64,000 nt of DNA from NCBI RefSeq assembly GCF_003751225.1, contig NZ_RJKE01000001.1, positions 6,572,001-6,636,000 on the forward strand. Reading direction: 5' to 3'. A program made the translations under genes and the position numbers. Source of the DNA: Actinocorallia herbida (GTDB lineage: Bacteria > Actinomycetota > Actinomycetes > Streptosporangiales > Streptosporangiaceae). The notes beneath the pieces were generated by a model. The model saw nothing but the letters and a program-made list of their open reading frames with translations, made no database searches and was not told where the DNA came from. How positions within the stretch are numbered: the first letter of the stretch is position 1; the number at the start of each line of letters is the position of its first letter. Of the stretch, positions 1-64,000 are shown piece by piece.

Positions 1-699
1 ACGATCTACGTCACGCACGACCAGATCGAGGCGATGACCCTCGGCGACCGCGTCGCGGTGCTGCGCGACGGCAAGCTCCAGCAGGTCAACACCCCGCAGT
101 ACCTGTTCGAGAACCCCGTGAACCTCTTCGTCGCCGGGTTCATCGGCTCCCCGTCGATGAACTTCGCGACCGCGCGGCTGACCCGCGCCGCCGACGGCTC
201 CGGGACGGTCGACTTCGCCGGCTTCTCCCTGCCGGTCCCGGCCGAGGCGTTCGAGGCCCGCCCGGACCTCGCCTCCCACGTCGGCACCGACATCATCCTG
301 GGCATCCGCCCGTCGGACTTCGAGGACACCTCGCACGCCAAGCCCGAGTGGCCGCGCGTCTCGATCACCGCGAGCGTCACCGAGGAGCTCGGCTCGGAGA
401 TCAACGTGATCTTCCCGATCGACTGCCCGCCCGTCCAGCACAAGGACACCGCCGACCTCGCCAGCGACGCCACCGACGGCGAGGAGGGCGACGGCACCCT
501 GCCGCTGCTGGAGGACAAGACGCTCTGGACCGCGCGCGTCAACGCCCGCTCCCACGCCCGTCCGGGCGACACCCTGGAGCTCGGCATCGACTGCTCGCGC
601 CTGCACTTCTTCGACCCGGCCACCGGCCTGGCGATCGGGCACCCCGACTCCGTGGCCGCCGCGGCCCGGATCGGCGTCTCGAAGGTCGCGAAGGTCTGA
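1..699 (+). CDS. Sugar ABC transporter ATP-binding protein, UgpC/MsmK/MalK type (5' end outside window)
   Basis: This is the C-terminal 232 codons of an ATP-binding subunit that would energise a carbohydrate importer at the inner face of the membrane. Reading opens inside the H-loop (YVTHDQIEAM), so Walker A, the signature and Walker B lie upstream of the window. The next segment (LRDGKLQQVNTPQYLFENP, then FVAGFIGSPSMNF) is characteristic of MalK/UgpC ATPases, and the remainder is the TOBE/OB regulatory region with the usual ILGIRPSDF motif. Substrate cannot be inferred. In this subfamily one ATPase often serves several sugar permeases, and no permease is visible here. A hairpin follows the stop codon. 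Confidence 0.9.
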   Translation, partial: TIYVTHDQIEAMTLGDRVAVLRDGKLQQVNTPQYLFENPVNLFVAGFIGSPSMNFATARLTRAADGSGTVDFAGFSLPVPAEAFEARPDLASHVGTDIILGIRPSDFEDTSHAKPEWPRVSITASVTEELGSEINVIFPIDCPPVQHKDTADLASDATDGEEGDGTLPLLEDKTLWTARVNARSHARPGDTLELGIDCSRLHFFDPATGLAIGHPDSVAAAARIGVSKVAKV

Positions 700-713
700 C
701 GTCCCGGCGGCAC

Positions 714-746
714 ACGGCCCGGTCGCCTCGGGGGCGGCCGGGCCGT
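714..746. terminator. Hairpin between convergent genes
   Basis: ACGGCCCGG (714-722) pairs with CCGGGCCGT (738-746) across a 15-nt loop, in the 80-bp gap between the convergent ABC ATPase and M24 peptidase genes. There is no U-tract, as is common in GC-rich actinomycetes. Confidence 0.55.
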
Positions 747-780
747 GCCGTGTCCGGACGCTCCGCGTCGACGACCGCGG

Positions 781-1914
781 TCAGCCGTCGATGACGACGA
801 GATCGCGGGTGGTGAGGTTCATCCGGTCGGCCCCGGTCGCGGTGCACACCACGATGTCCTCGATGCGGGCGCCGTGCGCGCCCGGGTAGATGCCCGGCTC
901 GATCGAGAACGCCATGCCCGCGTCGAGCGGTTCGGTGTTGCCCTCGACGATGTAGGGGTGCTCGTGGGTCTCCAGCCCGATCCCGTGCCCGGTGCGGTGC
1001 ACGAAGAACTCCCCGTACCCGGCCGCGGTGATGACGTCCCGGGCGGCGGCGTCGACGGCCTCGGGCGTCACGCCGGGGCGGACGGCCTCGACGGCGGCCT
1101 TCTGGGCGGCGCGCAGGACCGCGTAGTAGTCGCGGAACTCCTTCGGCGGCTCGCCGACGCTGTACACGCGGGTGGAGTCCGAGCAGTAGCCCGAGGGCAT
1201 GGTCCCGCCGATGTCGACGACGACGGGCTCGCCGCGGCCGATGACCCGGTCCGACAGCTCGTGGTGGGGGCTCGCCCCGTTCGGTCCCGAGGCGACGATG
1301 GTGAAGTCGACCGTCACGTGGCCCTCCGCGAGGATCGCCTCCGCGAGGTCTCTGCCGACCTCCGCTTCGGTGCGCCCGGCCTTGAGCACCTGCGGCACCA
1401 GCCTGTGCACCCTGTCTATCGCCGCGCCCGCCTCGCGCAGCGCCTCGATCTCTGCGGCGGACTTGCGCATCCGCAGGGTCCGCAGCACCCCGCCCGCCGC
1501 GCTGAGCGGGACGCCGGGCAGCGCGTCGCGCAGCCGGAACGCCATCGCGGCCCACATCTGGTCGGCCACCGCCACGCTCGGGACCTTCCCGAGCCTGGAG
1601 GCGACCAGCGCGAAGGGGTCGTCGGTCTCGTCCCACCCGAGGATCTCCACCCCGAGGGAGCCCGCGGGCGACACCCGCACGATCGGCACCTCCAGGCGGG
1701 GCGCCACCAGGAACGCCTCGCCTTCGGCGGGCACGACGAGGCACATGAGCCGTTCGGAGAGATGGCCGGGGTAGCCGGTGACGTACCGCAGGTCGAAGCC
1801 GGGCGTGAGGACGACCGCGCCGAGCCCGGCCTTCCCCACCGCCTCGCGCACCCTGGAGATCCGCTCGGACGGGTACAGCGCCGTCGTCGCGACGGCTGTG
1901 GCGTCGTTGTCCAT
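781..1914 (-). CDS. M24 family Xaa-Pro aminopeptidase-like metallopeptidase
   Basis: A 377-aa cytosolic 'pita-bread' metallopeptidase predicted to remove N-terminal residues preceding proline. The creatinase-like N-terminal domain is followed by the catalytic domain. All five metal ligands are recognisable: Asp in VVDIGG, Asp in CSDSTR, His in RTGHGIGLETHEH, Glu in SIEPGIYPG and Glu in RIEDIVV. The ATG at 1914 is preferred because TACCGT lies 6 nt upstream, suggesting a leaderless transcript; the intervening GGGGAG could also serve as a ribosome site. The frame stays open further upstream, but that stretch overlaps the divergent exonuclease gene and looks non-coding. Proline peptidase versus a related dipeptidase cannot be decided from sequence. 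Confidence 0.9.
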   Translation of the reverse strand: MDNDATAVATTALYPSERISRVREAVGKAGLGAVVLTPGFDLRYVTGYPGHLSERLMCLVVPAEGEAFLVAPRLEVPIVRVSPAGSLGVEILGWDETDDPFALVASRLGKVPSVAVADQMWAAMAFRLRDALPGVPLSAAGGVLRTLRMRKSAAEIEALREAGAAIDRVHRLVPQVLKAGRTEAEVGRDLAEAILAEGHVTVDFTIVASGPNGASPHHELSDRVIGRGEPVVVDIGGTMPSGYCSDSTRVYSVGEPPKEFRDYYAVLRAAQKAAVEAVRPGVTPEAVDAAARDVITAAGYGEFFVHRTGHGIGLETHEHPYIVEGNTEPLDAGMAFSIEPGIYPGAHGARIEDIVVCTATGADRMNLTTRDLVVIDG

Positions 1915-2013
1915 CTCCCCACGGTAGCCGAGGCGATCAAGCCGGACGTGATCAAGCCGGACCTGTGATCGAGCGGCCGGGCCCGCGACGCCTCCTGGGC
2001 TAGGCTGGGGCGC

Positions 2014-2922
2014 ATGTCCCGCCTGATGCTGCTCGACACCCCCTCGCTGTACTTCCGCGCGTTCTACGGGGTGCCCGAGTCGGTGAAGGGCCCCGACGGG
2101 ACCCCGGTCAACGCGGTACGCGGGCTGATCGACATGATCGCCCGGCTGGTCGCCGACCGCCGCCCCGAGCGGCTGGTGTGCTGCTTCGACGCCGACTGGC
2201 GCCCGGCGTTCCGGGTCGCGGCGATCCCCTCCTACAAGGCGCACCGGGTCGCCGAGGAGCGCCCCGCGGGCGACGTGGAGGAGACCCCGGACACGCTGCT
2301 GCCCCAGCTCCCGGTGATCGACGCGGTCCTGGACGCCCTGGGCATCGCCCGCTCGTCCGCCGCCGGCTACGAGGCCGACGACGTGATCGGCACGCTCGCG
2401 CACCGGGACCCCGGCCCCGTCGACATCGTCACCGGCGACCGGGACCTGTTCCAGCTCATCGACGACGCCCGCGAGGTCAAGGTCCTCTACACCGCGCGCG
2501 GGATCCGCAACCTCCAGGTGTTCGGCGAGGCGGAGGTGTCGGAGAAGTACGGCATTCCGGGCCGGGCGTACGCCGACTTCGCGACGCTGCGCGGCGACCC
2601 CAGCGACGGCCTCCCCGGCGTCCCGGGCGTGGGCGAGAAGTCCGCGGCGGCGCTGGTCTCGCGTTTCGGCTCGCTGGCGGGCATCCTGGAGGCGGTGGAC
2701 GCCGGGACCACCGAGGGCTTCCCCGCGGGCGCCCGCAAGAAGATCGAGGCGGCCCGCGCCTACCTCGGCCCCGCCGAGCTCGTGTGCCGGGTCGTCACCG
2801 ACCTCCCGCTCGACGTGGCCGACGCGCTGCCCAAGGCGCCGAAGGACCCCGAGGCGCTCCTGGCGCTCAGTGACCGGTGGAACCTCGCGTCACCGGTGAA
2901 CAGGCTCCTGGCCGCACTGTGA
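2014..2922 (+). CDS. 5'-3' exonuclease (Pol I N-terminal/FEN-like, stand-alone)
   Basis: A 302-aa stand-alone homologue of the 5' nuclease domain of DNA polymerase I, expected to remove 5' flaps or RNA primers. Acidic metal-binding positions include D8, the DADW segment near 59-62, the YEADD motif (119-123) and GDRD (141-144). YKAHR (74-78) is the conserved arch motif, and a helix-3-turn-helix (VPGVGEKSAAALVSRFG) follows near 205-225. No polymerase domain is attached, which is normal for the second FEN-like protein of actinobacteria. TAGGCT at 2001-2006 lies 7 nt before the ATG, indicating a leaderless start. Cysteines at 56-57 are incidental. Confidence 0.92.
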   Translation: MSRLMLLDTPSLYFRAFYGVPESVKGPDGTPVNAVRGLIDMIARLVADRRPERLVCCFDADWRPAFRVAAIPSYKAHRVAEERPAGDVEETPDTLLPQLPVIDAVLDALGIARSSAAGYEADDVIGTLAHRDPGPVDIVTGDRDLFQLIDDAREVKVLYTARGIRNLQVFGEAEVSEKYGIPGRAYADFATLRGDPSDGLPGVPGVGEKSAAALVSRFGSLAGILEAVDAGTTEGFPAGARKKIEAARAYLGPAELVCRVVTDLPLDVADALPKAPKDPEALLALSDRWNLASPVNRLLAAL

Positions 2923-3046
2923 TCGGGAACGTGCGCCGCCCTGTGTCAACGGGCACACGCTGAGCACGCGAACAGGCGCACGCTGAGGGCATGGACCGGT
3001 GTTCCCTTTGGGGAGCCCCGCCGAGACCCCTCACGGAAGGCCCGTC

Positions 3047-3457
3047 ATGGCACTCATCGACAGCCGACCCACCGCTCTCCCCGATCGCCCTTATTCCGAC
3101 GACGAACTGTCCGCCGCGGTTCGCGCCTCCAACCACGACACCTCGCTGGCCTCCGCGACCGTGGCGGCGATGGCGGTCGGCGTCCTCGTCCAGGTCGGCA
3201 TGCTCGCCTCGGCCGAGCCGTCGTTCGCCCAGCTCGCGCTGACGGTGCTGCTGCTGCCCCTGCTGGCCGCGGGCACCCGGATCGTGCTGCTGCTCGACCG
3301 CGCCTCGGGCGCGCTCGGCGCGGCGGCGAACGCCAGTCAGATCCTCGCCGGACTGGAGACCCGCGGAATGTGGACCTTCCGGGCGCGGCTGTGGAGTTAC
3401 GGCACCGCCGCCCTCTTCTGCTGCTGGACGATCGCGGTCCAGTTCCTCGCCCGGTGA
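3047..3457 (+). CDS. Small hypothetical membrane protein
   Basis: A 136-aa protein of unknown function. The N-terminal 35 residues are polar (a PYSDDELSAAVRASNHD segment). Hydrophobic spans follow: one near 38-60 (VAAMAVGVLVQVGMLASAEP), one near 62-80 (QLALTVLLLPLLAAGTRIVL), and one at the C-terminus (YGTAALFCCWTIAVQFLAR). I recognise no family. The ATG at 3047 is chosen over an in-frame start at 2999 because GGAAGG sits 6 nt upstream. It lies 82 bp before the Crp/Fnr regulator on the same strand and may be cotranscribed with it. Confidence 0.6.
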   Translation: MALIDSRPTALPDRPYSDDELSAAVRASNHDTSLASATVAAMAVGVLVQVGMLASAEPSFAQLALTVLLLPLLAAGTRIVLLLDRASGALGAAANASQILAGLETRGMWTFRARLWSYGTAALFCCWTIAVQFLAR

Positions 3458-3539
3458 AGCCTCCGGCTTGCCAGACCGGCACATCCTGGTTTCTCCTGGA
3501 GGCCTGAGAATTCCGGCGCCCCCTCTCAGGAGGCAGTCC

Positions 3540-4232
3540 ATGCCGCTTGACGCCCCCCGGCCCACCTTCTGGACGAGTCTCGACGAGGCGTCCCGCCTCA
3601 CGCTCCAGCGCGGCGGCCGCCACCGCCGCTTCAAGGCGGGCGAGCACCTGTGCCGCCAAGGCGACGTGCCCGACCACGTCCTGGTCATCAAGGAGGGCTG
3701 GGCCAAGGTCACCATCGCGGGAGAGGACGGCCGCGAGTCGGTCGTGGCGGTCCGCGGCCCCGGCGACCTCATCGGCGAGGCCGGACTCATCACCGGTGAG
3801 CCGCGGACCGCCACCGTCACCGCGCTGCACGCGCTCCAGGCGCTGTCCGTACCCCGGCTGCGGTTCTCCACGTTCCTCAAGGAGGCCCCCGACGGCTGGC
3901 ACCAGCTGTCCAGCACGGTCGCGCGGCGCCTCGCCCAGTCCGACGGGCGGCTCACCGGGGGCGGCGGCCCCCATCTCGCGGGCCGTCTCGCGGCGTTCCT
4001 GCTCCAGCAGGCCGCCGACAACGGCCGTCCCCTGTCCGGCGGGGGCGTCCTCATCCCGCCGCTCTCCCAGACCGAGCTCGGCAGCTGCATCGACGCCTCC
4101 CGTGAGACCGTCGCCCGAGCCCTCCGGGACTGGCGCGCCCTCGGCCTCGTCGAGACCGGCTGGCGCCGCACCGTCATCCGCGACCCCGCCGCCCTGCGCG
4201 CCCACGCGGGCGCCCTGCGCGACGACTTCTAG
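3540..4232 (+). CDS. Crp/Fnr family transcriptional regulator
   Basis: A 230-aa regulator with an N-terminal cyclic-nucleotide-binding-like beta-roll (about residues 25-125; FKAGEHLCRQGD, then GPGDLIGEAGLI where cAMP-type effectors bind) and a C-terminal winged helix (LSQTELGSCIDASRETVARAL, about 180-200). The R-T-A-T-V segment after the phosphate-binding loop keeps the arginine typical of nucleotide-binding members, but the ligand is unproven. There is no N-terminal cysteine cluster for an Fnr iron-sulfur centre. Start ATG 3540 has AGGAGG 6 nt upstream. Targets are unknown. A strong hairpin follows the gene. Confidence 0.9.
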   Translation: MPLDAPRPTFWTSLDEASRLTLQRGGRHRRFKAGEHLCRQGDVPDHVLVIKEGWAKVTIAGEDGRESVVAVRGPGDLIGEAGLITGEPRTATVTALHALQALSVPRLRFSTFLKEAPDGWHQLSSTVARRLAQSDGRLTGGGGPHLAGRLAAFLLQQAADNGRPLSGGGVLIPPLSQTELGSCIDASRETVARALRDWRALGLVETGWRRTVIRDPAALRAHAGALRDDF

Positions 4233-4300
4233 CGCGCCCCGGCCACAAAGACGATCTCGAGCGACGATCTTCGGCCACACCGTCGTGCCCCCGCGAACGG

Positions 4301-4330
4301 GAACGGCCCGTCCCTCCGGACGGGCCGTTC
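4301..4330. terminator. Bidirectional hairpin terminator
   Basis: A perfect 13-bp stem (4301-4313 with 4318-4330) with a 4-nt loop, placed between the convergent Crp/Fnr and helicase genes. It probably stops transcription from both sides. Confidence 0.85.
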
Positions 4331-4340
4331 CACGTTCTCG

Positions 4341-7070
4341 CTAGGCGACCGAGGAGTACGCCACGACGCCGCGGCGCATGGCCTCGGCGGCCTGGCGGGC
4401 GGTGCGGCGGACCGGGCCGTCCCCCGCCGCGTCGGCGATCTGGCCGAGGAGGTCCATGAGCTGCTTGACCGAGCGGACGAAGTCGCCCGCGGTCATCCCG
4501 GCCTCGCCGAGGACCTCGTCGAGGTCCTCGCCGCCCGCCCAGCGGTAGGCGGCGAACGCGAACCCGAGATCGGGTTCGCGCTGGAAGGCCACGTCGTTGT
4601 CCTTCTCGACGCCTTCCAGTTCGCGCCAGACCCGGACCATGGCCGTCAGGGCGTCGCGGCTGCCCGGCGGGATGCGGGGCGGCGCGGCGTCCTCGGGCTG
4701 GCGGGACTCGTACACCAGCGCCGACACGCACGCGGCCAGCTCCGCCGGGGACAGGCCCTCCCACAGGCCCTCGCGCAGCGACTCGGCGGTCAGCAGGTCG
4801 AGTTCGGAGTAGATCCTGCCGAGCCTGCGCCCGGCGTCGGTGACCTCGCCGTCCTTGAGGTAGCCGAGCTGCTCCAGCACCCCGCACACCCGGTCGAAGG
4901 TCCGCGCGATCACCTGGGAGCGCGACTCGACGCGGCGCCGCAGCCCGGCGGCCTCGCGCTCCAGCCGGAAGTACCGCTCGGCCCAGCGGGCGTGATCCTC
5001 CCGGTCCGCGCAGCCGTGGCAGGGGTGGGCGCGCAGCGCGGCGCGGATCCGCTGGATCTCGGTGTCGTCGCCCTCGGTGCCGCCGCCCCGGCCGCCGTGC
5101 CGCTTGACGTCGGCGTGCGGCACCTTGTTCCGCAGGGTCGCGGCCATGTCCTTGCGGTGCTGGGGGTTGCGCGGTGAGAACCACTTGGGGATCTTCACCC
5201 GCTCGACCGGCTCGACGGGCACGAGGAAGTCCGCGAGGGTGAGCCGCTTGACCTGGCGGCTGTCCAGCAGCACGAGCGGCGCCGGGCCGTCGGACCGCTT
5301 GGCCAGGCCGGTGTCGAGGATCAGCGCGACGGTCTGGGTCCGCCCGGACGGCACGATCACCACGTCGCCGGGCCGCAGCCGCTCCAGCGACCTGGCGACC
5401 TCGAGCCTGCGGGAGCCCGCCCGGCTGCGCGAGAGGTTCGCCTCGGCGTCCGACAGGGTCCGGCGCAGCGCCGCGTACTCCATGAAGTCGCCCATGTGGC
5501 AGGTCGCGGCCTCGGTGTACCCGGCCATCGCCTCCTCGGACTTGTGCAGCTGCCGGGCCAGCCCGACGACCGCCCGGTCTGCCTGGAACTGGGCGAACGA
5601 CTCCTCCAGGAGGGTGCCGGCCCGCTCCCGGCCGACCGCGCCGACGAGGTTCACCGCCATGTTGTACGACGGGCGGAAGGAGGAGTTCAACGGGTAGGTG
5701 CGGGTCCCCGCGAGCCCGGCGACCGCACCCGGGTCCACGCCCGGCTGGTACAGCACGACCGCGTGGCCCTCGACGTCGATGCCGCGCCGCCCCGCCCGGC
5801 CGATGAGCTGGGTGTACTCGCCGGGGGTGAGGTCGGCGTGGGTCTCGCCGTTCCACTTGTCGAGCTTCTCGATGACGACGGTCCTGGCGGGCATGTTCAC
5901 GCCGAGCGCGAGGGTCTCGGTGGCGAAGACGGCGCGGATGAGGTTCTTGGCGAACAGCTCCTCCACGACCTCCTTGAACACCGGCAGCATGCCCGCGTGG
6001 TGCGCGGCGATCCCGCGCTCCAGGCCGGTCAGCCAGTCGTGGTAGTTCAGGACGGCCTTGTCGGCCTCGGGGATGTCGGCGGTGCGCTCCTCGGCGATCC
6101 GCCGGATCAGCTGGGCGTCCTCCCGGGACGTCAGCCGCAGGCCCGAGTGCAGGCACTGGGAGACCGCGGCCTCGCAGCCGTTGCGGGAGAAGATGAAGGT
6201 GATCGCCGGGAGCAGCCCGGCCCGGTCGAGCCGCTCGATCACGTCGGGCCGCGACGGCGGCCGGAACCTGACGGGACGGTGGTCGCGACGGCGCCCGGAC
6301 CGCCTCCCGTTATTGATCTTGGCCTTGCGGACGTCGTCCAGGGAGATCCGGCGCAGCTCGGGATTGACCTTGGCGCGGCTCTCGCGGGGGTCGTCCACGA
6401 ACAGGTCGTACAGGCGGGTGCCGACCAGCATGTGCTGCCACAGCGGGACCGGCCGGTGCTCGTCCACGATCACCGTGGTGTCGCCGCGCACCGCCTTCAG
6501 CCACTCGCCGAACTCCTCGGCGTTCGACACGGTCGCCGACAGCGCCACCACCCGCACCGAATCGGCGAGGTGGATGATGACCTCTTCCCAGACGGCGCCG
6601 CGGAACCTGTCGGCCAGGTAGTGCACCTCGTCCATGACGACGTAGCCGAGCCGGTCGAGGGTCTGCGAGCCCGCGTACAGCATGTTGCGCAGGACCTCGG
6701 TGGTCATCACCACGATCGGCGCCTCGCCGTTGACGGAGTTGTCTCCCGTCAGCAGGCCGACGTTCTTGGCCCCGTACCGCTTCTGGAGGTCACCGTACTT
6801 CTGGTTCGACAGGGCCTTGATGGGGGTGGTGTAGAAGCATTTACGGCCCTCCCGCAACGCGAGGTGGACCGCGAACTCCCCCACCACGGTCTTGCCCGAC
6901 CCGGTGGGGGCGGCGACCAGGACGCCGTCACCGGACTCCAGGGCCCGGCACGCCTCCAACTGGAATCCGTCCAGGTCGAAGTCGTACAGGCCGCGGAACT
7001 CCCGCAGGGCGGGCCCGTTCTCGGTGACGCTCTTCCTGTGGGCCGCGTAACGCTCGGCGGGACTGCTCAT
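4341..7070 (-). CDS. helY: Ski2/Mtr4-like DEVH-box RNA helicase (HelY type)
   Basis: A 909-aa superfamily 2 helicase of the Ski2/Mtr4 group. Walker A APTGSGKT is at 54-61, the DEVH box at 147-150 and the SAT motif follows (VALSATVSN). The second RecA domain carries an ATETLALGVNMPARTVV segment and QLIGRAGRRG (motif VI). The C-terminal about 150 residues match the DSHCT helical domain. The family acts in RNA turnover or processing; the exact role in actinobacteria is unsettled. ATG 7070 has TAGGCT 6 nt upstream, suggesting a leaderless mRNA separate from tatC. The neighbourhood helY-tatC-tatA-pafC-pafB is a familiar actinobacterial order. A basic GRRSGRRRDHR insert near residue 255 may contact RNA. 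Confidence 0.93.
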   Translation of the reverse strand: MSSPAERYAAHRKSVTENGPALREFRGLYDFDLDGFQLEACRALESGDGVLVAAPTGSGKTVVGEFAVHLALREGRKCFYTTPIKALSNQKYGDLQKRYGAKNVGLLTGDNSVNGEAPIVVMTTEVLRNMLYAGSQTLDRLGYVVMDEVHYLADRFRGAVWEEVIIHLADSVRVVALSATVSNAEEFGEWLKAVRGDTTVIVDEHRPVPLWQHMLVGTRLYDLFVDDPRESRAKVNPELRRISLDDVRKAKINNGRRSGRRRDHRPVRFRPPSRPDVIERLDRAGLLPAITFIFSRNGCEAAVSQCLHSGLRLTSREDAQLIRRIAEERTADIPEADKAVLNYHDWLTGLERGIAAHHAGMLPVFKEVVEELFAKNLIRAVFATETLALGVNMPARTVVIEKLDKWNGETHADLTPGEYTQLIGRAGRRGIDVEGHAVVLYQPGVDPGAVAGLAGTRTYPLNSSFRPSYNMAVNLVGAVGRERAGTLLEESFAQFQADRAVVGLARQLHKSEEAMAGYTEAATCHMGDFMEYAALRRTLSDAEANLSRSRAGSRRLEVARSLERLRPGDVVIVPSGRTQTVALILDTGLAKRSDGPAPLVLLDSRQVKRLTLADFLVPVEPVERVKIPKWFSPRNPQHRKDMAATLRNKVPHADVKRHGGRGGGTEGDDTEIQRIRAALRAHPCHGCADREDHARWAERYFRLEREAAGLRRRVESRSQVIARTFDRVCGVLEQLGYLKDGEVTDAGRRLGRIYSELDLLTAESLREGLWEGLSPAELAACVSALVYESRQPEDAAPPRIPPGSRDALTAMVRVWRELEGVEKDNDVAFQREPDLGFAFAAYRWAGGEDLDEVLGEAGMTAGDFVRSVKQLMDLLGQIADAAGDGPVRRTARQAAEAMRRGVVAYSSVA

Positions 7071-7121
7071 GCGTCCAGCCTATGGTTTCGCGGGAGCCGA
7101 TTCCCACCCGGTTTTCCGGTC

Positions 7122-7982
7122 TCAGCGACGCTCTTCGAGCGCTTCCGGCTCGCCGATGTCGGACGGTTCGTCGTCGAGGGCCGAGGCCTCGTCGTCGGAC
7201 AGCCCGTCGTACAGGCTCGGCGCCTTGGCACGCCGCTTGTCGACCAGGTAGGCGATCCCCTCGGCGAGCGCGAAGAGCACCACCACGGGGGCGGCCAGCG
7301 AGACCATGGTGAACGGGTCGGCGCTCGGCGTGGCGACGGCCGCGAAGAGGAAGATGCCGAAGATGATGCCGCGCCGCCACTTGCGGATCGTGGCGTGCGG
7401 CAGGACGCCGGCGAAGTTGAGGATCGACACCACGAGCGGGAGTTCGAACGCGAGGCCGAACACCAGCAGCATCGTGATGAGGAAGCTCAGATACTCCTCG
7501 ACGGTGATGAGCGGCGTGACGTCGTCGGGGGTGAACCCGAGGAACAGGGCCAGGCCCCGCTCGATCGCGAAGTACGCCAGGGCGGTGCCCGCGAGGAACA
7601 GCGGCAGCGCCAGCCCGAGGAAGAGCACCGTCCAGCGCTTCTCCTTGCTGTGCAGCCCCGGGGCGATGAACGCCCACAGCTGGTACAGCCACACCGGCGA
7701 GGACAGCACCGCGCCGACGATGAACGAGATCTTCACGTTCAGGAAGAACGAGGAGAAGATCCCGTTGACGACCAGCGAGCAGGCGTCGCCCTTGAGCGCC
7801 CTGGACTGGTCGACCGCGCAGAACGGCTCCCGCAGGAAGTCCCAGACCTCCTCCTTGACCAGCCAGCCGATGACCATGCCGACCAGCAGGCCCAGCAGCG
7901 CCTTGACCACCCTGTTGCGCAGCTCGCGCAGGTGGTCCAGGAGCGGCATGCGGCCATCGGGGTTGTCCGAACGCCCGCTCAT
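7122..7982 (-). CDS. tatC: Twin-arginine translocase subunit TatC
   Basis: A 286-aa six-span membrane protein that binds twin-arginine signal peptides and recruits TatA. The N-terminal cytoplasmic signature MPLLDHLRELRNRVV (residues 12-26) includes the conserved Glu and Arg of the signal-peptide site, followed by hydrophobic helices typical of TatC. The C-terminal about 35 residues form an acidic cytoplasmic tail (ALDDEPSDIGEPEALEERR) common in actinobacteria. It lies 47 nt downstream of tatA on the same strand, so a tatAC operon is likely. No tatB gene is in the window; in actinobacteria it is usually elsewhere. Confidence 0.95.
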   Translation of the reverse strand: MSGRSDNPDGRMPLLDHLRELRNRVVKALLGLLVGMVIGWLVKEEVWDFLREPFCAVDQSRALKGDACSLVVNGIFSSFFLNVKISFIVGAVLSSPVWLYQLWAFIAPGLHSKEKRWTVLFLGLALPLFLAGTALAYFAIERGLALFLGFTPDDVTPLITVEEYLSFLITMLLVFGLAFELPLVVSILNFAGVLPHATIRKWRRGIIFGIFLFAAVATPSADPFTMVSLAAPVVVLFALAEGIAYLVDKRRAKAPSLYDGLSDDEASALDDEPSDIGEPEALEERR

Positions 7983-8029
7983 GTCCTCATCCTCGGGGTG
8001 TGTTCAGCTGACGGGAAGGAGAGGGTGCG

Positions 8030-8305
8030 TCAGGCCTTCTTCGCCTGCTCCGGGCTGACCGGCACACCGCTGATGGTGGTCCCGTCGGCCTGCGGCGCGG
8101 GGATCTCCTGCGCGGGGGCGGCGGCCTGCTGCGGCGCGGGCGCCGGCTTGGCCTCGTCGTCGTTCATCAGGCCCTTGGTCTCCGACTTGAAGATGCGCAG
8201 GGAGCGGCCGAGCGAGCGCGCGGCGTCGGGCATCTTCTTGGTACCGAACAGCACCAAGATCACAACGGCGATGATCAGGATCTCGCCCCAACCGAACGAC
8301 CCCAT
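8030..8305 (-). CDS. tatA: Twin-arginine translocase subunit TatA
   Basis: A 91-aa pore-forming Tat component. It has the short N-terminal transmembrane helix ([16 protein letters not shown]), the FG hinge, and the amphipathic helix that starts [23 protein letters not shown]. The tail is Ala/Pro-rich and low complexity. Length and the FGTKKMPD hinge identify TatA rather than TatB. It is the first gene of the predicted tatAC operon. The 200-bp upstream gap is less GC-rich than its surroundings and contains a 15-bp inverted repeat. Confidence 0.95.
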
Positions 8306-8412
8306 AGTCCAGTCTCCACTTCAGGCGGGGTTCTTTTACCCTCCCGATGCTACGCCTCACCCAGGGTGGTGCGTAACCGTCAAAAGAGTAGAACCCTAAG
8401 GTTTCTTTCCTA

Positions 8413-8427
8413 TTCACCGGCGGTGAA
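8413..8427. promoter_or_regulatory. Inverted repeat upstream of tatA
   Basis: TTCACCG and CGGTGAA flank a single G (8413-8427), about 110 bp upstream of tatA in an otherwise empty gap. It could be an operator, but no regulator is evident. Confidence 0.3.
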
Positions 8428-8505
8428 CCAGGACCACACATTACTCGCCCTACCGCACCGAAGTCTCCCCCTGAAACATCCGAAACGGGGACTTAACGGA
8501 CAGAG

Positions 8506-8700
8506 TTATCGGTCCCGCAGGCGCTCCCACAACCTGTCGATCTTCTTCTGGAGCCGCGACCGCTTCGGATCCAGCCGGCGCCGCGTCCGCTCCACCGCCC
8601 AGGCCAGCTCCCGCACCGCGAGGAACAACCGGAACGCCGCGAACGCCACCACGCACATGCCGACCGTCGTCAGCGCCACCCACGTCATCGCCCAGCCCAC
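8506..8700 (-). CDS. Small single-span membrane protein
   Basis: A 64-aa protein with one N-terminal transmembrane helix (about residues 4-30, ending FRLFLAVREL) and a strongly basic cytoplasmic C-terminus (RTRRRLDPKRSRLQKKIDRLWERLRDR) likely to be helical. Function is unknown. The GTG start at 8700 is supported by TAGGTT 6 nt upstream, so the gene appears to have its own leaderless promoter rather than depending on pafC. Its position between the Tat genes and pafC suggests a conserved neighbour, but I cannot name a family. Confidence 0.6.
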   Translation of the reverse strand: MGWAMTWVALTTVGMCVVAFAAFRLFLAVRELAWAVERTRRRLDPKRSRLQKKIDRLWERLRDR

Positions 8701-8733
8701 GCCGCCAACCTACACCGGACGACCCCGCCGCCC

Positions 8734-9684
8734 TCACGTGTACAGCGCCAGCGCCCGCTCGGCGTCCCCCCGCACCTCCTCGGCCAGCCCCGCCGGAGCC
8801 ACCAGCCGCGCCTGGTCGCCCAGCCGCAGCGCCAGCGACCGCACCCACCGCGCGTCCGACGCCCGCAGCACGATCCGCATCCTGCCCTCACCGAGCTCCT
8901 CGGCGCTCTCGCACGGATAGTGGTCGGCCACCCAGCGGCCCTGCGCCGCCAGTTCGAAAGTGGCCCGCACGTCCTGCGCCGACCCCTGGTACAGGCCGCC
9001 GTCCAGATCACGGCCCGCCACCCCGTCCGGCACCGACGCCGCGACCTCCAGCACCCGCACCGAGGTGATCTGATCCATCCGGAACAGCCGCACCGCCTCC
9101 GCCCGGCGGCACCACCCCTCCAGATACGTCCTGCCGTCGACCACCAGCACCCGCATCGGGTCGACCTCGCGCTCGGTGTGCTCGTCCCGGCCCGCCACGT
9201 AGTACCGCAGGAACAGCCTGCGGCCCGTCCGCAGCGCCTCCTGCACCTGGCCCAGCGCGCCCGCCCGGCCGTCGACCTCCACCGACACCTGCCGGGCCGC
9301 CTCCGCCGCGCCCCCGGCCGCCGCCTCCAGCTTCGCCACGACCCGGCTCAGCGCGTCGCGCTCCGCCGACCCCGGCAGCTCCGCCAGCATCCGCAGCGCC
9401 ACCAGCAGCGCCGCCGCCTCGTCCGCGCCCAGCCGCAGCGGACGGCTGATCGACTCCGCCTCGGCCACCGTGATGTCGCCGCCCTCATAACTGAGGTCGA
9501 TCGGACAGTACGGATCGGGCGAGCGCAGCTCCAGGCACCACAGCAGGTTCAGGTCATCGCGCAGCTCCCGCTCCGTCACCCCGAACGCCTCGGCCGCCTC
9601 CGCCACGCTCACGGTGTCGCGCGACACCACATAAGGCACCAGCGCCAGCAGCCGCGACAACCGGTCCGACGACGTCGTCGTCAC
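8734..9684 (-). CDS. pafC: WYL-domain transcriptional regulator PafC
   Basis: A 316-aa regulator with an N-terminal winged-helix region (about 1-60; SVAEAAEAFGVTERELRDDLNLL), a WYL domain (about 145-215, containing LFLRYYVAGRDEH, then VVDGRTYLEGWCRRAEAVRLFRMDQI) and a C-terminal WCX-type domain. With PafB it forms the activator of the LexA-independent DNA-damage response in mycobacteria; the WYL domain is proposed to sense a nucleic-acid ligand. The GTG start shares a GTGA overlap with the pafB stop and has AAGGGGG about 7 nt upstream, so translational coupling is likely. Confidence 0.93.
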   Translation of the reverse strand: MTTTSSDRLSRLLALVPYVVSRDTVSVAEAAEAFGVTERELRDDLNLLWCLELRSPDPYCPIDLSYEGGDITVAEAESISRPLRLGADEAAALLVALRMLAELPGSAERDALSRVVAKLEAAAGGAAEAARQVSVEVDGRAGALGQVQEALRTGRRLFLRYYVAGRDEHTEREVDPMRVLVVDGRTYLEGWCRRAEAVRLFRMDQITSVRVLEVAASVPDGVAGRDLDGGLYQGSAQDVRATFELAAQGRWVADHYPCESAEELGEGRMRIVLRASDARWVRSLALRLGDQARLVAPAGLAEEVRGDAERALALYT

Positions 9685-10625
9685 GACAAGACCCCCTTCA
9701 GATGCCGGATCACCGCGTCCCGCAGATCCGGCGGATCCAGCACCACGAGATCATCGGCGAACCGCGCGAGACTCGACGCCGTCCACTCCGCGTCCCAGAC
9801 GCTCAAGTCGGCCTCCTCCCACTGCTCGTCCACCGGCACCACGTCCGACGCCCACCGCCGCACCCCCTGCGCGCCGCCCTTGCGCAACCGCACCCGGGCC
9901 GTGCGGCGCTCGGCCGGACGCTCCCCGAAATCGAACGCCAACGCCCGGATGTCGGTCCCCTCGGGGACCTTCACCGAACCGTCCGGACCCGCGGAGGCCA
10001 CCTCGCCGACGACCCGCGACAGCCGGAACACCCGCTGCGCGCCCCGCATCCGATCGAACCCCACCAGATACCAGCGGCCCCGCCGGGACGTCAGCCCCCA
10101 CGGCTCCACCAGCCGCCGCTGCGGCTCCGACCTGCCCATCTTCACATACTCGAACGCCACCGGACGCCCATCGCGGACCGCCTCGTACAGCGCGGGGAAC
10201 GCCGGATCGTCGGCCGCCACCCGCGACTCCAGCACCGGTGACCCGGCCGGATCCGCGTCGATCCCCGCCGCGCGCAGCTTGAACAGCGCACCCGACGCGG
10301 CCTCGGCCATCGTCGTCTGCTGCCACACCCGCGCAGCCAGACCCAGCACCGCCACCTCATCGGGCGTCAGATGGATGTCCGGCAGCTCGTAGGCGTGCGG
10401 CGGGATCCGGTAGCCGATCTCGTCGTCTCCGTCGGACCCCAACTCCAGCGGAATGCCGAGCTCACGCAGCTCGTCCTTGTCCCGCTCGAACATGCGTTTG
10501 AACGCGTCGGGCGAATCCGGGTAACCCGGGACCGCCCTCCTGATCTGCTCCGCCGACAGGTACCGCCTGGTCGCCAGGAGGCAGACCACCAGATGCAGCA
10601 ACCGGTCGGTCTTGCGCCGTGACAT
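9681..10625 (-). CDS. pafB: WYL-domain transcriptional regulator PafB
   Basis: A 314-aa partner of PafC with the same architecture: winged helix (about 1-65, MSRRKTDRLLHLVVCLLATRR), WYL domain (GRPVAFEYVKMGRSEPQRR, then SRRGRWYLVGFDRMRGAQRVFRLSRVVG) and a C-terminal domain. ATG 10625 fits the usual MxRRKxxRLLxLV opening; a GTG four codons upstream is possible, since GGAGG sits between them. It is transcribed divergently from the DUF3866 gene, with both promoters in about 45 bp. In mycobacteria pafBC follows pafA directly; here two unrelated genes separate them. Confidence 0.93.
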   Translation of the reverse strand: MSRRKTDRLLHLVVCLLATRRYLSAEQIRRAVPGYPDSPDAFKRMFERDKDELRELGIPLELGSDGDDEIGYRIPPHAYELPDIHLTPDEVAVLGLAARVWQQTTMAEAASGALFKLRAAGIDADPAGSPVLESRVAADDPAFPALYEAVRDGRPVAFEYVKMGRSEPQRRLVEPWGLTSRRGRWYLVGFDRMRGAQRVFRLSRVVGEVASAGPDGSVKVPEGTDIRALAFDFGERPAERRTARVRLRKGGAQGVRRWASDVVPVDEQWEEADLSVWDAEWTASSLARFADDLVVLDPPDLRDAVIRHLKGVLS

Positions 10626-10669
10626 CTCCAGCGCCACCTCCCTCGCGGTGAAACGCTACCGTCTTCCCC

Positions 10670-11746
10670 GTGATCCGATGGCGTAAAGGCACAGTGCAGG
10701 GCGTCCGCCGCGAATGGCCGGGCGCGGTCGAACTCGACGTGACCATCGACGGGCAGGGCGCCAGAGCGCTCGCCTACCCGTCCCTCGTGGGCAGACCCGA
10801 GCCCGGCGACACCGTCCTGCTCAACACAGGCGCCCTGGCCCTCGGCCTCGGCACCGGCGGCTACGCCATGGTCGTCGCCGTCCCCGACCGGCTCCCGCCC
10901 GACCCCGACGGGCCCGGCCACCTCGTCAAAGCCCGCTACACCCCCCTCCAGGCCACCGTCCTGGGCGCCGACGAGCAGGACTCCCCCCACCACGCCGTCC
11001 TCGCCGACGCCGACGACCTCGACGGCATGCCCGTCCTCATCGCCGACCTCCACTCCGCCCTGCCCGCCCTGCTCTCCGGGCTCCTCCTGGACCGACCCGG
11101 CACCCGCGTCGTCTACGTCATGCCCGACGGCGGCGCGCTCCCGGCCTGGTTCTCCATGTCCATCGCCCAACTGAAGGCCGCCGGGGTCCTCGCCGGAAGC
11201 GTCACCACCGGCCAGTCCTTCGGCGGCGACCTCGAGACCGTCACCGTCCACACCGGCCTCCTCGCCGCCCGCCACGTCCTGGCCGCCGACGTGGCCATCG
11301 TCGCCCAGGGCCCCGGCAACCTCGGCACCGGCACCCGCTGGGGCTTCTCCGGCGTCACCGCCGGCGAGGCCGTCAACGCCGCGGCCACCCTCAACGGCAG
11401 GCCCGTCGCATCCCTGCGGGTCAGCTCCGGCGACGCACGCGAACGCCACCAGGGCATCTCCCACCACAGCCTCACCGCCTACGGCCGCGTCGCCCTCGCC
11501 CCCGCCGACATCCCCGTCCCCGATCTGCCCGGTCCCTTCGGCGCCCGCGTCGCCGCACAGGCCGCGACCCTCCCCGACCGGCACCACCGCGCCGCCATCG
11601 CCCTCGACGGCCTGGAAGAAGCGCTCAGAGCCGACGAGACCGCCTGGGGCGTCCGCATGTCCACCATGGGCCGCCGCATCGACGGCGACCTGGAGTACTT
11701 CCTCACCTGCGCCGCCGCCGGCCGCCACACCGCGACCCTGCTCTGA
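10670..11746 (+). CDS. DUF3866 family protein
   Basis: A 358-aa member of the uncharacterised DUF3866 family, recognisable from its opening (IRWRKGTVQGV, then a GDTVLLNTGALALGLGTGG segment) and from the central VAIVAQGPGNLGTGTRWGFSG and SLRVSSGDARERHQGISHHS motifs. No catalytic residues are established; the Gly-rich segments and invariant Ser/His/Asp look like an active or ligand site, which is inference. It has no signal peptide or membrane span. The GTG start has TACCGT 7 nt upstream, indicating a leaderless transcript. It is the only plus-strand gene inside the otherwise minus-strand paf/proteasome block. Confidence 0.85.
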   Translation: MIRWRKGTVQGVRREWPGAVELDVTIDGQGARALAYPSLVGRPEPGDTVLLNTGALALGLGTGGYAMVVAVPDRLPPDPDGPGHLVKARYTPLQATVLGADEQDSPHHAVLADADDLDGMPVLIADLHSALPALLSGLLLDRPGTRVVYVMPDGGALPAWFSMSIAQLKAAGVLAGSVTTGQSFGGDLETVTVHTGLLAARHVLAADVAIVAQGPGNLGTGTRWGFSGVTAGEAVNAAATLNGRPVASLRVSSGDARERHQGISHHSLTAYGRVALAPADIPVPDLPGPFGARVAAQAATLPDRHHRAAIALDGLEEALRADETAWGVRMSTMGRRIDGDLEYFLTCAAAGRHTATLL

Positions 11747-11753
11747 CACCCTC

Positions 11754-11777
11754 GGAGGGGCCCGCGCGGGCCCCTCC
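11754..11777. terminator. Perfect palindromic hairpin between convergent genes
   Basis: A 24-nt perfect palindrome, GGAGGGGCCCGC and its complement, between the DUF3866 gene and the FKBP lipoprotein gene. It is probably a bidirectional terminator. Confidence 0.75.
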
Positions 11778-11787
11778 ACGCCGTGCG

Positions 11788-12729
11788 CTAGAACGCGCCC
11801 AGCACGTCGATCACGTAGACGAGGGTGTCCGACTCCTTGATCCCGTACTTCGGCAGACCCTTCACCGCCATGTCCTTGGCCCCGTAAGCCATGTCCGGAG
11901 GGGCCACCACCAGAAGGCGGCTCCCCACCTTCTTGCCGACCAGGGCCTCGTCCCACCCCTTGATCACCTGCTGCTGGCCGATCACCGCCGCGTACACCTT
12001 GCCGTCCGTCCAGGATGAGGAGAACACCTTCCCGTCCCGCCAGAGCGCGCCCACGTACTGGATCGCCAACAGGTCACCGCCCTTCACCTCCGGCCCCGGA
12101 CCCGTCTTCACCGTCTCCACCGTCAGCTTCTTCGGCGGCGCCGCCTTCGGGACCTTGATCCCCGGCACGTCCCCCGCCGCCACCTCAGGCAGGCCCGCCC
12201 CCTCCGCGAACGCCGGCGCGTCCTCGACCGAAGCGCCCTTCGGGAACGTCGCCCGCACGTCCAGCACGTACACCAGCGCGTCGTCCGCCGCGATCCCCAA
12301 CCGGTCCGACCCCTTGTCGCCGTACCCGTCCTTCGGCGGGATCACCGCCACCACCCGGCTGCCCGCCTTCGCCCCCACCAGCGCCCGCTTCAACCCCGGC
12401 ACCAGATTCCACGACGGGAACGCCGCCGGCGTGCCCCCCTGGAAACTGTTCCCGATCAGCTTCGACGTCCCACCCTGCGCCCACGTGTACCCCACATAAT
12501 CCGCCACCACCAGATCGCCGTCCGCCACGACCTTCCCGTCACCCTCCACGACCGTCTCCAGCGCGAACGCCTCCCCCGGCGCCCCGCCCTTCGGGAACTC
12601 CACCGCCGGCACCGCCCCGAAACCCCCCGACACCTCGACCTCCGGATCCGCAGGCCCGTCCCCGCCGCACCCCGCGAGGGACGACACGAGCAGCACAGAG
12701 GCAGAGACAACCGCGAGACTACGACGCAT
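11788..12729 (-). CDS. Lipoprotein with two tandem FKBP-type peptidyl-prolyl isomerase domains
   Basis: A 313-aa exported lipoprotein. The signal peptide ends in the lipobox LAGC (Cys at about 20). Two FKBP domains follow: about 75-185 (GDLVVADYVGYTWAQGG, then LVPGLKRALVGAKAGSRVVAV and PPKDGYG) and about 215-313 (GDLLAIQYVGALWRDGKVF, then VIKGWDEALVGKKVGSRLLVV and PPDMAYG). It should assist folding of proteins outside the membrane. ATG 12729 is chosen because the AGAGGG ribosome site and a proper signal peptide start there; an earlier in-frame start would bury the signal. It lies next to pafA but has no evident functional tie to pupylation. Confidence 0.88.
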   Translation of the reverse strand: MRRSLAVVSASVLLVSSLAGCGGDGPADPEVEVSGGFGAVPAVEFPKGGAPGEAFALETVVEGDGKVVADGDLVVADYVGYTWAQGGTSKLIGNSFQGGTPAAFPSWNLVPGLKRALVGAKAGSRVVAVIPPKDGYGDKGSDRLGIAADDALVYVLDVRATFPKGASVEDAPAFAEGAGLPEVAAGDVPGIKVPKAAPPKKLTVETVKTGPGPEVKGGDLLAIQYVGALWRDGKVFSSSWTDGKVYAAVIGQQQVIKGWDEALVGKKVGSRLLVVAPPDMAYGAKDMAVKGLPKYGIKESDTLVYVIDVLGAF

Positions 12730-12839
12730 CAAAACAACCCTCTGAGACAAACGAAAAGGACGGGCGCCCACCCTACCGATCAGTAAGTCCCCGCAAAAGG
12801 GGCTACGAACCGGTAAGGCGACACCCGCCCTTCGCTACG

Positions 12840-14198
12840 TCACATCCCGGCGATGAGCTTGTCCACCCGCTCATCCACCGACCGGAACGGATCCTTGCAC
12901 AGCACCGTCCGCTGCGCCTGGTCGTTCAACTTCAGATGCACCCAGTCCACCGTGAAATCACGGCGCTTCTCCTGGGCCTTCTTGATGAACTCACCCCGCA
13001 GCCGCGCCCGCGTCGTCTGCGGCGGCACCGACTTCGCCTCGAAGATCGCCAGATCCTGCGCGACCCGCTCCACCGCCCCCTTCTTCTCCAGGAGGTAGTA
13101 CAGACCGCGGTTCCGGTGCACATCGTGGTACGCCAGATCCAGCTGCGCCACCCGCGGCGACGACAACGGCAGATCGTACTTGTGGCGGTACCGCTCGATC
13201 AGCTGGTACTTCGTCACCCAGTCGATCTCCCGCGCCACCATGTCCAGATCCCCGGTCTCGACCGCCGTCAGCGTCCGATCCCACAGATCCAGCACCCGCT
13301 GCACCAGTGGATCGGCGCCACGCCGATCCATGAAGTCCTTCGCCTTCGAGAAGTACTCCCGCTGGATCTCCAGCGACGACGCCTCCCGGCCGTTCGCCAG
13401 CCGCACCTTCCTGCGGCCCGTCATGTCATGCGACACCTCGCGGATCGCCCTGATCGGGTTCTCCAACGTCAGGTCCCGCATCACCACCCCGGCCTCGATC
13501 ATGCGCAGCACCAGATCGGTCGCCCCGACCTTCAGCAGCATCGTCGTCTCCGACATGTTGCTGTCGCCCACGATCACATGCAGCCGCCGGAACCGCTCGG
13601 CGTCCGCATGCGGCTCATCGCGCGTGTTGATGATCGGCCTCGACCGCGTCGTCGCCGACGACACACCCTCCCAGATGTGCTCCGCCCGCTGCGACACGCA
13701 GTACACCGCACCACGCGGCGTCTGCAGCACCTTGCCCGCGCCGCAGATGATCTGCCGCGTCACCAGATAGGGAATCAGCACATCGGCCAGCCGGCCGAAC
13801 TCCCCATGGCGCCCCACGAGATAGTTCTCATGGCACCCATAGGAGTTGCCCGCCGAGTCCGTGTTGTTTTTGAACAGATAGATGTCCCCGGCGATCCCCT
13901 CTTCCCGCAACCGCCGCTCGGCGTCCACGAGAAGACCTTCGAGGATCCGTTCCCCCGCCTTGTCGTGCGTGACCAGATCGACCACGTTGTCGCACTCAGG
14001 CGTCGCATACTCAGGATGACTGCCGACGTCCAGGTAGAGCCGTGCCCCGTTTCGCAGGAACACGTTGCTGCTCCGGCCCCACGACACCACCCGGCGGAAC
14101 AGATAACGCGCCACCTCATCAGGTGACAACCGCCGCTGCCCGCGGAAGGTGCAGGTGACCCCGTACTCGTTCTCGAGCCCGAAAATGCGCCTGTCCAC
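12840..14198 (-). CDS. pafA: Pup--protein ligase PafA
   Basis: A 452-aa glutamine-synthetase-like ligase that phosphorylates the C-terminal Glu of Pup and attaches it to substrate lysines. Hallmarks are the N-terminal GLENEYG ATP/Mg site (7-13), the loop [13 protein letters not shown] with the catalytic Asp at 57, [19 protein letters not shown], and the [12 protein letters not shown] segment. Length is normal. The GTG start has TAGGGT 6 nt upstream, so the gene probably has its own leaderless promoter and is separated from prcA by a hairpin. It is a paralogue of Dop encoded about 4 kb away. Confidence 0.96.
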
Positions 14199-14300
14199 AC
14201 CTTGACCCTATGCGCCGAAGCCCCCGACCAACAGTCTCCGCACCCCACGATTCTCACGATTCGTGGGCGGCCCATCGCACAAAACACATAACACGCGCAA

Positions 14301-14339
14301 CAGGGCCACTCCAGGCGATTTACGCCTGAAGTGACCCTG
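14301..14339 (-). terminator. Hairpin after prcA
   Basis: CAGGGCCACTCCAGGCG pairs with CGCCTGAAGTGACCCTG with two mismatches and an ATTTA loop, 14 nt beyond the prcA stop. It likely ends the prcBA message before pafA. Confidence 0.7.
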
Positions 14340-14352
14340 CTCGTGATCGGCG

Positions 14353-15081
14353 TCAGTCCTCCGCGGGAGCCTCCGGCGCCGCCGGCGCGTCCGCGGACCG
14401 CGCCAGCAGCTCATCGATCCGCGACGGCGCGAGCCGCCGGAACAACCGCCGGTCACGATTGCGGTCCAGCACCGCGACCTCCAGCTTCTCCGCCTCGAGC
14501 ACCCTCTCGGCGTCCTGCTGCTGCAACGCGTGCACCGCGACCTTCAACGCCTCGGAAAGACTCTCGCCATCGCGGTAGCCCTCCTTCAACGCCGTCGCCA
14601 CCGCGTCCGCCGCGCCGCCCATCGCCACGAAACCATGCTCGTCGGCGACCGACCCGTCGAACGTCAACCGGTAGATCTGGTCGCTGCTCGCGTCGTCACC
14701 GACCTCCGCGACGACCAGCTCCACCTCGTACGGCTTCGTCTGCTCCGTGAAGATCGCACCCAGGCTCTGCGCGTACGCGTTCGCCAGACCCCGCGCCGTC
14801 ACATCCGACCTGTCGTACATGTACCCGTTCACATCCGCGTAGCGGACACCCGCCAGCCGCAGCTGCTCGAACTCGTTGTACTTGCCGACGGCCGCGAACG
14901 CGATCCGGTCATAGATCTCCGAGATCTTGTGCAGCGCCCGCGACGGGTTGTCCGCCACGAACAGGATCCCGTCGTCATACTGCAGGACCACCACCGAACG
15001 GCCCCGAGCGATGCCCTTCCGCGCGTAATCCGCGCGGTCCTTCATCTGCTGTTCGGGAGCCACATAGAACGGCATCGACAT
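14353..15081 (-). CDS. prcA: 20S proteasome subunit alpha
   Basis: A 242-aa non-catalytic outer-ring subunit. The N-terminal gate region ([21 protein letters not shown]) is followed by the alpha-type core ([19 protein letters not shown], then [17 protein letters not shown]). The C-terminus is a disordered Ala/Pro/Asp/Glu tail. The gate segment regulates substrate entry and is opened when the GQYL tail of Mpa/ARC docks between alpha subunits. It lies 36 nt downstream of prcB on the same strand, the usual beta-alpha order. GAAGGG precedes the ATG. Confidence 0.96.
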
Positions 15082-15117
15082 CGCTTCTGACCCTTCTCCA
15101 GCCTGACCGGGGGACGA

Positions 15118-15960
15118 TTACCGCAGGGGGGCGTTCGGACCGCCCGGCGAGGTGTACCGCGCCTCCACGACGGCCCGCGCCACATCGCCGACCTCGGCGT
15201 CCGGCACCCGCAGGAACCCGTCGTCGGTGATCGACGCCAGCACCGGGAAGATCCCGCGCGTCAAGTCCGGCCCGCCCGTCGCCGAGTCGTCGTCGGCCGC
15301 GTCGTACAGCGCCTGCACGCACACCACACGCGCGTCCGCCTCCGACAGATCCGGCCGCCACAGCTTCTTCAGCGCACCCTTGGCGAACACCGAACCCGAC
15401 CCGATCGAGTGGAAGTCGTGCTCCTCGTACCGGCCGCCCGCGGCGTCATAGGAGAAGATCCGGCCGATCCCCTTCTCCAGGTCGTAACCCGCGAACAGCG
15501 GCACGACCACCAGACCCTGCATCGCCATCCCCAGGTTCCCCCGGATCAGCGTCGCCAGCCGGTTCGCCTTCCCCTCCAGGGACAGCAGACGGCCTTCCAT
15601 CTTCTCGTAATGCTCAAGCTCGACCTGGAACAGCCGCGTCATCTCCAGGCCGATCCCCGCGGTCCCGGCGATCGCCACCGCCGAGTACTCGTCCGCCGGG
15701 AACACCTTCTCGATGTCGCGCTGCGCGATCACATTGCCCGCGGTCGCCCGGCGGTCGCCCGCCATGATCACACCACCCGGGAACGTCACCGCCACGATCG
15801 TCGTCGCGTGCGGAATGTTCAAGTGCTCCACACTCCCCGACACCATCCGGTTCCCAGGGAGCAGCTCGGGCCGGTAGGCCCCCAGAAAGTCAGCGAACGA
15901 CGACGGACCCGAGTTCATGAAGACCCCCGGAAGACCCCCGCCCATCGGCATAGACGCCAT
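15118..15960 (-). CDS. prcB: 20S proteasome subunit beta (catalytic)
   Basis: A 280-aa precursor of the catalytic ring subunit. A 52-residue propeptide (with [19 protein letters not shown]) is removed autocatalytically to expose Thr53 of the HATTIVAV motif as the N-terminal nucleophile. Asp69 and Lys85 match Asp17 and Lys33 of mature beta subunits. ATG 15960 has AAGGAG about 5 nt upstream; further in-frame sequence upstream is Gly-rich leader and not plausible protein. Residue P1 is Ala, where related actinobacterial PrcB proteins I know have Gly. A 391-bp gap with G-runs on the coding strand lies upstream. Confidence 0.96.
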
Positions 15961-16351
15961 GCGACTCCTTCCCCAGCACGCCGGTAGAACTGTCTCGACC
16001 CTACTGACATTCGACCGTCTTCCGCATGCCGCGAGATCTTCCCTCGCTCCGCCCTCGGCGAACCCCCCGCACACCCCCCACTTCCCCCGAACCCCAAATC
16101 GTGACCAAGCCTCCCCCACCAAACCCACCCCAACCACCCCACCAGCCCCACCCGACACCACACCTCGGCCACTCGGAGCCCAGCTCCAGCCCTCGATTTC
16201 CCCTCACCGACTTCCCCTCACCACCACCGCACACGCCACCACCCCCTACGACCGGACGAAGCCAGCTTGTCCCGACTGCTCCCCTGCGGCTTCCCTCCGG
16301 TCTCCGCACCGACCCCGGAACCTCACCCGTCCCGGCCGACACGGACCACGC
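15961..16351 (-). promoter_or_regulatory. prcB leader/upstream region with G-quadruplex-prone tract
   Basis: This 391-bp gap has no credible gene. Read in the direction of prcB it is extremely G-rich between 16153 and 16063. One set of runs is G3-1-G4-5-G4-5-G4-1-G3-6-G5 (16151-16153 down to 16113-16117; inner numbers are loop lengths). A second is G4-3-G5-4-G6-5-G6 (16092-16095 down to 16063-16068). Both satisfy the canonical quadruplex pattern. The last run is about 100 nt before the prcB start. The promoter position is unknown, so it is not certain that the tract is in the mRNA. Confidence 0.6.
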
Positions 16352-17203
16352 TCAGTTCCGCCGCTCCCAATCCGCGGACAGCGGCCCGACCATCAGCGTC
16401 GGCACCTCCCTCCAGCGGGCATCGGCCGCCCGCGGCGGACCGACCGACGGGAACCGCTCCAGGTAGCCGACCGCGGCGACGAGCACCCGCACGTCGTCCT
16501 CGGCATGCCCCAGCAGCACGTTGCAGAGAAAGCACAGCATCCCCCGCACCGCACCCGAGCGGTGATCGTGGTCGACGTGCGCCGCAGGCCGCCTCCGACA
16601 GATCCCGCACAGCCGCCGCTGCGCCAGCAGCATCCGCTCGACGTCCTCAGGCGTGAGCCCGTACGTCCGCTTCAGATGGTCCCGCGCACCACGAACCTTC
16701 CGGCACGCCTTGCACGCGGAGGCGAACCCGTCCGCGCTGCGGGCGGTTTTGTGCCACCCCGCGTGCGGGACCACCGTCCGGCAGGTCGGGCACCACTTCG
16801 TCCCTTCCGGAACCTCCGTCCGCTCGCGCACGGCGCGCCCCTGCTGAACGGCCCGCTCCCGGTACAGACGGTTGCTGCGAAGCCTGGCGCACTCCTTGCA
16901 ATAGAAGGAGTGGCCGTCCTGCAACGCCTTGTTCCTGCCGAACTCACCGAGCGGCTTGACCGTCCCGCAATCCGGACAGAGTTTGTCGACGCCGTTGTTC
17001 TCGCGGCCGGGCCGGGGCCGGACCACGGCGCCCTGCGCCTCACGCCGCCGACGGTGGTCCTCCCGGGCGTGTGCCAGCGTGCAGGACCGACAGCGAAGCG
17101 CCAGTCCATCCGCTTTCGACCGGTCCACTCCAAAAGAGATGACCGGCTTGCTTTGCTCGCATCCGCGACAGTACTTGACCGCCGCTTTCCGTTCTGCGTC
17201 CAT
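16352..17203 (-). CDS. Endonuclease VII-like HNH nuclease with three zinc ribbons
   Basis: A 283-aa protein. The C-terminal part carries the endonuclease VII (His-Me finger) motif: C199/C202, then HVDHDH (209-214) and RGMLCFLCN with C224/C227. The N-terminal 170 residues hold three near-identical zinc ribbons: C12/C15-C38/C41, C76/C79-C102/C105 and C138/C141-C164/C167. Each has CxxC, a 22-residue spacer and CxxC, at a period of 62-64. Endonuclease VII resolves branched DNA in phage T4; the role here is unknown. The gene sits between pup and prcB, downstream of a terminator, with TACATT 7 nt before ATG 17203, so it likely has its own weak leaderless promoter. Confidence 0.8.
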   Translation of the reverse strand: MDAERKAAVKYCRGCEQSKPVISFGVDRSKADGLALRCRSCTLAHAREDHRRRREAQGAVVRPRPGRENNGVDKLCPDCGTVKPLGEFGRNKALQDGHSFYCKECARLRSNRLYRERAVQQGRAVRERTEVPEGTKWCPTCRTVVPHAGWHKTARSADGFASACKACRKVRGARDHLKRTYGLTPEDVERMLLAQRRLCGICRRRPAAHVDHDHRSGAVRGMLCFLCNVLLGHAEDDVRVLVAAVGYLERFPSVGPPRAADARWREVPTLMVGPLSADWERRN

Positions 17204-17229
17204 GCCGGTCAATGTAATGGCAAAAAAGG

Positions 17230-17267
17230 AAGCCCGCAGGGGAACGCCTGTTCGACCCCGCGGGCTT
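17230..17267 (-). terminator. Intrinsic terminator after pup
   Basis: AAGCCCGC...GGGG pairs with CCCC...GCGGGCTT; on the minus strand the stem is followed by CCTTTTTTG. It lies 43 nt after the pup stop and just before the endonuclease VII gene. It is one of the few terminators in this window with a true T-tract. Confidence 0.85.
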
Positions 17268-17310
17268 TCCTAGAGACAATCGGACATCTGCCCAGTGTCC
17301 GATTTATGCG

Positions 17311-17520
17311 CTATTGCCCGCCCTTTTGCACATAGGACCGGACAAACTCCTCGCTATTCTCCTCGAGCACATTGTCAATTTCGTCTAGAATTGCATCGAC
17401 ATCGTCCGAGAGCTTTTCGCTGCGCTCCTGGACGTCGGAGGAGGCTTCGGTGGTGGTCTCCTCGACCTCTTCGGTCTGTCGGGTGGTCTGCTTCTGTCCG
17501 CCGGTGTCCTTGGTGGCCAT
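17311..17520 (-). CDS. pup: Prokaryotic ubiquitin-like protein Pup
   Basis: A 69-aa, highly charged, largely disordered protein. The C-terminal half (SEKLSDDVDAILDEIDNVLEENSEEFV) forms the helix that pairs with the Mpa/ARC coiled coil. It ends in GGQ, so Dop must deamidate the terminal Gln to Glu before PafA can ligate it. GGAGGA lies about 7 nt before the ATG. Hairpins on both sides suggest that pup is transcribed largely as a short separate message, consistent with the need for excess Pup. Confidence 0.98.
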   Translation of the reverse strand: MATKDTGGQKQTTRQTEEVEETTTEASSDVQERSEKLSDDVDAILDEIDNVLEENSEEFVRSYVQKGGQ

Positions 17521-17933
17521 TAGGGGCTCCTCCCGTATGTGCCGCGTGTACGGCGACCTTACCTGGGGCTGCTACGGGCTGGCGTAGGTGGCGTTCCGCC
17601 CTGAGCAGAGCGACCGAGGGGTCCCTACGGTTATCACCCTTACGCGGGTTGCCGAAACGGGGTAAAGGGCACATCGCCGTGCGGCGTGCCTGGTGGCGGG
17701 GGCGGCGCGCGCCGAAGGACGGAGCCCGGGTGCCTCCGAGAGGGCCGTGCGGGGGCGTCTGGGGGCCTCCCACCGGGGTCCTCGGGTGAGGTGCTCACAT
17801 GGGGTGGGCGGGGCCCTCCGAGGGCTACGGAGCCTCCGGGGAGGGAACGCCGAGGGTCCCGCACACGGGTGCGTGCGGGACCCTCGGCGTTGGACGGACT
17901 GCCGGGCCGCCCGGCCGTCCTGGAGGCCCTCGG
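17521..17933 (-). promoter_or_regulatory. dop-pup intergenic region
   Basis: A 413-bp gap holding the large hairpin that ends dop and about 320 bp upstream of pup. Possible pup promoter elements include TAAGGT (minus strand, around 17558), but no convincing -35 box is seen. The stretch 17690-17845 is very GC-rich and I see no gene in it. Confidence 0.5.
17846..17891 (-). terminator. Large hairpin after dop
   Basis: A perfect 19-bp stem (17846-17864 with 17873-17891) with an 8-nt loop, 43 nt beyond the dop stop. It separates dop from pup transcription. Confidence 0.85.
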
Positions 17934-19451
17934 TCAGCCCTGGCCGGCCAGGACGGCCAGAAGGTCGGCCGCGGTGCGGCAGCGGTCGAGGAGGGCGCCC
18001 ACGTGGGTCTTGGTGCCGCGCAGCGGCTCCAGGGTGGGCACGCGCTGGAGGGATTCGCGGCCGGGGACGTCGAAGATGACGCTGTCCCAGCTGGCGGCGG
18101 CGACGTTGTCGGCGTACTGGGCGAGGCAGCGGCCGCGGAAGTAGGCCCGGGTGTCTTCCGGCGGCGCCTCGATGGCGCGGGTGACGTCGTCCTCGGTGAG
18201 GAGGCGGTCGATGCGGCCGAGCGCGACGAGCTTGTTGTAGAGGCCGCGGTCGGGGCGGATGTCGGAGTACTGGAGGTCGACGAGTTCGAGGCGGCTGTGG
18301 CCCCAGTCGAGGCCGTCGCGGCTGCGGTAGCCCTCGAGGAGTTCGAGTTTGGCGACCCAGTCGAGTTCGCGGGACAGCTGCATCGGGTCGTCGCCGAGCC
18401 GGGTGAGGACCGATTCCCAGCGGGTGAGGATGTCGACGGTCATCTCGTCGGTGTCGGTCCCGTATTTGTCCTCGACGTATTTGCGGGCCTGCTCGAGGTA
18501 TTCCATCTGGAGTTGGATGGCCGTCATCTTGCGGCCGTCCTTGAGGGTGATGAGGTGTTTGCAGCTCGGGTCGTGCGAAATGGCCCGCAGCGAGGCGACC
18601 GGGGATTCGATGCCGCGGTCGGCGGTGAGGAATCCGTCTTCGATCATGGCGAGGACGAGGGCGGTGGTGCCGGCCTTGAGGTAGGTGGAGATCTCGCTCA
18701 TGTTGGCGTCGCCGATGATGACGTGCAGGCGCCGGTACTTCTCGGGGTCGGCGTGGGGTTCGTCGCGGGTGTTGATGATGGGCCGCTTGAGGGTGGTCTC
18801 CAGGCCGACCTCGACTTCGAAGAAGTCGGCGCGCTGGCTGATCTGGAAGCCGTCGCCGCGGCCGTCGACGCCGATGCCGACGCGGCCCGCGCCGCAGAAG
18901 ACCTGGCGGGTGACGAAGAAGGGGGTGAGGTGCCTGACGATGTCGGAGAACGGGGTCTCGCGCTTCATCAGGTAGTTCTCGTGGCAGCCGTAGCTGGCGC
19001 CCTTGTTGTCGGTGTTGTTCTTGTAGAGCTGGATGGGGTGGGTGCCGGGGACGAGGGCGGCGCGCTTGGCCGCGTCGGCCATGACCCGTTCACCGGCTTT
19101 GTCCCACAGGACGAGGTCGAGGGGGTTGGTGACCTCGGGGGTGGAGTATTCGGGGTGTGCGTGGTCGACGTAGAGCCGGGCGCCGTTGGTGAGGATGACG
19201 TTGGCGAGGCCGAGGTCCTCGTCGGTGAGTTGGGTGGGGTCGGCGACTTCGCGGGCGAGGTCGAAGCCGCGCGCGTCGCGCAGGGGGTTCTCCTCTTCGA
19301 AGTCCCAGCGGGCTTTGCGGGCCCGTGCCGCTGATGCCGCGAGGTACGCGTTGACGACCTGGCTGGAGGTCACCATCGCGTTGGCCCCGGGTTGTCCCGG
19401 TACGGAGATGCCGTATTCGGTTTCTGTTCCCATGACCCGCCGAACGCTCAT
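17934..19451 (-). CDS. dop: Pup deamidase/depupylase Dop
   Basis: A 505-aa glutamine-synthetase-fold enzyme. It deamidates the C-terminal Gln of Pup and also removes Pup from substrates. It has the [13 protein letters not shown] site near residue 7, the family-specific inserted 'Dop loop' region (about 45-80), and [14 protein letters not shown] with the catalytic Asp at 96. [18 protein letters not shown] and [20 protein letters not shown] follow, as in PafA. ATG 19451 has TAGGCT 7 nt upstream and matches the usual [14 protein letters not shown] opening. It ends at a 19-bp hairpin, so it does not obviously run into pup. Confidence 0.96.
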
Positions 19452-19539
19452 GTGTCCGAGCCTAGTGGGCTTCTCGCGGATCTCGACGGGCGGAGCCCGG
19501 TTCGGCGCGTTTTTGTGGTGCGGGTGTGTGGGCATGCGA

Positions 19540-19568
19540 AACGGCGGGCACACTGGGTGCCCGCCGTT
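19540..19568 (-). terminator. Hairpin after mpa/arc
   Basis: A perfect 12-bp stem (19540-19551 with 19557-19568) and 5-nt loop, 25 nt past the Mpa/ARC stop, upstream of the dop promoter. Confidence 0.8.
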
Positions 19569-19592
19569 CTGTGGTGCTTGTGGCGACCGGTG

Positions 19593-21353
19593 TTACAGGT
19601 ATTGGCCGGTGTTGGCGACGGTGTCGATGCTCCGGCCGGATTCCGCGCCCTTGGTGCCGGAGACGAGCGTGCGGATGTACACGATCCGTTCGCCCTTCTT
19701 TCCGGAGATGCGGGCCCAGTCGTCGGGGTTGGTGGTGTTGGGCAGGTCCTCGTTCTCGGAGAACTCGTCGACGCAGGCGTCGAGGAGGTGCTGGACCCGG
19801 AGGCCCTTCTGGCCGGTGTCGAGGAACTGCTTGATGGCCATCTTCTTGGCGCGGTCGACGATGTTCTGGATCATCGCGCCGCTGTTGAAGTCCTTGAAGT
19901 AGAGGACTTCCTTGTCGCCGTTGGCGTAGGTCACCTCGAGGAAGCGGTTCTCCTCGGTCTCGGTGTACATGCGCTCGACGGTGGCCTGGATCATGGCGTC
20001 GACGGTGTGCTGGTTCTCGCCGCCGTGTTCCTTGAGGTCGTCGGGGTGCAGGGGCAGTTCCGGGATGAGGTACTTGGAGAAGATGTCCTTGGCCGCTTCG
20101 GCGTCCGGGCGCTCGATCTTGATCTTGACGTCGAGCCGTCCGGGCCGCAGGATCGCGGGGTCGATCATGTCCTCGCGGTTGGAGGCGCCGATGACGATGA
20201 CGTTCTCCAGTCCCTCGACGCCGTCGATCTCCGACAGGAGCTGGGGCACGATCGTGTTCTCGACGTCGGAGGAGACGCCGGATCCGCGGGTGCGGAAGAT
20301 CGAGTCCATCTCGTCGAAGAAGACGATGACCGGGGTGCCGGCGGAGGCCTTCTCGCGGGCTCGTTGGAAGACGAGGCGGATGTGGCGCTCGGTTTCGCCG
20401 ACGTACTTGTTGAGAAGTTCGGGGCCCTTGATGTTGAGGAAGAAGGACTTGCCTTCCTGCCCGGTCTTCTCGGCGACCTGCTTGGCGAGGCTGTTGGCGA
20501 CGGCCTTGGCGATGAGGGTCTTGCCGCAGCCTGGCGGGCCGTACAGCAGGACGCCCTTCGGTGGCCGGAGCTTGTGCTCGCGGAACAGTTCGGCGTGCAG
20601 GTAGGGCAGTTCGACGGCGTCGCGGATCATCTCGATCTGCGGGCCGAGTCCACCGATCTCCTCGTAGGCGATGTCGGGGACTTCCTCCAGGACGAGTTCT
20701 TCGACCTCGGCCTTCTGGATCTTCTCGTACACGTAGCCGGAGCGGGTGTCGAGCATCAGCGAGTCTCCGGCGCGCAGGACGATGCCGCGCAGGGGTTCGG
20801 CGAGCTTGACGATCCGTTCCTCGTCGGCGTGCGCCACCACGAGGGCGCGTTCGCCGTCGGCGAACACCTCCTTGAGGGCGACGACTTCGCCTTGCTGCTC
20901 GAATTCGAGGGCCTCGACCACGTTGAGTGCCTCGTTGAGCATGACCTCTTGACCGACTTGGAGGTCTTCGACCTCCACTGCCGGAGAGACGTTCACCCGG
21001 AGCTTGCGGCCCCCGGTGAAGATGTCGACGGTGCCGTCCTCACGAGCGCTGAGGAAGATGCCGTAGCCGGATGGCGGTTGCGCCAGCCGGTCGACCTCCT
21101 CCTTGAGAGCGATGATCTGCTCTCTTGCCTCTCTGAGTGTGGACACCAGTCGCTCGTTCTGGCCCGTCACTGCGGCCAGATTCGCCTGTGCCTCATGCAG
21201 GCGCTCCTCGAGCACCCGCGTCTGGCGGGGGGATTCCGCGAGCTTCCGACGCAGAACGGAGATCTCTTCCTCCAGGAAAGAGAGCTGCGTCTGGAGGTCA
21301 CGAACCTCTCTGTCGTGCGTCTTTCGCCCTGCGGCGTCATCACGAGCGGCCAC
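19593..21353 (-). CDS. arc: Proteasome-associated AAA ATPase (Mpa/ARC)
   Basis: A 586-aa hexameric unfoldase that captures pupylated proteins and threads them into PrcAB. An N-terminal coiled coil (about 15-75; [19 protein letters not shown]) binds Pup. Two OB-type interdomain modules follow, then the AAA module with Walker A GPPGCGKT and Walker [11 protein letters not shown]. The protein ends in GQYL, the motif that docks on the alpha ring. The GTG start has GAGGAGG about 8 nt upstream. The gene is known as mpa in mycobacteria and arc elsewhere. It is separated from dop by a hairpin. Confidence 0.96.
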
Positions 21354-21555
21354 GCCCCGTCACCTCCTCACGAAGAGCCGACGACCTACTCTGACCCTAC
21401 CTATCTGGCGGGGATCCGTAACCTGACTATTGCATTTCCTTACCGTGGCGGTCCAGTTACGGCGCGCGGTTCGGGCAGGTGAGATCGGCCTGGACGGCTA
21501 AAGAAACGTCGGTGAAACAGAAAAATCACGGCGCGGCGGGTCGGCCGGGGGTCGA

Positions 21556-22524
21556 TTACGCCGGAGGCGAACCGATTTCCGATTCTCCGTCCGTAACGTT
21601 CACGGGTTCGGCGGGGAAGGTATTCCCGTTACCGCGGGTGAGTTCGTTTTCGGCCGGTTCGGGGTAAGCGCCCTTGGCCGGGCGGCGGCGCCGGAGCGGC
21701 GGGGTGACGCCGTCGGCGAGGCGGCGGGCGGTGATGAGGAAGCCGGTGTGGCCGATCATGCGGTGGTCGGGCCGGACGGCGAGGCCTTCCACGTGCCAGG
21801 AGCGGACCATGGTCTCGAAGGCGTAGGGCTCGGCGAAGGAGCCGTGTTCGCGCAGTCCCTCGACGACGCGGGACATCTGGGTGGTGGTGGCGACGTAGGC
21901 GCACACCAGGCCGCCGGGGACGAGGGCCTTGCCGACGGCGTCGAGGCATTCCCAGGGGGCGAGCATGTCGAGGACGACGCGGTCGACGTCGGTCTCGGTG
22001 ATGGCGTCCTCGAGGGAGCCGACGGTGAGCTTCCAGCTGGGGTGGGGGCCGCCGAAGAACTTCTCGACGTTCTTGCGGGCGACCTCCGCGAAGTCCTCGC
22101 GGCGCTCGTAGGAGGACAGGGTGCCGTGCTCGCCGACGGCGCGCAGGAGGAAGCAGGACAGGGCGCCGGATCCGGCGCCGGCCTCGACGACGCGGGCGCC
22201 GGGGAAGATGTCGGCCATGGCGACGATCTGGCCGGCGTCCTTGGGGTAGACGACGGCCGCGCCGCGCGGCATGCGGACGGCGAAGTCCTGAAGGAGGGGG
22301 CGGAAGACGAGGTAGTCGATGCCGCCGGTGGAGCGCACCACGATGCCTTCGGGGCGGCCGATGATCTCGTCGAACTGGAGGTAGCCCTTGTGGCCGTGCC
22401 ATTGCTTGCCGGCGGCGAGGGTGACGGTGTTGATGCGGCCCTTGGGGTCGGTGAGCTGCACCTGGTCCCCGTCGCGGAGGATGCCGTGGGGTGTGCGGGG
22501 GCCGGGTTCGTGGGTGGCGCTCAT
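21556..22524 (-). CDS. trmI: tRNA (adenine-N1)-methyltransferase TrmI
   Basis: A 322-aa SAM-dependent methyltransferase that should form m1A58 in tRNA. The N-terminal barrel includes DPKGRINTVTLAAGKQWHGHKG. The Rossmann motif I is ADIFPGARVVEAGAGSGALSCFLL (about 110-132), after a YPKDAGQI signature typical of TrmI. The C-terminal 40 residues are a low-complexity Arg/Pro/Glu extension. ATG 22524 has TAATCT 6 nt upstream, one of the strongest leaderless signals here. The gene adjoins the proteasome ATPase gene in many actinobacteria; the link is unexplained. Confidence 0.93.
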   Translation of the reverse strand: MSATHEPGPRTPHGILRDGDQVQLTDPKGRINTVTLAAGKQWHGHKGYLQFDEIIGRPEGIVVRSTGGIDYLVFRPLLQDFAVRMPRGAAVVYPKDAGQIVAMADIFPGARVVEAGAGSGALSCFLLRAVGEHGTLSSYERREDFAEVARKNVEKFFGGPHPSWKLTVGSLEDAITETDVDRVVLDMLAPWECLDAVGKALVPGGLVCAYVATTTQMSRVVEGLREHGSFAEPYAFETMVRSWHVEGLAVRPDHRMIGHTGFLITARRLADGVTPPLRRRRPAKGAYPEPAENELTRGNGNTFPAEPVNVTDGESEIGSPPA

Positions 22525-22587
22525 CGGGTCAGATTATCGGTCCCGGAGGGGTCTTCGGGCCGGTCAGCCCGGTGGGCTCCGGGCCGG

Positions 22588-23706
22588 TCAGGTGTTGGTG
22601 AGGGTGCGGTGGAGATCGGTGGTGGACAGGACGCCGTAGATGTCTCCGGCGGGGTCGAGGAGGAGGTGCTCGGTGGCGCCGGAGTCGTGGACGGCCTGGA
22701 GGAGGTCCTGGCCGGAGAGGTCGGCGGCGAGGGTGGTGGCGGCGTCGAGTCCGCGGGAGACCTCGCCCGCGGTGGTCCAGGGGCGGCGGGCGGGGGGGAC
22801 GGCGTCGACGGCGTGTTCGCTGACGAGTCCGGTGGGGCGGCCGTGGCCGTCGACGATGACGAGGGCTCCCGCGCCGTTGGCGCGGGCGTGGTCGAGGGCG
22901 ACGGCGAGGGGGGTGTCGGCGGTGACGGCTGCGGCGCGGCGGGCGAGGCGGCGGGCGGTGAGGAGGGGGAGGCGGTCGCGGAGGCGTTCCGCGCGCAGGG
23001 ACTGGGTGGCTGCGATCCACATGAAGGAGGCGAGGAAGGCGGCCCACAGGACGGTGATCCAGTCGGTGCCGCCGGTGGTGCGGACGGCGAGCCAGGTGCC
23101 GCCGAGGAGGACGAGGAGGGCGAGGGCGCGGCCGGTGTGGGCGGCGACGATGGTGCCGGTGCGGTCGCGGCCGGTGATCTTCCAGACGGTGGCGCGGACG
23201 AGGAAGCCGCCGTCGAGGGGGAGGCCGGGCAGGAGGTTGAAGACGCCGACGATGAGGTTGGTGAGGGTGAGGGCCTGGAGGAGGAGTGCGGGGACGGGTC
23301 CTGGCTGGGTGAGGGCGAGGAGGGCCGCTCCGGCACCGCCGAGGGCGAGGGAGAGGACGGGTCCGGCGGCGGCGATGAGGAAGGAGGCGCCGGGGCGGGT
23401 GGATTCGCGTTCGAGCTGGGTGACGCCGCCGAGGAGGTGGAGGACGATGGCGCGGACGGGGAGGCCGAAGGCGCGGGCGGTGACGGCGTGGCCGAGTTCG
23501 TGGAGGAAGACCGAGAGGTAGAGCAGGATGGCGAAGGAGGCGGCGAGCGCGGTGGCGGCGGGCTGGGGGGCGACGCGTTCGGCGGCGGGCAGGAAGCCGA
23601 GGGTGATGAGGAGGGCGATGGGGAACCAGCTGAGCGAGACGTACACGGGGACGCCCATGATCGTGCCGAGGGACAGGCCGGGCGGTCGTTCTTCGTCTCT
23701 GCGCAC
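22588..23706 (-). CDS. Site-2 protease family (M50) zinc metalloprotease with CBS pair
   Basis: A 372-aa integral membrane protease. The active-site motif HELGH lies in a transmembrane helix (FLHELGHAVTARAFGLPV, about 68-85) and the second metal site is NLLPGLPLDGG (about 165). The C-terminal about 130 residues are two CBS motifs that may bind adenosyl ligands and gate activity. There is no PDZ domain, which marks the CBS-containing branch rather than RseP-type proteins. Substrate is unknown. The GTG start at 23706 is set by TAGCAT 7 nt upstream. It is divergent from the RecB-like gene with 62 bp between starts. Confidence 0.9.
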   Translation of the reverse strand: MRRDEERPPGLSLGTIMGVPVYVSLSWFPIALLITLGFLPAAERVAPQPAATALAASFAILLYLSVFLHELGHAVTARAFGLPVRAIVLHLLGGVTQLERESTRPGASFLIAAAGPVLSLALGGAGAALLALTQPGPVPALLLQALTLTNLIVGVFNLLPGLPLDGGFLVRATVWKITGRDRTGTIVAAHTGRALALLVLLGGTWLAVRTTGGTDWITVLWAAFLASFMWIAATQSLRAERLRDRLPLLTARRLARRAAAVTADTPLAVALDHARANGAGALVIVDGHGRPTGLVSEHAVDAVPPARRPWTTAGEVSRGLDAATTLAADLSGQDLLQAVHDSGATEHLLLDPAGDIYGVLSTTDLHRTLTNT

Positions 23707-23768
23707 GTTGTCGATGCTAGCCAGCGGGTGGGCGGGTTCCGTCGTACCCGTCCCCTAGTCTCTTCGCC

Positions 23769-24665
23769 ATGACCTCCACGACCGGTTCTGGGCCCTCGGT
23801 GATCGGTTCGCTGTCGCCGTCGCGGGCGGGCGATTTCATGACGTGTCCGCTGCTGTATCGGTTCCGGGTGATCGATCGGATCGAGGAGCGGCCGTCGCCG
23901 GCGGCGGTGCGGGGGACGCTGGTGCACGCGGTGCTGGAGCGGTTGTTCGATCTTCCGGCGGCGGAGCGCACGGCGGTGGCGGCGCGGGCGATGCTGGAGC
24001 CGCAGTGGGCGGATCTGGTGGCGCGGGAGCCGGAGTTGGATTCGCTGTTCGAGGGGGCGGCGGAGGGTGAGCGGGAGGAGTGGCTGGCGCGGGCGCATGA
24101 GCTGGTGGAGAGTTATTTCACGTTGGAGGATCCGCGTCGTCTGGAGCCGGCCGATCGTGAGCTGTTCGTGGAGACGGTGCTGGAGTCGGGGCTGAAGCTG
24201 CGGGGGTACATCGACCGGGTGGATGTGGCGCCGTCGGGTGAGGTGCGGATCGTCGATTACAAGACGGGGTCGGCGCCGCGGGCGGATTTCGAGGCTCGGG
24301 CGCTGTTCCAGATGCGGTTCTACGCGCTGGTGCTGTGGCGGTTGCAGGGGCGGGTTCCGGCGTTGCTGCAGTTGATGTATCTGGGGAACGGCGAGGTGCT
24401 GCGGTATGCGCCGGACGAGGCGGATCTGCGGGCGACGGAGCGGAAGCTCGAGGCGTTGTGGCGGGCGATCGCGCGGGCGGCGGAGACGGGTGAGTGGCGG
24501 CCGCGGCCGGGGCGGTTGTGCGATTGGTGCGATCACAAGGAGCGGTGCCCTGAGTTCGGGGGTGTGCTGCCGCCGTTGCCGGAGGGGGCCGGCCCGGAGG
24601 GGGTGCGCAGGGCGCCGGTGGAGGTGGCGGTCCCGGCACAACGGGATTTTTCTGACGATCTATGA
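23769..24665 (+). CDS. RecB-family PD-(D/E)XK exonuclease, iron-sulfur type
   Basis: A 298-aa nuclease of the Cas4/AddB/RecB group. SPSRAGDFMTCPLLYRF supplies the first Cys (about 28). RGTLVHAVLERLF carries the conserved His. GYIDRVDVAPSGEVRIVDYKTG is the D-x(n)-D-Y-K active site. CDWCDHKERCPEF supplies three further Cys that with the first could hold a 4Fe-4S cluster. It should degrade DNA ends. The ATG has TAGTCT 7 nt upstream. It is followed by a DnaQ-like exonuclease on the same strand. The protein is stand-alone, without a helicase domain. Confidence 0.9.
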   Translation: MTSTTGSGPSVIGSLSPSRAGDFMTCPLLYRFRVIDRIEERPSPAAVRGTLVHAVLERLFDLPAAERTAVAARAMLEPQWADLVAREPELDSLFEGAAEGEREEWLARAHELVESYFTLEDPRRLEPADRELFVETVLESGLKLRGYIDRVDVAPSGEVRIVDYKTGSAPRADFEARALFQMRFYALVLWRLQGRVPALLQLMYLGNGEVLRYAPDEADLRATERKLEALWRAIARAAETGEWRPRPGRLCDWCDHKERCPEFGGVLPPLPEGAGPEGVRRAPVEVAVPAQRDFSDDL

Positions 24666-24784
24666 GTTCCAGCCCGAAAGCACCAGCCGCTCAAGGAGTG
24701 TTTCGTCGGAGTCCTACGGTTTTGTAGGGGTCTGGTGATGGATTGGTGACGCATGGGCGCCGCGCGCCGGTTACGGTGCGGGGT

Positions 24785-25375
24785 ATGGGTGCGCCGGATC
24801 TTTATTTCTCGTGCGACGTGGAGGCCGACGGTCCGGTGCCGGGCCCGTACTCGATGTCGAGTTTCGGGCTGTCGGTGGCCGGGGTGTTCGACGGGCGGTC
24901 GTTCACGCCCTATCCGCCGACGAAGCACACGTTCTATGCGGAGCTGAAGCCGATCAGTGCGGAGTTCGTGCCGGAGGCGGCGGCGGTGAGCGGGCTGGAC
25001 CGTGCCCGGCTGGTCGCCGAGGGGCAGGATCCGCGGGCGGCGATGACGGCGGCGGGCGTGTGGGTGCGGGCGCGGGCTCGGGAGGCCAAGGCGGTCCCGG
25101 TGTTCGCGGCTTATCCGCTGGGTTTCGACTGGCTGTTCATGTACTGGTATTTCATCCAGTTCGCCGAGGCGGGGTCGCCGTTCGGGCACGCGCGGGCGCT
25201 GGACATCAAGACGCTGTACGCGGCGCGGGCCGGGGCGCAGATCCGGGACGCGGTGAAGAGCGCGATGCCGCGCCGGCTGCTGTCGCGCAGGCCGCACACG
25301 CATCACGCGCTGGACGACGCGATCGAGCAGGCGGAGCTGCTGCAGAACCTGATGGTGTGGGACGGCTCCCGCTGA
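24785..25375 (+). CDS. DnaQ-like 3'-5' exonuclease (DEDDh fold)
   Basis: A 196-aa protein with a DEDD-type layout: acidic pair in FSCDVEADG (near 11), a third Asp probably in AYPLGFDWLFM (near 107-117), and His plus Asp in HHALDDAIEQ (near 178-187). The His-x4-Asp spacing points to the DEDDh group. It is short and has no polymerase partner nearby, so it may act on RNA or DNA ends on its own. ATG 24785 has TACGGT 7 nt upstream, so it appears independently transcribed from the RecB-like gene. Substrate is unknown. Confidence 0.8.
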   Translation: MGAPDLYFSCDVEADGPVPGPYSMSSFGLSVAGVFDGRSFTPYPPTKHTFYAELKPISAEFVPEAAAVSGLDRARLVAEGQDPRAAMTAAGVWVRARAREAKAVPVFAAYPLGFDWLFMYWYFIQFAEAGSPFGHARALDIKTLYAARAGAQIRDAVKSAMPRRLLSRRPHTHHALDDAIEQAELLQNLMVWDGSR

Positions 25376-25396
25376 GCCGGTGACCGGCCGGGCCGT

Positions 25397-25425
25397 GGCG
25401 CCGGGTGGAGTCCCCGCCCGGTGCC
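25397..25425. terminator. Hairpin between convergent genes
   Basis: A 12-bp stem with two G-U pairs (25397-25408 with 25414-25425) and a 5-nt loop, between the DnaQ-like gene and the membrane protein gene. Confidence 0.65.
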
Positions 25426-25434
25426 CGGGCCCGG

Positions 25435-26505
25435 TCAGGCGGCGACGGTCTCGATCTCTTCCTCGGTGACGGGGTCGGGTTCCGGCGCGGGGGCGGGTGC
25501 GGGGCGGCGGCGCCGTTCGGCGAGCGCGGCGAGGGCGCACAGGAGGGCGCCCGCGGCGAGCCAGGCGAAGAGGGTGAGGATGTGGCCGGTGCGGGCGGCG
25601 TCGGGGAAGTAGAGGGTCGTGCGGACGGTCTCCAGGAGCGCCGCGCCGTTCCAGAAGGTGTGGAGGGCGCCGAAGAAGCCGTTCTGGAGGTCGGGGGTGA
25701 AGATGCCGCCTGAGCTGGTGAAGTTGAGCATGACGAACAGGACGGTGACGACCAGGGTGGTCCAGCGCTTGAGGAAGGGGAAGAGGCCGACGCCGATGAG
25801 GATGATCCCGCCGGAGTAGAGCCAGGCCAGGGGCCAGAACGTCCAGAGGCCGTGGGTGAGGACGTGGAAGACGGGGGCGCCGAGGAGGGTCCCCGCGGTG
25901 GCGACGACGGCGGACATGGCGGCGGCGAACAGGAGCCGGATCCGCATGGGGAGGGCGCCGGTGGTGGCGCCGATGAGCCCGGCGGAGGCGTAGGAGCCGA
26001 TGCTGAGGGCGACGAGGAGGAAGAACAGGCCCTGGCCGGTGGGGTCGTGTGCCGCGGTGGGGGCGAGGTCGGTGACGCCGAGGGGGGCGCCCTGTTCGGC
26101 GGCGACCTTGGTGAAGGCGGTCTCGGCGGCGCTCGCGCTGGTCTCGGAGGCGGCCTTGGCGACGATCAGCTCGTGGGTGGCCGGGACGTAGGCGGCGGTG
26201 GTCGCGCGGTCGGCGACGAGGGCGGCGGCGGTGGCCCGGTTGGGGACCGTGGTGACGTCGAGGGCGGCGCCGGCGGTGTCCTTGAGGGTCTGGGCGAACG
26301 CCTTGGTCTTGGCGTTGTCGGCGACGACGGTGACGGCCATGTGGTGGGGGGCGGGTGAGGCGAGGGCGCTCATGTAGGCGAGGCCCATGCCGAGGCAGAG
26401 GACGAGGGGGGTGAGGAGGTGGATGAGCAGGTGTGCCGCCGCCGGGGAGCGCAGGGCCGCCGGTCCGTTCGAGGGGGCCGCGTGCGCGGCGGTTGATTCG
26501 GGCAC
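25435..26505 (-). CDS. Membrane protein resembling YhgE/Pip or ABC-2 type permeases
   Basis: A 356-aa protein. An N-terminal helix (LLIHLLTPLVLCLGMGLAYMSAL, about 25-47) is followed by an extracytoplasmic domain of about 110 residues (VTVVADNAKTKAFAQTLKD, then ATTAAYVPATHELIV). Five to six further membrane spans follow (LFFLLVALSIGSYASAGLIG, then a long C-terminal block), and the tail is Pro/Glu-rich. This layout resembles YhgE/Pip-like and ABC-2-type export proteins; assignment is tentative. The GTG start at 26505 follows GGGAGGA by 8 nt. It is divergent from a marR gene and shares a twin operator with it, so MarR repression is likely. Confidence 0.7.
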   Translation of the reverse strand: MPESTAAHAAPSNGPAALRSPAAAHLLIHLLTPLVLCLGMGLAYMSALASPAPHHMAVTVVADNAKTKAFAQTLKDTAGAALDVTTVPNRATAAALVADRATTAAYVPATHELIVAKAASETSASAAETAFTKVAAEQGAPLGVTDLAPTAAHDPTGQGLFFLLVALSIGSYASAGLIGATTGALPMRIRLLFAAAMSAVVATAGTLLGAPVFHVLTHGLWTFWPLAWLYSGGIILIGVGLFPFLKRWTTLVVTVLFVMLNFTSSGGIFTPDLQNGFFGALHTFWNGAALLETVRTTLYFPDAARTGHILTLFAWLAAGALLCALAALAERRRRPAPAPAPEPDPVTEEEIETVAA

Positions 26506-26525
26506 CTGTGCCGTCCTCCCAATTG

Positions 26526-26567
26526 GTTGCAGAATACAACTGACTGAAGATGGTTGTACTCTACAAC
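26526..26567. promoter_or_regulatory. Twin MarR-type operator in divergent promoter
   Basis: Site 1 is GTTGCAGAATACAAC (26526-26540, one mismatch in the dyad). Site 2 is GTTGTACTCTACAAC (26553-26567), a perfect inverted repeat that extends to 26552-26568. Centres are 27 bp apart. Site 2 ends one base before the marR ATG and contains its candidate -10 (TACTCT). Confidence 0.75.
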
Positions 26568-26568
26568 C

Positions 26569-27009
26569 ATGACGCGACCAGACCCGACACCGGACGACGC
26601 CGTGGAGATCATCGAGCGGGAGATGACCGCGTTCGCGCGGCGGGCGCGGGCCGCCGCGGCCTGGATGCACCCCGAGCTGTCCCTCGTGTCGTTCACGCTG
26701 CTGTCACGGCTGGAGGACCGCGACGGGTCCCGGGTGGTGGACCTCGCCGCGCACTACCGGCTGGACAAGTCCACGGTGAGCCGCCAGGTCGCGGCGCTGG
26801 AGCGCGACGGGCTGATCGAGCGGCGCCCGGATCCGGGCGATCATCGGGCCCAGGTGCTGCATCTCACGGCGGCGGGCCGCCGCGCCCTGGCGGGGGCGTC
26901 GGCGCGGCGGCACGAGCTGTTCGCGGAGCGGCTGGCGGACTGGCCGGCGGAGGATCTGGCGCGGTTCGCCGACTACGTGGTGGCGTTCAACGCGCGGGCG
27001 CGTGACTAG
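26569..27009 (+). CDS. MarR family transcriptional regulator
   Basis: A 146-aa winged-helix repressor. The recognition region is VVDLAAHYRLDKSTVSRQVAALERDGLIERRPDPGDHR (wing with the DxR motif, given here in parts: helix LDKSTVSRQVAAL, wing RRPDPGDHR). Dimer helices occupy both ends. ATG 26569 has TACTCT 6 nt upstream, inside operator site 2, which argues for autorepression of a leaderless message. The divergent membrane protein is the probable target. The ligand is unknown. The stop codon overlaps that of the convergent RNA-repair-like gene through a shared CTAG. Confidence 0.9.
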   Translation: MTRPDPTPDDAVEIIEREMTAFARRARAAAAWMHPELSLVSFTLLSRLEDRDGSRVVDLAAHYRLDKSTVSRQVAALERDGLIERRPDPGDHRAQVLHLTAAGRRALAGASARRHELFAERLADWPAEDLARFADYVVAFNARARD

Positions 27010-28076
27010 AAGTCGCCGTCGGCGGCCTGCAGGACGGTGAGGCCGAGGGCGCGCCACATGGCGACGACCTTGTCGCGGTCGTCGATGACGCCCCCGGCGG
27101 GGCCGTGCGCGGGCAGGACGCGCCGCTGGTAGAGCTCGGACTTGATGATCTCGTCGGGCCGGTGGTCGCCGTCGGCGCGCATGAGGAGGTCGAGCCCGGG
27201 GACGCCGATGTGGTGGGCGATCCAGGCCGAGGTGGCGGCGCGGGCGCGTTCGCCGCGGCCGGACAGGTAGACGATGGGGTGGCCGGAGGCCGCGAGGGCG
27301 CGGACGACGGCGATGACGGGCCGGTTGGGCAGGTCGGTGCCGACGAGGGTCATGTCGTAGGGCGAGCGGGGCCGTTCCATGCCCTGGTCGCGCAGCGCGA
27401 CGGTGCCGTCGAGGTCGACGAGCCAAGGAGCGGCGCCGGGTGGGGGCGGCGGGGCGTAGTGGGCGGCGCGGACGGTGTGCAGCCAGGCTTCGGCGGCCTC
27501 GGTGTCCGGGGCGTCGGGCAGGGGGCTGCGGGCGGCGGCGAAGCGCTCGCCGAACGCGCGGATCTTCTCGGGGTCGGGGAGGGCGACGGTCAGGTGCCCG
27601 GTCCGGTACAGCTCCAGGCCCTGGTGGAGGAGGCGGGCGAGGTGGCGGGCGGCCTTGGCGGTGCGGGTGCCGCTCTTGCCCGACTCGGCGCGGTGGATCT
27701 GGGCGGTGGCGTAGCCGAGGTAGGCGTCGCGGACGCGGCCCGCCGACAGGAGGCCGCCGCGCAGGGCGATGAGGGCGTCACCGAGGGGGGTGCGGACCTC
27801 GTAGAGGTGGTCGGGCAGCCACAGCAGCTCGGTGGCCGTGGGGTTGACGCCCAGGGCGAGTCCCGCGTACTTGGCGGCCTCGTGCAGGGTGGCGTCGTCG
27901 CCGTCGGGGCCTCCGGTGACGTGGGAGGCACGCCGTCCGGTGGGCGGGTTGAGGCCGTGGAAGGCCGAGGTGGGGGCGGCGTAGACGCCGAGCCGGTCGG
28001 TGTCGGAGGCCGGGGTGGCCAGGCCGTAGGCGGTGGAGCCGACGATGCCGGACAGCAGGACGGTGCCGGGGTTCAC
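27006..28076 (-). CDS. RNA-repair-like fusion: RlaP-type nucleotidyltransferase + Pnkp-type HAD 3'-phosphatase
   Basis: A 356-aa fusion. Residues about 1-200 match predicted nucleotidyltransferases of the RNA-ligase-associated (RlaP) group: the pol-beta signature has GS at 13-14 and acidic residues D25 and D27, followed by a NPTATELLWLPDHLYEVRTP segment typical of that family. Residues about 218-356 match the phosphatase domain of T4-type polynucleotide kinase-phosphatase: DLDGT (221-225), SGR (272-274), a Lys near 312, IDDR (331-334) and the ending MWRALGLTVLQAADGDF. No kinase or ligase domain is attached and no ligase gene is adjacent. Start GTG 28076 has GGAG upstream. Acting on RNA ends is inference from the families. 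Confidence 0.82.
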   Translation of the reverse strand: MNPGTVLLSGIVGSTAYGLATPASDTDRLGVYAAPTSAFHGLNPPTGRRASHVTGGPDGDDATLHEAAKYAGLALGVNPTATELLWLPDHLYEVRTPLGDALIALRGGLLSAGRVRDAYLGYATAQIHRAESGKSGTRTAKAARHLARLLHQGLELYRTGHLTVALPDPEKIRAFGERFAAARSPLPDAPDTEAAEAWLHTVRAAHYAPPPPPGAAPWLVDLDGTVALRDQGMERPRSPYDMTLVGTDLPNRPVIAVVRALAASGHPIVYLSGRGERARAATSAWIAHHIGVPGLDLLMRADGDHRPDEIIKSELYQRRVLPAHGPAGGVIDDRDKVVAMWRALGLTVLQAADGDF

Positions 28077-28180
28077 GGGGCCGCTCCAGCGCGCTCGGGG
28101 ACGGGTCCCGTCACGGTGCCAGACCGGGACGTTCCCCGGCAAATCGTTTCCCGGCGCAGGTCAGCGCGGTCCGGCCGGGG

Positions 28181-28759
28181 TCAGAAGGCGGCGGCGGGCG
28201 GCGGGCCGGACGGCAGGTCGGGGCCCTTCCCGCGCAGGCCGCGCAGCCGGAACGAGGTGATGATCAGGGCGATGCCGGCGAGGATCGAGAACAGGCCGAT
28301 GATCCAGATGAGGGCGAGGCCGCCCTGGCCGGGCCAGATGAGCAGCAGCAGGCCGAACAGGACCGAGACGATCCCGCCGACGATGTACCACCATTCGCCG
28401 TCGATCTTGCGGCGCAGCCAGATCCCGGTGATGATCTCGAAGACGCCGGTGATGATGGCCCAGCAGGCGATGACGAGCAGCAGCACGAACACGGTGATGC
28501 CGGGCCAGAACAGGGCGATGAGCCCGGCGAGGATGCTGAGGACGCCGGTGAACGCGAGCCAGCCGCGCGACTGCCCCGGCACGCCCTTGATGGCGTGGTA
28601 GACGGCGGCGATGCCGTCGACGAGGGCGTAGGCGCCGAAGAGGATGGCCAGGGCGATGACGGTGATGCCGGGCCACACCCAGGCGATGATCCCGAACAGG
28701 ACGGCGATGATGCCGCGCAGGAGCACGAGCCACCAGTGGCGGGCGATTTCCTCGATCAT
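28181..28759 (-). CDS. HdeD/DUF308-like membrane protein
   Basis: A 192-aa protein with six transmembrane spans in three similar pairs. The repeated motif W-P-G-I-T/Q (VWPGITVIALAILFG, FWPGITVFVLLLVIA, IWPGQGGLALIWIIG) is the hallmark of the HdeD/DUF308 family, linked to acid resistance in Escherichia coli but of uncertain function elsewhere. A Gly/Pro-rich tail follows. ATG 28759 has GGGAGGGA upstream. It is transcribed alone, about 100 nt downstream of the RNA-repair-like gene's start. Confidence 0.88.
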   Translation of the reverse strand: MIEEIARHWWLVLLRGIIAVLFGIIAWVWPGITVIALAILFGAYALVDGIAAVYHAIKGVPGQSRGWLAFTGVLSILAGLIALFWPGITVFVLLLVIACWAIITGVFEIITGIWLRRKIDGEWWYIVGGIVSVLFGLLLLIWPGQGGLALIWIIGLFSILAGIALIITSFRLRGLRGKGPDLPSGPPPAAAF

Positions 28760-28880
28760 CGCGGGTCCCTCCCGATCTTGGGCGTTTCTCCTGGGATGCC
28801 CGCGGGACGCCCCAAGGCAATCGGGCGAGGCGGCCAAGACGCGGCAAACCAGGCAGGGCACCGCGCGCCGGGAAGACGGC

Positions 28881-28912
28881 GCGGACCCCCGGCGCCGTCG
28901 CCGGGGGTCCGC
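28881..28912 (-). terminator. Hairpin after the FtsX-like permease
   Basis: A perfect 14-bp stem (28881-28894 with 28899-28912) and CCGT loop, 15 nt beyond the ABC permease stop. Confidence 0.8.
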
Positions 28913-28927
28913 GGTCGGGTCAGGCCG

Positions 28928-31453
28928 TCACTGGGTGGCGATGGCCTTGAGGACGTCCATGCGCCCGGCCCGCCAGGCCGGCCACAGGGAGGCGAGGATG
29001 CCGACGAGGGCGGAGAACAGCGCGCAGACGGCGAGGAAGACGTAGGGGATGGACAGGATCGCCATCTCCTCTCCCCCGCTGCGCTGGATGGAGATGCCGA
29101 AGACCAGGCCGAGGGCGATGCCGAGGAAGCCGCCGAAGACGGCGATCACGACGGACTCCAGGCGGATCATCCGGCGGGTCTGGCGGCGGCTGAGGCCGAC
29201 CGCCCGCAGCAGCCCGATCTCCCGGGTCCGCTCGGTGACCGACAGGGTGATGGTGTTGACCACCCCGAAGACCGCGATGATGACGGACAGGGCGAGCATG
29301 AGGGTGAAGAAGACGAGGATCTGGTCGAGCCCCGACATCGTCTCCTCCTTCAGGTCGGCCTGGTCCAGGACCTCCGCGCCCGGGTAGGCGGCGACCGCCT
29401 TGTCGAGGGCGCCGTGGACGGCGGCGCCGGTGGTCGAGGCGTCCAGGGCCAGCAGGGTGGGGAGCGCCTTGGGGGTGTGCGCCTGCCAGGTCTCCGCCGG
29501 CAGCACGTAGTTCCCGATGAACTGGCTGGTCTGGTAGATCCCCGCGACGCGCAGCGTCTCGGTCTTCCCGTCGGGGAAGGCCGCGCTGAGGGTGTCGCCG
29601 ACGGCGAGCTCGTCCTCCTCGGCCTTGGCCTCGGAGATCAGGATGCCGTCGCGGCCCGGCTGCGCGGTGCCGGAGACGACGTCCCGGTTGATCATCGCGA
29701 GCAGCGGCGCGGGGTCGCCGCTCGCGTACTGGGCGGTGTCGCCGTCGAGGGTGAACGCGCCGAGGCCGACGCCGAGGACCGAGGTGACGCCGGGGACGGC
29801 GCGGACCGCGTCGGTGACGCCGGGCTCCAGTCCGGCCGGGCTCATCGTCTGCACGATGTAGTCGGCGCCGAACTGGCTGTCCACGACGTCGGCGAGGGAC
29901 GCCTTGGCCGAGGAGGCGATGACGTTGACGGTGGTGACGAGCGACAGGCCGATCATGAGGGCGACCGCGGTGACGGCGGTGCGGCGCGGGTTGCGCTGCG
30001 GGTTCTCGCGGGCGAGGCGGCCGGAGACGCCGAACGCCTTCGGGTACCAGCTCGCGAGGAGCCGGACGACCGGCTTGCCGATGACCGCGGCGAGCACGGA
30101 CGCGGCGAGCCACACCAGCAGGACGCCGACGCCGATGAGGGCGAGGGTGCCGCCGGTGTCGCCCGTCCCGGCCAGGCCCGCGGCGAGCGCGCCCGCGCCG
30201 AGCGCGGCCAGGACGGTGCCGATGACGGTGCGGGCGCGCAGCCCGCGCTGCGGGAGGACGATGTCGTCGCGCATGGCGGCGACGGGCGGGATCTTCGCGG
30301 CGCGGCGGGCCGGGAAGTAGGCGGCGGCGCAGGTGACGAGGACGCCGACGGCGTAGGACCAGGCGACCGCGGCGGGCGTGATGGCGAGGGCGCCGCCGAG
30401 GTCGAGGCCCATCGCGCCGAACACCGACTTCAGCAGCAGGGCGATCCCGGCGCCGACGAGCAGGCCGAGGGTCGAGCCGACGAGGCCGACGACGACCGCC
30501 TCGCCGAGGACGGCGCGGGTGACCTGGCGGCGGGAGGCGCCGATGGCGCGCAGCAGCGCGAGCTCCCGGGTGCGCTGGGCGATGAGCATCGTGAAGGTGT
30601 TCACGATGTTGAACGAGCCGACGACGATCGACACGATCGCGAAGGCCAGCAGGAAGTTGCGCAGGAAGCCGAGGATCTCGTTGACGTCGCTGCGGTTCTC
30701 GGCCTTGAGCTCGTCGCCGGTGACGGCCTCGAGGCCCGCCGGGAGCAGCGGCGTGATCTTGGCGGCGAGGTCCTTCTGGGAGACGCCGTCGGCGGCCTCG
30801 ACCGCGATGAGGGAGTACTGGCCGGGCTCCAGCAGGAGCTTCTGGGCGGTGGCGGTGTCGAAGAACACGAAGGTGGCGCCGAGTCCGTCGCCGGAGGCTA
30901 GGCCGGTGACGACCGCGTCCTGCTGGCCGCCCTGGACCGCGATGCGGACCTTGTCCCCGACGCCGGCCTTCGCCTTCTCCGCGGTGCGCTCGCCGAGGAC
31001 GACCTCGCCTTCCTTCGCCGGAGGGACGCCTTCGGCGAGCGGGGTCGACGGGTCACCGTTCCAGGCGAGGCCGAGCTGGGGCGGGCCGCCGCCGCCGATG
31101 AGCTCGCCGTCGGAGCCGATGACCGCGGCGTACCCGTTGACCTCGCCGCGCGCGTCGGCGACGCCGGGGATGGCGGCGATCGCGGTCTTGAGGTCCTCGG
31201 CGATGGGGACGCCGGTGCGGACCGCCTCGGTCTCGGCGGAGGACGCGTCGTCGGTGTGCGCGCGGACGGCGACGCTGGTGTGCGCGTAGACGTCGTTGAA
31301 CAGGTCGTCGAAGGACTTGTTGGCGGTGTCGGTGAAGATCAGGGTGCCGGACACGAACGCGACGCCGAGGATCACCGACAGGGCGGTGAGGACGAGCCGG
31401 AGTTTGTGCGCGGCGAGGTTGCGGAGGGTGACCCGCGTCATGGCGGTCTTCAT
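28928..31453 (-). CDS. MacB/FtsX family ABC transporter permease (duplicated)
   Basis: An 841-aa permease built from two MacB-PCD/FtsX units. The first N-terminal helix (LRLVLTALSVILGVAFVSGTLIF, about 18-40) is followed by a large extracytoplasmic domain and three FtsX helices (about 265-390). Two linking helices come next, then a second unit (NPRRTAVTAVALMIGLSLVTTV, about 475 onward) and another three-helix FtsX block with TRxREIGLLRAVGLSRRQ. Such proteins use a mechanotransmission cycle to move lipids, peptides or drugs out of the membrane. It overlaps the ATPase gene by ATGA, so the two are coupled. The substrate is not evident. Confidence 0.92.
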   Translation of the reverse strand: MKTAMTRVTLRNLAAHKLRLVLTALSVILGVAFVSGTLIFTDTANKSFDDLFNDVYAHTSVAVRAHTDDASSAETEAVRTGVPIAEDLKTAIAAIPGVADARGEVNGYAAVIGSDGELIGGGGPPQLGLAWNGDPSTPLAEGVPPAKEGEVVLGERTAEKAKAGVGDKVRIAVQGGQQDAVVTGLASGDGLGATFVFFDTATAQKLLLEPGQYSLIAVEAADGVSQKDLAAKITPLLPAGLEAVTGDELKAENRSDVNEILGFLRNFLLAFAIVSIVVGSFNIVNTFTMLIAQRTRELALLRAIGASRRQVTRAVLGEAVVVGLVGSTLGLLVGAGIALLLKSVFGAMGLDLGGALAITPAAVAWSYAVGVLVTCAAAYFPARRAAKIPPVAAMRDDIVLPQRGLRARTVIGTVLAALGAGALAAGLAGTGDTGGTLALIGVGVLLVWLAASVLAAVIGKPVVRLLASWYPKAFGVSGRLARENPQRNPRRTAVTAVALMIGLSLVTTVNVIASSAKASLADVVDSQFGADYIVQTMSPAGLEPGVTDAVRAVPGVTSVLGVGLGAFTLDGDTAQYASGDPAPLLAMINRDVVSGTAQPGRDGILISEAKAEEDELAVGDTLSAAFPDGKTETLRVAGIYQTSQFIGNYVLPAETWQAHTPKALPTLLALDASTTGAAVHGALDKAVAAYPGAEVLDQADLKEETMSGLDQILVFFTLMLALSVIIAVFGVVNTITLSVTERTREIGLLRAVGLSRRQTRRMIRLESVVIAVFGGFLGIALGLVFGISIQRSGGEEMAILSIPYVFLAVCALFSALVGILASLWPAWRAGRMDVLKAIATQ

Positions 31454-32229
31454 CGGGCCGCGACCTCCGGCAGGTCGAAGCCCTTCATGCGCTCGAGGAC
31501 GGCGTCGGCGGTCGGGTCGGGCATGGTCCCGACGAGCCGGCCGTCCTGCAGGAACAGGACCTCGTCGGAGTAGGCGGCGGCCGCGGGGTCGTGGGTGACC
31601 ATGACGATGGTCTGGCCCATCTCGCGGACCGAGGCGCGCAGGAACGCCAGGACCTCGGCGCCGGACCGGGAGTCGAGGTTGCCGGTCGGCTCGTCGGCGA
31701 AGATGATCTCGGGCCGGGAGGCGAGGGCGCGGGCGCAGGCGACGCGCTGCTGCTGGCCGCCCGACAGCTCCGACGGGCGGTGCTTGAGGCGCGGCCGGAG
31801 CCCGACGGTGTCGATGACGCGGTCGAGCCACTCCTGGTCGGGTCTGCGGCCGGCGATGTCCAGGGGGAGGGTGATGTTCTCCAGCGCGGTCAGGGTCGGC
31901 ACCAGGTTGAACGCCTGGAACACGAACCCGACCTTGTCGCGGCGGATGCGCGTCAGGCGGTTGTCGTCCATGCCGGTGAGGTCGGCGTCGCCGATGAACA
32001 CCTGCCCGGAGGTGACCGAGTCGAGCCCGGCCATGCAGTGCATCAGGGTCGACTTGCCGGAGCCCGACGGGCCCATGACGGCGGTGAACCTGCCGCGCGG
32101 GATGCCCGTGGTGACGTCGTCGAGCGCCCTGACCTCGGCGTCTCCGGTGCCGTAGGACTTGGTGACGTGCAGGACGCGCGCGGCCAGGTCGCCGGACGGC
32201 GCGGGCGGCTCGGCGGGGGTGTGCGACAC
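31450..32229 (-). CDS. MacB/LolD-type ABC transporter ATP-binding protein
   Basis: A 259-aa ATPase with Walker A GPSGSGKST (about 52-60), signature LSGGQQQR, Walker B IIFADEPTG and H-loop MVTHDPAAA. The sequence FQAFNLVPTLTALENITLPL is characteristic of the MacB/LolD group. The GTG start is preceded by GGGAG. It forms an operon with the FtsX-like permease and lies beside a two-component system, which often controls such exporters in Gram-positive bacteria. Confidence 0.93.
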   Translation of the reverse strand: MSHTPAEPPAPSGDLAARVLHVTKSYGTGDAEVRALDDVTTGIPRGRFTAVMGPSGSGKSTLMHCMAGLDSVTSGQVFIGDADLTGMDDNRLTRIRRDKVGFVFQAFNLVPTLTALENITLPLDIAGRRPDQEWLDRVIDTVGLRPRLKHRPSELSGGQQQRVACARALASRPEIIFADEPTGNLDSRSGAEVLAFLRASVREMGQTIVMVTHDPAAAAYSDEVLFLQDGRLVGTMPDPTADAVLERMKGFDLPEVAAR

Positions 32230-32431
32230 GGGGATCTCCCAAACGAAGCGGATGCGGTGATACGCACAACGTTAGGGAAACCGCCGCCGCGGCGGATCAG
32301 CCGCGGGGACGGGCTTGCCGCTCCCCCGGCCGCAGGAGAAGGCCGCCCCCGGTCCTCCCCCTGAAGGAGGGGGTCCCCCTAGACGTCGCCCCTCCGGTGT
32401 CGGGGATCGCCGCCCCCGGCGCTCAGGGTCG

Positions 32432-33124
32432 TCAGCTCCCGCCGGGCCGGATCACGCCGGTCTCGTAGGCGTAGACGACGGCCTGGACCCGGTCGCGCAG
32501 GCCGAGTTTCGCGAGCACGTTGCCGACGTGGGTCTTGATGGTCGTCTCCGACACCACGAGCTCCCGGGCGATCTCGGCGTTGGACAGGCCGCGCGCGACC
32601 TGCCCGAGCACTTCGCGCTCCCGTTCGGTGAGGTGGTCGAGTCCGGGCGGCGGCGCCTCCTCACGGACCGCGGGCAGCCGGGCGGCGTAGGTGTCGATGA
32701 GGCGGCGGGTGACGCTCGGCGCGATGAGCGCGTCCCCGTCGGCGACGATCCGGATCGCCGCGACGAGGTCCTCGGGCGGGGCGTCCTTCAGCAGGAAGCC
32801 GCTCGCCCCGGCCCGGACCGCCTCGATGACGTACTCGTCGAGGTCGAAGGTGGTGAGGATGAGCACGCGCGGGTCGTGCGCGGCGGCCCGGTCGCGGATG
32901 ATCCGCCGGGTCGCCTCGATGCCGTCGACGCCGGGCATCCGGATGTCCATGAGGACCACGTCCGGCAGGAGGGTGCGGGTCGCCTCGACCGCCGCGGCGC
33001 CGTCGGCCGCCTCGCCGACCACGGTCAGGTCGGGCTCCGCCTGGAGGATCAGCCGGAAACCGGCCCTCAGCAGCGGCTGGTCGTCGACCAGCAGGATCCT
33101 CGTCGCCGCCGTGCTCACAGTCAT
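32432..33124 (-). CDS. NarL/FixJ-type response regulator
   Basis: A 230-aa regulator. The receiver domain (about 8-125) has the phospho-acceptor in VVLMDIRMPGVDG (Asp near 60), acidic pocket DDQ and the conserved Lys in LKDAP. The C-terminal LuxR-type HTH is LTEREVLGQVARGLSNAEIA-like (about 165-225). The ATG overlaps the kinase stop by ATGA, so the pair is translationally coupled. Likely targets include the adjacent ABC exporter, by position only. Confidence 0.94.
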   Translation of the reverse strand: MTVSTAATRILLVDDQPLLRAGFRLILQAEPDLTVVGEAADGAAAVEATRTLLPDVVLMDIRMPGVDGIEATRRIIRDRAAAHDPRVLILTTFDLDEYVIEAVRAGASGFLLKDAPPEDLVAAIRIVADGDALIAPSVTRRLIDTYAARLPAVREEAPPPGLDHLTEREREVLGQVARGLSNAEIARELVVSETTIKTHVGNVLAKLGLRDRVQAVVYAYETGVIRPGGS

Positions 33125-34305
33125 GCCTCCAGGGGGAAGGTCGCGCGGACCTGGAAGCCCCCGCCGGTGCGGGGGCCTATCCTCAGCTCACCACCGTAGA
33201 GGGCGACGCGTTCGCGCATGCCCACGAGGCCGTGGCCGGACGATCCGGCGGCCGAGTCGATGACGCCCCGGCCGTCGTCGCAGATCTCCACGATGAGGTC
33301 GCGGTCGCGGTACTTGAGGCGGACCCAGGCGCGGGCGTGCGGCCCGGCGTGCTTGAGGCTGTTGGTGAGGGCCTCCTGGATGAGCCGGTAGGCGGCGAGG
33401 TCGACGCCGGTGGACAGGCGGCGGGCCTCCCCCGCGACGTCCAGGTCGACGGTGAGGCCGGTCTCGCGGACCTGCTCGATGAGGCCCGACAGGTCCTCCA
33501 CGCCGGGCTGCGGGGACAGCTCAGGGCCGGGCGGGGCCGCGTCCCGGTCGGTGCGGAGCACCCCGACGATCCTGCGCATCTCCGACAGGGCGGTCCGGCC
33601 GACCTGCTCGATCGTCTCGATGGACTCGCGGGCCAGCTCCGGGTCCCGGTCGAGGATCCGGCGGGCCGCGCCCGCCTGCACCGTCATCACGCTGACGTGG
33701 TGGGCGACGACGTCGTGCAGTTCCCGGGCGATCCGGGAGCGCTCCTCGACGCGCGCGGCGCGGGCGTCGGCGAACCTCGCCTTCTCCAGCCGGGCCGCCC
33801 GGTCCTCCAGTTCGGCCAGGTAGGAGCGGCGCAGGCGGGTGCTGCGGCCCGCCCACCACACGGCCGCGAGCAGCGCGACGAACAGGCTGAAGGACACCGC
33901 GCCGGGCCCGGCGGTGGCGTGCAGGACCGCGGTGACGGCGATGGCGGCGCCGCCCGCGAGGGCGCTGCGGGCGAGCGGGCGGTGCGCGGCGACGGTGTAG
34001 ATGGCGAGGAGCAGCGCGATGACCTCGCCGGACGGCTGGACGCCGGCCGCGTGCAGGACGACTCCGCCGACGACGATGAGCGCGAGGACGCACACCGGGA
34101 ACCGCTGCCGGAAGGCCACGGCGCCGGTGACGACGATGAACAGCGCGTAGGCCGCGATGCCGGGCTCGGCATAGGAGTGCGCGGTCTCCCTGGCTCCGGA
34201 CAGGTCGACGAGGGTCGCCGCGGTCAGCGCCAGCGCTACGAGCCCGTCGAGGGCCTCCGGATAGCGGGCGGCCCAGGCTCTGAGGTCGCGGATCGGAGTG
34301 CTCAC
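33121..34305 (-). CDS. Sensor histidine kinase, HisKA_3 type
   Basis: A 394-aa membrane kinase. Five or more hydrophobic spans occupy about 15-145 with almost no extracytoplasmic loop, as in intramembrane-sensing DesK-like kinases. The HisKA_3 motif RIARELHDVVAHHVSVM (about 190-206) contains the phospho-His. A HATPase domain follows with an N-box (IQEALTNSLKHAG) and G-box (DDGRG, GHGLVGMRERV). The GTG start has TACTTT 6 nt upstream, indicating a leaderless promoter for the kinase-regulator operon. Confidence 0.93.
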   Translation of the reverse strand: MSTPIRDLRAWAARYPEALDGLVALALTAATLVDLSGARETAHSYAEPGIAAYALFIVVTGAVAFRQRFPVCVLALIVVGGVVLHAAGVQPSGEVIALLLAIYTVAAHRPLARSALAGGAAIAVTAVLHATAGPGAVSFSLFVALLAAVWWAGRSTRLRRSYLAELEDRAARLEKARFADARAARVEERSRIARELHDVVAHHVSVMTVQAGAARRILDRDPELARESIETIEQVGRTALSEMRRIVGVLRTDRDAAPPGPELSPQPGVEDLSGLIEQVRETGLTVDLDVAGEARRLSTGVDLAAYRLIQEALTNSLKHAGPHARAWVRLKYRDRDLIVEICDDGRGVIDSAAGSSGHGLVGMRERVALYGGELRIGPRTGGGFQVRATFPLEA

Positions 34306-34419
34306 CCCCTCAAAGTAGGGGCCGTTCGGCAGTGCCCGCCCCCTCCGGGATGCCGAACCGTGCCCCTCCTTGCGGAGGAGGCGCGGTCCGGCGGGGGGTC
34401 GCGGGCGGGGCGGCGGGCG

Positions 34420-35451
34420 TCAGGCGCCGACGGTGGCCGCCGGCTCCGGGTCCGGCACGGGGAAGTGGCAGGCCACGGCGTGTCCGGGAACGGTGTCGGC
34501 GAGCGGCGGCACGTCGGTCCGGCACACGTCCTGCGCCTTCCAGCAGCGGGTGTGGAAGGGGCAGCCGGGCGGCGGGTTCAGCGGCGACGGCACGTCCCCG
34601 GTGAGCCGGATCCGCTCGCGGTCCTCGCGGGCCGACGGGTCGGGGATCGGCACCGCAGACAGCAGCGCGGTCGTGTACGGGTGCTTCGGCCGGGTGTAGA
34701 GGTCGGCCTGGTCGGCGATCTCCACGATCCGGCCGAGGTACATGACGGCGACGCGGTCGGAGATGTGCCGGACCACCGACAGGTCGTGCGCGATCACCAC
34801 ATAGGTGAGGCCGAGCTCGTTCTGCAGGTCCTCCAGCAGGTTCACGACCTGCGCCTGGATCGACACGTCCAGCGCCGACACCGGCTCGTCGGCGACGATC
34901 AGCTTCGGCTTGAGCGCCAGCGTCCGGGCGATGCCGATGCGCTGCCGCTGGCCGCCGGAGAACTCGTGCGGGTAGCGGTTGTAGTGCTCGGGGTTGAGCC
35001 CGACCAGTTCCAGCAGCTCCTGCACGGCCTTCTTGACGCCCTGCGGGGTCTCGATGTTCTGGAGGTGATAGGGCGCTCCGACGATCGAACCGACGGTCTT
35101 GCGCGGGTTCAACGACGAATACGGATCCTGGAAGATCATCTGGATGTCGCGGCGCAGCGGCCGCATCCGGCTCTGCGACAGGTTCGCGATCTCCCGGCCC
35201 TCGAACCTGATGCCGCCCGAGGTCGGATCCTCCAGCCGCATGATCATCCGGCCGGTGGTGGTCTTGCCGCAGCCCGACTCCCCCACCAGGCCGAGCGTCT
35301 CGCCCTTCGCCACGGAGAACGACACCCCGTCGACCGCCTTGACCGTCGCGACCTGGCGGCGCAGCAGGCCCGCGTTCACCGGGAAGTGCTTGCGCAGGTC
35401 CGTCACCTCCAGCAGCGGCTGCGCGGGGGTGTGCGGTGCTTCGGTGGACAT
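34420..35451 (-). CDS. Peptide-type ABC transporter ATPase, DppF/OppF (cluster 1)
   Basis: A 343-aa ATPase with Walker [11 protein letters not shown]-loop [16 protein letters not shown], signature EFSGGQRQR, Walker [13 protein letters not shown] and the C-terminal oligopeptide-transporter extension ([17 protein letters not shown]) with its cysteines. By eye it is close to 90% identical to the DppF of cluster 2 (40880-41869). ATG 35451 has AGGGAG upstream. It is the last gene of operon 1. The transported substrate (oligopeptide, dipeptide or metal complex) cannot be determined. Confidence 0.93.
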
Positions 35452-35489
35452 GCTCTCCCTCTCCGGGCTCTCCTCTTCCGGTCCGCCCT

Positions 35490-36599
35490 TCACAGCAGCG
35501 GCTCGATGTCCGCCGCCCAGATCCTGCGGCGCTCGGCGGCGTCCAGGTGGCAGGCCGCGCGGTGCGTCGGCTCCAGCTCGGTCCGCAGCTCGGGCACCTC
35601 GGTCCGGCTGAGCCCGTCGGTCCGGTCGGCGTAGGCGCAGCGCGGATGGAACGCGCAGCCCGACGGCAGGTTGATCAGCGACGGGGGCGAGCCCTTCACC
35701 GGCAGCAGCCGCTCGGACCGGTCCCGGTCCAGCCGCGGCATCGAGCCGAGCAGCCCCCACGTGTAGGGGTGCAGGGGGCGGTGGAACATGTCGTCCACGT
35801 TCCCGTACTCGATGCACCTGCCGCCGTACATGACCAGGACGTCGTCGGCGAGCTCGGCGACCACCCCGAGATCGTGCGTGATCATGATGATCGCGGAGTT
35901 GAACTCCTGCTGGAGGGTGCGCAGCAGATCGAGGATCTGCGCCTGCACCGTGACGTCCAAAGCCGTCGTCGGCTCGTCGGCGATCAGCAGCTCCGGATCG
36001 CACGCCAGCGCCATCGCGATCATCGCGCGCTGCCGCATACCGCCCGAGAACTGGTGCGGATAGTCGTCCACCCGCTTGTCCGGCGTCGGGATCCCGACCC
36101 GGCCCAGCAGGTCGACGGCGTGCTTGCGCGCGACCTTCTTCGACACCTTGTTGTGGATCCGGTACGCCTCGATGATCTGCGCGCCCACGGAGTAGAACGG
36201 GTGCATCGACGACAGCGGATCCTGGAAGATCATCGCCATGTGGCGGCCGCGCAGCCTGCGCACGTCGTCGGGGTCGGCCCCGACCAGCTCCTTGCCGTTC
36301 AGCCAGATCTCGCCCGCGACCCGGGCGTTCTCGCGGTTGTGCAGGCCGAGGATGCCGAGGCTCGTCACCGACTTGCCCGACCCCGACTCCCCCACGATCC
36401 CGAGGGTCCTGCCCCGCTCGACCGAGAACGACAGCCCGTCGACGGACTTGACCAGGCCGTCGTCGGTCGGGAAGTGGATGCGCAGGTCACGGACCTCGAG
36501 GAACGGCCTCCGGCCCTCGCCGCCGCCCTGCGCGGGCGGCGGCGCCTCTCCCGGTCCGGCCTCTGCGGGCACGGCCCCGGTGGGCTCTCCCTTGCTCAC
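35490..36599 (-). CDS. Peptide-type ABC transporter ATPase, DppD/OppD (cluster 1)
   Basis: A 369-aa ATPase with Walker [10 protein letters not shown]-loop [14 protein letters not shown], signature QFSGGMRQR, Walker [13 protein letters not shown] and the extension [17 protein letters not shown]. It has an extra Pro/Gly/Glu-rich N-terminal segment of about 40 residues. The GTG start overlaps the permease stop as GTGA. It pairs with DppF to form the ATPase heterodimer. Confidence 0.93.
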
Positions 36600-37609
36600 G
36601 AAAGCCTCACTCTCGGGTCGACGACGGCGTACAGGACGTCCACCAGGAAGTTCAGGAACACCACGAACCCGGTCGCCACCAGCACCACGCCGATCACCAT
36701 CGGCAGGTCGCCGGTGAAGATCGACTGGATGGACAGGGCGCCGAGCCCGGGGAACCCGAACGTGCTCTCGGTGAGCACCGCCCCGCCGAGCAGCACCCCG
36801 AGGTCCAGGCCGAAGATCGTGAGGATCGGGGTCAGCGAGGCGCGCAGCGCGTGCTTGCCGATGACGGTGCGTTCGGGCAGACCCTTGGCCCGGGCGGTGC
36901 GGATGTAGTCCTCGCCCATGGTCTCCAGCATCCCCGAACGGGTGAGCCGCGCGTAGGTGGCGGCGTACAGGAACGACAGGGTCATCCAGGGCAGGATGAG
37001 GTTGTAGGCCCAGTCGGCGGGGTTCTCGGTGAACGGCACGTACTTGACGCCCATCGGCCAGAGCTTCAACCCGTAGGCGAAGATCGCCAATGACAGCAGA
37101 CCGGTGAAGTAGATCGGCAGCGAGACCCCCGCGAGCGCGGTGACCATCGCGGCCCGGTCGAACAGGCTGCCGCGCCGCAGCGCCGACAGGATGCCGATGC
37201 CCACGCCCGACACGATCCACAGGACCGCCGCGCCGAGGGCGAGCGACAGGGTGACCGGCGCGCGGTCGATGAGGGTCGGCAGAACCGGCTGGGACGTGCG
37301 GAAGGAGTAGCCGAGGCAGGGCGGCGGGCACCAGATCTCACTGGGGCCGTTGTCGAAGTTCTGCCCGGCGACGATCCCCTTGGCGAACCTCGCGTACTGG
37401 ACGGCGATGGGATCGTCGAGGCCGAGGCGGGTCTTGATGTCCTCGACGACCTCTTCGGTCGCGGCCTTGCCCGCGTAGGTGACGGCGATCTGGTCGGTGG
37501 TCTGCCCGGCCAGCTTCGGCAGGACGAAGAAGATGCCGAACGTGACCATGCTGGTGACCACCAGCATGGCGACCGCTCCGATGAGGCGGCGGATGATGAA
37601 TGACAACAC
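36596..37609 (-). CDS. Peptide-type ABC transporter permease, DppB (cluster 1)
   Basis: A 337-aa permease with six transmembrane segments. The N-terminus (FIIRRLIGAVAMLVVTSMVTFGIFFVLP) is typical of DppB/OppB. The EAA-type ATPase contact is MLETMGEDYIRTARAKGLPERTV, cited here by its core DYIRTARAKGLPE. A large loop near 60-110 contains a Cys pair (WCPPPCLGYSF), also present in the cluster 2 homologue. The start is probably GTG 37609; no ribosome site is clear, so a TTG one codon later is possible. Confidence 0.9.
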   Translation of the reverse strand: MLSFIIRRLIGAVAMLVVTSMVTFGIFFVLPKLAGQTTDQIAVTYAGKAATEEVVEDIKTRLGLDDPIAVQYARFAKGIVAGQNFDNGPSEIWCPPPCLGYSFRTSQPVLPTLIDRAPVTLSLALGAAVLWIVSGVGIGILSALRRGSLFDRAAMVTALAGVSLPIYFTGLLSLAIFAYGLKLWPMGVKYVPFTENPADWAYNLILPWMTLSFLYAATYARLTRSGMLETMGEDYIRTARAKGLPERTVIGKHALRASLTPILTIFGLDLGVLLGGAVLTESTFGFPGLGALSIQSIFTGDLPMVIGVVLVATGFVVFLNFLVDVLYAVVDPRVRLS

Positions 37610-37624
37610 TGGCGGCGGCCGGGA

Positions 37625-37653
37625 CCGGGCCCGTCCGCGAGGGACGGGCCCGG
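37625..37653 (-). terminator. Hairpin between binding-protein and permease genes (cluster 1)
   Basis: A 12-bp stem (37625-37636 with 37642-37653) and 5-nt loop, between the binding lipoprotein stop and dppB. It could stabilise the upstream message or attenuate read-through. Confidence 0.65.
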
Positions 37654-37701
37654 GATTGCTGGCCTTTCACCTACCTTCTGATGCAGCGTGCGGCAGGCGG
37701 A

Positions 37702-39459
37702 CTAGCGGACGCCGATGTTCAGGTAGTCGTACATGCCGCCGTAGCCCTCGGTGATGGTGAGGTTGGTGACATTGGTCGGCCGGTACAGCAGGATCTTGGC
37801 GTAGACGAGCGGCAGGATCGTCGCGTCCTCCATCACCAGCTCGTCGATCTGGGTGTAGATCGCCTCGCGCTGCTTGATGTCGGTGTTCTTCGCGGCGTCG
37901 TCGAGCAGCTTGTCGACGGCGGGGAGCTTGGTCTCCTGGATGTTGGTGTTGCCGGAGTCGCGGATGGTGCGGCTGTCGACGATCTGGGAGAGGAAGCCGT
38001 AGCCCGACGGCCAGTCGGCGGCCCACGCCATGGACAGCAGGCCGACGTTGTTGTCGCGGATCCACTTCGGCGCACCCGCGTACTTGCCGAAGTAGTCACC
38101 GGCCGGGACGCTCTGGATGTCGACGGTGACGCCGATGCGGGCCAGGCCCTGCTGGACGGCGGTGCCGGCGGCGACTTCCTTGTCACGGTCGGAGCGGACC
38201 GACAGGGTCGTCTTGAAACCGTTCGGCTGACCGCACTCGGTGAGCTCGGCCTTGGCCTTCTCCAGGTCGCCGTGGTTGTCGGCGCCCGACGGGTAGGCGT
38301 TGGCCTCCTTGTAGCCCGACACGCTCGGCGGGATCACGGTGGTGGCGACGGCGCCGCCGGCCTCGGGGCCGCCGTGCGCGGTCTGGGTGGAGACCTTGTC
38401 CAGCGCGTACTGGACGGCGCGGCGGCAGTGCACGTTGTCGAACGGCTTCACGTTCGGGTTCACGCCGAGGTAGCGCAGGTAGCCCGCGACCGGGTTGTCG
38501 GAGTTCGCGCGGTTGGCGCTCTGGCCGAGGATCTTCGGCTGGGCGCCCTGCTGGACGCCGACGCCGGCGATGTCGACGTCGAGGGCACCGGACATGAGCC
38601 GGTTGTCCAGGTCGGCGGCCTCGACCTTGAGGGTGACCTCGATCTTCTCCGGCAGCGCGTGGTTCGCGCGGATCGGGTCGGTCGCGGGGTCCCAGTTGGT
38701 GTTGCGCGACAGCTTCATGACCTTGCCGCGCTCGTACGTGTCGATCTTGTACGGGCCGGTGGACAGCATCGCGTTCTGGTAGTCCAGACCGGTGTCCTTG
38801 GCCTGTGGGACCGGCTGCGTCTGCATGGAGACGAGGTAGTCGAACTCCGCGAACGGCTGGTTCAGGTGGAAGACGATCGTGGTGTCGTCGGGGGTCTCGA
38901 TGGACTCCAGGCCCTTTTCGGACTTGTCGTCATAGGGGCCCTTGTAGGGCTCCTTGTTGTCCTTGAGGTACTGCTTGAAGTAGTGCGGGCCCTGGGTGAG
39001 CTCCGTGGTGAAGTTCGACCGCTCGACCGCGTACTTGACGTCCTTGGACGTGACCGGGGTCCCGTCGTCGTACTTGAGGCCCGCGCGGAGCTTGTACGTC
39101 CAGGTCAGGCCGTCCTCGCTGACCTCGCCCAGGTTCTCGGCGAGGTCGGGGACCAGGTCCTTGGTCTTGCCGGGCTCGGGGCTGAACGTGGTCAGCGACC
39201 TGCTGTAGAGGCGGCCGAAGTTCTGGGAGTAGGCGTAATACGTATTGCCCATGTCCGGCGAGTCCCAGTCGTCGGAGTGGCCGAACCGCAGGGTCCCGCC
39301 CTTCACGTCGGACGGGTTGGCCATGCCGGTGAGGGCGGCGTCGGCCGGGGAGGTGTCGAACGACTCGCCATCGCCGTCGCCTCCGCCGCACGCGGAAAGG
39401 CCCGCGGACAGCATCAGCGCCACCGCCGTGGCGGCGACCGCTTTGAACCTGGTCTTCAA
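37702..39459 (-). CDS. Peptide-type ABC transporter substrate-binding lipoprotein (cluster 1)
   Basis: A 585-aa SBP_bac_5 family protein. The signal peptide (FKAVAATAVALMLSAGLSAC) ends in a lipobox with Cys24, then a Gly/Asp-rich linker. Motifs typical of DppA/OppA are present (GLTWTYKLRAGLKYDDGTPV, then AKDVKYAVER-like text, read here as SKDVKYAVERS). It captures the substrate outside the membrane. The predicted start is TTG at 39459 with AGAGG 8 nt upstream. It is more diverged from its cluster 2 counterpart than the ATPases are, so the two systems may bind different ligands. Confidence 0.92.
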   Translation of the reverse strand: MKTRFKAVAATAVALMLSAGLSACGGGDGDGESFDTSPADAALTGMANPSDVKGGTLRFGHSDDWDSPDMGNTYYAYSQNFGRLYSRSLTTFSPEPGKTKDLVPDLAENLGEVSEDGLTWTYKLRAGLKYDDGTPVTSKDVKYAVERSNFTTELTQGPHYFKQYLKDNKEPYKGPYDDKSEKGLESIETPDDTTIVFHLNQPFAEFDYLVSMQTQPVPQAKDTGLDYQNAMLSTGPYKIDTYERGKVMKLSRNTNWDPATDPIRANHALPEKIEVTLKVEAADLDNRLMSGALDVDIAGVGVQQGAQPKILGQSANRANSDNPVAGYLRYLGVNPNVKPFDNVHCRRAVQYALDKVSTQTAHGGPEAGGAVATTVIPPSVSGYKEANAYPSGADNHGDLEKAKAELTECGQPNGFKTTLSVRSDRDKEVAAGTAVQQGLARIGVTVDIQSVPAGDYFGKYAGAPKWIRDNNVGLLSMAWAADWPSGYGFLSQIVDSRTIRDSGNTNIQETKLPAVDKLLDDAAKNTDIKQREAIYTQIDELVMEDATILPLVYAKILLYRPTNVTNLTITEGYGGMYDYLNIGVR

Positions 39460-39526
39460 CCGGGTTACCTCTTCCTGATCTGGATGGTGGGGGGCGGGGG
39501 GGTACGGGGGCTTCCGGCCGCGGCCG

Positions 39527-40522
39527 TCAGCGGGATCGGGGGTCGAGGGCGTCGCGCAGACCGTCCCCGAGGAGGTTGAAGGCGAGCACCGCGAGGAAGA
39601 TCGTCAGGCCGGGGAACACCATGTACAGCGGGGCGTTCTCGTAGGCGTTGAGGGCGACCGCCTCGTTGAGCATCAGGCCGAGGGACGGCAGCGGCGCGTT
39701 CACGCCCACACCGAGGAACGACAGCGACGCCTCGAACAGGATGTTCGTCGGGATCAGCAGCGTGGCGTACACGATGATCGGCGCGAAGAGGTTCGGCAGG
39801 ACCTCTTTGAAGAAGATGTGGGTGTGGCTCGCGCCGAGCGCGCGGGCCGCGTCGACGAACTCGCGCTCGCGCAGCGACAGGGTCTGGCCGCGCACGATCC
39901 GGCCGACGTACGGGCAGTAGAAGAACCCGATGATGAAGACCAGCACGGTGATCTTGAGGCCGTTGCCCTCCAGGCCCCACATCTGGCGCGGCAGGATGCC
40001 GATGAGCGCGATCGCGAACAGCAGCAGCGGGAACGCCAGCAGCGCGTCCATGAACCGGCTGACGACAGTGTCGACCCAGCCGCCGAAGTACCCGGCGAAG
40101 CCGCCCATGACCACGCCGATCGCCACCGACAGCAGGGTCGCGGCGATCGAGACGAGCAGCGAGACGCGGGTGCCGATGAGGATGCGGGCGAGCAGGTCGC
40201 GGCCGGTGGTGGGCTCGACGCCGAGCAGGTGGTCCCAGCTCATCCCCGAGTGCAGCCAGCCTTCCTTCGGCCGGAGCATCGAGGTGTCGATCATGTCCTG
40301 GTTGAACACGTTGGGGTCGGGCAGGAACCACGGCCCGACGATGGACGCGACGACCAGGGCGACGATCGCGAAGGCGCCTCCGACGGCCACCTTGTCGCGC
40401 CGCAGCCGGAGCCAGGCGATCTCCCAGAGCGACCTGCCCTGGATGGCCTTCCCCATGCCCTTGACGACTACTTCGGGATGGGCCTCGAAGTCAGACCCCG
40501 ACACCTCGACCGGCGCGGTCAC
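39527..40522 (-). CDS. Peptide-type ABC transporter permease, DppC (cluster 1)
   Basis: A 331-aa permease. A polar N-terminal segment (VSGSDFEAHPEVVVKGMGKAIQGRSLW) precedes six membrane spans. The family contact motif is REREFVDAARALGASHTHI. It is the first gene of operon 1, ahead of the binding protein, which is an unusual position for DppC. GTG 40522 is chosen over GTG 40528 because GGAGG is 9 nt upstream and the cluster 2 homologue also opens VTAP. The upstream gap contains two inverted repeats. Confidence 0.9.
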   Translation of the reverse strand: MTAPVEVSGSDFEAHPEVVVKGMGKAIQGRSLWEIAWLRLRRDKVAVGGAFAIVALVVASIVGPWFLPDPNVFNQDMIDTSMLRPKEGWLHSGMSWDHLLGVEPTTGRDLLARILIGTRVSLLVSIAATLLSVAIGVVMGGFAGYFGGWVDTVVSRFMDALLAFPLLLFAIALIGILPRQMWGLEGNGLKITVLVFIIGFFYCPYVGRIVRGQTLSLREREFVDAARALGASHTHIFFKEVLPNLFAPIIVYATLLIPTNILFEASLSFLGVGVNAPLPSLGLMLNEAVALNAYENAPLYMVFPGLTIFLAVLAFNLLGDGLRDALDPRSR

Positions 40523-40659
40523 GCTCACGAACCTCCACGCAGCGCGGGGCTGCCTTGAACTCTGTCGTGAAGCACAGTCGCCGCGCGGCGGACGGGGCGC
40601 CAGACCCCGTGTCCGGATCGTGATGTCGCCGAGATCGAAAACGCATGAGGCCATGACAA

Positions 40660-40700
40660 AGAACGGACATAAGGGGTGTTCAACCCCTCATGTCCGTTCT
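40660..40700. terminator. Long hairpin between transporter operons
   Basis: An 11-bp perfect outer stem (40660-40670 with 40690-40700), one mismatch, then a 6-bp inner stem and 5-nt loop. On the minus strand it is followed by TTTGTC, so it may terminate operon 2; an operator role is also possible. Confidence 0.65.
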
Positions 40701-40793
40701 CACGGCGCGGGCACCTCAGGGGTGCACGCCGTAACAGTTCTTTTACAGACGAGCCGACGACGCAGCCCGTCCGGCCCTCCCGGTAATGATCAG

Positions 40794-40833
40794 GACATTC
40801 TCCTGTAACAGCAACCGGTTTTCAGGAGATGTC
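40794..40833. repeat. Interrupted inverted repeat after dppF of cluster 2
   Basis: GACAT plus CTCCTG (40794-40805, bulged T) pairs with CAGGAG plus ATGTC (40823-40833) around a 17-nt loop, 46 nt beyond the dppF stop. It shares the GACAT/ATGTC arm with the hairpin at 40660-40700. Confidence 0.5.
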
Positions 40834-40879
40834 ATAGGGCGGCTCTTCGCCTTCGGACGACGCCCGATCAATGGCCCGA

Positions 40880-41869
40880 TCAGTTCTCCGGGAAATGGCA
40901 GGCGACGCTCCGCCCGGCACCGCGGTCGGCCAGCACCGGCACCTCGGTGGCGCACTTCGGCTGGGCCTTCCAGCACCGCGGGTGGAACGGGCAGCCGGCC
41001 GGCGGGTTCAGCGGCGACGGCACGTCCCCGGTGAGCCGGATCCGCTCGCGGTCCTTGCGGGCCGCCGGGTCGGGGATCGGCACCGCCGACAGCAGCGCCT
41101 TGGTGTAAGGATGCTGCGGCCGGGTGTACAGGTCGGCCTGGTCGGCGATCTCGACCATGCGGCCGAGGTACATGACGCCGACGCGGTCGGAGATGTGCCG
41201 GACCACCGACAGGTCGTGCGCGATCACCACATAGGTGAGGCCGAGCTCGTTCTGCAGATCCTCCAGCAGGTTCACGACCTGCGCCTGGATCGACACGTCC
41301 AGCGCCGACACCGGCTCGTCCGCGATGATCAGCTTCGGCTTCAGCGCGAGGGTGCGCGCGATGCCGATGCGCTGCCGCTGGCCGCCGGAGAACTCGTGCG
41401 GGTAGCGGTTGTAGTGCTCGGGGCTCAGGCCCACCAGCTCCAGCAGCTCCTGCACGGCCTTCTTGACGCCCTGCGGAGTGTCGATCTTCTGGAGGTGGAA
41501 CGGCGCGCCGACGATGGACCCGACGGTCTTGCGCGGGTTCAACGACGAGTACGGGTCCTGGAAGATCATCTGGATGTCGCGGCGGAGCGGGCGCATCTGG
41601 CCCTGCGACAGCTTGGAGATCTCCCGGCCCTCGAACTTGATGCTCCCGGCCGTCGGCTCGAGCAGCCGCATGATCATCCGGCCGGTGGTGGTCTTGCCGC
41701 AGCCCGACTCCCCCACCAGGCCGAGCGTCTCGCCCTTGCCGACGGAGAAGGAGACCCCGTCCACGGCCTTCACGGCCGCGACCTGGCGGCGCAGCAGGCC
41801 CGCGTGCACCGGGAAGTGCTTCTGGAGACCGGTGACCTCCAGCAGAGGTGTGGAACTCAAGGCGCTCAC
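40880..41869 (-). CDS. Peptide-type ABC transporter ATPase, DppF/OppF (cluster 2)
   Basis: A 329-aa ATPase with [46 protein letters not shown] and the extension [17 protein letters not shown]. It is the near-identical counterpart of 34420-35451. The start is probably GTG 41869, close behind GAGGAAG and 5 nt past the dppD stop; a TTG three codons later has better spacing and cannot be excluded. It is the last gene of operon 2. Confidence 0.93.
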
Positions 41870-41874
41870 CTTCC

Positions 41875-42945
41875 TCAGAGGTTCGGCCGGATCTGGGTCT
41901 CCCAGATGTCCAGGCGCTGGTCGGGGGTCAGATGGCAGGCGACCCGGTGGCTCGCGTGCGCGGCGGTCGCCACGAGCTCGGGGCGGACCGTGGTGCAGGC
42001 GCTTCCGGCGCCGAGCATGTGCGCGCAGCGCGGGTTGAACGCGCAGCCCGACGGCAGGTTGATCAGCGACGGGGGCGAGCCCTTCACCGGCATGAGCCGG
42101 TCCGTCCGCTCCCGGTCCAGCCGCGGCATCGAGCCGAGCAGGCCCCACGTGTAGGGGTGCTGCGGCGCGTGGAAGATCTCCTCGACGGTGCCCTGCTCGA
42201 TCGAGCGGCCGCCGTACATGACCATGATCCGGTCCGAGAGCTCCGCGACGACGCCGAGGTCGTGCGTGATCATGATGATCGCGGAGTTGAACTCCTGCTG
42301 GAGGTCGCGGAGCAGGTCGAGGATCTGCGCCTGCACCGTGACGTCCAGGGCCGTCGTCGGCTCGTCGGCGATCAGCAGCTCCGGGTCACAGGCCAGCGCC
42401 ATCGCGATCATCGCGCGCTGCCGCATGCCGCCGGAGAACTGGTGCGGGTAGTCGTCGACGCGCTTCTCCGGCGTGGGGATCCCGACCCTGCCGAGCATGT
42501 CGATGGCGTGCTTGCGCGCCGCCTTCTTCGACACGTCGTTGTGGATCCGGTACGCCTCGATGATCTGGGCGCCGATCGTGTAGAAGGGGTGCATCGAAGA
42601 CAGCGGATCCTGGAAGATCATCGCCATGTTCTTGCCGCGCAGCCGCCGGACCTCGTTCGGGTCCGCCCCGACGAGTTCTTTCCCGTTCAGCCAGATCTCG
42701 CCGGACATCCGGGAGTTGCGCCGGTTGTGCAGGCCGAGGATGCCGAGGCTCGTCACCGACTTGCCGGAGCCGGACTCGCCCACGATGCCGAGGGTCTGCC
42801 CCCGCTCCAGGGTGAAGTCCAGGCCGTCGACGGACTTGACGAGCCCGTCGTCGGTCGGGAAGTGGATGCGCAGGTCTCGGACGTCGAGGAACGCCCGCTG
42901 CTTCGCCGCCGCCGGGACCGGCGACAGTTCGTTCGTGGTGCTCAA
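41875..42945 (-). CDS. Peptide-type ABC transporter ATPase, DppD/OppD (cluster 2)
   Basis: A 356-aa ATPase with [43 protein letters not shown] and [17 protein letters not shown]. It lacks the long Pro-rich N-terminus of its cluster 1 counterpart. The start is TTG at 42945, overlapping the permease stop as TTGA, whereas cluster 1 uses GTGA at the same place. GAGG lies about 8 nt upstream. Confidence 0.92.
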
Positions 42946-43958
42946 CTGCCCAGCCTCACCCTCGGGTCGACGACGGCGTACAGGATGTCCACGATCAGGC
43001 TCGCCAGCACGATGAAGACCGTCGCCAGCAGCACGACGCCCATCACCATCGGCAGGTCGCCCGACAGGATCGAGTCGATCGACAGCGAGCCGAGGCCCGC
43101 GAGGCTGAACGTCTGCTCGGTGAGGACCGCGCCGCCCAGCAGGAGGCCGAGGTCGAGGCCGAAGATCGTGACGATCGGGGTCAGCGACGCGCGCAGCGCA
43201 TGCCTGACGATCACGGTCCGCTCGCCCAGGCCCTTGGCCCGCGCGGTGCGGATGTAGTCCTCACCCAGGGTCTCCAGCATCCCCGACCGCGTGAGCCGCG
43301 CGTACGTGGCCGCGTACAGGAACGCCAGGGTCACCCAGGGCAGGACGAGGTTCCAAGCCCACTGCCCTGGATTGTCCAGGAAGCCGACGTAGGCGATGCC
43401 GTCCGGCCACACCTTCAGGGTGTAGACGAAGATCGACATCGAGACGAGGCCGGTGAAGTACACCGGCAGTGACACACCCGCGAGGGCGACGGCCATCGCG
43501 GCCCGGTCGACCGCCGTGCCGCGCCGCAGCGCGGACAGGATGCCGACGCCGACTCCGGCGACGAGCCAGATGATCGCGGCGCCGACGCCGAGCGACAGCG
43601 TGACCGGGGCCCGGTCGAGGAGCGTGGGGAGGACGGGTTCGTTGGTGCGGAAGGAGAAGCCCAGGCACGGCGCGGAGCAGTGGTCCACGGACGGCCCGTT
43701 GCTGTAGTCCTGGCCGGCGAAGATGCCCTTGACGAACCTGCCGTACTGGACGGCGATGGGGTCGTCCAGTCCGAGCCGTTCCTTGACGTCCGCGATGGCC
43801 TCCGCTGTGGGGGCCTTGCCGACATAGGAGGCGGCGAGCTGGTCGGTGGTCTGCCCGGCCAGCTTCGGCAGCTGGAAGAAGATGCCGAATGTGACCATGC
43901 TGACGATGACCAGCATGACGACCGCGCCTACGAGGCGCCTGACGATGAATGCGAACAC
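42942..43958 (-). CDS. Peptide-type ABC transporter permease, DppB (cluster 2)
   Basis: A 338-aa six-span permease opening with FIVRRLVGAVVMLVIVSMVTFGIFF and containing the ATPase contact DYIRTARAKGLGE. It is clearly paralogous to 36596-37609, including the loop with a Cys pair (HCSAPCLGFSF). The GTG start has no clear ribosome site, so it may depend on coupling to the upstream binding-protein gene. Confidence 0.9.
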   Translation of the reverse strand: MFAFIVRRLVGAVVMLVIVSMVTFGIFFQLPKLAGQTTDQLAASYVGKAPTAEAIADVKERLGLDDPIAVQYGRFVKGIFAGQDYSNGPSVDHCSAPCLGFSFRTNEPVLPTLLDRAPVTLSLGVGAAIIWLVAGVGVGILSALRRGTAVDRAAMAVALAGVSLPVYFTGLVSMSIFVYTLKVWPDGIAYVGFLDNPGQWAWNLVLPWVTLAFLYAATYARLTRSGMLETLGEDYIRTARAKGLGERTVIVRHALRASLTPIVTIFGLDLGLLLGGAVLTEQTFSLAGLGSLSIDSILSGDLPMVMGVVLLATVFIVLASLIVDILYAVVDPRVRLGS

Positions 43959-43976
43959 GAGGAACGGCCCGGTGAC

Positions 43977-44000
43977 CCCGGCCCCCGCGAGGGGGCCGGG
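43977..44000 (-). terminator. Hairpin between binding-protein and permease genes (cluster 2)
   Basis: A 10-bp stem CCCGGCCCCC/GGGGGCCGGG with a GCGA loop, at the same position in the operon as the cluster 1 hairpin, though the stem sequences differ. Confidence 0.65.
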
Positions 44001-44052
44001 ACCACCACTCGGCCTTCACCTGCCTTCGGTGATGACGAGCGGGTGGGAGGCC

Positions 44053-45804
44053 TTACTTGAGGCCGAGGTTGACGTAGTCGTACTGGCCGCCCATGAACTC
44101 CGAGACCACCACGTTGGTGAGGTTCTCGGGCCGGTAGAGCAGCTGCACGGAGTACGTCAGAGGAACGATGTCCGCGTTGTCCATGGACAGCTGGTCGATC
44201 TGTCCGTAGATCTTGCTGCGGGCGTCGGCGTCGCTCTCCTTGGTGGACCTGTCGAAGAGCTTGTTGATCTTCGGCAGGTCGGTGGAGGAGAGGTTGGTGT
44301 TGCCGGTCGGCTTGATGCTGCGGCCGTCCAGGATCTGCTGGAGGAAGCCGAAGCCCGACGGCCAGTCGGCGGCCCACTTCATCATGGCCATGCCGACGCC
44401 GTTGTCCTTGAGGAAGGCGGGCGAGCCGGCGTACTTGGTGAAGTAGTCACCCGACGGGTAGCCCTTGAGCTCGACCTTGATGCCGGCCTTGCCGAGGCTC
44501 TGCTGGATGGACTCGGCGGCCGAGACCTCCTTGGGGCGGTCGGCGCGGTAGGTCAGCTTGGCGGTGAAGCCGTTGGCCTGGCCGCACTCGGCGAGCTGCG
44601 CCTTGGCCTTGGTGACGTCGCCCTTGTTGTCGGCGGTCGGGTACTTGTCGAAGTCCTCGTGCCCGACGACGGTCGGCGGGAGCACCGTGGTGGCGATGTC
44701 GCCGCCGGTGATCGGGCCGCCGAGGCTGGTCTGCACCGAGTCCTTGTCGAGCGCGTACTGGACGGCGCGACGGCAGGCGATGTTGTCGAACGGAGCCACG
44801 CGGCTGTCGATCGTCATGTAGGTCAGCGCCGAGCCGGAGGCGGCGTCGGTGTTGCCCACCTCGGTGCCGCCGAGGGCCTTGGGCTGCGCGGCGGTGCCGA
44901 GGCCACCCGCGGCGAGGTCCATGTCCAGGGCGCCCGACATCAGCTTGTTGTCGATGTCGTCCTGGTTCTGGTTCAGCGCGACGGAGATGGTGTCCGGCAG
45001 GGCCTTGCGGACCTCATCGGTGCTCTGGTCCCAGTTGGTGTTCCGGGAGAGCTTCATCGCCTTGCCGACCTCGTACGAGTCGATCTTGTACGGGCCCGAG
45101 GAGACGATGTTCTTCTTGTAGTTCAGACCGTTGTCCTTGGCCTGCGGGACCGGCGCGGTCTGCGGCATGAAGGCGAGGTAGTCGAACTCGGCGAACGGCG
45201 TGTTCAGGTTGAACTTGATCGTGTACTTGTCCGGCGTCTCGATCGACTTCAGACCGTCCGCGGACTTGTCCTTGTACGGGCCCTTGTAGGGGCTCGCGTT
45301 GTCCACGAGGTACTGCTTGAAGTACTTCGGGCCGCCCTGGAGCTCGTCGGTGAAGTTCGACCGCTCGACGGCGTACTTGATGTCCTGCGCGGTGATCTCG
45401 GTGCCGTCGTCGTACTTGAGGCCCTTGCGGAGCTTGTACGTCCAGGTCTTGTTGTTGTTGGACGCCTTGCCCAGGTCCTCGGCGAGGTCGGGGACGAGCT
45501 CCTGGCCCTCGGCGCCCGGCGCGTTCTTGAACGTCACCAGGGTGCGGGCGTAGTAGCGCGCGAAGTTCCAGGAGAACGCGTAGTAGGTGTCGCCGGGGTC
45601 CGGCGAGTCCCAGTCGCTGGACATGGCGTACCGCAGGTCTCCGCCCGTCTTGTCGGACGGGTTGATGATCGCGGTGTTGGCCGCGTTCTTCACCGCGGTG
45701 GAGGAGGAGGTGGCCCCCGAGTCCGAATCCCCACCGCAGGCCGTCAGCCCGGCGGCGAGCACGGCGCACGCGGCGAGCGACGCACCGATCTTGATCTTGT
45801 TCAT
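44053..45804 (-). CDS. Peptide-type ABC transporter substrate-binding lipoprotein (cluster 2)
   Basis: A 583-aa SBP_bac_5 lipoprotein. The signal peptide ends in LTACGG (Cys23). The linker is Ser/Thr-rich (DSDSGATSSSTAVKNAAN). Core motifs include KTWTYKLRKGLKYDDGTEI, the conserved YAVERSNF segment, and a C-terminal VVSEFMGGQYDYVNLGLK. It is paralogous to 37702-39459 but clearly diverged through the binding region. ATG 45804 is preceded at a distance by GAGAGG. A small GTGCT/AGCAC dyad lies at the start. Confidence 0.92.
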   Translation of the reverse strand: MNKIKIGASLAACAVLAAGLTACGGDSDSGATSSSTAVKNAANTAIINPSDKTGGDLRYAMSSDWDSPDPGDTYYAFSWNFARYYARTLVTFKNAPGAEGQELVPDLAEDLGKASNNNKTWTYKLRKGLKYDDGTEITAQDIKYAVERSNFTDELQGGPKYFKQYLVDNASPYKGPYKDKSADGLKSIETPDKYTIKFNLNTPFAEFDYLAFMPQTAPVPQAKDNGLNYKKNIVSSGPYKIDSYEVGKAMKLSRNTNWDQSTDEVRKALPDTISVALNQNQDDIDNKLMSGALDMDLAAGGLGTAAQPKALGGTEVGNTDAASGSALTYMTIDSRVAPFDNIACRRAVQYALDKDSVQTSLGGPITGGDIATTVLPPTVVGHEDFDKYPTADNKGDVTKAKAQLAECGQANGFTAKLTYRADRPKEVSAAESIQQSLGKAGIKVELKGYPSGDYFTKYAGSPAFLKDNGVGMAMMKWAADWPSGFGFLQQILDGRSIKPTGNTNLSSTDLPKINKLFDRSTKESDADARSKIYGQIDQLSMDNADIVPLTYSVQLLYRPENLTNVVVSEFMGGQYDYVNLGLK

Positions 45805-45862
45805 TGTGCTGAGAGCACCTCTCTACAGAACTGGCAGGGAACGCAAACCCACCTGGTGGGGG

Positions 45863-46855
45863 TCACCGGGCACGGGGATCGAGCGCGTCGCGCAGCCCGT
45901 CCCCGAGCAGGTTGAAGGCCATCACCGTGATGAAGATGGCGAGGCCGGGGATGATCATGAAGAACGGGGTGTTCTGGTACGTCGGCACCGCGAGGCTGAG
46001 CATTCCGCCCCATGACGGCATCGGCGGGATGACGCCGACGCCCAGGAACGACAGGGCGGCCTCGAACAGGATGTTCGTCGGGATGAGCAGCGTCGTGTAG
46101 ACGATGATCGGCGCCAGCAGGTTGGGCAGCAGCTCCTTGAACAGCACGTGCGCGTGGCTCGCGCCGAGGCTGCGGGACGCGTCGATGAACTCGCGCTCGC
46201 GCAGCGACAGGGTCTGGCCGCGGACGATCCGGCCGATGTAGGGCCAGCTGAAGAAGCCGATGACGAACACCAGGACGCCGACGCGCAGTCCGTTGCCGCG
46301 CAGCCCGAACATGTCGTCGGGCACGACTCCGACGAGGGCGATCGCGAACAGCAGCAGCGGGAAGGCCAGGAAGACGTCCATGGCCCGGCTGATGATGGTG
46401 TCGACCCAGCCGCCGAAGTAGCCGGCGACGACCCCGAGGACGGTGCCGATCGCGACCGACACCAGGGTCGCCGCGAACGCCACGATCAGCGAGATCCGGG
46501 CGCCCAGCACGATCCGGGACAGCATGTCGCGGCCGGTGGTCGGCTCCACGCCGAACCAGTGCTCCCAGCTGATGCCCGAGTGCAGCCAGCCGTCATAGGG
46601 CCGCTGCATCGTCTTGTCGATGAGGTCCTGGTGGTAGGCGTTGGGGTCCTGGAGGAACCACGGTCCGACCACCGCGATCAGGATCAGCAGGACGATCACG
46701 ACGGCGCCGGCCACGGCGGCCTTGTCGCGCTTGAGCCGCGTCCAGGCGATGCGGCCCAGTGAACGTCCCTGGATCGCCTCGCTGCCGACGCCCTTGAGGA
46801 CGTCCTCGGGGTGGGCCTCGGCCTCACCCTTCGTCACTTCGATCGGCGCGGTCAC
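45863..46855 (-). CDS. Peptide-type ABC transporter permease, DppC (cluster 2)
   Basis: A 330-aa permease with a polar N-terminus (VTKGEAEAHPEDVLKGVG) and six spans; the contact motif is REREFIDASRSLGASHAHV. It is first in operon 2, matching the cluster 1 order. GTG 46855 follows AAGGA by 6 nt and gives the same VTAP opening as its paralogue. The 486-bp gap upstream should contain the operon promoter. Confidence 0.9.
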   Translation of the reverse strand: MTAPIEVTKGEAEAHPEDVLKGVGSEAIQGRSLGRIAWTRLKRDKAAVAGAVVIVLLILIAVVGPWFLQDPNAYHQDLIDKTMQRPYDGWLHSGISWEHWFGVEPTTGRDMLSRIVLGARISLIVAFAATLVSVAIGTVLGVVAGYFGGWVDTIISRAMDVFLAFPLLLFAIALVGVVPDDMFGLRGNGLRVGVLVFVIGFFSWPYIGRIVRGQTLSLREREFIDASRSLGASHAHVLFKELLPNLLAPIIVYTTLLIPTNILFEAALSFLGVGVIPPMPSWGGMLSLAVPTYQNTPFFMIIPGLAIFITVMAFNLLGDGLRDALDPRAR

Positions 46856-47341
46856 GCACGTTCCTTCCTCGCCACCTGGACACCGCAACTCCGCGTAGCG
46901 GTGTACGTGCCCCTTGTACCGGCGGGTGCGGCTGTCTCCGGGCACGAGGGGCGGCTTGTTTCACAGAAAGTTGCCACCCCGTGACGCATCCGACGGAGCC
47001 TGGCCTCAGGGGAAGCGGAACGTTCCATGAAGTCTTCGTCAATTTCGGACGCGCGGAGAGATGTTATACGTGCATCCGATATGAACCGCACCTGAGCGGT
47101 CAGACCTCGCGAAGATTTACCGTTCCGAGTCCTCCAGGGCACACCGGAACCGGCGAACACGGGATCTCGGGCGAAGAATATGCGGATCGACCAATGCTCG
47201 AACTGTGGTATGGGACTGACCTTCAGGGCATAGCGGTTCCCATAGTTCCGGGGTTATGGGAGCGCACGAAAAAGGCCCGCCCCCAGGGGGACGGGCCATG
47301 TTTCGGTCAGAATCGGGTTTGGACAGGCTGGACGCGGGGCG
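46856..47341. promoter_or_regulatory. Long upstream region of transporter operon 2, low GC for this genome
   Basis: A 486-bp gap with no credible gene. The part from about 46980 to 47260 is only about 50-55% GC (53% for 47041-47100 by count), against roughly 72% around it. It contains three TATGGG motifs (47209-47214 direct, 47239-47244 inverted, 47255-47260 direct). The promoter for dppC of cluster 2 is presumably here but I cannot place it. Confidence 0.5.
47274..47297 (-). terminator. Intrinsic terminator of the 47342-47737 gene
   Basis: A GGCCCG/CGGGCC outer stem with C- and G-runs inside; read on the minus strand it is followed by TTTTT. Confidence 0.8.
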
Positions 47342-47737
47342 TCACAGGCCCCTGCGGCGCAGGATCTCCTCGATCTCGGCCATGTCGTCGTCGACCTGCG
47401 GCGCCTGCTTCGCCCCGCCGCGCACCGCGGGCGGCGCGGACGCGCCCGGCACCTGCCGCGGCGCCTTGCCCCCGGATGCCCGCAGGCGCGCCCCCGAGAC
47501 CACGTAGAGCGTCCCGGCGAGGGCCAGGACCGCCACCCCGGCCCACTTGAGCGGGCTGAACACCAGGGAGGCGAGGAAACCCGTCAGACCCGTCAGGTAG
47601 AACCCGATCGGCACCAGCGACCAGGCCGCGCCGCGCATCCCCGAGGCCCCGCCCCGGCTCCGGCCCACCCGCCAGCTCGCCAGCAGCCCCACGACCGTGA
47701 CCGCAAGGCTCACCGTGAAAAGCAGCGCATCACTCAT
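47342..47737 (-). CDS. Small hypothetical membrane protein
   Basis: A 131-aa protein with an N-terminal span (LLFTVSLAVTVVGLLASWRVG, about 4-24) and two more near 38-85 (WSLVPIGFYLTGLTGFLASLVF, then WAGVAVLALAGTLYVVSG). A polar Ala/Pro linker follows, and then a C-terminal acidic-to-basic helix (DDDMAEIEEILRRRGL) that resembles short SHOCT-like tails. Function is unknown. ATG 47737 is preferred, with GAGGGG upstream, over an in-frame start nine codons earlier. Confidence 0.65.
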   Translation of the reverse strand: MSDALLFTVSLAVTVVGLLASWRVGRSRGGASGMRGAAWSLVPIGFYLTGLTGFLASLVFSPLKWAGVAVLALAGTLYVVSGARLRASGGKAPRQVPGASAPPAVRGGAKQAPQVDDDMAEIEEILRRRGL

Positions 47738-47870
47738 GGCGGCCAACCCCTCGCATCTCCACACCGCCCGGCGGCGGAACTCGTCTTCTTCCCATACTCA
47801 CACGTCAGGGCAAGGACCGACCTCATCCCCGAGAACGGTTCCCGCCCCTGAGACGGCGTCGGGGAAGCCC

Positions 47871-48524
47871 CTACCGGGAGGCCGCGATCTCGCGCAGGCG
47901 GGCCAGGCTCAGATCGGCGAGCGCGGGCACGACGAGGCGGCGCGGACCCTCGGGGATCGGCACGATGTTGGGGATCGCGATCACCACGCAGCCCGCGGCC
48001 TCGGCGGCCGCCACGCCCGTCGGGGAGTCCTCCAGCACCACGGTGCGGGCGGGCTCGGCGCCGAGCAGGCGGCAGGCCTTGAGATACGGGTCGGGATGCG
48101 GCTTGGTGTGGTCCACCTCGTCGCCCGTCACCGTCACGGTGAACAGGTCGCGGCCCAGCGCCTCGATCGCCACCTCGGCCAGCTCCCGGAACGTCGAGGT
48201 GACCAACGCCACCGGCACGCCCGCGGCGCGCGCGTCGGTGAGGATCTCCTTGGCGCCCGGGATGATCTCCAGCTCGGTCGGGAGCCGCTCTTTCATGAGA
48301 TCGAGCATCCGCCGCCCGACCTCCTCCACCGGCACGTCCGCCCCGGCCAGGTCGATGATGTAGCGCGAGGCGGCGTAGAGGGAGCCGCCGACCACGGCGT
48401 CCTGGTGCTCGGGGCCCCAGGTGCCGCCCAGCCACTCCGTCACGTCGCGCTCGACCGAATGCCACACCGGCTCGGAGTCGATGAGGGTCCCGTCGAGGTC
48501 GAAAGCAAGAGCCTGAAGAGTCAC
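47871..48524 (-). CDS. HAD family phosphatase, beta-phosphoglucomutase-like
   Basis: A 217-aa HAD hydrolase of subfamily IA. Motif I is LAFDLDGTLIDSE (nucleophile Asp near residue 8), motif II VTST, motif III KPHPDPYLKA, and motif IV VVLEDSPTGVAAAEAAGC. It likely hydrolyses a small sugar phosphate. Starts are ambiguous: GTG 48524 gives the usual xTLQALAFDLDGT opening and has TAGCCT 8 nt upstream; ATG 48551 would add nine residues with no ribosome site. It is divergent from the universal stress protein gene. Confidence 0.88.
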   Translation of the reverse strand: MTLQALAFDLDGTLIDSEPVWHSVERDVTEWLGGTWGPEHQDAVVGGSLYAASRYIIDLAGADVPVEEVGRRMLDLMKERLPTELEIIPGAKEILTDARAAGVPVALVTSTFRELAEVAIEALGRDLFTVTVTGDEVDHTKPHPDPYLKACRLLGAEPARTVVLEDSPTGVAAAEAAGCVVIAIPNIVPIPEGPRRLVVPALADLSLARLREIAASR

Positions 48525-48618
48525 GTGGAGCAAGGCTATGCGCTCAGGCATGGCGGGAACACCGGCGGGCCCGCTAGCGTTCCGACGGACAACTACCGAC
48601 TGGTAAGGAGCACCCCCC

Positions 48619-49074
48619 ATGACGTACCGGTCCATCCTCGTCGGCACCGACGGCTCCAAGACCTCGTTCCTGGCCGTCGACCGGGCCGCCGAGCTCGCCG
48701 CCGCCACCGGCTCCCGGCTCGTCCTGGTGTCGGCCTACCACCCGATGCCCGAGCGGGAGCGCAACGAGGCGGCCGACCGCCTCGGCGACCTGGCCTACAA
48801 GGTCCAGGGCTCCACCCCGGCCGAGGACGTACTGCGCGCGGCACGCGAACGCGCCGTCGCCGCGGGCACCGCGGAGATCACCGAGATCGCCCGGGAGGGA
48901 GACGCCGTCGACGTGCTCGCGACGATCGCCAAGGAGGAGTCCGTGGACCTCGTGGTGGTCGGCAACCGGGGCCTCAACAGCCTCGCGGGCCGGCTCCTCG
49001 GCTCCGTCCCGGCCAACCTCTCCCACCGGTCCCCCGTGGACGTCCTGATCGTCCACACCACCGACGGGAAGTGA
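48619..49074 (+). CDS. Universal stress protein (UspA family)
   Basis: A 151-aa single-domain Usp. It opens with YRSILVGTDGSKTS and ends with the ATP-binding signature VVGNRGLNSLAGRLLGSVPANLSHRSPVDVLIVH, whose core is G-x2-G-x9-G-S/T. ATP binding is therefore likely. AAGGAG precedes the ATG by about 8 nt. Such proteins in actinobacteria are often controlled by hypoxia or stationary phase; nothing here shows this. Confidence 0.92.
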   Translation: MTYRSILVGTDGSKTSFLAVDRAAELAAATGSRLVLVSAYHPMPERERNEAADRLGDLAYKVQGSTPAEDVLRAARERAVAAGTAEITEIAREGDAVDVLATIAKEESVDLVVVGNRGLNSLAGRLLGSVPANLSHRSPVDVLIVHTTDGK

Positions 49075-49230
49075 TCCACCACGCGCCGGAAAGTGTGATG
49101 TAGACGGATCACCTCATCCCTACCGCACAGGGATGAGCCGTCGCGGGATGGGTAGGGGTTGGCCAGGACGTAGGCTGGACTTGACCGTGATCCACTCGCA
49201 AATCCATCGTCGTCCCCGGTAGGAGGCCGT

Positions 49231-50079
49231 GTGCTCGAACTCGATTCCCTGCCCGCGCTGGACCGCCCGGTGCTGCTCGCGGCGTTCGAAGGCTGGAACG
49301 ACGCGGGCGAGGCAGCAAGCTCCGTGATCACCCATCTCGCCGAGAGCTGGGGCGCCCGGCAGATCGCCGAGATCGACCCGGAGGACTACTACGACTTCCA
49401 GGTGACCCGGCCGCGCGTCGAGCGCGACGACGAGGGCCGCAAGATCATCTGGCCGACCACGCGGATCTCCGTCGCCCGGCTGGACTCCGGCCGCGACGTG
49501 GTGCTGCTGCACGGAATCGAGCCGAACATGCGGTGGCGCGGCTTCTGCCGGGAACTCACCGACTACCTCGCGCGGCTCGGCGTCCGCTCGGCCGTGCTGC
49601 TCGGCGCGCTGCTCGCCGACGCCCCGCACACCCGGCCCGTCCCGGTGTCGGGATCGGGCGGCGGCTCGGCCTTCGGCGACGACCCGACCCTGGAGCCGTC
49701 CTCCTACGAGGGCCCGACCGGCATACTCGGCGTCCTCCAGGACCGGCTCGAGGCCGGCGGCGTCGAGACCGTCGCGCTGTGGGCGCAGGTCCCGCACTAC
49801 GTCTCCTCCCCGCCCAACCCCAAGGCGACCCTGGCGCTGCTGCGCCGGGTCGAGGACCTCCTCGACCTCGCCGTGCCGCTCGGCGAACTGCCCGAGCAGT
49901 CCCGCGCGTGGGAGGAGGGCGTGAACGAGCTGGCCGAGCAGGACAGCGAGGTCGCCGATTACGTCCGCACCCTGGAAGAGGCCAAGGACGCCACCGAACT
50001 GCCCGAGGCGACGGGCGAGTCCATCGCCCGCGAGTTCGAGCGGTACCTGCGGCGGCGGGGCATGGAACCGCCCGTCTGA
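49231..50079 (+). CDS. PAC2 family protein
   Basis: A 282-aa member of the PAC2 (proteasome assembly chaperone 2-like) family: LDRPVLLAAFEGWNDAGEAAS (about 11-31), the central GVRSAVLLGALLADAPHTRPV, and a PTGILGVLQDRLEAGGVETVALWAQVPHYV region cited by its ends (PTGILGVL, WAQVPHYV). The archaeal/eukaryotic relatives help assemble 20S proteasomes, but a role with bacterial PrcAB is not established. The GTG start has AGGAGG 5 nt upstream. It directly precedes mshC, 34 bp apart. Confidence 0.9.
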   Translation: MLELDSLPALDRPVLLAAFEGWNDAGEAASSVITHLAESWGARQIAEIDPEDYYDFQVTRPRVERDDEGRKIIWPTTRISVARLDSGRDVVLLHGIEPNMRWRGFCRELTDYLARLGVRSAVLLGALLADAPHTRPVPVSGSGGGSAFGDDPTLEPSSYEGPTGILGVLQDRLEAGGVETVALWAQVPHYVSSPPNPKATLALLRRVEDLLDLAVPLGELPEQSRAWEEGVNELAEQDSEVADYVRTLEEAKDATELPEATGESIAREFERYLRRRGMEPPV

Positions 50080-50113
50080 TCCCGTTCCTCCGTCCCGTCG
50101 GTAAGCTGACGGC

Positions 50114-51343
50114 ATGCGTTCCTGGTCAGCTCCCCGGATCCCCCGTCTCTCCGATCTGGGCCTGGCCGGTCCAGGTCCCGCCCTGCGCCTGTTCGACAGC
50201 GCGACCCGCACGGTCAAGGCGACGGACCCGGGCCCCGTCGCCCGCATGTACGTGTGCGGCATCACCCCGTACGACGCGACCCACCTGGGCCACGCCAACA
50301 CCTACCTGGCGTTCGACCTCGTCGGGCGGGTGTGGCGCGACCTCGGCCACGAGGTCCTGTACGTGCAGAACGCCACCGACGTCGACGACCCGCTGCTGGA
50401 GCGGGCCGAGGCGACCGGCGTGGACTGGCGCGACCTCGCCGAGCGGGAGATCGAGCTGTTCCGCACCGACATGGAGGCGCTGCGGGTCGTCCCGCCCGCC
50501 CACTACGTCGGCGCGGTCGAGGCGATCCCGATGATCGTCGAGATGATCGAGGGGCTCAAGGAGTCCGGGCTCACCTACGACCTCGACGGCGACCTCTACT
50601 TCCCCGTCACCGCCGACGCCCGGTTCGGCGAGGTCAGCGGGCTCACCGCAGCCGAGATGCTCCCCCTGTTCGCCGAGCGCGGCGGCGACCCCGCCCGCAC
50701 CGGCAAGAAGGATCCGCTGGACGCGCTGCTGTGGCTGGCCGAGCGTCCGGGCGAGCCCTCCTGGGACTCGCCCTTCGGCAAGGGCCGCCCCGGCTGGCAC
50801 ATCGAGTGCTCCGCGATCTCCCTGCGCCACCTCGGCATGTCCTTCGACGTGGAGGGCGGCGGCAGCGACCTCACCTTCCCCCACCACGAGTTCAGCGCCT
50901 CGCACGCCCAGGCCGCCACCGGCGAGCACCCCCACGCCCGCGCCTACGTGCACGCCGGCATGGTCGCCCTCGACGGCGAGAAGATGTCGAAGTCCCGCGG
51001 CAACCTCGTCTTCGTCTCCAGGCTCCGCACCTCCGGCACCGACCCCATGGCCATCCGCCTCGCCCTCCTGGCCCACCACTACCGCGCCGACTGGGAATGG
51101 ACCGCTCCCCAACTCGACGCCGCGACCGAACGCCTCTCCCGCTGGCGCGCCGCCGTGGAGCGCCCGACGGCCGCCCCGGCCGCCCCGGTCCTCGCCGAGA
51201 TCCGCACCGCGCTGACCACCGACCTCGACGCCCCCGCCGCCCTGGCCGCCCTCGACCGCTGGGCCGCCGCCGACGGCGCCGACGCCGAGGCCCCGGCCCA
51301 GATCCGCGCCATCACCGACGCGCTGCTGGGCGTCGAACTGTAG
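50114..51343 (+). CDS. mshC: L-cysteine:1D-myo-inositol 2-amino-2-deoxy-alpha-D-glucopyranoside ligase MshC
   Basis: A 409-aa class I aminoacyl-tRNA-synthetase-like enzyme that joins cysteine to GlcN-Ins in mycothiol synthesis. It has the HIGH-like motif (THLGHANTY) after [10 protein letters not shown], whose Cys would bind the active-site zinc. WHIECSAIS and [12 protein letters not shown] follow, then the KMSKS motif in [13 protein letters not shown]. It is shorter than CysS and opens as MshC does ([11 protein letters not shown]). ATG 50114 has TAAGCT 6 nt upstream, suggesting a leaderless message separate from PAC2. Confidence 0.95.
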
Positions 51344-51364
51344 GCACCCTGCACGCACGCCGAA

Positions 51365-51391
51365 GGGCGCCGGTCGGACCGACCGGCGCCC
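51365..51391 (+). terminator. Hairpin after mshC
   Basis: A perfect 11-bp stem GGGCGCCGGTC/GACCGGCGCCC with a 5-nt loop, 21 nt beyond the mshC stop. Confidence 0.8.
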
Positions 51392-51619
51392 TCTTCGTCG
51401 TGAGAACGTTCCAGAATTATCATCGCCAATACGAAACTCTCGGGACCCTTACTCACCCGTTGACAGACTTCCGACAGGGGCCCTGCCGACGCCTTGTCGC
51501 CTCCCGAAGCCTTACTTACGCTCGGGGACAAGCAGGTGAAAACCTCGCCGCTGAGCTGGCCTTACGCACGAAGCGTCATCTCCTGCTCACGGTCCCACCC
51601 CGAAGGAAAGGCACCCCCC

Positions 51620-52303
51620 ATGCTCCGCAAGCTCGCCGTGTCCGCCGTCGGCGCGGGCGCTCTGGCGCTCGTCGCCGGCAGCCCCGCCTTCGCCCTCACC
51701 GGCACCTGGACGTACTCGGGCCCCACCACGGTCACTGCCAGCTCCTCCAACCTCATCTTCCAGGCGGGCACCCTCCCCGTCACCGCCGCCTGCACCTCCG
51801 CCACCGCCACCGGCACGAGGGCCGCCACCTCCGGGACCTGGGTCTCGACCCCGCCCTCCTCCGGCGGAACCCCGGTCATCACGGGCCTGGCCATCACCAC
51901 GAGCGGCTGCGCCACCACCAACATCACGCCCCAGATGACCTTCAACTTGACCCAGAACGGCACGGCGCAGCTCTACGTCACCGGGGTCACCGCCGGCAGC
52001 CCGTCCGTCACGCCCGGCGAGATCCGGGGGCTCTCCGTCAAGGGCACCGCCCTGGGCGGCCTGTGCACCGTCCAGGTCGACGGCCCCGGCGGCGCCAACT
52101 CCAAGACCGGCGTCATCGGCGGCACCTACACGACCAACGGCACCACCGGCACCATCACCGCCACCGGCGCCAGCAACATGACGATCAAGAGCGCCAGCGC
52201 CCTCTGCACCCTCGGCGGTCTCGCCGTGGGCGACGCCGCCACCCTGAGCGGCAGCTTCTCCGTCACCAGCGCCATCCCCACCATCACCGCGACCAGCCCC
52301 TGA
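51620..52303 (+). CDS. Secreted protein of unknown function, Thr/Ser/Gly-rich
   Basis: A 227-aa exported protein. A Sec signal peptide (LRKLAVSAVGAGALALVAGSPAFA) precedes a predicted cut after AFA, about residue 25. The mature chain is rich in Thr, Ser, Ala and Gly and should be mostly beta. Four cysteines (in TAACTSA, SGCATT, GLCTVQ and ALCTLG) could form two disulfides. There is no lipobox, anchor or recognised enzyme motif. GAAGGAAAGG precedes the ATG. It has a 276-bp upstream gap of its own and is followed by a strong hairpin, so it is monocistronic. I do not recognise the family. Confidence 0.75.
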   Translation: MLRKLAVSAVGAGALALVAGSPAFALTGTWTYSGPTTVTASSSNLIFQAGTLPVTAACTSATATGTRAATSGTWVSTPPSSGGTPVITGLAITTSGCATTNITPQMTFNLTQNGTAQLYVTGVTAGSPSVTPGEIRGLSVKGTALGGLCTVQVDGPGGANSKTGVIGGTYTTNGTTGTITATGASNMTIKSASALCTLGGLAVGDAATLSGSFSVTSAIPTITATSP

Positions 52304-52327
52304 TCCGGATCCACCCAAGGCGCGCAA

Positions 52328-52358
52328 GGGCCGCGCGGCCGCCACGGCCGCGCGGCCC
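52328..52358. terminator. Hairpin between convergent genes
   Basis: A perfect 14-bp all-GC stem (52328-52341 with 52345-52358) with a CCA loop, between the secreted-protein and NRDE genes. Confidence 0.8.
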
Positions 52359-52395
52359 GTGGCCGTAGAGCCACCCGCGCGGACGGCGCCGGCGG

Positions 52396-53175
52396 TCAGG
52401 CGGGCAGGACGCGCGTCCAGGCCGTGGGGTCGCCGGGCAGGGCGGTGAAGTCGTAGCGCAGTCCCTCGTGGGAGAGGGCGACGAGGGAGACCGAGGTGGT
52501 GCCGAAGACGCGGCCCTCGTCGGTGGTGTGCCGGTGCAGGAGGGCCCGGGGGTCGGAGGTGGAGAGGGCGTCGCCTTCGGCGAGCGGGAGCCAGGGGCCC
52601 CAGGCCGCGGCGGTGGAGGCGTCGCCGGAGGGGTCGGGGCGGGGGGTGGACGCCAGGAGGGGGCGGAAGTGGGCGAGGCGGGCCCGGATGCCGTCCAGGG
52701 CCGCCTCGGGGATCTGGGAGGGGCCGGGGCAGGTGGCGTCCAGACCGGTGTTGACGACGAGGTGGGTGCCGGGATCGAGCCAGCGGTCGGTGAGGTCGAG
52801 GCCCGTCCAGGTCCAGAGGCGGATCTTGTCGGGTTCGGCGCAGACCAGGTGGAACGGGTCGAAGCGGGCGAGGTCGAGGGCGCCGAGGTCACCGTGCTCG
52901 GCGGCGCGCAGGGGCAGGTCGCCCCGGGACAGGCGCCCCTCGGCCGGAGCGTCGACGCCGCAGCCGTTCAGGACGACGCCCAGGCGATGCGCGGCCGGGT
53001 TCACCGCGAGCCAGGTGCCGCCCGCCTGGCGGTCGCGGCCGCCGACGAGGCCGGGACGGTCGGGCCAGTGGGCGGCGGGCATGTCCCAGGCCCGGTCGGT
53101 GTACTCGTCGCGGACGCCGACGGCCAGGACGGGGACGGGGGAGTCGGGATCGAAGCTCAGCAGGCACGTGCACAT
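52396..53175 (-). CDS. NRDE (TANGO2-like) family protein
   Basis: A 259-aa protein with the family's MCTCLLSF opening (Cys2 would be exposed as an N-terminal nucleophile after Met removal) and the NRDE-region motif, present here as GVRDEYTDR so that the Asn is Val. GGTWLAVNPAAHRLGVVLNG is the typical second motif. Eukaryotic TANGO2 has been linked to acyl-lipid or haem handling; the bacterial role is unknown. It lies 11 nt downstream of the SCO1664-like gene and could be the last gene of that operon. Confidence 0.82.
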   Translation of the reverse strand: MCTCLLSFDPDSPVPVLAVGVRDEYTDRAWDMPAAHWPDRPGLVGGRDRQAGGTWLAVNPAAHRLGVVLNGCGVDAPAEGRLSRGDLPLRAAEHGDLGALDLARFDPFHLVCAEPDKIRLWTWTGLDLTDRWLDPGTHLVVNTGLDATCPGPSQIPEAALDGIRARLAHFRPLLASTPRPDPSGDASTAAAWGPWLPLAEGDALSTSDPRALLHRHTTDEGRVFGTTSVSLVALSHEGLRYDFTALPGDPTAWTRVLPA

Positions 53176-53185
53176 GGCGGGAACC

Positions 53186-53914
53186 TCACATCGGGGGCCA
53201 GGGGACCGCGGGCCAGTCCTCCGGGGGGTAGGGGTGGACCCGGTGCTTCAGCATGAGGTCCACACGATGCCGGGTGGCCTCCACCTCGGCGGGGGTGATG
53301 TGCCCGGTGAGCCGCTCGGCGAGGGTCCCGTCGAGCTCGGCGCGGATCTTGGCGAGGGCCTGGAGGGCGAGCGGCTTGAGGGGCTTGCCGCGCCACTGCC
53401 ACAGGACCGTGCGGAGCTTGTAGTCGGTGGAGAAGGTGACGCCGTGGTCGCAGCCGTGCACGTGCCCGCCGGGCACCGGCAGGAGGTGGCCGATCTTGCG
53501 GTCGGCGTTGTTGACGACGGCGTCGAACACCGCGACGCGGCGGACCGCCGCGTCGTTGGCGCGCGACAGGGCCACGAGGTCGACCTCGGGATCGGGCTCG
53601 ATCCACAGCTGGACCATGCCGGGGCCATAGGGGCCGTCCCGGTGCACGGTCGGGGGGACGATCCGCATCCCCATCGCCTGGGAGACGATGTAGGAGGCGA
53701 CCTCCCGGCCGGCGAGGGTGCCGTCGGGGAAGTCCCACAGGGGGCGTTCGCCGGCGACCGGCTTGTACACGCACTTGGCCTGCACGCCGTCCAGCTCGAT
53801 GTCGCAGCGCAGCGTCGCGTTGGAGGCCTGGACGATCCGCCCCTCGACGGTCATGGTGCCACTGGTGAGCAGCCGTTCCGCGGCTTCGGCGTCCTCCGCA
53901 AGGGACCGCGTCAT
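53186..53914 (-). CDS. SCO1664 family protein (PI3/PI4-kinase-like fold)
   Basis: A 242-aa protein of the SCO1664 family, distantly similar to phosphatidylinositol and HipA-like kinases. CVYKPVAGERPLWDFPDGTLAGRE (given by parts: Lys in VYKPVAGERPLWDFP, then LAGREVASY) supplies the nucleotide-binding Lys. FDAVVNNADRKIGHLL is the catalytic-loop equivalent (NxxxRxxxH) and GCDHGVTFS the metal-binding Asp. Kinase activity is inferred. It overlaps the DUF3090 stop as ATGA and has AAGGACG upstream, so the two are coupled. Confidence 0.85.
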   Translation of the reverse strand: MTRSLAEDAEAAERLLTSGTMTVEGRIVQASNATLRCDIELDGVQAKCVYKPVAGERPLWDFPDGTLAGREVASYIVSQAMGMRIVPPTVHRDGPYGPGMVQLWIEPDPEVDLVALSRANDAAVRRVAVFDAVVNNADRKIGHLLPVPGGHVHGCDHGVTFSTDYKLRTVLWQWRGKPLKPLALQALAKIRAELDGTLAERLTGHITPAEVEATRHRVDLMLKHRVHPYPPEDWPAVPWPPM

Positions 53915-54453
53915 ATCGTCCTTAGATGTCCGTTCTGCCGGGGGCAGACGTGGCCTGTGGCGTCGAGCGGGAGGCCGCACAGCGGGCACGGGGGACGGCC
54001 CGCCGCGACGAGCTTCAGCGCCCGCTCGGCGAAGGCGCGGGCGTGCGCCGCGGTGATCGACACCCGCAGGGTGGAGCCCTCCGGGTCGGGTTCGCCCGCC
54101 TCGGCGTCGGCGGCCTCGGCCGCCTCGACGATGATCCGCTCGGTCTCGGGGTCCCAGGCGAGCGACAGGGAGCCGACCTGGAACTCCTCCTCCACCGGCT
54201 GGTCCAGCGGGGAGTCGTCGTGCAGGCCCTCGGGGGTCATCGCGGGGACGTGGGCGCTGCCTCCGGACAGGCGCAGCACCTCGTCCAGCAGCTCTTCCAG
54301 GCGTTCGGCGAGCAGCCCGACCTGAAACTTCTCCAGGGCGACGCTGGTCACCCTGGCGCCTTCGCGGGCCTGGAGAAAGAACGCCCGCTGACCGGGCTGG
54401 CCGATGGTACCGGCGACGAACCGGTCCGGCATGTCATAGGAGATGACCGGCAT
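53911..54453 (-). CDS. DUF3090 family protein
   Basis: A 180-aa protein of unknown function. The N-terminal half is beta-rich (FVAGTIGQPGQRAFFLQARE). The C-terminus is a zinc ribbon, CPLCGLPLDATGHVCPRQNGH, with CxxC plus Cys and His. It sits between the histidine-phosphatase gene and the kinase-like gene in a gene trio I recognise from other actinobacteria. ATG 54453 has TAGGGT 7 nt upstream, so a leaderless promoter can serve it and the kinase-like gene independently of the phosphatase gene, whose stop is 10 nt away. Confidence 0.87.
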   Translation of the reverse strand: MPVISYDMPDRFVAGTIGQPGQRAFFLQAREGARVTSVALEKFQVGLLAERLEELLDEVLRLSGGSAHVPAMTPEGLHDDSPLDQPVEEEFQVGSLSLAWDPETERIIVEAAEAADAEAGEPDPEGSTLRVSITAAHARAFAERALKLVAAGRPPCPLCGLPLDATGHVCPRQNGHLRTI

Positions 54454-54463
54454 GGTTCAGACC

Positions 54464-55123
54464 CTACGCGCCGCCGCCGACGGGCGCGTCACCGCTCCCC
54501 GGGTTGGGCGGGACCAGGCCCTCCACCCCTCCCCCGGTGTCGTTGAGGCGCACGAGGAACGGGCGCAGCTCGGTGTAGCGGATCACCGTGACCGAGGCGG
54601 GATCGACCTGGATCCGCTGGAACTGGTCGAGGTGCAGGCCGAGGGCGTCGGCGGCGACGGCCTTGATGATGTCGCCGTGGGAGCAGACCGCGTAGACGGC
54701 GTCGGGGCCGAGGCGGGCGTTCCACTCGCGGATCGCCTGGACGGCCCGGAGCTGGGCGGCGGCCAGCGACTCCCCGCCCGGGAAGGTCACCGCGCTCGGG
54801 TGGGCCTGGACGACCTTCCACAGCGGATCTTCGGCGAGCTCGGCCAGCTTGCCGCCGGTCCAGTCGCCGTAGTGGACCTCACCGAAGCGCTCGTCGGTCT
54901 CCAGGCCGAGGGTGCGGCCCTTCAGCACCGCTCGGGCCGTCTCCTCGCAGCGCTGGAGCGGGGAGGACACGACCGCGTCGAGCGGCAGCGGGGCGAGCCT
55001 GGCCGCCGTGCGCTCGGCCTGGCCCTGCCCCCGGGCGTCCAGGGGGACGCCCGGCGTCCAGCCCGTGAGGACCGGCCCCGTCTGCGCGGTCAAACCATGA
55101 CGGATAAGAAGAACTGTCGGCAC
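54464..55123 (-). CDS. Histidine phosphatase family protein (MSMEG_4193-like phosphomutase)
   Basis: A 219-aa phosphoglycerate-mutase-fold enzyme. The catalytic motif is LLIRHGLTAQ (His near residue 8), then SSPLQRCEETA, FGEVHYGDWTGGKLAEL (acid), and CSHGDIIKAV with the second His. It resembles the actinobacterial MSMEG_4193 group, of unknown substrate. GTG 55123 has AAGG about 8 nt upstream. Together with DUF3090 and the SCO1664-like protein it forms a putative kinase/phosphatase-containing module. Confidence 0.88.
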   Translation of the reverse strand: MPTVLLIRHGLTAQTGPVLTGWTPGVPLDARGQGQAERTAARLAPLPLDAVVSSPLQRCEETARAVLKGRTLGLETDERFGEVHYGDWTGGKLAELAEDPLWKVVQAHPSAVTFPGGESLAAAQLRAVQAIREWNARLGPDAVYAVCSHGDIIKAVAADALGLHLDQFQRIQVDPASVTVIRYTELRPFLVRLNDTGGGVEGLVPPNPGSGDAPVGGGA

Positions 55124-55265
55124 AGGGATCACCTTATGCGGCCCGGCCCGGTCCGCCTCCCGCACCGATCACGATCGGGGCGCGACCGCTCCCCCAGGTG
55201 ACGATGCGGTGTCCGTCACGGCGTAGACCCTGTGCACAGGTCGGGATGTGCCGGATACTTGGCCC

Positions 55266-56234
55266 GTGATCGTGGATTGCGCTATATACCGGGACGGGTT
55301 CCGGGAGAACGTCGGCGGCGGGGTCGCCGACGCCGTCGCGTCGGTCCGGGACGACCCGGCGGCGTTCCTGTGGATCGGCCTCCACGAGCCGCGCCCCGAG
55401 GAGTTCGACGAGGTCGCGCGGGAGCTCCGGCTGCACCCCCTGGCCATCGAGGACGCCACCAAGGGCCACCAGCGCCCCAAGATCGAGCAGTACGGCGACG
55501 CGTTCTTCGTGGTGATCAAGACGGTGTCGTACACGCGGCCCACCGAGGTGACCCTCGGGGAGATCATGCTGTTCGTCGGCCCCGACTTCGTGATCACCGT
55601 CCGGCATGGTCCGGCCAACCCGCTCAAATCGGCCCGCGCCCGGCTGGAGGACGACCCCAAGCTCCTCGGCGAAGGCCCGGGGGCGGTCCTGTACACGGTG
55701 CTGGACGAGGTGGTCGACACCTACGACGTGGTCACGCACGAGCTCGAGTCCGACATCATGGACCTGGAGCGGCGCGTGTTCACCAAGCGCGGCGGCGACC
55801 ACACCGAGGACATCTACACCGTCAAGCGCGAGACGCTGGAGTTCCGGACCGCCGAGGACCCGCTCCTGCCCGTCATGACCGAGCTGGTCAAGGGCCGCGT
55901 CCGGCTGTGCGCCGCGCTCGCCGACCGGTTCCGCAACGTGCAGGACCATCTGCTGCGGGTGGACCAGCAGGTCGACGCGCACAACGAGCTGATCACCAGC
56001 GTCCTCACCGCCCATCTGGCGCTGCTGGGCAGGCAGCAGAACGAGGACGTCCGCAAGATCTCCGCGTGGGCCGCGATCCTCGCGCTGCCGACGATGATCG
56101 CGGGCGTCTACGGGATGAACTTCGAGCACATGCCCGAGCTGAAGTGGCCGATCGGGTATCCGCTGTCCGTCGCGGTGATGGTCTGCGCGTGCCTGCTGCT
56201 GTACCGCAGGTTCAAGCGCAGCGGCTGGCTTTAG
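55266..56234 (+). CDS. corA: Magnesium/cobalt transport protein CorA
   Basis: A 322-aa CorA-family channel. A long cytosolic funnel domain (about 1-260) is followed by two transmembrane helices. The signature GMN is in IAGVYGMNFEHMPE (about 283), between them. The protein ends in a basic tail (YRRFKRSGWL). GTG 55266 is chosen because GATACT lies 6 nt upstream and the VIVDCAIYRDG opening is the usual one; an in-frame GTG at 55248 would add six residues. It is convergent with the SDR gene, only 4 nt apart. Confidence 0.92.
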   Translation: MIVDCAIYRDGFRENVGGGVADAVASVRDDPAAFLWIGLHEPRPEEFDEVARELRLHPLAIEDATKGHQRPKIEQYGDAFFVVIKTVSYTRPTEVTLGEIMLFVGPDFVITVRHGPANPLKSARARLEDDPKLLGEGPGAVLYTVLDEVVDTYDVVTHELESDIMDLERRVFTKRGGDHTEDIYTVKRETLEFRTAEDPLLPVMTELVKGRVRLCAALADRFRNVQDHLLRVDQQVDAHNELITSVLTAHLALLGRQQNEDVRKISAWAAILALPTMIAGVYGMNFEHMPELKWPIGYPLSVAVMVCACLLLYRRFKRSGWL

Positions 56235-56238
56235 CGCG

Positions 56239-57021
56239 CTACATCGGGGCGGGCCTGCGCGGGTGCAGGATCGCGTCGGTGCCGCCGTCGGCGAACACCA
56301 CGGAGCCGACGAGCAGGGACGCGGCGTCCGACAGCAGGAACGCGATGAGCGCGGCGATCTCCTCGGGCCTGCCGGGCCGGTCCAGGGCGGTCGGGTAGGC
56401 GTCGGCGAAGACCCCGAGGACGGGGTCGCGGCGCAGCGCCTCGGTCATCGCGGTGGCGATGAGGCCGGGCGCGACCGCGTTCATCCGGATGCCCGCGCCG
56501 ATCCAGCGCTCGGTGATCGCCTCGCGGCGCAGCCAGTACGCCAGGGCCGCCTTCGTGGCCGGGTACGCCTGCACGGCCTCGCCCTCGGCGGCGAGCGCCC
56601 TGGCGGCCTGCTCGTCCCCGGCGAGGCAGACGTCGGCGACCGCGGCGGGCCAGCCCGGCTGGCAGGTGACCGAGTTCGACGACAGCAGCACCACCGCGGC
56701 GCCATCGGCCGCTGCGAGTTCGGGCCGCAGCCCCTCGACGAGGGCGAGCGCGCCGAAGTAGTTCACCGACACGAGCAGCGCCGGATCCGTCCCGGTCAGC
56801 CCGGCGACGCCCGCGCACGGCACCAGGCCGCGGACCGCCGGGACGCGCGCGCGGACGCCCGCGACGGCCGCCGCCCTGCCTTCGGGGGTCGCGAGGTCGG
56901 CGACGACGTCGGCGTCGCGCAGGTCCACGGTGACGACCTCATGGCCGAGCCCGCGCAGGAGCGCCGCCGTGGCCGCGCCGATCCCCGAGGCGGCCCCGCT
57001 CACCACGTACGCGCCGGTCAT
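56239..57021 (-). CDS. Short-chain dehydrogenase/reductase
   Basis: A 260-aa classical SDR. The nucleotide motif is GAASGIG (about 9-15), VDLRDADVVADL places an acidic residue after beta-2 (favouring NAD), SSNS carries the catalytic Ser, and YPATK gives the Tyr and Lys. The extended APGLIATAMTEALRRDPVLG region and the ADGGTDAI C-terminus are typical of 3-alpha-hydroxysteroid-dehydrogenase-like SDRs. Substrate is unknown. The ATG overlaps the upstream gene's stop as ATGA. Confidence 0.88.
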   Translation of the reverse strand: MTGAYVVSGAASGIGAATAALLRGLGHEVVTVDLRDADVVADLATPEGRAAAVAGVRARVPAVRGLVPCAGVAGLTGTDPALLVSVNYFGALALVEGLRPELAAADGAAVVLLSSNSVTCQPGWPAAVADVCLAGDEQAARALAAEGEAVQAYPATKAALAYWLRREAITERWIGAGIRMNAVAPGLIATAMTEALRRDPVLGVFADAYPTALDRPGRPEEIAALIAFLLSDAASLLVGSVVFADGGTDAILHPRRPAPM

Positions 57022-57620
57022 TCGACGCTCAGCCGGGGCTGGTAGGGGTCCAGGAGAGCGGCCCATAGCCGTCCGTCGGCCTCCGGGCCGAGGCGGCGGC
57101 GGATCCGCTCGATCGTGCCGCGGGTCGGCAGCGCGAGCGTCAGCACCAGCGGATACCCGAACCCGAACGCGAGGGCCATCGGGAGCAGGGAGTCCGACGC
57201 CATCGCGAGCGGCAGCCCGGCGAGGACCACGCCCTCGGTGAGCGCGAAGCGCAGGAACAGGGCGCCGCGGAACGCGTCGGACACGCGTCGTGCGGCCCGT
57301 TCGTCGGCGTTGCCCGCGGCGTCCGTCTTCCCGGGGGCGACGAGCAGGTCGGTGCCCCGCGGCGGGAGCGGCAGCGGAAGGCGCGGCGCGAGCCACAGCA
57401 CCGCGAGCGCCAGCAGCGGAACCGCGGCGGCCGACCACAGCGGCGGCGTGTCGAGGATGTGCGTCTCGATCCGGACGATGAACGGTGACAGCGCGAACAC
57501 CACGACGGGCATCACGCTGAGCATGAGGAAGGACCTGCGGAGGTTCCCGAGCACCGTCGGGGTGCGCAGCGAGGCGGCGAACCCCGGATCGCTCTGCGGC
57601 CCGGCCGTGTGATCAACCAC
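57018..57620 (-). CDS. Hypothetical four-span membrane protein
   Basis: A 200-aa protein. Two hydrophobic spans occupy about 28-80 (SFLMLSVMPVVVFALSPFIV, then WSAAAVPLLALAVLWLAPRL). After a polar loop with the FRGALFLRFALTEGVVLAGLPLA segment, a further pair lies near 125-165. The cytosolic C-terminus is Arg-rich (TIERIRRRLG). I recognise no family. The GTG start at 57620 is set by TACTGT 6 nt upstream. It is translationally coupled to the SDR gene. Confidence 0.65.
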   Translation of the reverse strand: MVDHTAGPQSDPGFAASLRTPTVLGNLRRSFLMLSVMPVVVFALSPFIVRIETHILDTPPLWSAAAVPLLALAVLWLAPRLPLPLPPRGTDLLVAPGKTDAAGNADERAARRVSDAFRGALFLRFALTEGVVLAGLPLAMASDSLLPMALAFGFGYPLVLTLALPTRGTIERIRRRLGPEADGRLWAALLDPYQPRLSVE

Positions 57621-57739
57621 AGGCGAACAGTAGCCTGTGACGGGCGATACCGACAGAGACCGGACAAGAACGGACGCACCCCCGCGGCGTTCCGGCCCGG
57701 GCACCCCGGGCCCACCGGACGCTATAGCCTTGAGGACTC

Positions 57740-58678
57740 ATGGAGCATCGTCAGCTCGGCCGCAGCGGGCTCATGGTGTCCCGGCTCGGGCTGGGCACCA
57801 TGACCTGGGGCGAGGGCACCGACCCCGCCGAGGCCGCGCGCCAGCTCACCGCCTTCGTGGCGGCCGGCGGCACCCTCGTCGACACCGCCGACGTCTACTG
57901 CGACGGGCTGGGCGAGCAGATCCTCGGCAGCCTGCTCGGCACCGTGGTGGACCGCGACGAACTCGTCCTGGCCACCAAGGCCGGGCTCACCCCGCACGGC
58001 TACGACTCCTCCCGGCGGCACCTGCTCGGCGCGCTCGACCGGTCGCTGGACCGGCTCGGCGTCGACCACGTCGACCTGTGGCAGGTGAACGCCTACGACC
58101 CGGCGACCCCGTACGAGGAGACCCTCGCCGCGCTGGACGAGGCGATCGCCTCGGGCCGGACCCGGTACGTCGGCGTCTCCAACTACGGCGGCTGGCAGCT
58201 CGCGACCGCCGCGACCTGGCAGCGGGCCTGGCCGGGCCGCTGCCCGATCGTGGCGAACCAGGTGGAGTACTCGCTGCTCCAGCGCGACCCCGAGCGCGAG
58301 GTGCTGCCCGCGGCGCTGTCCTCGGGCTGCTCGGTGCTGGCCTGGTCGCCGCTCGGCCGCGGCGTGCTCACCGGCAAGTACCGGAACTCCATCCCGATCG
58401 ACTCCCGCGCGGCGCGCGACCGGCTCGAGCACTTCGTGGCACCGTATCTCGGCGAGCAGAGCGCCCGGATCGTCGAGTCGGTGGCGACGGCGGCCGAGGG
58501 CCTCGGCACCACCGCGCTGGCGGTGGCGCTGGCCTGGGTCCGCGACCAACCCGGCGTGGCCGCGCCGCTGGTCGGCGCCCGCACGACCACCCAGCTCAAG
58601 GCGGCGCTGGCCGCCGACGAGCTCACCCTGCCCGATGAGATCCGCGACGCACTGGACGACGTATCCGATGTCCTCTGA
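57740..58678 (+). CDS. Aldo/keto reductase
   Basis: A 312-aa NADPH-dependent oxidoreductase with a TIM barrel. The catalytic positions are Asp48 and Tyr53 (LVDTADVYCDG), Lys80 (VLATKAG) and residue 117, which is Asn (VDLWQVNAYD) where most family members have His. The phosphate site appears as GARTTTQLKAAL. The His-to-Asn change occurs in some AKR branches and may alter substrate scope. GAGGA precedes the ATG. The stop overlaps the start of the RecD2-like gene by 11 nt. Confidence 0.9.
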   Translation: MEHRQLGRSGLMVSRLGLGTMTWGEGTDPAEAARQLTAFVAAGGTLVDTADVYCDGLGEQILGSLLGTVVDRDELVLATKAGLTPHGYDSSRRHLLGALDRSLDRLGVDHVDLWQVNAYDPATPYEETLAALDEAIASGRTRYVGVSNYGGWQLATAATWQRAWPGRCPIVANQVEYSLLQRDPEREVLPAALSSGCSVLAWSPLGRGVLTGKYRNSIPIDSRAARDRLEHFVAPYLGEQSARIVESVATAAEGLGTTALAVALAWVRDQPGVAAPLVGARTTTQLKAALAADELTLPDEIRDALDDVSDVL

Positions 58679-60308
58679 CTCTTCCTCGACCGCCCCGGCG
58701 GTCTCCGACCTCGTCTCCCTCGGCGTGCCCGAGGCGCTGGCGCCGCGTGCCGCGGCCCACCTCGGCCCGGACGCCGCGGCGCTGCTGCGCGGTGACCCGT
58801 GGGAGCTGCTGCGGCTGCCCGGGGTGGCCCCCGCGCAGGCCGACAGGTTCGCGCTCACGGTGCTGCCCGGCGCCGACCCGCAGGACCCACGGCGCGGCCG
58901 CGCGCTGGTCGCGCATCTGCTCGCCGAGGCCGCGCGGCGCGGAGACACCGCGCTGCCGGGCGCCGCGGTCGTGCGGGAACTGACGGCGCTGCGCGTCACC
59001 GACCCGTACGCCGCGGTGAACGCGGCGCTGGACGAGGCGCGCGTCATGCTGTTCCTCGAGGAGCCGTCGGAGGCCGATCTCCCCGAGGACGCCGAGGACT
59101 TCCCCGACCCCGAGGAGTGGCTGGCGCTCGCCCGGTACGGGCTCGCGGAGGAGACCTTCGCCGAGGGCGTGCAGCGGCTCGCCGCGACCGCTCCCCCGCT
59201 GGACGTCCCGGACGACGGGACGGCGCCGGAGGGCGAGGCGGCGGTGCAGGCGCTGTTCCACGGGGTCTGCGTCGTGACGGGTCCGGTGGGCGGGGTGCTC
59301 GCGGAACTCGAGGCCACGGGGCTGCCGCTGGCGGTCGCCGCGGTCACCGCGACGGCGGCCGCCGAGTTCCCGGGCACGGTGAGCCTGCACCGGCTCCTGG
59401 AGGCCCGGGAGGGCCACGCCGGGATCGGGTACGCGCGCGGTGAGGAGTGGCCGCTGGAGGCCGCCCTGGTCGTCGTCGTGGGGGCCGAGGCGCTCGACGT
59501 GGAACTCGCCGCCGCGCTCGTCGAGGCGTGCCCGGACGGGGTCCACCTGGTGCTGTGCGGCGACCCCGCGGGGCTCGCGTCGCTGCGGCCCGGCCGGGTG
59601 CTCGCCGACCTCGTCGCCACCGAGGCCGTCCCGGTGACCTCGGTGCCGGCCGCGGACGGGCCGCTCGCCGAACTGGCCGAGGGCGTGCGCGGCGGGACCC
59701 TTCCCGTCGTGACGGCGCCGGGCCGCGAGGTCGTCGTGGTGCCCGTCGCCGACGGGCGCGAGGCCGCGCACCGGGCCGGGCAGCTCCTCACCGACTCGAT
59801 CCCGCGCGCGCTGGGCATCGCCACCGGCGACGTGCAGGTGCTCACCCCCGGACTCGCCGGGACCGCCGCGTTCAACGCCGCGCTGAAGGCCGTGGTGAAC
59901 CCCGGGCCGGGCGCGTTCGGCGGGTTCGACGCCGGAGACCGCGTGGTCGTCGCCGTGCCGTTCGGCGACGCCGCGGCGGGCGAGACGGGCACGGTCACCG
60001 AGGCGGGTCCGGACGGGCTCGCCGTGGCGTTCCCCGACGGGACGGTCCAGGTGCCGCTCGCGCAGGCCGCCCGGCTCCGGCACGGCTGGGCGATCCCCGT
60101 CCAGCAGGCCGTGGGCATCCGGTGGCCCGCCGTCGTCGCGGTGTTCCCCGGGCCCGCCGACCTCTCCGGGGCGCTGCTGCTGACCGCGGTGACCCGGGCG
60201 CGCACCCACCTGTCCTTGGTGACCGCGGCGGGCCCCGCGCTCACCCGGGCCGCCGCCGACCGGACGCCGCAGCCGCGCCGAACGCGGCTCGTCGGACTCC
60301 TCACCTAG
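58668..60308 (+). CDS. RecD2-like protein with degenerate helicase motifs
   Basis: A 546-aa protein aligned by eye to RecD2-type helicases. An N-terminal helix-hairpin-helix region (about 28-62, DPWELLRLPGVAPAQADRF) and the helical N-terminal domain are kept. Walker A appears only as VVTGPVGG (about 202-209), lacking GKT, and the Walker B DE is replaced by GA (VVVVGAEALD, 268-277). The GDP motif III (298-300) and RPGRVLADL remain. The C-terminal motif V region reads VQQAVGIRWPAV, and motif VI TAVTRAR (506-512) is intact. It is therefore unlikely to hydrolyse ATP normally and may be a DNA-binding scaffold. The reading frame is uninterrupted, so it is not a pseudogene. Confidence 0.75.
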   Translation: MSSDSSSTAPAVSDLVSLGVPEALAPRAAAHLGPDAAALLRGDPWELLRLPGVAPAQADRFALTVLPGADPQDPRRGRALVAHLLAEAARRGDTALPGAAVVRELTALRVTDPYAAVNAALDEARVMLFLEEPSEADLPEDAEDFPDPEEWLALARYGLAEETFAEGVQRLAATAPPLDVPDDGTAPEGEAAVQALFHGVCVVTGPVGGVLAELEATGLPLAVAAVTATAAAEFPGTVSLHRLLEAREGHAGIGYARGEEWPLEAALVVVVGAEALDVELAAALVEACPDGVHLVLCGDPAGLASLRPGRVLADLVATEAVPVTSVPAADGPLAELAEGVRGGTLPVVTAPGREVVVVPVADGREAAHRAGQLLTDSIPRALGIATGDVQVLTPGLAGTAAFNAALKAVVNPGPGAFGGFDAGDRVVVAVPFGDAAAGETGTVTEAGPDGLAVAFPDGTVQVPLAQAARLRHGWAIPVQQAVGIRWPAVVAVFPGPADLSGALLLTAVTRARTHLSLVTAAGPALTRAAADRTPQPRRTRLVGLLT

Positions 60309-60417
60309 AACGAGATTCGTTTCTCTCGTTGCGCGGGCGTGACTTGGATGCCGTCGATCCGTTGTAATAAGTCCGGAGCGATCGGTTTTCTCCCACCCCG
60401 CACTCCCGAGGAGGAGC

Positions 60418-61023
60418 ATGCACCCCGGACGTCGTCCCCCCCGCCGTCTCGGCACGGCGAGCGTCCTGGTGTCGACAGGTGCCCTGCTCGTCCTCTCGGC
60501 CGTACCCGCCGCGGCCGCCGAGGACGAGTGCGTCAAGGGCGTCGATCCCCAGACGACCATCGAGAACATCACCTGCCAGTGGAACAACAACGTCGAGAAC
60601 ATCAAGAACGAACTCGACAAGGCCCAGGGCAAGGACGAGGAGACCAAACCGAGGGACCCCAAGCCGACCAAGGGCGAGGACGACAAGCCCAAGCCCACCA
60701 AGCCCAAGTCCACCAAGCCCCCGGCGGCTCCCGCCGCCCCCGCCCCGGCCCCCGTCTCCACCTACCGGGCCCCCGTCCCCCAGGGAGACCCCGAGCCGCT
60801 ACCGGAAACGGCCTCGGACGCCCTCCCCGAGCCCCAGGTCGCCGAGGCCCCCCAGGCCCTGGCCCTCCCCGAAACCCACCTCGTGGCCCCCGTGGCGGTC
60901 ATCTCCCCCGCAGGCGACCCGTCCCGAGCCCTCTGGACCGCCGCCGCCACCGCCGCCGCGACGGCAGCCCTCATGGCCCAGTTCAGCATCCTCGGCAGAC
61001 GCCTCCGCCACCCCCGCCGCTGA
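60418..61023 (+). CDS. Secreted Lys/Pro-rich protein with C-terminal membrane anchor
   Basis: A 201-aa surface protein. The signal peptide (LGTASVLVSTGALLVLSAVPAAAA) ends near residue 35. A small globular or helical segment follows with two Cys (DECVKG and NITCQWNNN), then a highly charged KPRDPKPTKGEDDKPKPTK stretch and a Pro/Ala-rich spacer. A C-terminal span (ALWTAAATAAATAALMAQFSIL) and basic tail (GRRLRHPRR) complete it. This is the pattern of a wall-spanning anchored protein, but there is no LPxTG. Function is unknown. GAGGAGG precedes the ATG. Confidence 0.72.
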   Translation: MHPGRRPPRRLGTASVLVSTGALLVLSAVPAAAAEDECVKGVDPQTTIENITCQWNNNVENIKNELDKAQGKDEETKPRDPKPTKGEDDKPKPTKPKSTKPPAAPAAPAPAPVSTYRAPVPQGDPEPLPETASDALPEPQVAEAPQALALPETHLVAPVAVISPAGDPSRALWTAAATAAATAALMAQFSILGRRLRHPRR

Positions 61024-61272
61024 CCCCGGCCGCCCCGGGCGTCGGAGCGCCCGGGGCCGCGGCCCCTCCACCTCCCTGAGATCCGCCCGAACGGCGCGAA
61101 ACCCGGGAGCTCCCGGGAGCGTGGTCGTCACGTCGGGATGCCGGGCAGGTCGAGGCGGGCGGGATCGGACAATATGTCGATCCCGCCGTCGCGGGAAACC
61201 TGGGAGGTCCGGAACCCGGGAAGGCCCGAGGACCCGAACCCGCGGGAACCCGAGCGCGACGAAACCCGAGAA
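61024..61272. repeat. Intergenic region with stacked palindromes and AACCCG-type units
   Basis: There is no gene. A 16-bp perfect palindrome CCCGGGAGCTCCCGGG lies at 61102-61117. A hairpin GGCGGGATC/GATCCCGCC spans 61158-61187 with an AT-rich loop. From 61099 to 61272 the motif AACCCG or a close variant recurs about six times. A terminator follows at 61273-61308. Confidence 0.5.
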
Positions 61273-61308
61273 CGGTGAAGGCCCGGCCGGACGGCCGGGC
61301 CTTCACCG
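61273..61308. terminator. Strong bidirectional hairpin
   Basis: A perfect 16-bp stem (61273-61288 with 61293-61308) with a GGAC loop, between the secreted-protein gene and fabI. Confidence 0.85.
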
Positions 61309-61314
61309 TGGGAC

Positions 61315-62103
61315 CTAGTCGAACTGGCCGCCCATGGCGTGGACGCCGCCGTCGACGTGGACGATCTCGGCGGTGGTGGCCGGGAACCAGTCGGACAGGA
61401 GGGCGCAGGTGGCCTTGGCGGTGGGGACCACGTCGGTGATGTCCCAGCCGAGGGGGGCGGACTTGGACCAGCCGTCGGTGATGCCCTCGAAGCCGGGGAT
61501 GGACTTGGCGGCCATCGTCTTGATGGGGCCGGCGGCCACGAGGTTGAAGCGGATGCCGTCCTTGCCGAGGTAGCGGGCGAGGTAGCGGTTGGCGGACTCC
61601 AGGCCGGCCTTGGCGACGCCCATCCAGTCGTAGACGGGCCAGGCGGCCTGCGCGTCGAAGGTGAGGCCGACGACGGAGCCGCCGCCCTTCATCAGGGGCA
61701 GGCAGGCCATCGCCAGGGCCTTGTAGGAGAAGGTGGAGATCTGGACGGCGGTGGCGACGTCCTCCCACTTGGTGTTGAGGAAGTTGCCGCCGAGCGCGTC
61801 CTGCGGGGCGAAGCCGATCGAGTGGACGACGCCGTCGATGCGGTCCCAGCCGTACGCCTCGAGGTTGGCGACGAGCGAGTCGAGGTGCTCGGTGTTGGTG
61901 ACGTCGAGCTCGATGACCGGCGGCGGGTTGTCCGGGCCGGAGGGGAGCTTCTTGGCGATGCGCGCGGTGAGCGTCGGCCGGGGGAACGCGGTGAGGATGA
62001 CGTTGGCGCCCTCCTCCTGCGCGATCCGCGCGACGTGGAAGCCGATCGAGGCGTCGGTGAGGACGCCCGTCACCAGGATGTTCTTGCCGTCGAGGATGCC
62101 CAT
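61315..62103 (-). CDS. fabI: Enoyl-[acyl-carrier-protein] reductase (NADH), FabI/InhA type
   Basis: A 262-aa NADH-dependent reductase for the last step of fatty-acid elongation. It opens with the divergent glycine motif VTGVLTDASIGFHVARIAQE, as InhA does. YDWMGVAKAGLES supplies the catalytic Tyr and Lys with the FabI spacing of six residues. The C-terminal NLVAAGPIKTMAAKSIPGF matches the InhA substrate loop. It is 4 nt downstream of fabG, the same order as mabA-inhA in mycobacteria. Confidence 0.95.
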   Translation of the reverse strand: MGILDGKNILVTGVLTDASIGFHVARIAQEEGANVILTAFPRPTLTARIAKKLPSGPDNPPPVIELDVTNTEHLDSLVANLEAYGWDRIDGVVHSIGFAPQDALGGNFLNTKWEDVATAVQISTFSYKALAMACLPLMKGGGSVVGLTFDAQAAWPVYDWMGVAKAGLESANRYLARYLGKDGIRFNLVAAGPIKTMAAKSIPGFEGITDGWSKSAPLGWDITDVVPTAKATCALLSDWFPATTAEIVHVDGGVHAMGGQFD

Positions 62104-62107
62104 GGTC

Positions 62108-62812
62108 TCAGTGCCCCATTCCCAGTCCGCCGTCCACCGGAATGACGGCCCCGGTGATGTAGGAGGCCGCGTCGCTGGCGAGGAACCGCACGACCGCGGC
62201 GATCTCCTCGGGCTCGGCCTGCCGCTTCAGCGGGATGTTCTGCTTGATCGTCTCTTGGAGCTTCTCGGGGAGCTCCGCGGTCATGTCGGTGTTCACGAAG
62301 CCCGGCGCCACCACGTTCGCGGTGATGTTGCGCGAGCCGAGCTCGCGGGCCATCGAGCGGGCCATGCCGACCATGCCGGACTTGGACGCCGCGTAGTTGA
62401 CCTGGCCGCCGGAGCCCGCGAGGCCCACGACGGAGGAGATGAAGATGATGCGGCCCTTGCGCATCTTCATCATGCCCTTGACCGCGCGCTTGGCGACGCG
62501 GAACGAGCCGGTGAGGTTGGTGTCGATCACCGAGGTGAAGGCGTCCTCGCTCATGAGGGCGACGAGGGTGTCCTTGGTGACGCCCGCGTTGGCGACGACG
62601 ACCTCGACGGGGCCCTGTTCGGCCTCGATCTTGGCGAAGGCCGCGTCGACGTCTTCCCAGCTCGTCACGTCGCACTTCACGCCGAACAGGCCCTCCGGGG
62701 GCTGGCCCGACCGGTAGGTGACGGCCACCGCGTCGCCCGCGGCCTGCAACTCCCGGGCGATCGCGAGCCCGATGCCGCGGTTGCCGCCGGTGACCAGGAC
62801 TGAGCGCGTCAT
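62108..62812 (-). CDS. fabG: 3-oxoacyl-[acyl-carrier-protein] reductase FabG/MabA type
   Basis: A 234-aa NADPH-dependent SDR. It has GGNRGIG (about 8-14), NAGVTKD, ISSVVGLAGSGGQVNYAASKSG (Ser, then Tyr and Lys of YAASK; cited by parts SSVVGLAG and YAASKSG), and the C-terminal ITGAVIPVDGGLGMGH. The GGLGMGH ending is typical of FabG1/MabA. GGAGG lies 8 nt before the ATG. First gene of the fabG-fabI operon. Confidence 0.95.
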   Translation of the reverse strand: MTRSVLVTGGNRGIGLAIARELQAAGDAVAVTYRSGQPPEGLFGVKCDVTSWEDVDAAFAKIEAEQGPVEVVVANAGVTKDTLVALMSEDAFTSVIDTNLTGSFRVAKRAVKGMMKMRKGRIIFISSVVGLAGSGGQVNYAASKSGMVGMARSMARELGSRNITANVVAPGFVNTDMTAELPEKLQETIKQNIPLKRQAEPEEIAAVVRFLASDAASYITGAVIPVDGGLGMGH

Positions 62813-62984
62813 GCGCGGAACCTCCAGTTGGGTAGCGAGCGAGGGTCACATGCGCGGCCCAAATTACCGGCCCGCGCCGCCCGTGCCAGGTGCGGAGGCC
62901 GACAAGATCCGGCCTCCGCGTTTGTCCCCTGCCCGCAACGGGTAACCGTGTGCCGCTCACGCCGGTGATCGATAAGTTCGAAGG

Positions 62985-64000
62985 GTGCATGAAATCGATC
63001 CGGCTTTCACCGCCATTCCGCTGCGGCGCCTGGCCGACGCCGCGCTGACCCGGGCCAGAGAGCTCGGGGCCTCGCACGCCGATTTCCGGCTGGAGCGCAT
63101 CCGCAGCCAGACCCTCAGGTTGAAGGACGCCGTCCTGGAGACGGCCCTGGACGCCGACGACATCGGCCTGTCGGTCCGGGTCGTCAAGGACGGGACCTGG
63201 GGTTTCGCCTCGGGTATCGACCTGACTCCGGAGGCCGCCGTGGCCGTCGCCGAGCAGGCCGTCGCGGTCGCCCAGGTGGCGCGGGCGATCAACCGGGAGC
63301 CCGTGGAGCTCGCCGCCGAACCCGCGCACGGCGAGAAGGTGTGGGTGTCGGCCTACGAGGTCGACCCGTTCACCGTCCCGTCGAGCGAGAAGGCCGAGCT
63401 GCTCGGCGGCTGGTCGCGGGGGCTGCTGGAGGCGGGGGTGGACCATGTGGACGCCTCCCTGCTCCAGGTGAAGGAGAACAAGTTCTTCGCCTCCCTGGAC
63501 GGCACGGTCACCACCCAGCAGCGGGTGCGGGTCCATCCGCAGCTCACCGCGGTGAAGATCGTCGACGGGGCGTTCGACACCATGCGGACGCTGGCCCCGC
63601 CCGTCGGCCGGGGGTACGAGTACCTGACGGGCACCGGCTGGGACTTCGGTGCCGAGCTGGCCCGGATCCCCGAGCTGCTCGCCGAGAAGCTCGCCGCCCC
63701 GACCGTCGACGCCGGGACCTACGACGTGGTCGTGGACCCGTCGAACCTGTGGCTGACGATCCACGAGTCGATCGGCCACGCCACCGAGCTCGACCGCGCG
63801 CTGGGCTATGAGGCCGCCTACGCCGGGACGTCCTTCGCGACGCCCGATCTGCTGGGCGACCTCCAGTACGGCTCGCCCGTCCTGAACGTCACCGGCGACC
63901 GGACGGCCGAGCACGGCCTGTCCACCATCGGCTATGACGACGAGGGCGTGGCCACCCAGCGCTGGGACATCATCACCGGCGGCGTGTTCACCGGCTACCA
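62985..64000 (+). CDS. tldD: TldD/PmbA family metalloprotease, TldD type (3' end outside window)
   Basis: The first 338 codons of a TldD-like protease. The metal motif is HESIGHATELD (HExxxH, about 263-273). The upstream domain has FRLERIRSQTLRLKDAVLE and the IGLSVRVVKDGTWGFAS motif. With PmbA/TldE it forms a heterodimeric protease that processes small modified peptides such as microcin B17 in Escherichia coli. The GTG start is supported by TAAGTT at 62973-62978, 6 nt upstream. A pmbA gene probably follows beyond the window. Confidence 0.92.
   Translation, partial: MHEIDPAFTAIPLRRLADAALTRARELGASHADFRLERIRSQTLRLKDAVLETALDADDIGLSVRVVKDGTWGFASGIDLTPEAAVAVAEQAVAVAQVARAINREPVELAAEPAHGEKVWVSAYEVDPFTVPSSEKAELLGGWSRGLLEAGVDHVDASLLQVKENKFFASLDGTVTTQQRVRVHPQLTAVKIVDGAFDTMRTLAPPVGRGYEYLTGTGWDFGAELARIPELLAEKLAAPTVDAGTYDVVVDPSNLWLTIHESIGHATELDRALGYEAAYAGTSFATPDLLGDLQYGSPVLNVTGDRTAEHGLSTIGYDDEGVATQRWDIITGGVFTGY

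Follow-up and report, generated by a model that had tools for sequence, protein, structure and literature searches.

The window analysed here, a stretch of 64,000 nucleotides from the genome of Actinocorallia herbida, carries on its minus strand a gene in which an RlaP-type nucleotidyltransferase (NTase) domain is joined in a single frame to a HAD_PNKP-type 3'-phosphatase domain. The reading frame opens with a GTG at 28076 and has no internal stops. The features of the gene and its immediate surroundings, with positions counted in the window and residues in the protein, are the following:

26554..27009, plus strand: MarR-like regulator (label of the earlier annotation), convergent with the fused gene and overlapping its stop by 4 bp
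27006..28076, minus strand: fused gene, RlaP-type nucleotidyltransferase plus HAD_PNKP 3'-phosphatase, 356 amino acids, stop codon at 27006-27008
27009..27425, minus strand: HAD_PNKP 3'-phosphatase domain, residues 218-356 (Pfam, alignment with T4 Pnkp)
27426..27461, minus strand: proline-rich linker, residues 206-217 (from the sequence)
27462..28064, minus strand: RlaP nucleotidyltransferase domain together with its helical tail, residues 5-205 (of which Pfam matches 5-161)
27879..27896, minus strand: probable third catalytic aspartate D61, with H65-E66 (invariant in 54 aligned sequences; catalytic role inferred)
27996..28004, minus strand: catalytic DxD, D25 and D27 (D27 invariant and D25 at least 90% conserved in 54 aligned sequences)
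28035..28040, minus strand: pol-beta motif GS at residues 13-14 (unchanged throughout 54 aligned sequences)
28084..28087, minus strand: GGAG, a likely ribosome-binding site 7 nt 5' of the GTG (by eye)
28181..28861, minus strand: HdeD-like membrane protein (label of the earlier annotation), upstream of the fused gene

A first-pass annotation made from the bare sequence had proposed this domain architecture, and the motifs that it named (GS at 13-14, D25, D27, NPTATELLW, DLDGT, SGR, IDDR and the terminal VLQAADGDF) all lie where it placed them, with NPTATELLW spanning residues 78-86. Searches with Pfam and kinase profiles recovered no kinase match in the gene, and hence no P-loop 5'-kinase domain of the Pnkp type, and no ligase gene was recognised beside it in a 19-kb stretch. 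The earlier view that two families linked to RNA repair are fused here, with no adjoining kinase or ligase, is thus supported. NCBIfam and PADLOC returned no match to the fused protein; PHROGs matched it to phrog_388 (nucleotidyltransferase, 1.5e-29) and phrog_505 (polynucleotide kinase, 1.4e-37). The MarR-like and HdeD-like neighbors, which had been offered as a functional clue, carry no weight as such: neither gene clustered at 1e-8 with genes of the other 42 loci compared, and no counterparts of them were seen beside the other fused genes. We accordingly rejected a function deduced from them, as the neighborhood differs between loci. When the MarR-like gene was sought in 21 genomes, the two from the same genus had no clear counterpart (best matches 2.6e-13 and 6.8e-10), so that no empty site can be demonstrated.

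The N-terminal half matches the RlaP family (PF10127) over residues 5-161 with an E-value of 8.7e-16 and 58.8 bits, above the Pfam gathering cut-off of 23; the first-pass annotation had staked its reading on a significant NTase match in residues 1-200, and this is what the profile search recovered. All 19 columns that are invariant among 54 aligned sequences are retained, including G13, S14, D27, D61, H65 and E66, as well as N78, P79, R106, H145 and R148, and the domain has the pol-beta NTase fold expected of RlaP. The predicted structure of residues 1-211 is confident (mean pLDDT 90.9); that of the full-length protein was poor (mean pLDDT 61) and was left out of the analysis. Foldseek ranked an aminoglycoside NTase (6un8) first (6.8e-5) and HalB sixth (2.5e-4), and the best match by VIA-align was HalB (9dbh), which at 10% identity is a match at the level of the fold only. 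Fold families missing from the structural matches, such as the CCA-adding enzymes, may also include relatives of this half. The name RlaP reflects a genomic association with RNA ligases rather than a sequence trait, and Pfam titles the family 'RNA repair pathway DNA polymerase beta family'. That RlaP transfers nucleotides to RNA without a template is a prediction in print: an excerpt of PMC7824862, citing Burroughs and Aravind 2016, has it restoring lost RNA-end nucleotides before ligation, and states that its distribution in jumbo phages mirrors that of RNA ligases. We found no experiment on any RlaP protein in the open-licence literature.

The C-terminal half is an equally clear member of its family, matching HAD_PNKP (PF25109) over residues 218-356 with an E-value of 1.3e-38 and 132.8 bits against a gathering cut-off of 27.6, as the earlier annotation had anticipated. 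It also recovers T4 Pnkp chains (1ltq and 5uj0) at 1e-16 and 2.8e-16. In the alignment D221, D223, R237, R274, D308 and D333 are the equivalents of D165, D167, R176, R213, D254 and D278, the residues essential in T4 Pnkp, and D221, D223, R237, S272, R274, D308, K312, D332 and D333 align with its active-site residues; all the catalytic residues checked in the protein are intact. The position of T4 R176 remains an arginine in this protein and its four fused relatives, and is lysine or glycine in six of ten aligned kinase-less phage phosphatases, whose activity may therefore differ. The fused phosphatases group with free-standing kinase-less ones and not with kinase-bearing ones, in a split that is weak (75/84). 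The idea that the free-standing phosphatases are remnants of fused genes was rejected, as no NTase sequence was recognised by eye ahead of the phosphatase.

Full-length matches in a single frame were obtained in five of the 345 genomes of the order (the host itself, G264, G303, G282 and G057), representing three genera. Some match to the fused protein is found in 277 of the 341 genomes of the family, and in a phylum-wide sample of 396 genomes the single-frame full-length fusion occurs only in the host. The survey that had been suggested as a check thus uncovered four further one-frame fusions; as these are collinear with the window protein (63-66% identical), a frameshift artefact can be rejected. 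A chance joining of two reading frames is likewise rejected by the low dN/dS of 0.07-0.11 among G264, G303 and G282 (0.26-0.38 between these and G057). The window copy is more diverged than the other fused copies (dN about 0.3) and lacks two segments, of 7 and 19 amino acids (26 residues), that are present in all four other intact fusions. Compared with them it has dN of 0.29-0.31 and dS of 0.64-1.13, the latter near saturation, so that the resulting dN/dS of 0.25-0.5 can be taken at face value only. A sixth fused copy (G292; L069, L173 and L312) is proviral; its coding sequence is divided between two frames and its linker is longer. Six of 50,697 phage records have one place that covers 80% of the query, all six annotated as separate genes, and none of the 18 matched records among 72,556 plasmid records reaches this coverage.

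The host genome contains a second RlaP, 69% identical to the window protein over residues 4-180, in a block where genes for RtcB, RlaP, a 185-aa protein and a 303-aa protein stand in a row (L064 6771-10276, contig G000:C1, the same as L161). IMG/VR lists this block as viral, in the record IMGVR_UViG_2784132147_000002, a predicted provirus. The 303-aa product reads by eye like a metallophosphoesterase, and Pfam recovered nothing for it or for the 185-aa product. RtcB joins a 3'-phosphate to a 5'-OH and has no need of a dephosphorylated 3' end; its chemistry and extension by RlaP are hard to reconcile in this block. Away from the fused gene the genome has a single PF09414 gene above the cut-off and, in all, two RtcB genes. 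The first-pass label of an orphan therefore calls for qualification. We searched 30 chosen genomes, including the six with a fusion, using the PF09511, PF09414 and RtcB models. PF09511 is present in four of the 30 (three genomes with a ligase-RlaP operon, described next, and G306) and in none of the six fusion genomes, the broken G292 copy included. RtcB was found in all 30, among them all six fusion genomes, and PF09414 exceeded the cut-off in 26, including five of the six; as PF09414 also matches in the E. coli and B. subtilis controls, such a match is no proof of an RNA ligase. In G303 a PF09414 ligase-like gene adjoins a gene that by eye encodes an HD domain joined to a P-loop kinase (L112 6480-8376).

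Certain bacterial genomes display a different organization. In G017, G212 and G074 (L070, L071 and L072) an Rnl1-type RNA ligase (PF09511 at 4.6e-11 in L070), RlaP and a kinase-phosphatase are encoded in a row, and in five further loci (L093, L094, L096, L097 and L101, one of them in G001, of the window's genus) ligase and kinase-phosphatase occur together without RlaP. A ligase is present in the same block in all eight kinase-bearing phosphatase loci fetched from the family, which were picked non-randomly from homology-search matches, with search profiles built from the same loci; an earlier search of the bacterial loci used single sequences from L070 as queries. The L094 ligase (5119-7329, G003) has, by eye, an intein-like insert in its active-site motif, and its profile match is confined to the part after the insert. 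A kinase-less phosphatase directly precedes RlaP in two bacterial contigs, L095 7861-9080 (G327) and L050 4590-6097 (Micromonospora okii); the RlaP of L095 is distant (1e-11), so that this pairing may have arisen separately. Separately, HAD_PNKP genes in loci with no detected kinase, ligase or RlaP (L051-L063, L186-L203) are mostly from proteobacterial genomes and viral contigs.

The two organizations were also compared in viruses. In a first scan, 25 records with RlaP loci were searched whole: HAD_PNKP was found in 13, PF09511 in four, RtcB in one (the record from the host genome) and PF09414 above the cut-off in none. The phosphatase bears a kinase in all four PF09511 records, and the eight kinase-less records contain no ligase detectable by PF09511, RtcB or PF09414. 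In a fifth kinase-bearing record (L172) PF09511 recovered nothing and a home-made profile detected the ligase at 2e-54 (L311); hence a negative result with PF09511 cannot prove absence. The second scan covered 70 loci, 69 of them with RlaP, using home-made profiles and flanks of up to 10 kb per side; contig ends truncate many of the loci, the viral records being mostly fragments. The ligase and kinase profiles, having been extended with first-round matches from the same loci, may miss very different ligases. An Rnl1-type ligase accompanies RlaP and a kinase-bearing phosphatase in 31 of 31 loci (weakest match 1e-7), and accompanies RlaP and a kinase-less phosphatase in none of 17 within those flanks. 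The remaining 22 include L361 (phosphatase without RlaP) and L363 (with a ligase). In 12 of the 17 kinase-less loci the phosphatase lies within 1.5 kb of RlaP, and in none of the 70 are the two in one frame.

When clustered at 80% identity the loci form 14 kinase-bearing and 16 kinase-less clusters, none of them mixed (Fisher 6.9e-9). Lowering the threshold to 60% leaves three versus four clusters, one of them mixed; as nearly all loci merge at this level the test loses its meaning, and it is the 80% clusters and the RlaP tree that carry the case for independence. On this tree (65 rows, 15 near-copies dropped) the kinase label changes at least four times and the kinase-less label at least five times on well-supported branches, which suggests, bootstrap support being not fully settled, that the mutual exclusion of kinase-less phosphatase and ligase is not a single inherited accident. 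The viral phosphatase-RlaP pairs occur in both gene orders, and PF25109 matches their kinase-less phosphatases with E-values from 1.9e-52 for near relatives to 1.7e-15 for a distant subtype. With genes predicted by a crude caller, no third family is common to at least four of 11 kinase-less loci; this caller recovered the phosphatase in eight and RlaP in six of the 11 and could thus have missed a further partner. By its sequence, the window gene represents this kinase-less class in fused form. The recurrence of the same two genes side by side in phages with no detected kinase or ligase strengthens the idea of an enzyme pair that would dephosphorylate an end and then add a nucleotide to it.

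The genomic context of RlaP also offers a pointer to its substrate. Within about 12 kb, 10 of 25 viral RlaP loci have tRNA genes (113 genes in all, three loci having 25-36 each), against none of 18 phosphatase-only viral loci, an unmatched comparison set drawn for the most part from other hosts. In three of the loci (L182, L183 and L185) the 25-36 tRNA genes are surrounded by a kinase-phosphatase, RlaP and a phosphoesterase-like gene, and the record also contains a ligase. tRNA is thus a plausible target of the RlaP family. For the kinase-less class it is a guess: a tRNA gene occurs within the 6-kb locus of only one of 11 viral pairs, which does not support tRNA genes as a mark of the class, and there are none in the window.

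Taken together, the presence of both domains, their intact motifs, the conservation of the fusion and the lack of both a detected kinase and a detected ligase in its class are most simply read as pointing to a two-step enzyme that rebuilds RNA 3' ends, removing a 3'-phosphate and then adding nucleotides without a template and without sealing; we place this at just short of an even chance. The C-terminal HAD domain would strip the 3'-phosphate left by a metal-independent ribonuclease, and possibly also open a 2',3'-cyclic phosphate, whereupon the freed 3'-OH would be handed to the N-terminal RlaP domain for untemplated addition of at least one nucleotide. In the absence of a 5'-kinase and a sealing step its natural targets would be RNAs that have lost their true 3' end rather than nicked RNAs, our best guess being the tRNA acceptor end. 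The activity, the order of its steps, RNA or tRNA as the substrate and the lack of sealing in the cell are all what we infer from the genomic evidence. The window enzyme would then be a host-resident fused version of a two-gene phage module. Several observations weigh against this reading: the RtcB gene beside the host's close RlaP paralogue, the lysine or glycine at the R176 position of six phage partners, the scarcity of tRNA genes near the kinase-less pairs, the shortened and diverged window copy, and the first rank of an aminoglycoside NTase in Foldseek. The more general proposal, of a ligase-free and kinase-free strategy in which a phosphatase and a template-free NTase, adjacent in actinophages and fused in some hosts, rebuild the 3' ends of RNAs attacked by ribonucleases, probably at tRNA acceptors, is one that we put forward tentatively.

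The ligase that PF09511 was seen to miss (L172/L311) slightly lowers our confidence in both end rebuilding and the ligase-free strategy, and slightly raises the standing of the foremost alternative, namely ordinary RNA repair, in which the fusion heals and extends an end that a ligase encoded elsewhere, of the PF09414 type or RtcB, then seals. Such a role alongside a ligase is what has been predicted for RlaP in the part of the literature represented by PMC7824862. It agrees with the ligase, RlaP and kinase-phosphatase blocks of L070-L072, with the PF09414 gene and two RtcB genes of the host, and with the RtcB adjoining the host's RlaP paralogue. We nevertheless regard it as unlikely, if a serious contender, since neither the 17 kinase-less viral loci, within 10 kb, nor the eight kinase-less records searched whole with PF09511, RtcB and PF09414 yielded a ligase, and the host's PF09414 match belongs to a model that also matches the controls. 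Moreover, a 5'-OH end cannot be sealed by an Rnl-type ligase without a kinase.

Action on DNA, with the phosphatase unblocking a break that ends in a 3'-phosphate and the pol-beta fold adding a nucleotide, has a parallel in mammalian PNKP and Pol beta, which act in base-excision repair, and PNKP-type phosphatases do act on DNA too. The Pfam title of RlaP names the DNA polymerase beta family, and HalB, which is nearest in fold, is part of a system, Hailong, that according to an excerpt of PMC12657230 makes DNA oligomers. However, the neighbors of RlaP genes are genes for RNA ligases and RtcB, joined in some phages by tRNA arrays, and we consider a DNA substrate improbable. Equally improbable in our judgement is a maker of oligonucleotide signals or decoys in phage-host conflict, in which a HalB-like NTase would build short oligomers whose ends the phosphatase trims: HalB is the best VIA-align match and the genes are borne by phages and proviruses, but the resemblance is at fold level, PADLOC recognised nothing, and the crude gene caller found no third family shared by at least four of the 11 kinase-less loci. 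That the two enzymes are tethered by chance and the window copy is losing function, as its two missing segments, long branch, the broken G292 copy and the commonness of free-standing phosphatases without RlaP might suggest, is very improbable given the open frame, the retained catalytic residues, the confident NTase-half model and the low dN/dS of the three relatives.

Our searches of actinobacterial and phage sequences showed RlaP proteins to be common, and a single protein that unites the unblocking and extending steps makes their predicted nucleotide-restoring function directly testable. Should end rebuilding indeed proceed without a ligase, 'heal and seal' would be joined by a second branch of RNA repair, 'rebuild the end', whose existence would suggest that some ribonucleases inflict their damage on the 3' ends of RNAs.

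The domain families and a separate role for RlaP were already predicted in print, in the sources as excerpted; in the open-licence literature we found neither the fusion nor any phosphatase-RlaP pair free of a ligase. With the RlaP family the window protein shares the domain and the GS and DxD motifs, but as described RlaP works alongside RNA ligases, whereas here its fusion partner is a kinase-less phosphatase and no ligase was found to adjoin. With T4 Pnkp (PseT; 1ltq, 5uj0) it shares the HAD_PNKP domain and the active-site residues, but has an NTase in place of the kinase. In T4-type RNA repair both ends are healed and then sealed, and in the Hen1 complex (Pnkp1-Rnl-Hen1) the healed 3' end is altered before sealing, as an excerpt of PMC4411300 describes. 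In both the T4 Pnkp-Rnl1 and Pnkp1-Rnl-Hen1 sets a PNKP-type phosphatase heals the 3' end, as it may in the window class, but these sets include a kinase and a ligase that seal the break, neither of which was found beside the window gene. HalB, the NTase that in the Hailong defence system goes with the effector HalA, makes a defence signal and resembles the window NTase only in fold, at 10% identity; we know of no phosphatase partner of HalB. Further parallels are the Streptomyces phages GiJojo (genes 105-107) and LuckySocke (114-116), both absent among the best 25 of 975 ligase-matching phage records, in which an RlaP-like NTase, one small gene and a PNKP-type phosphatase protein follow one another; there, unlike in the window, the NTase and its partner, annotated as a polynucleotide kinase of about 298 aa, are separate genes. 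Each half of the window protein is by sequence tests a member of a known family, and the whole is neither a Pnkp, having no kinase, nor an RlaP-with-ligase set.
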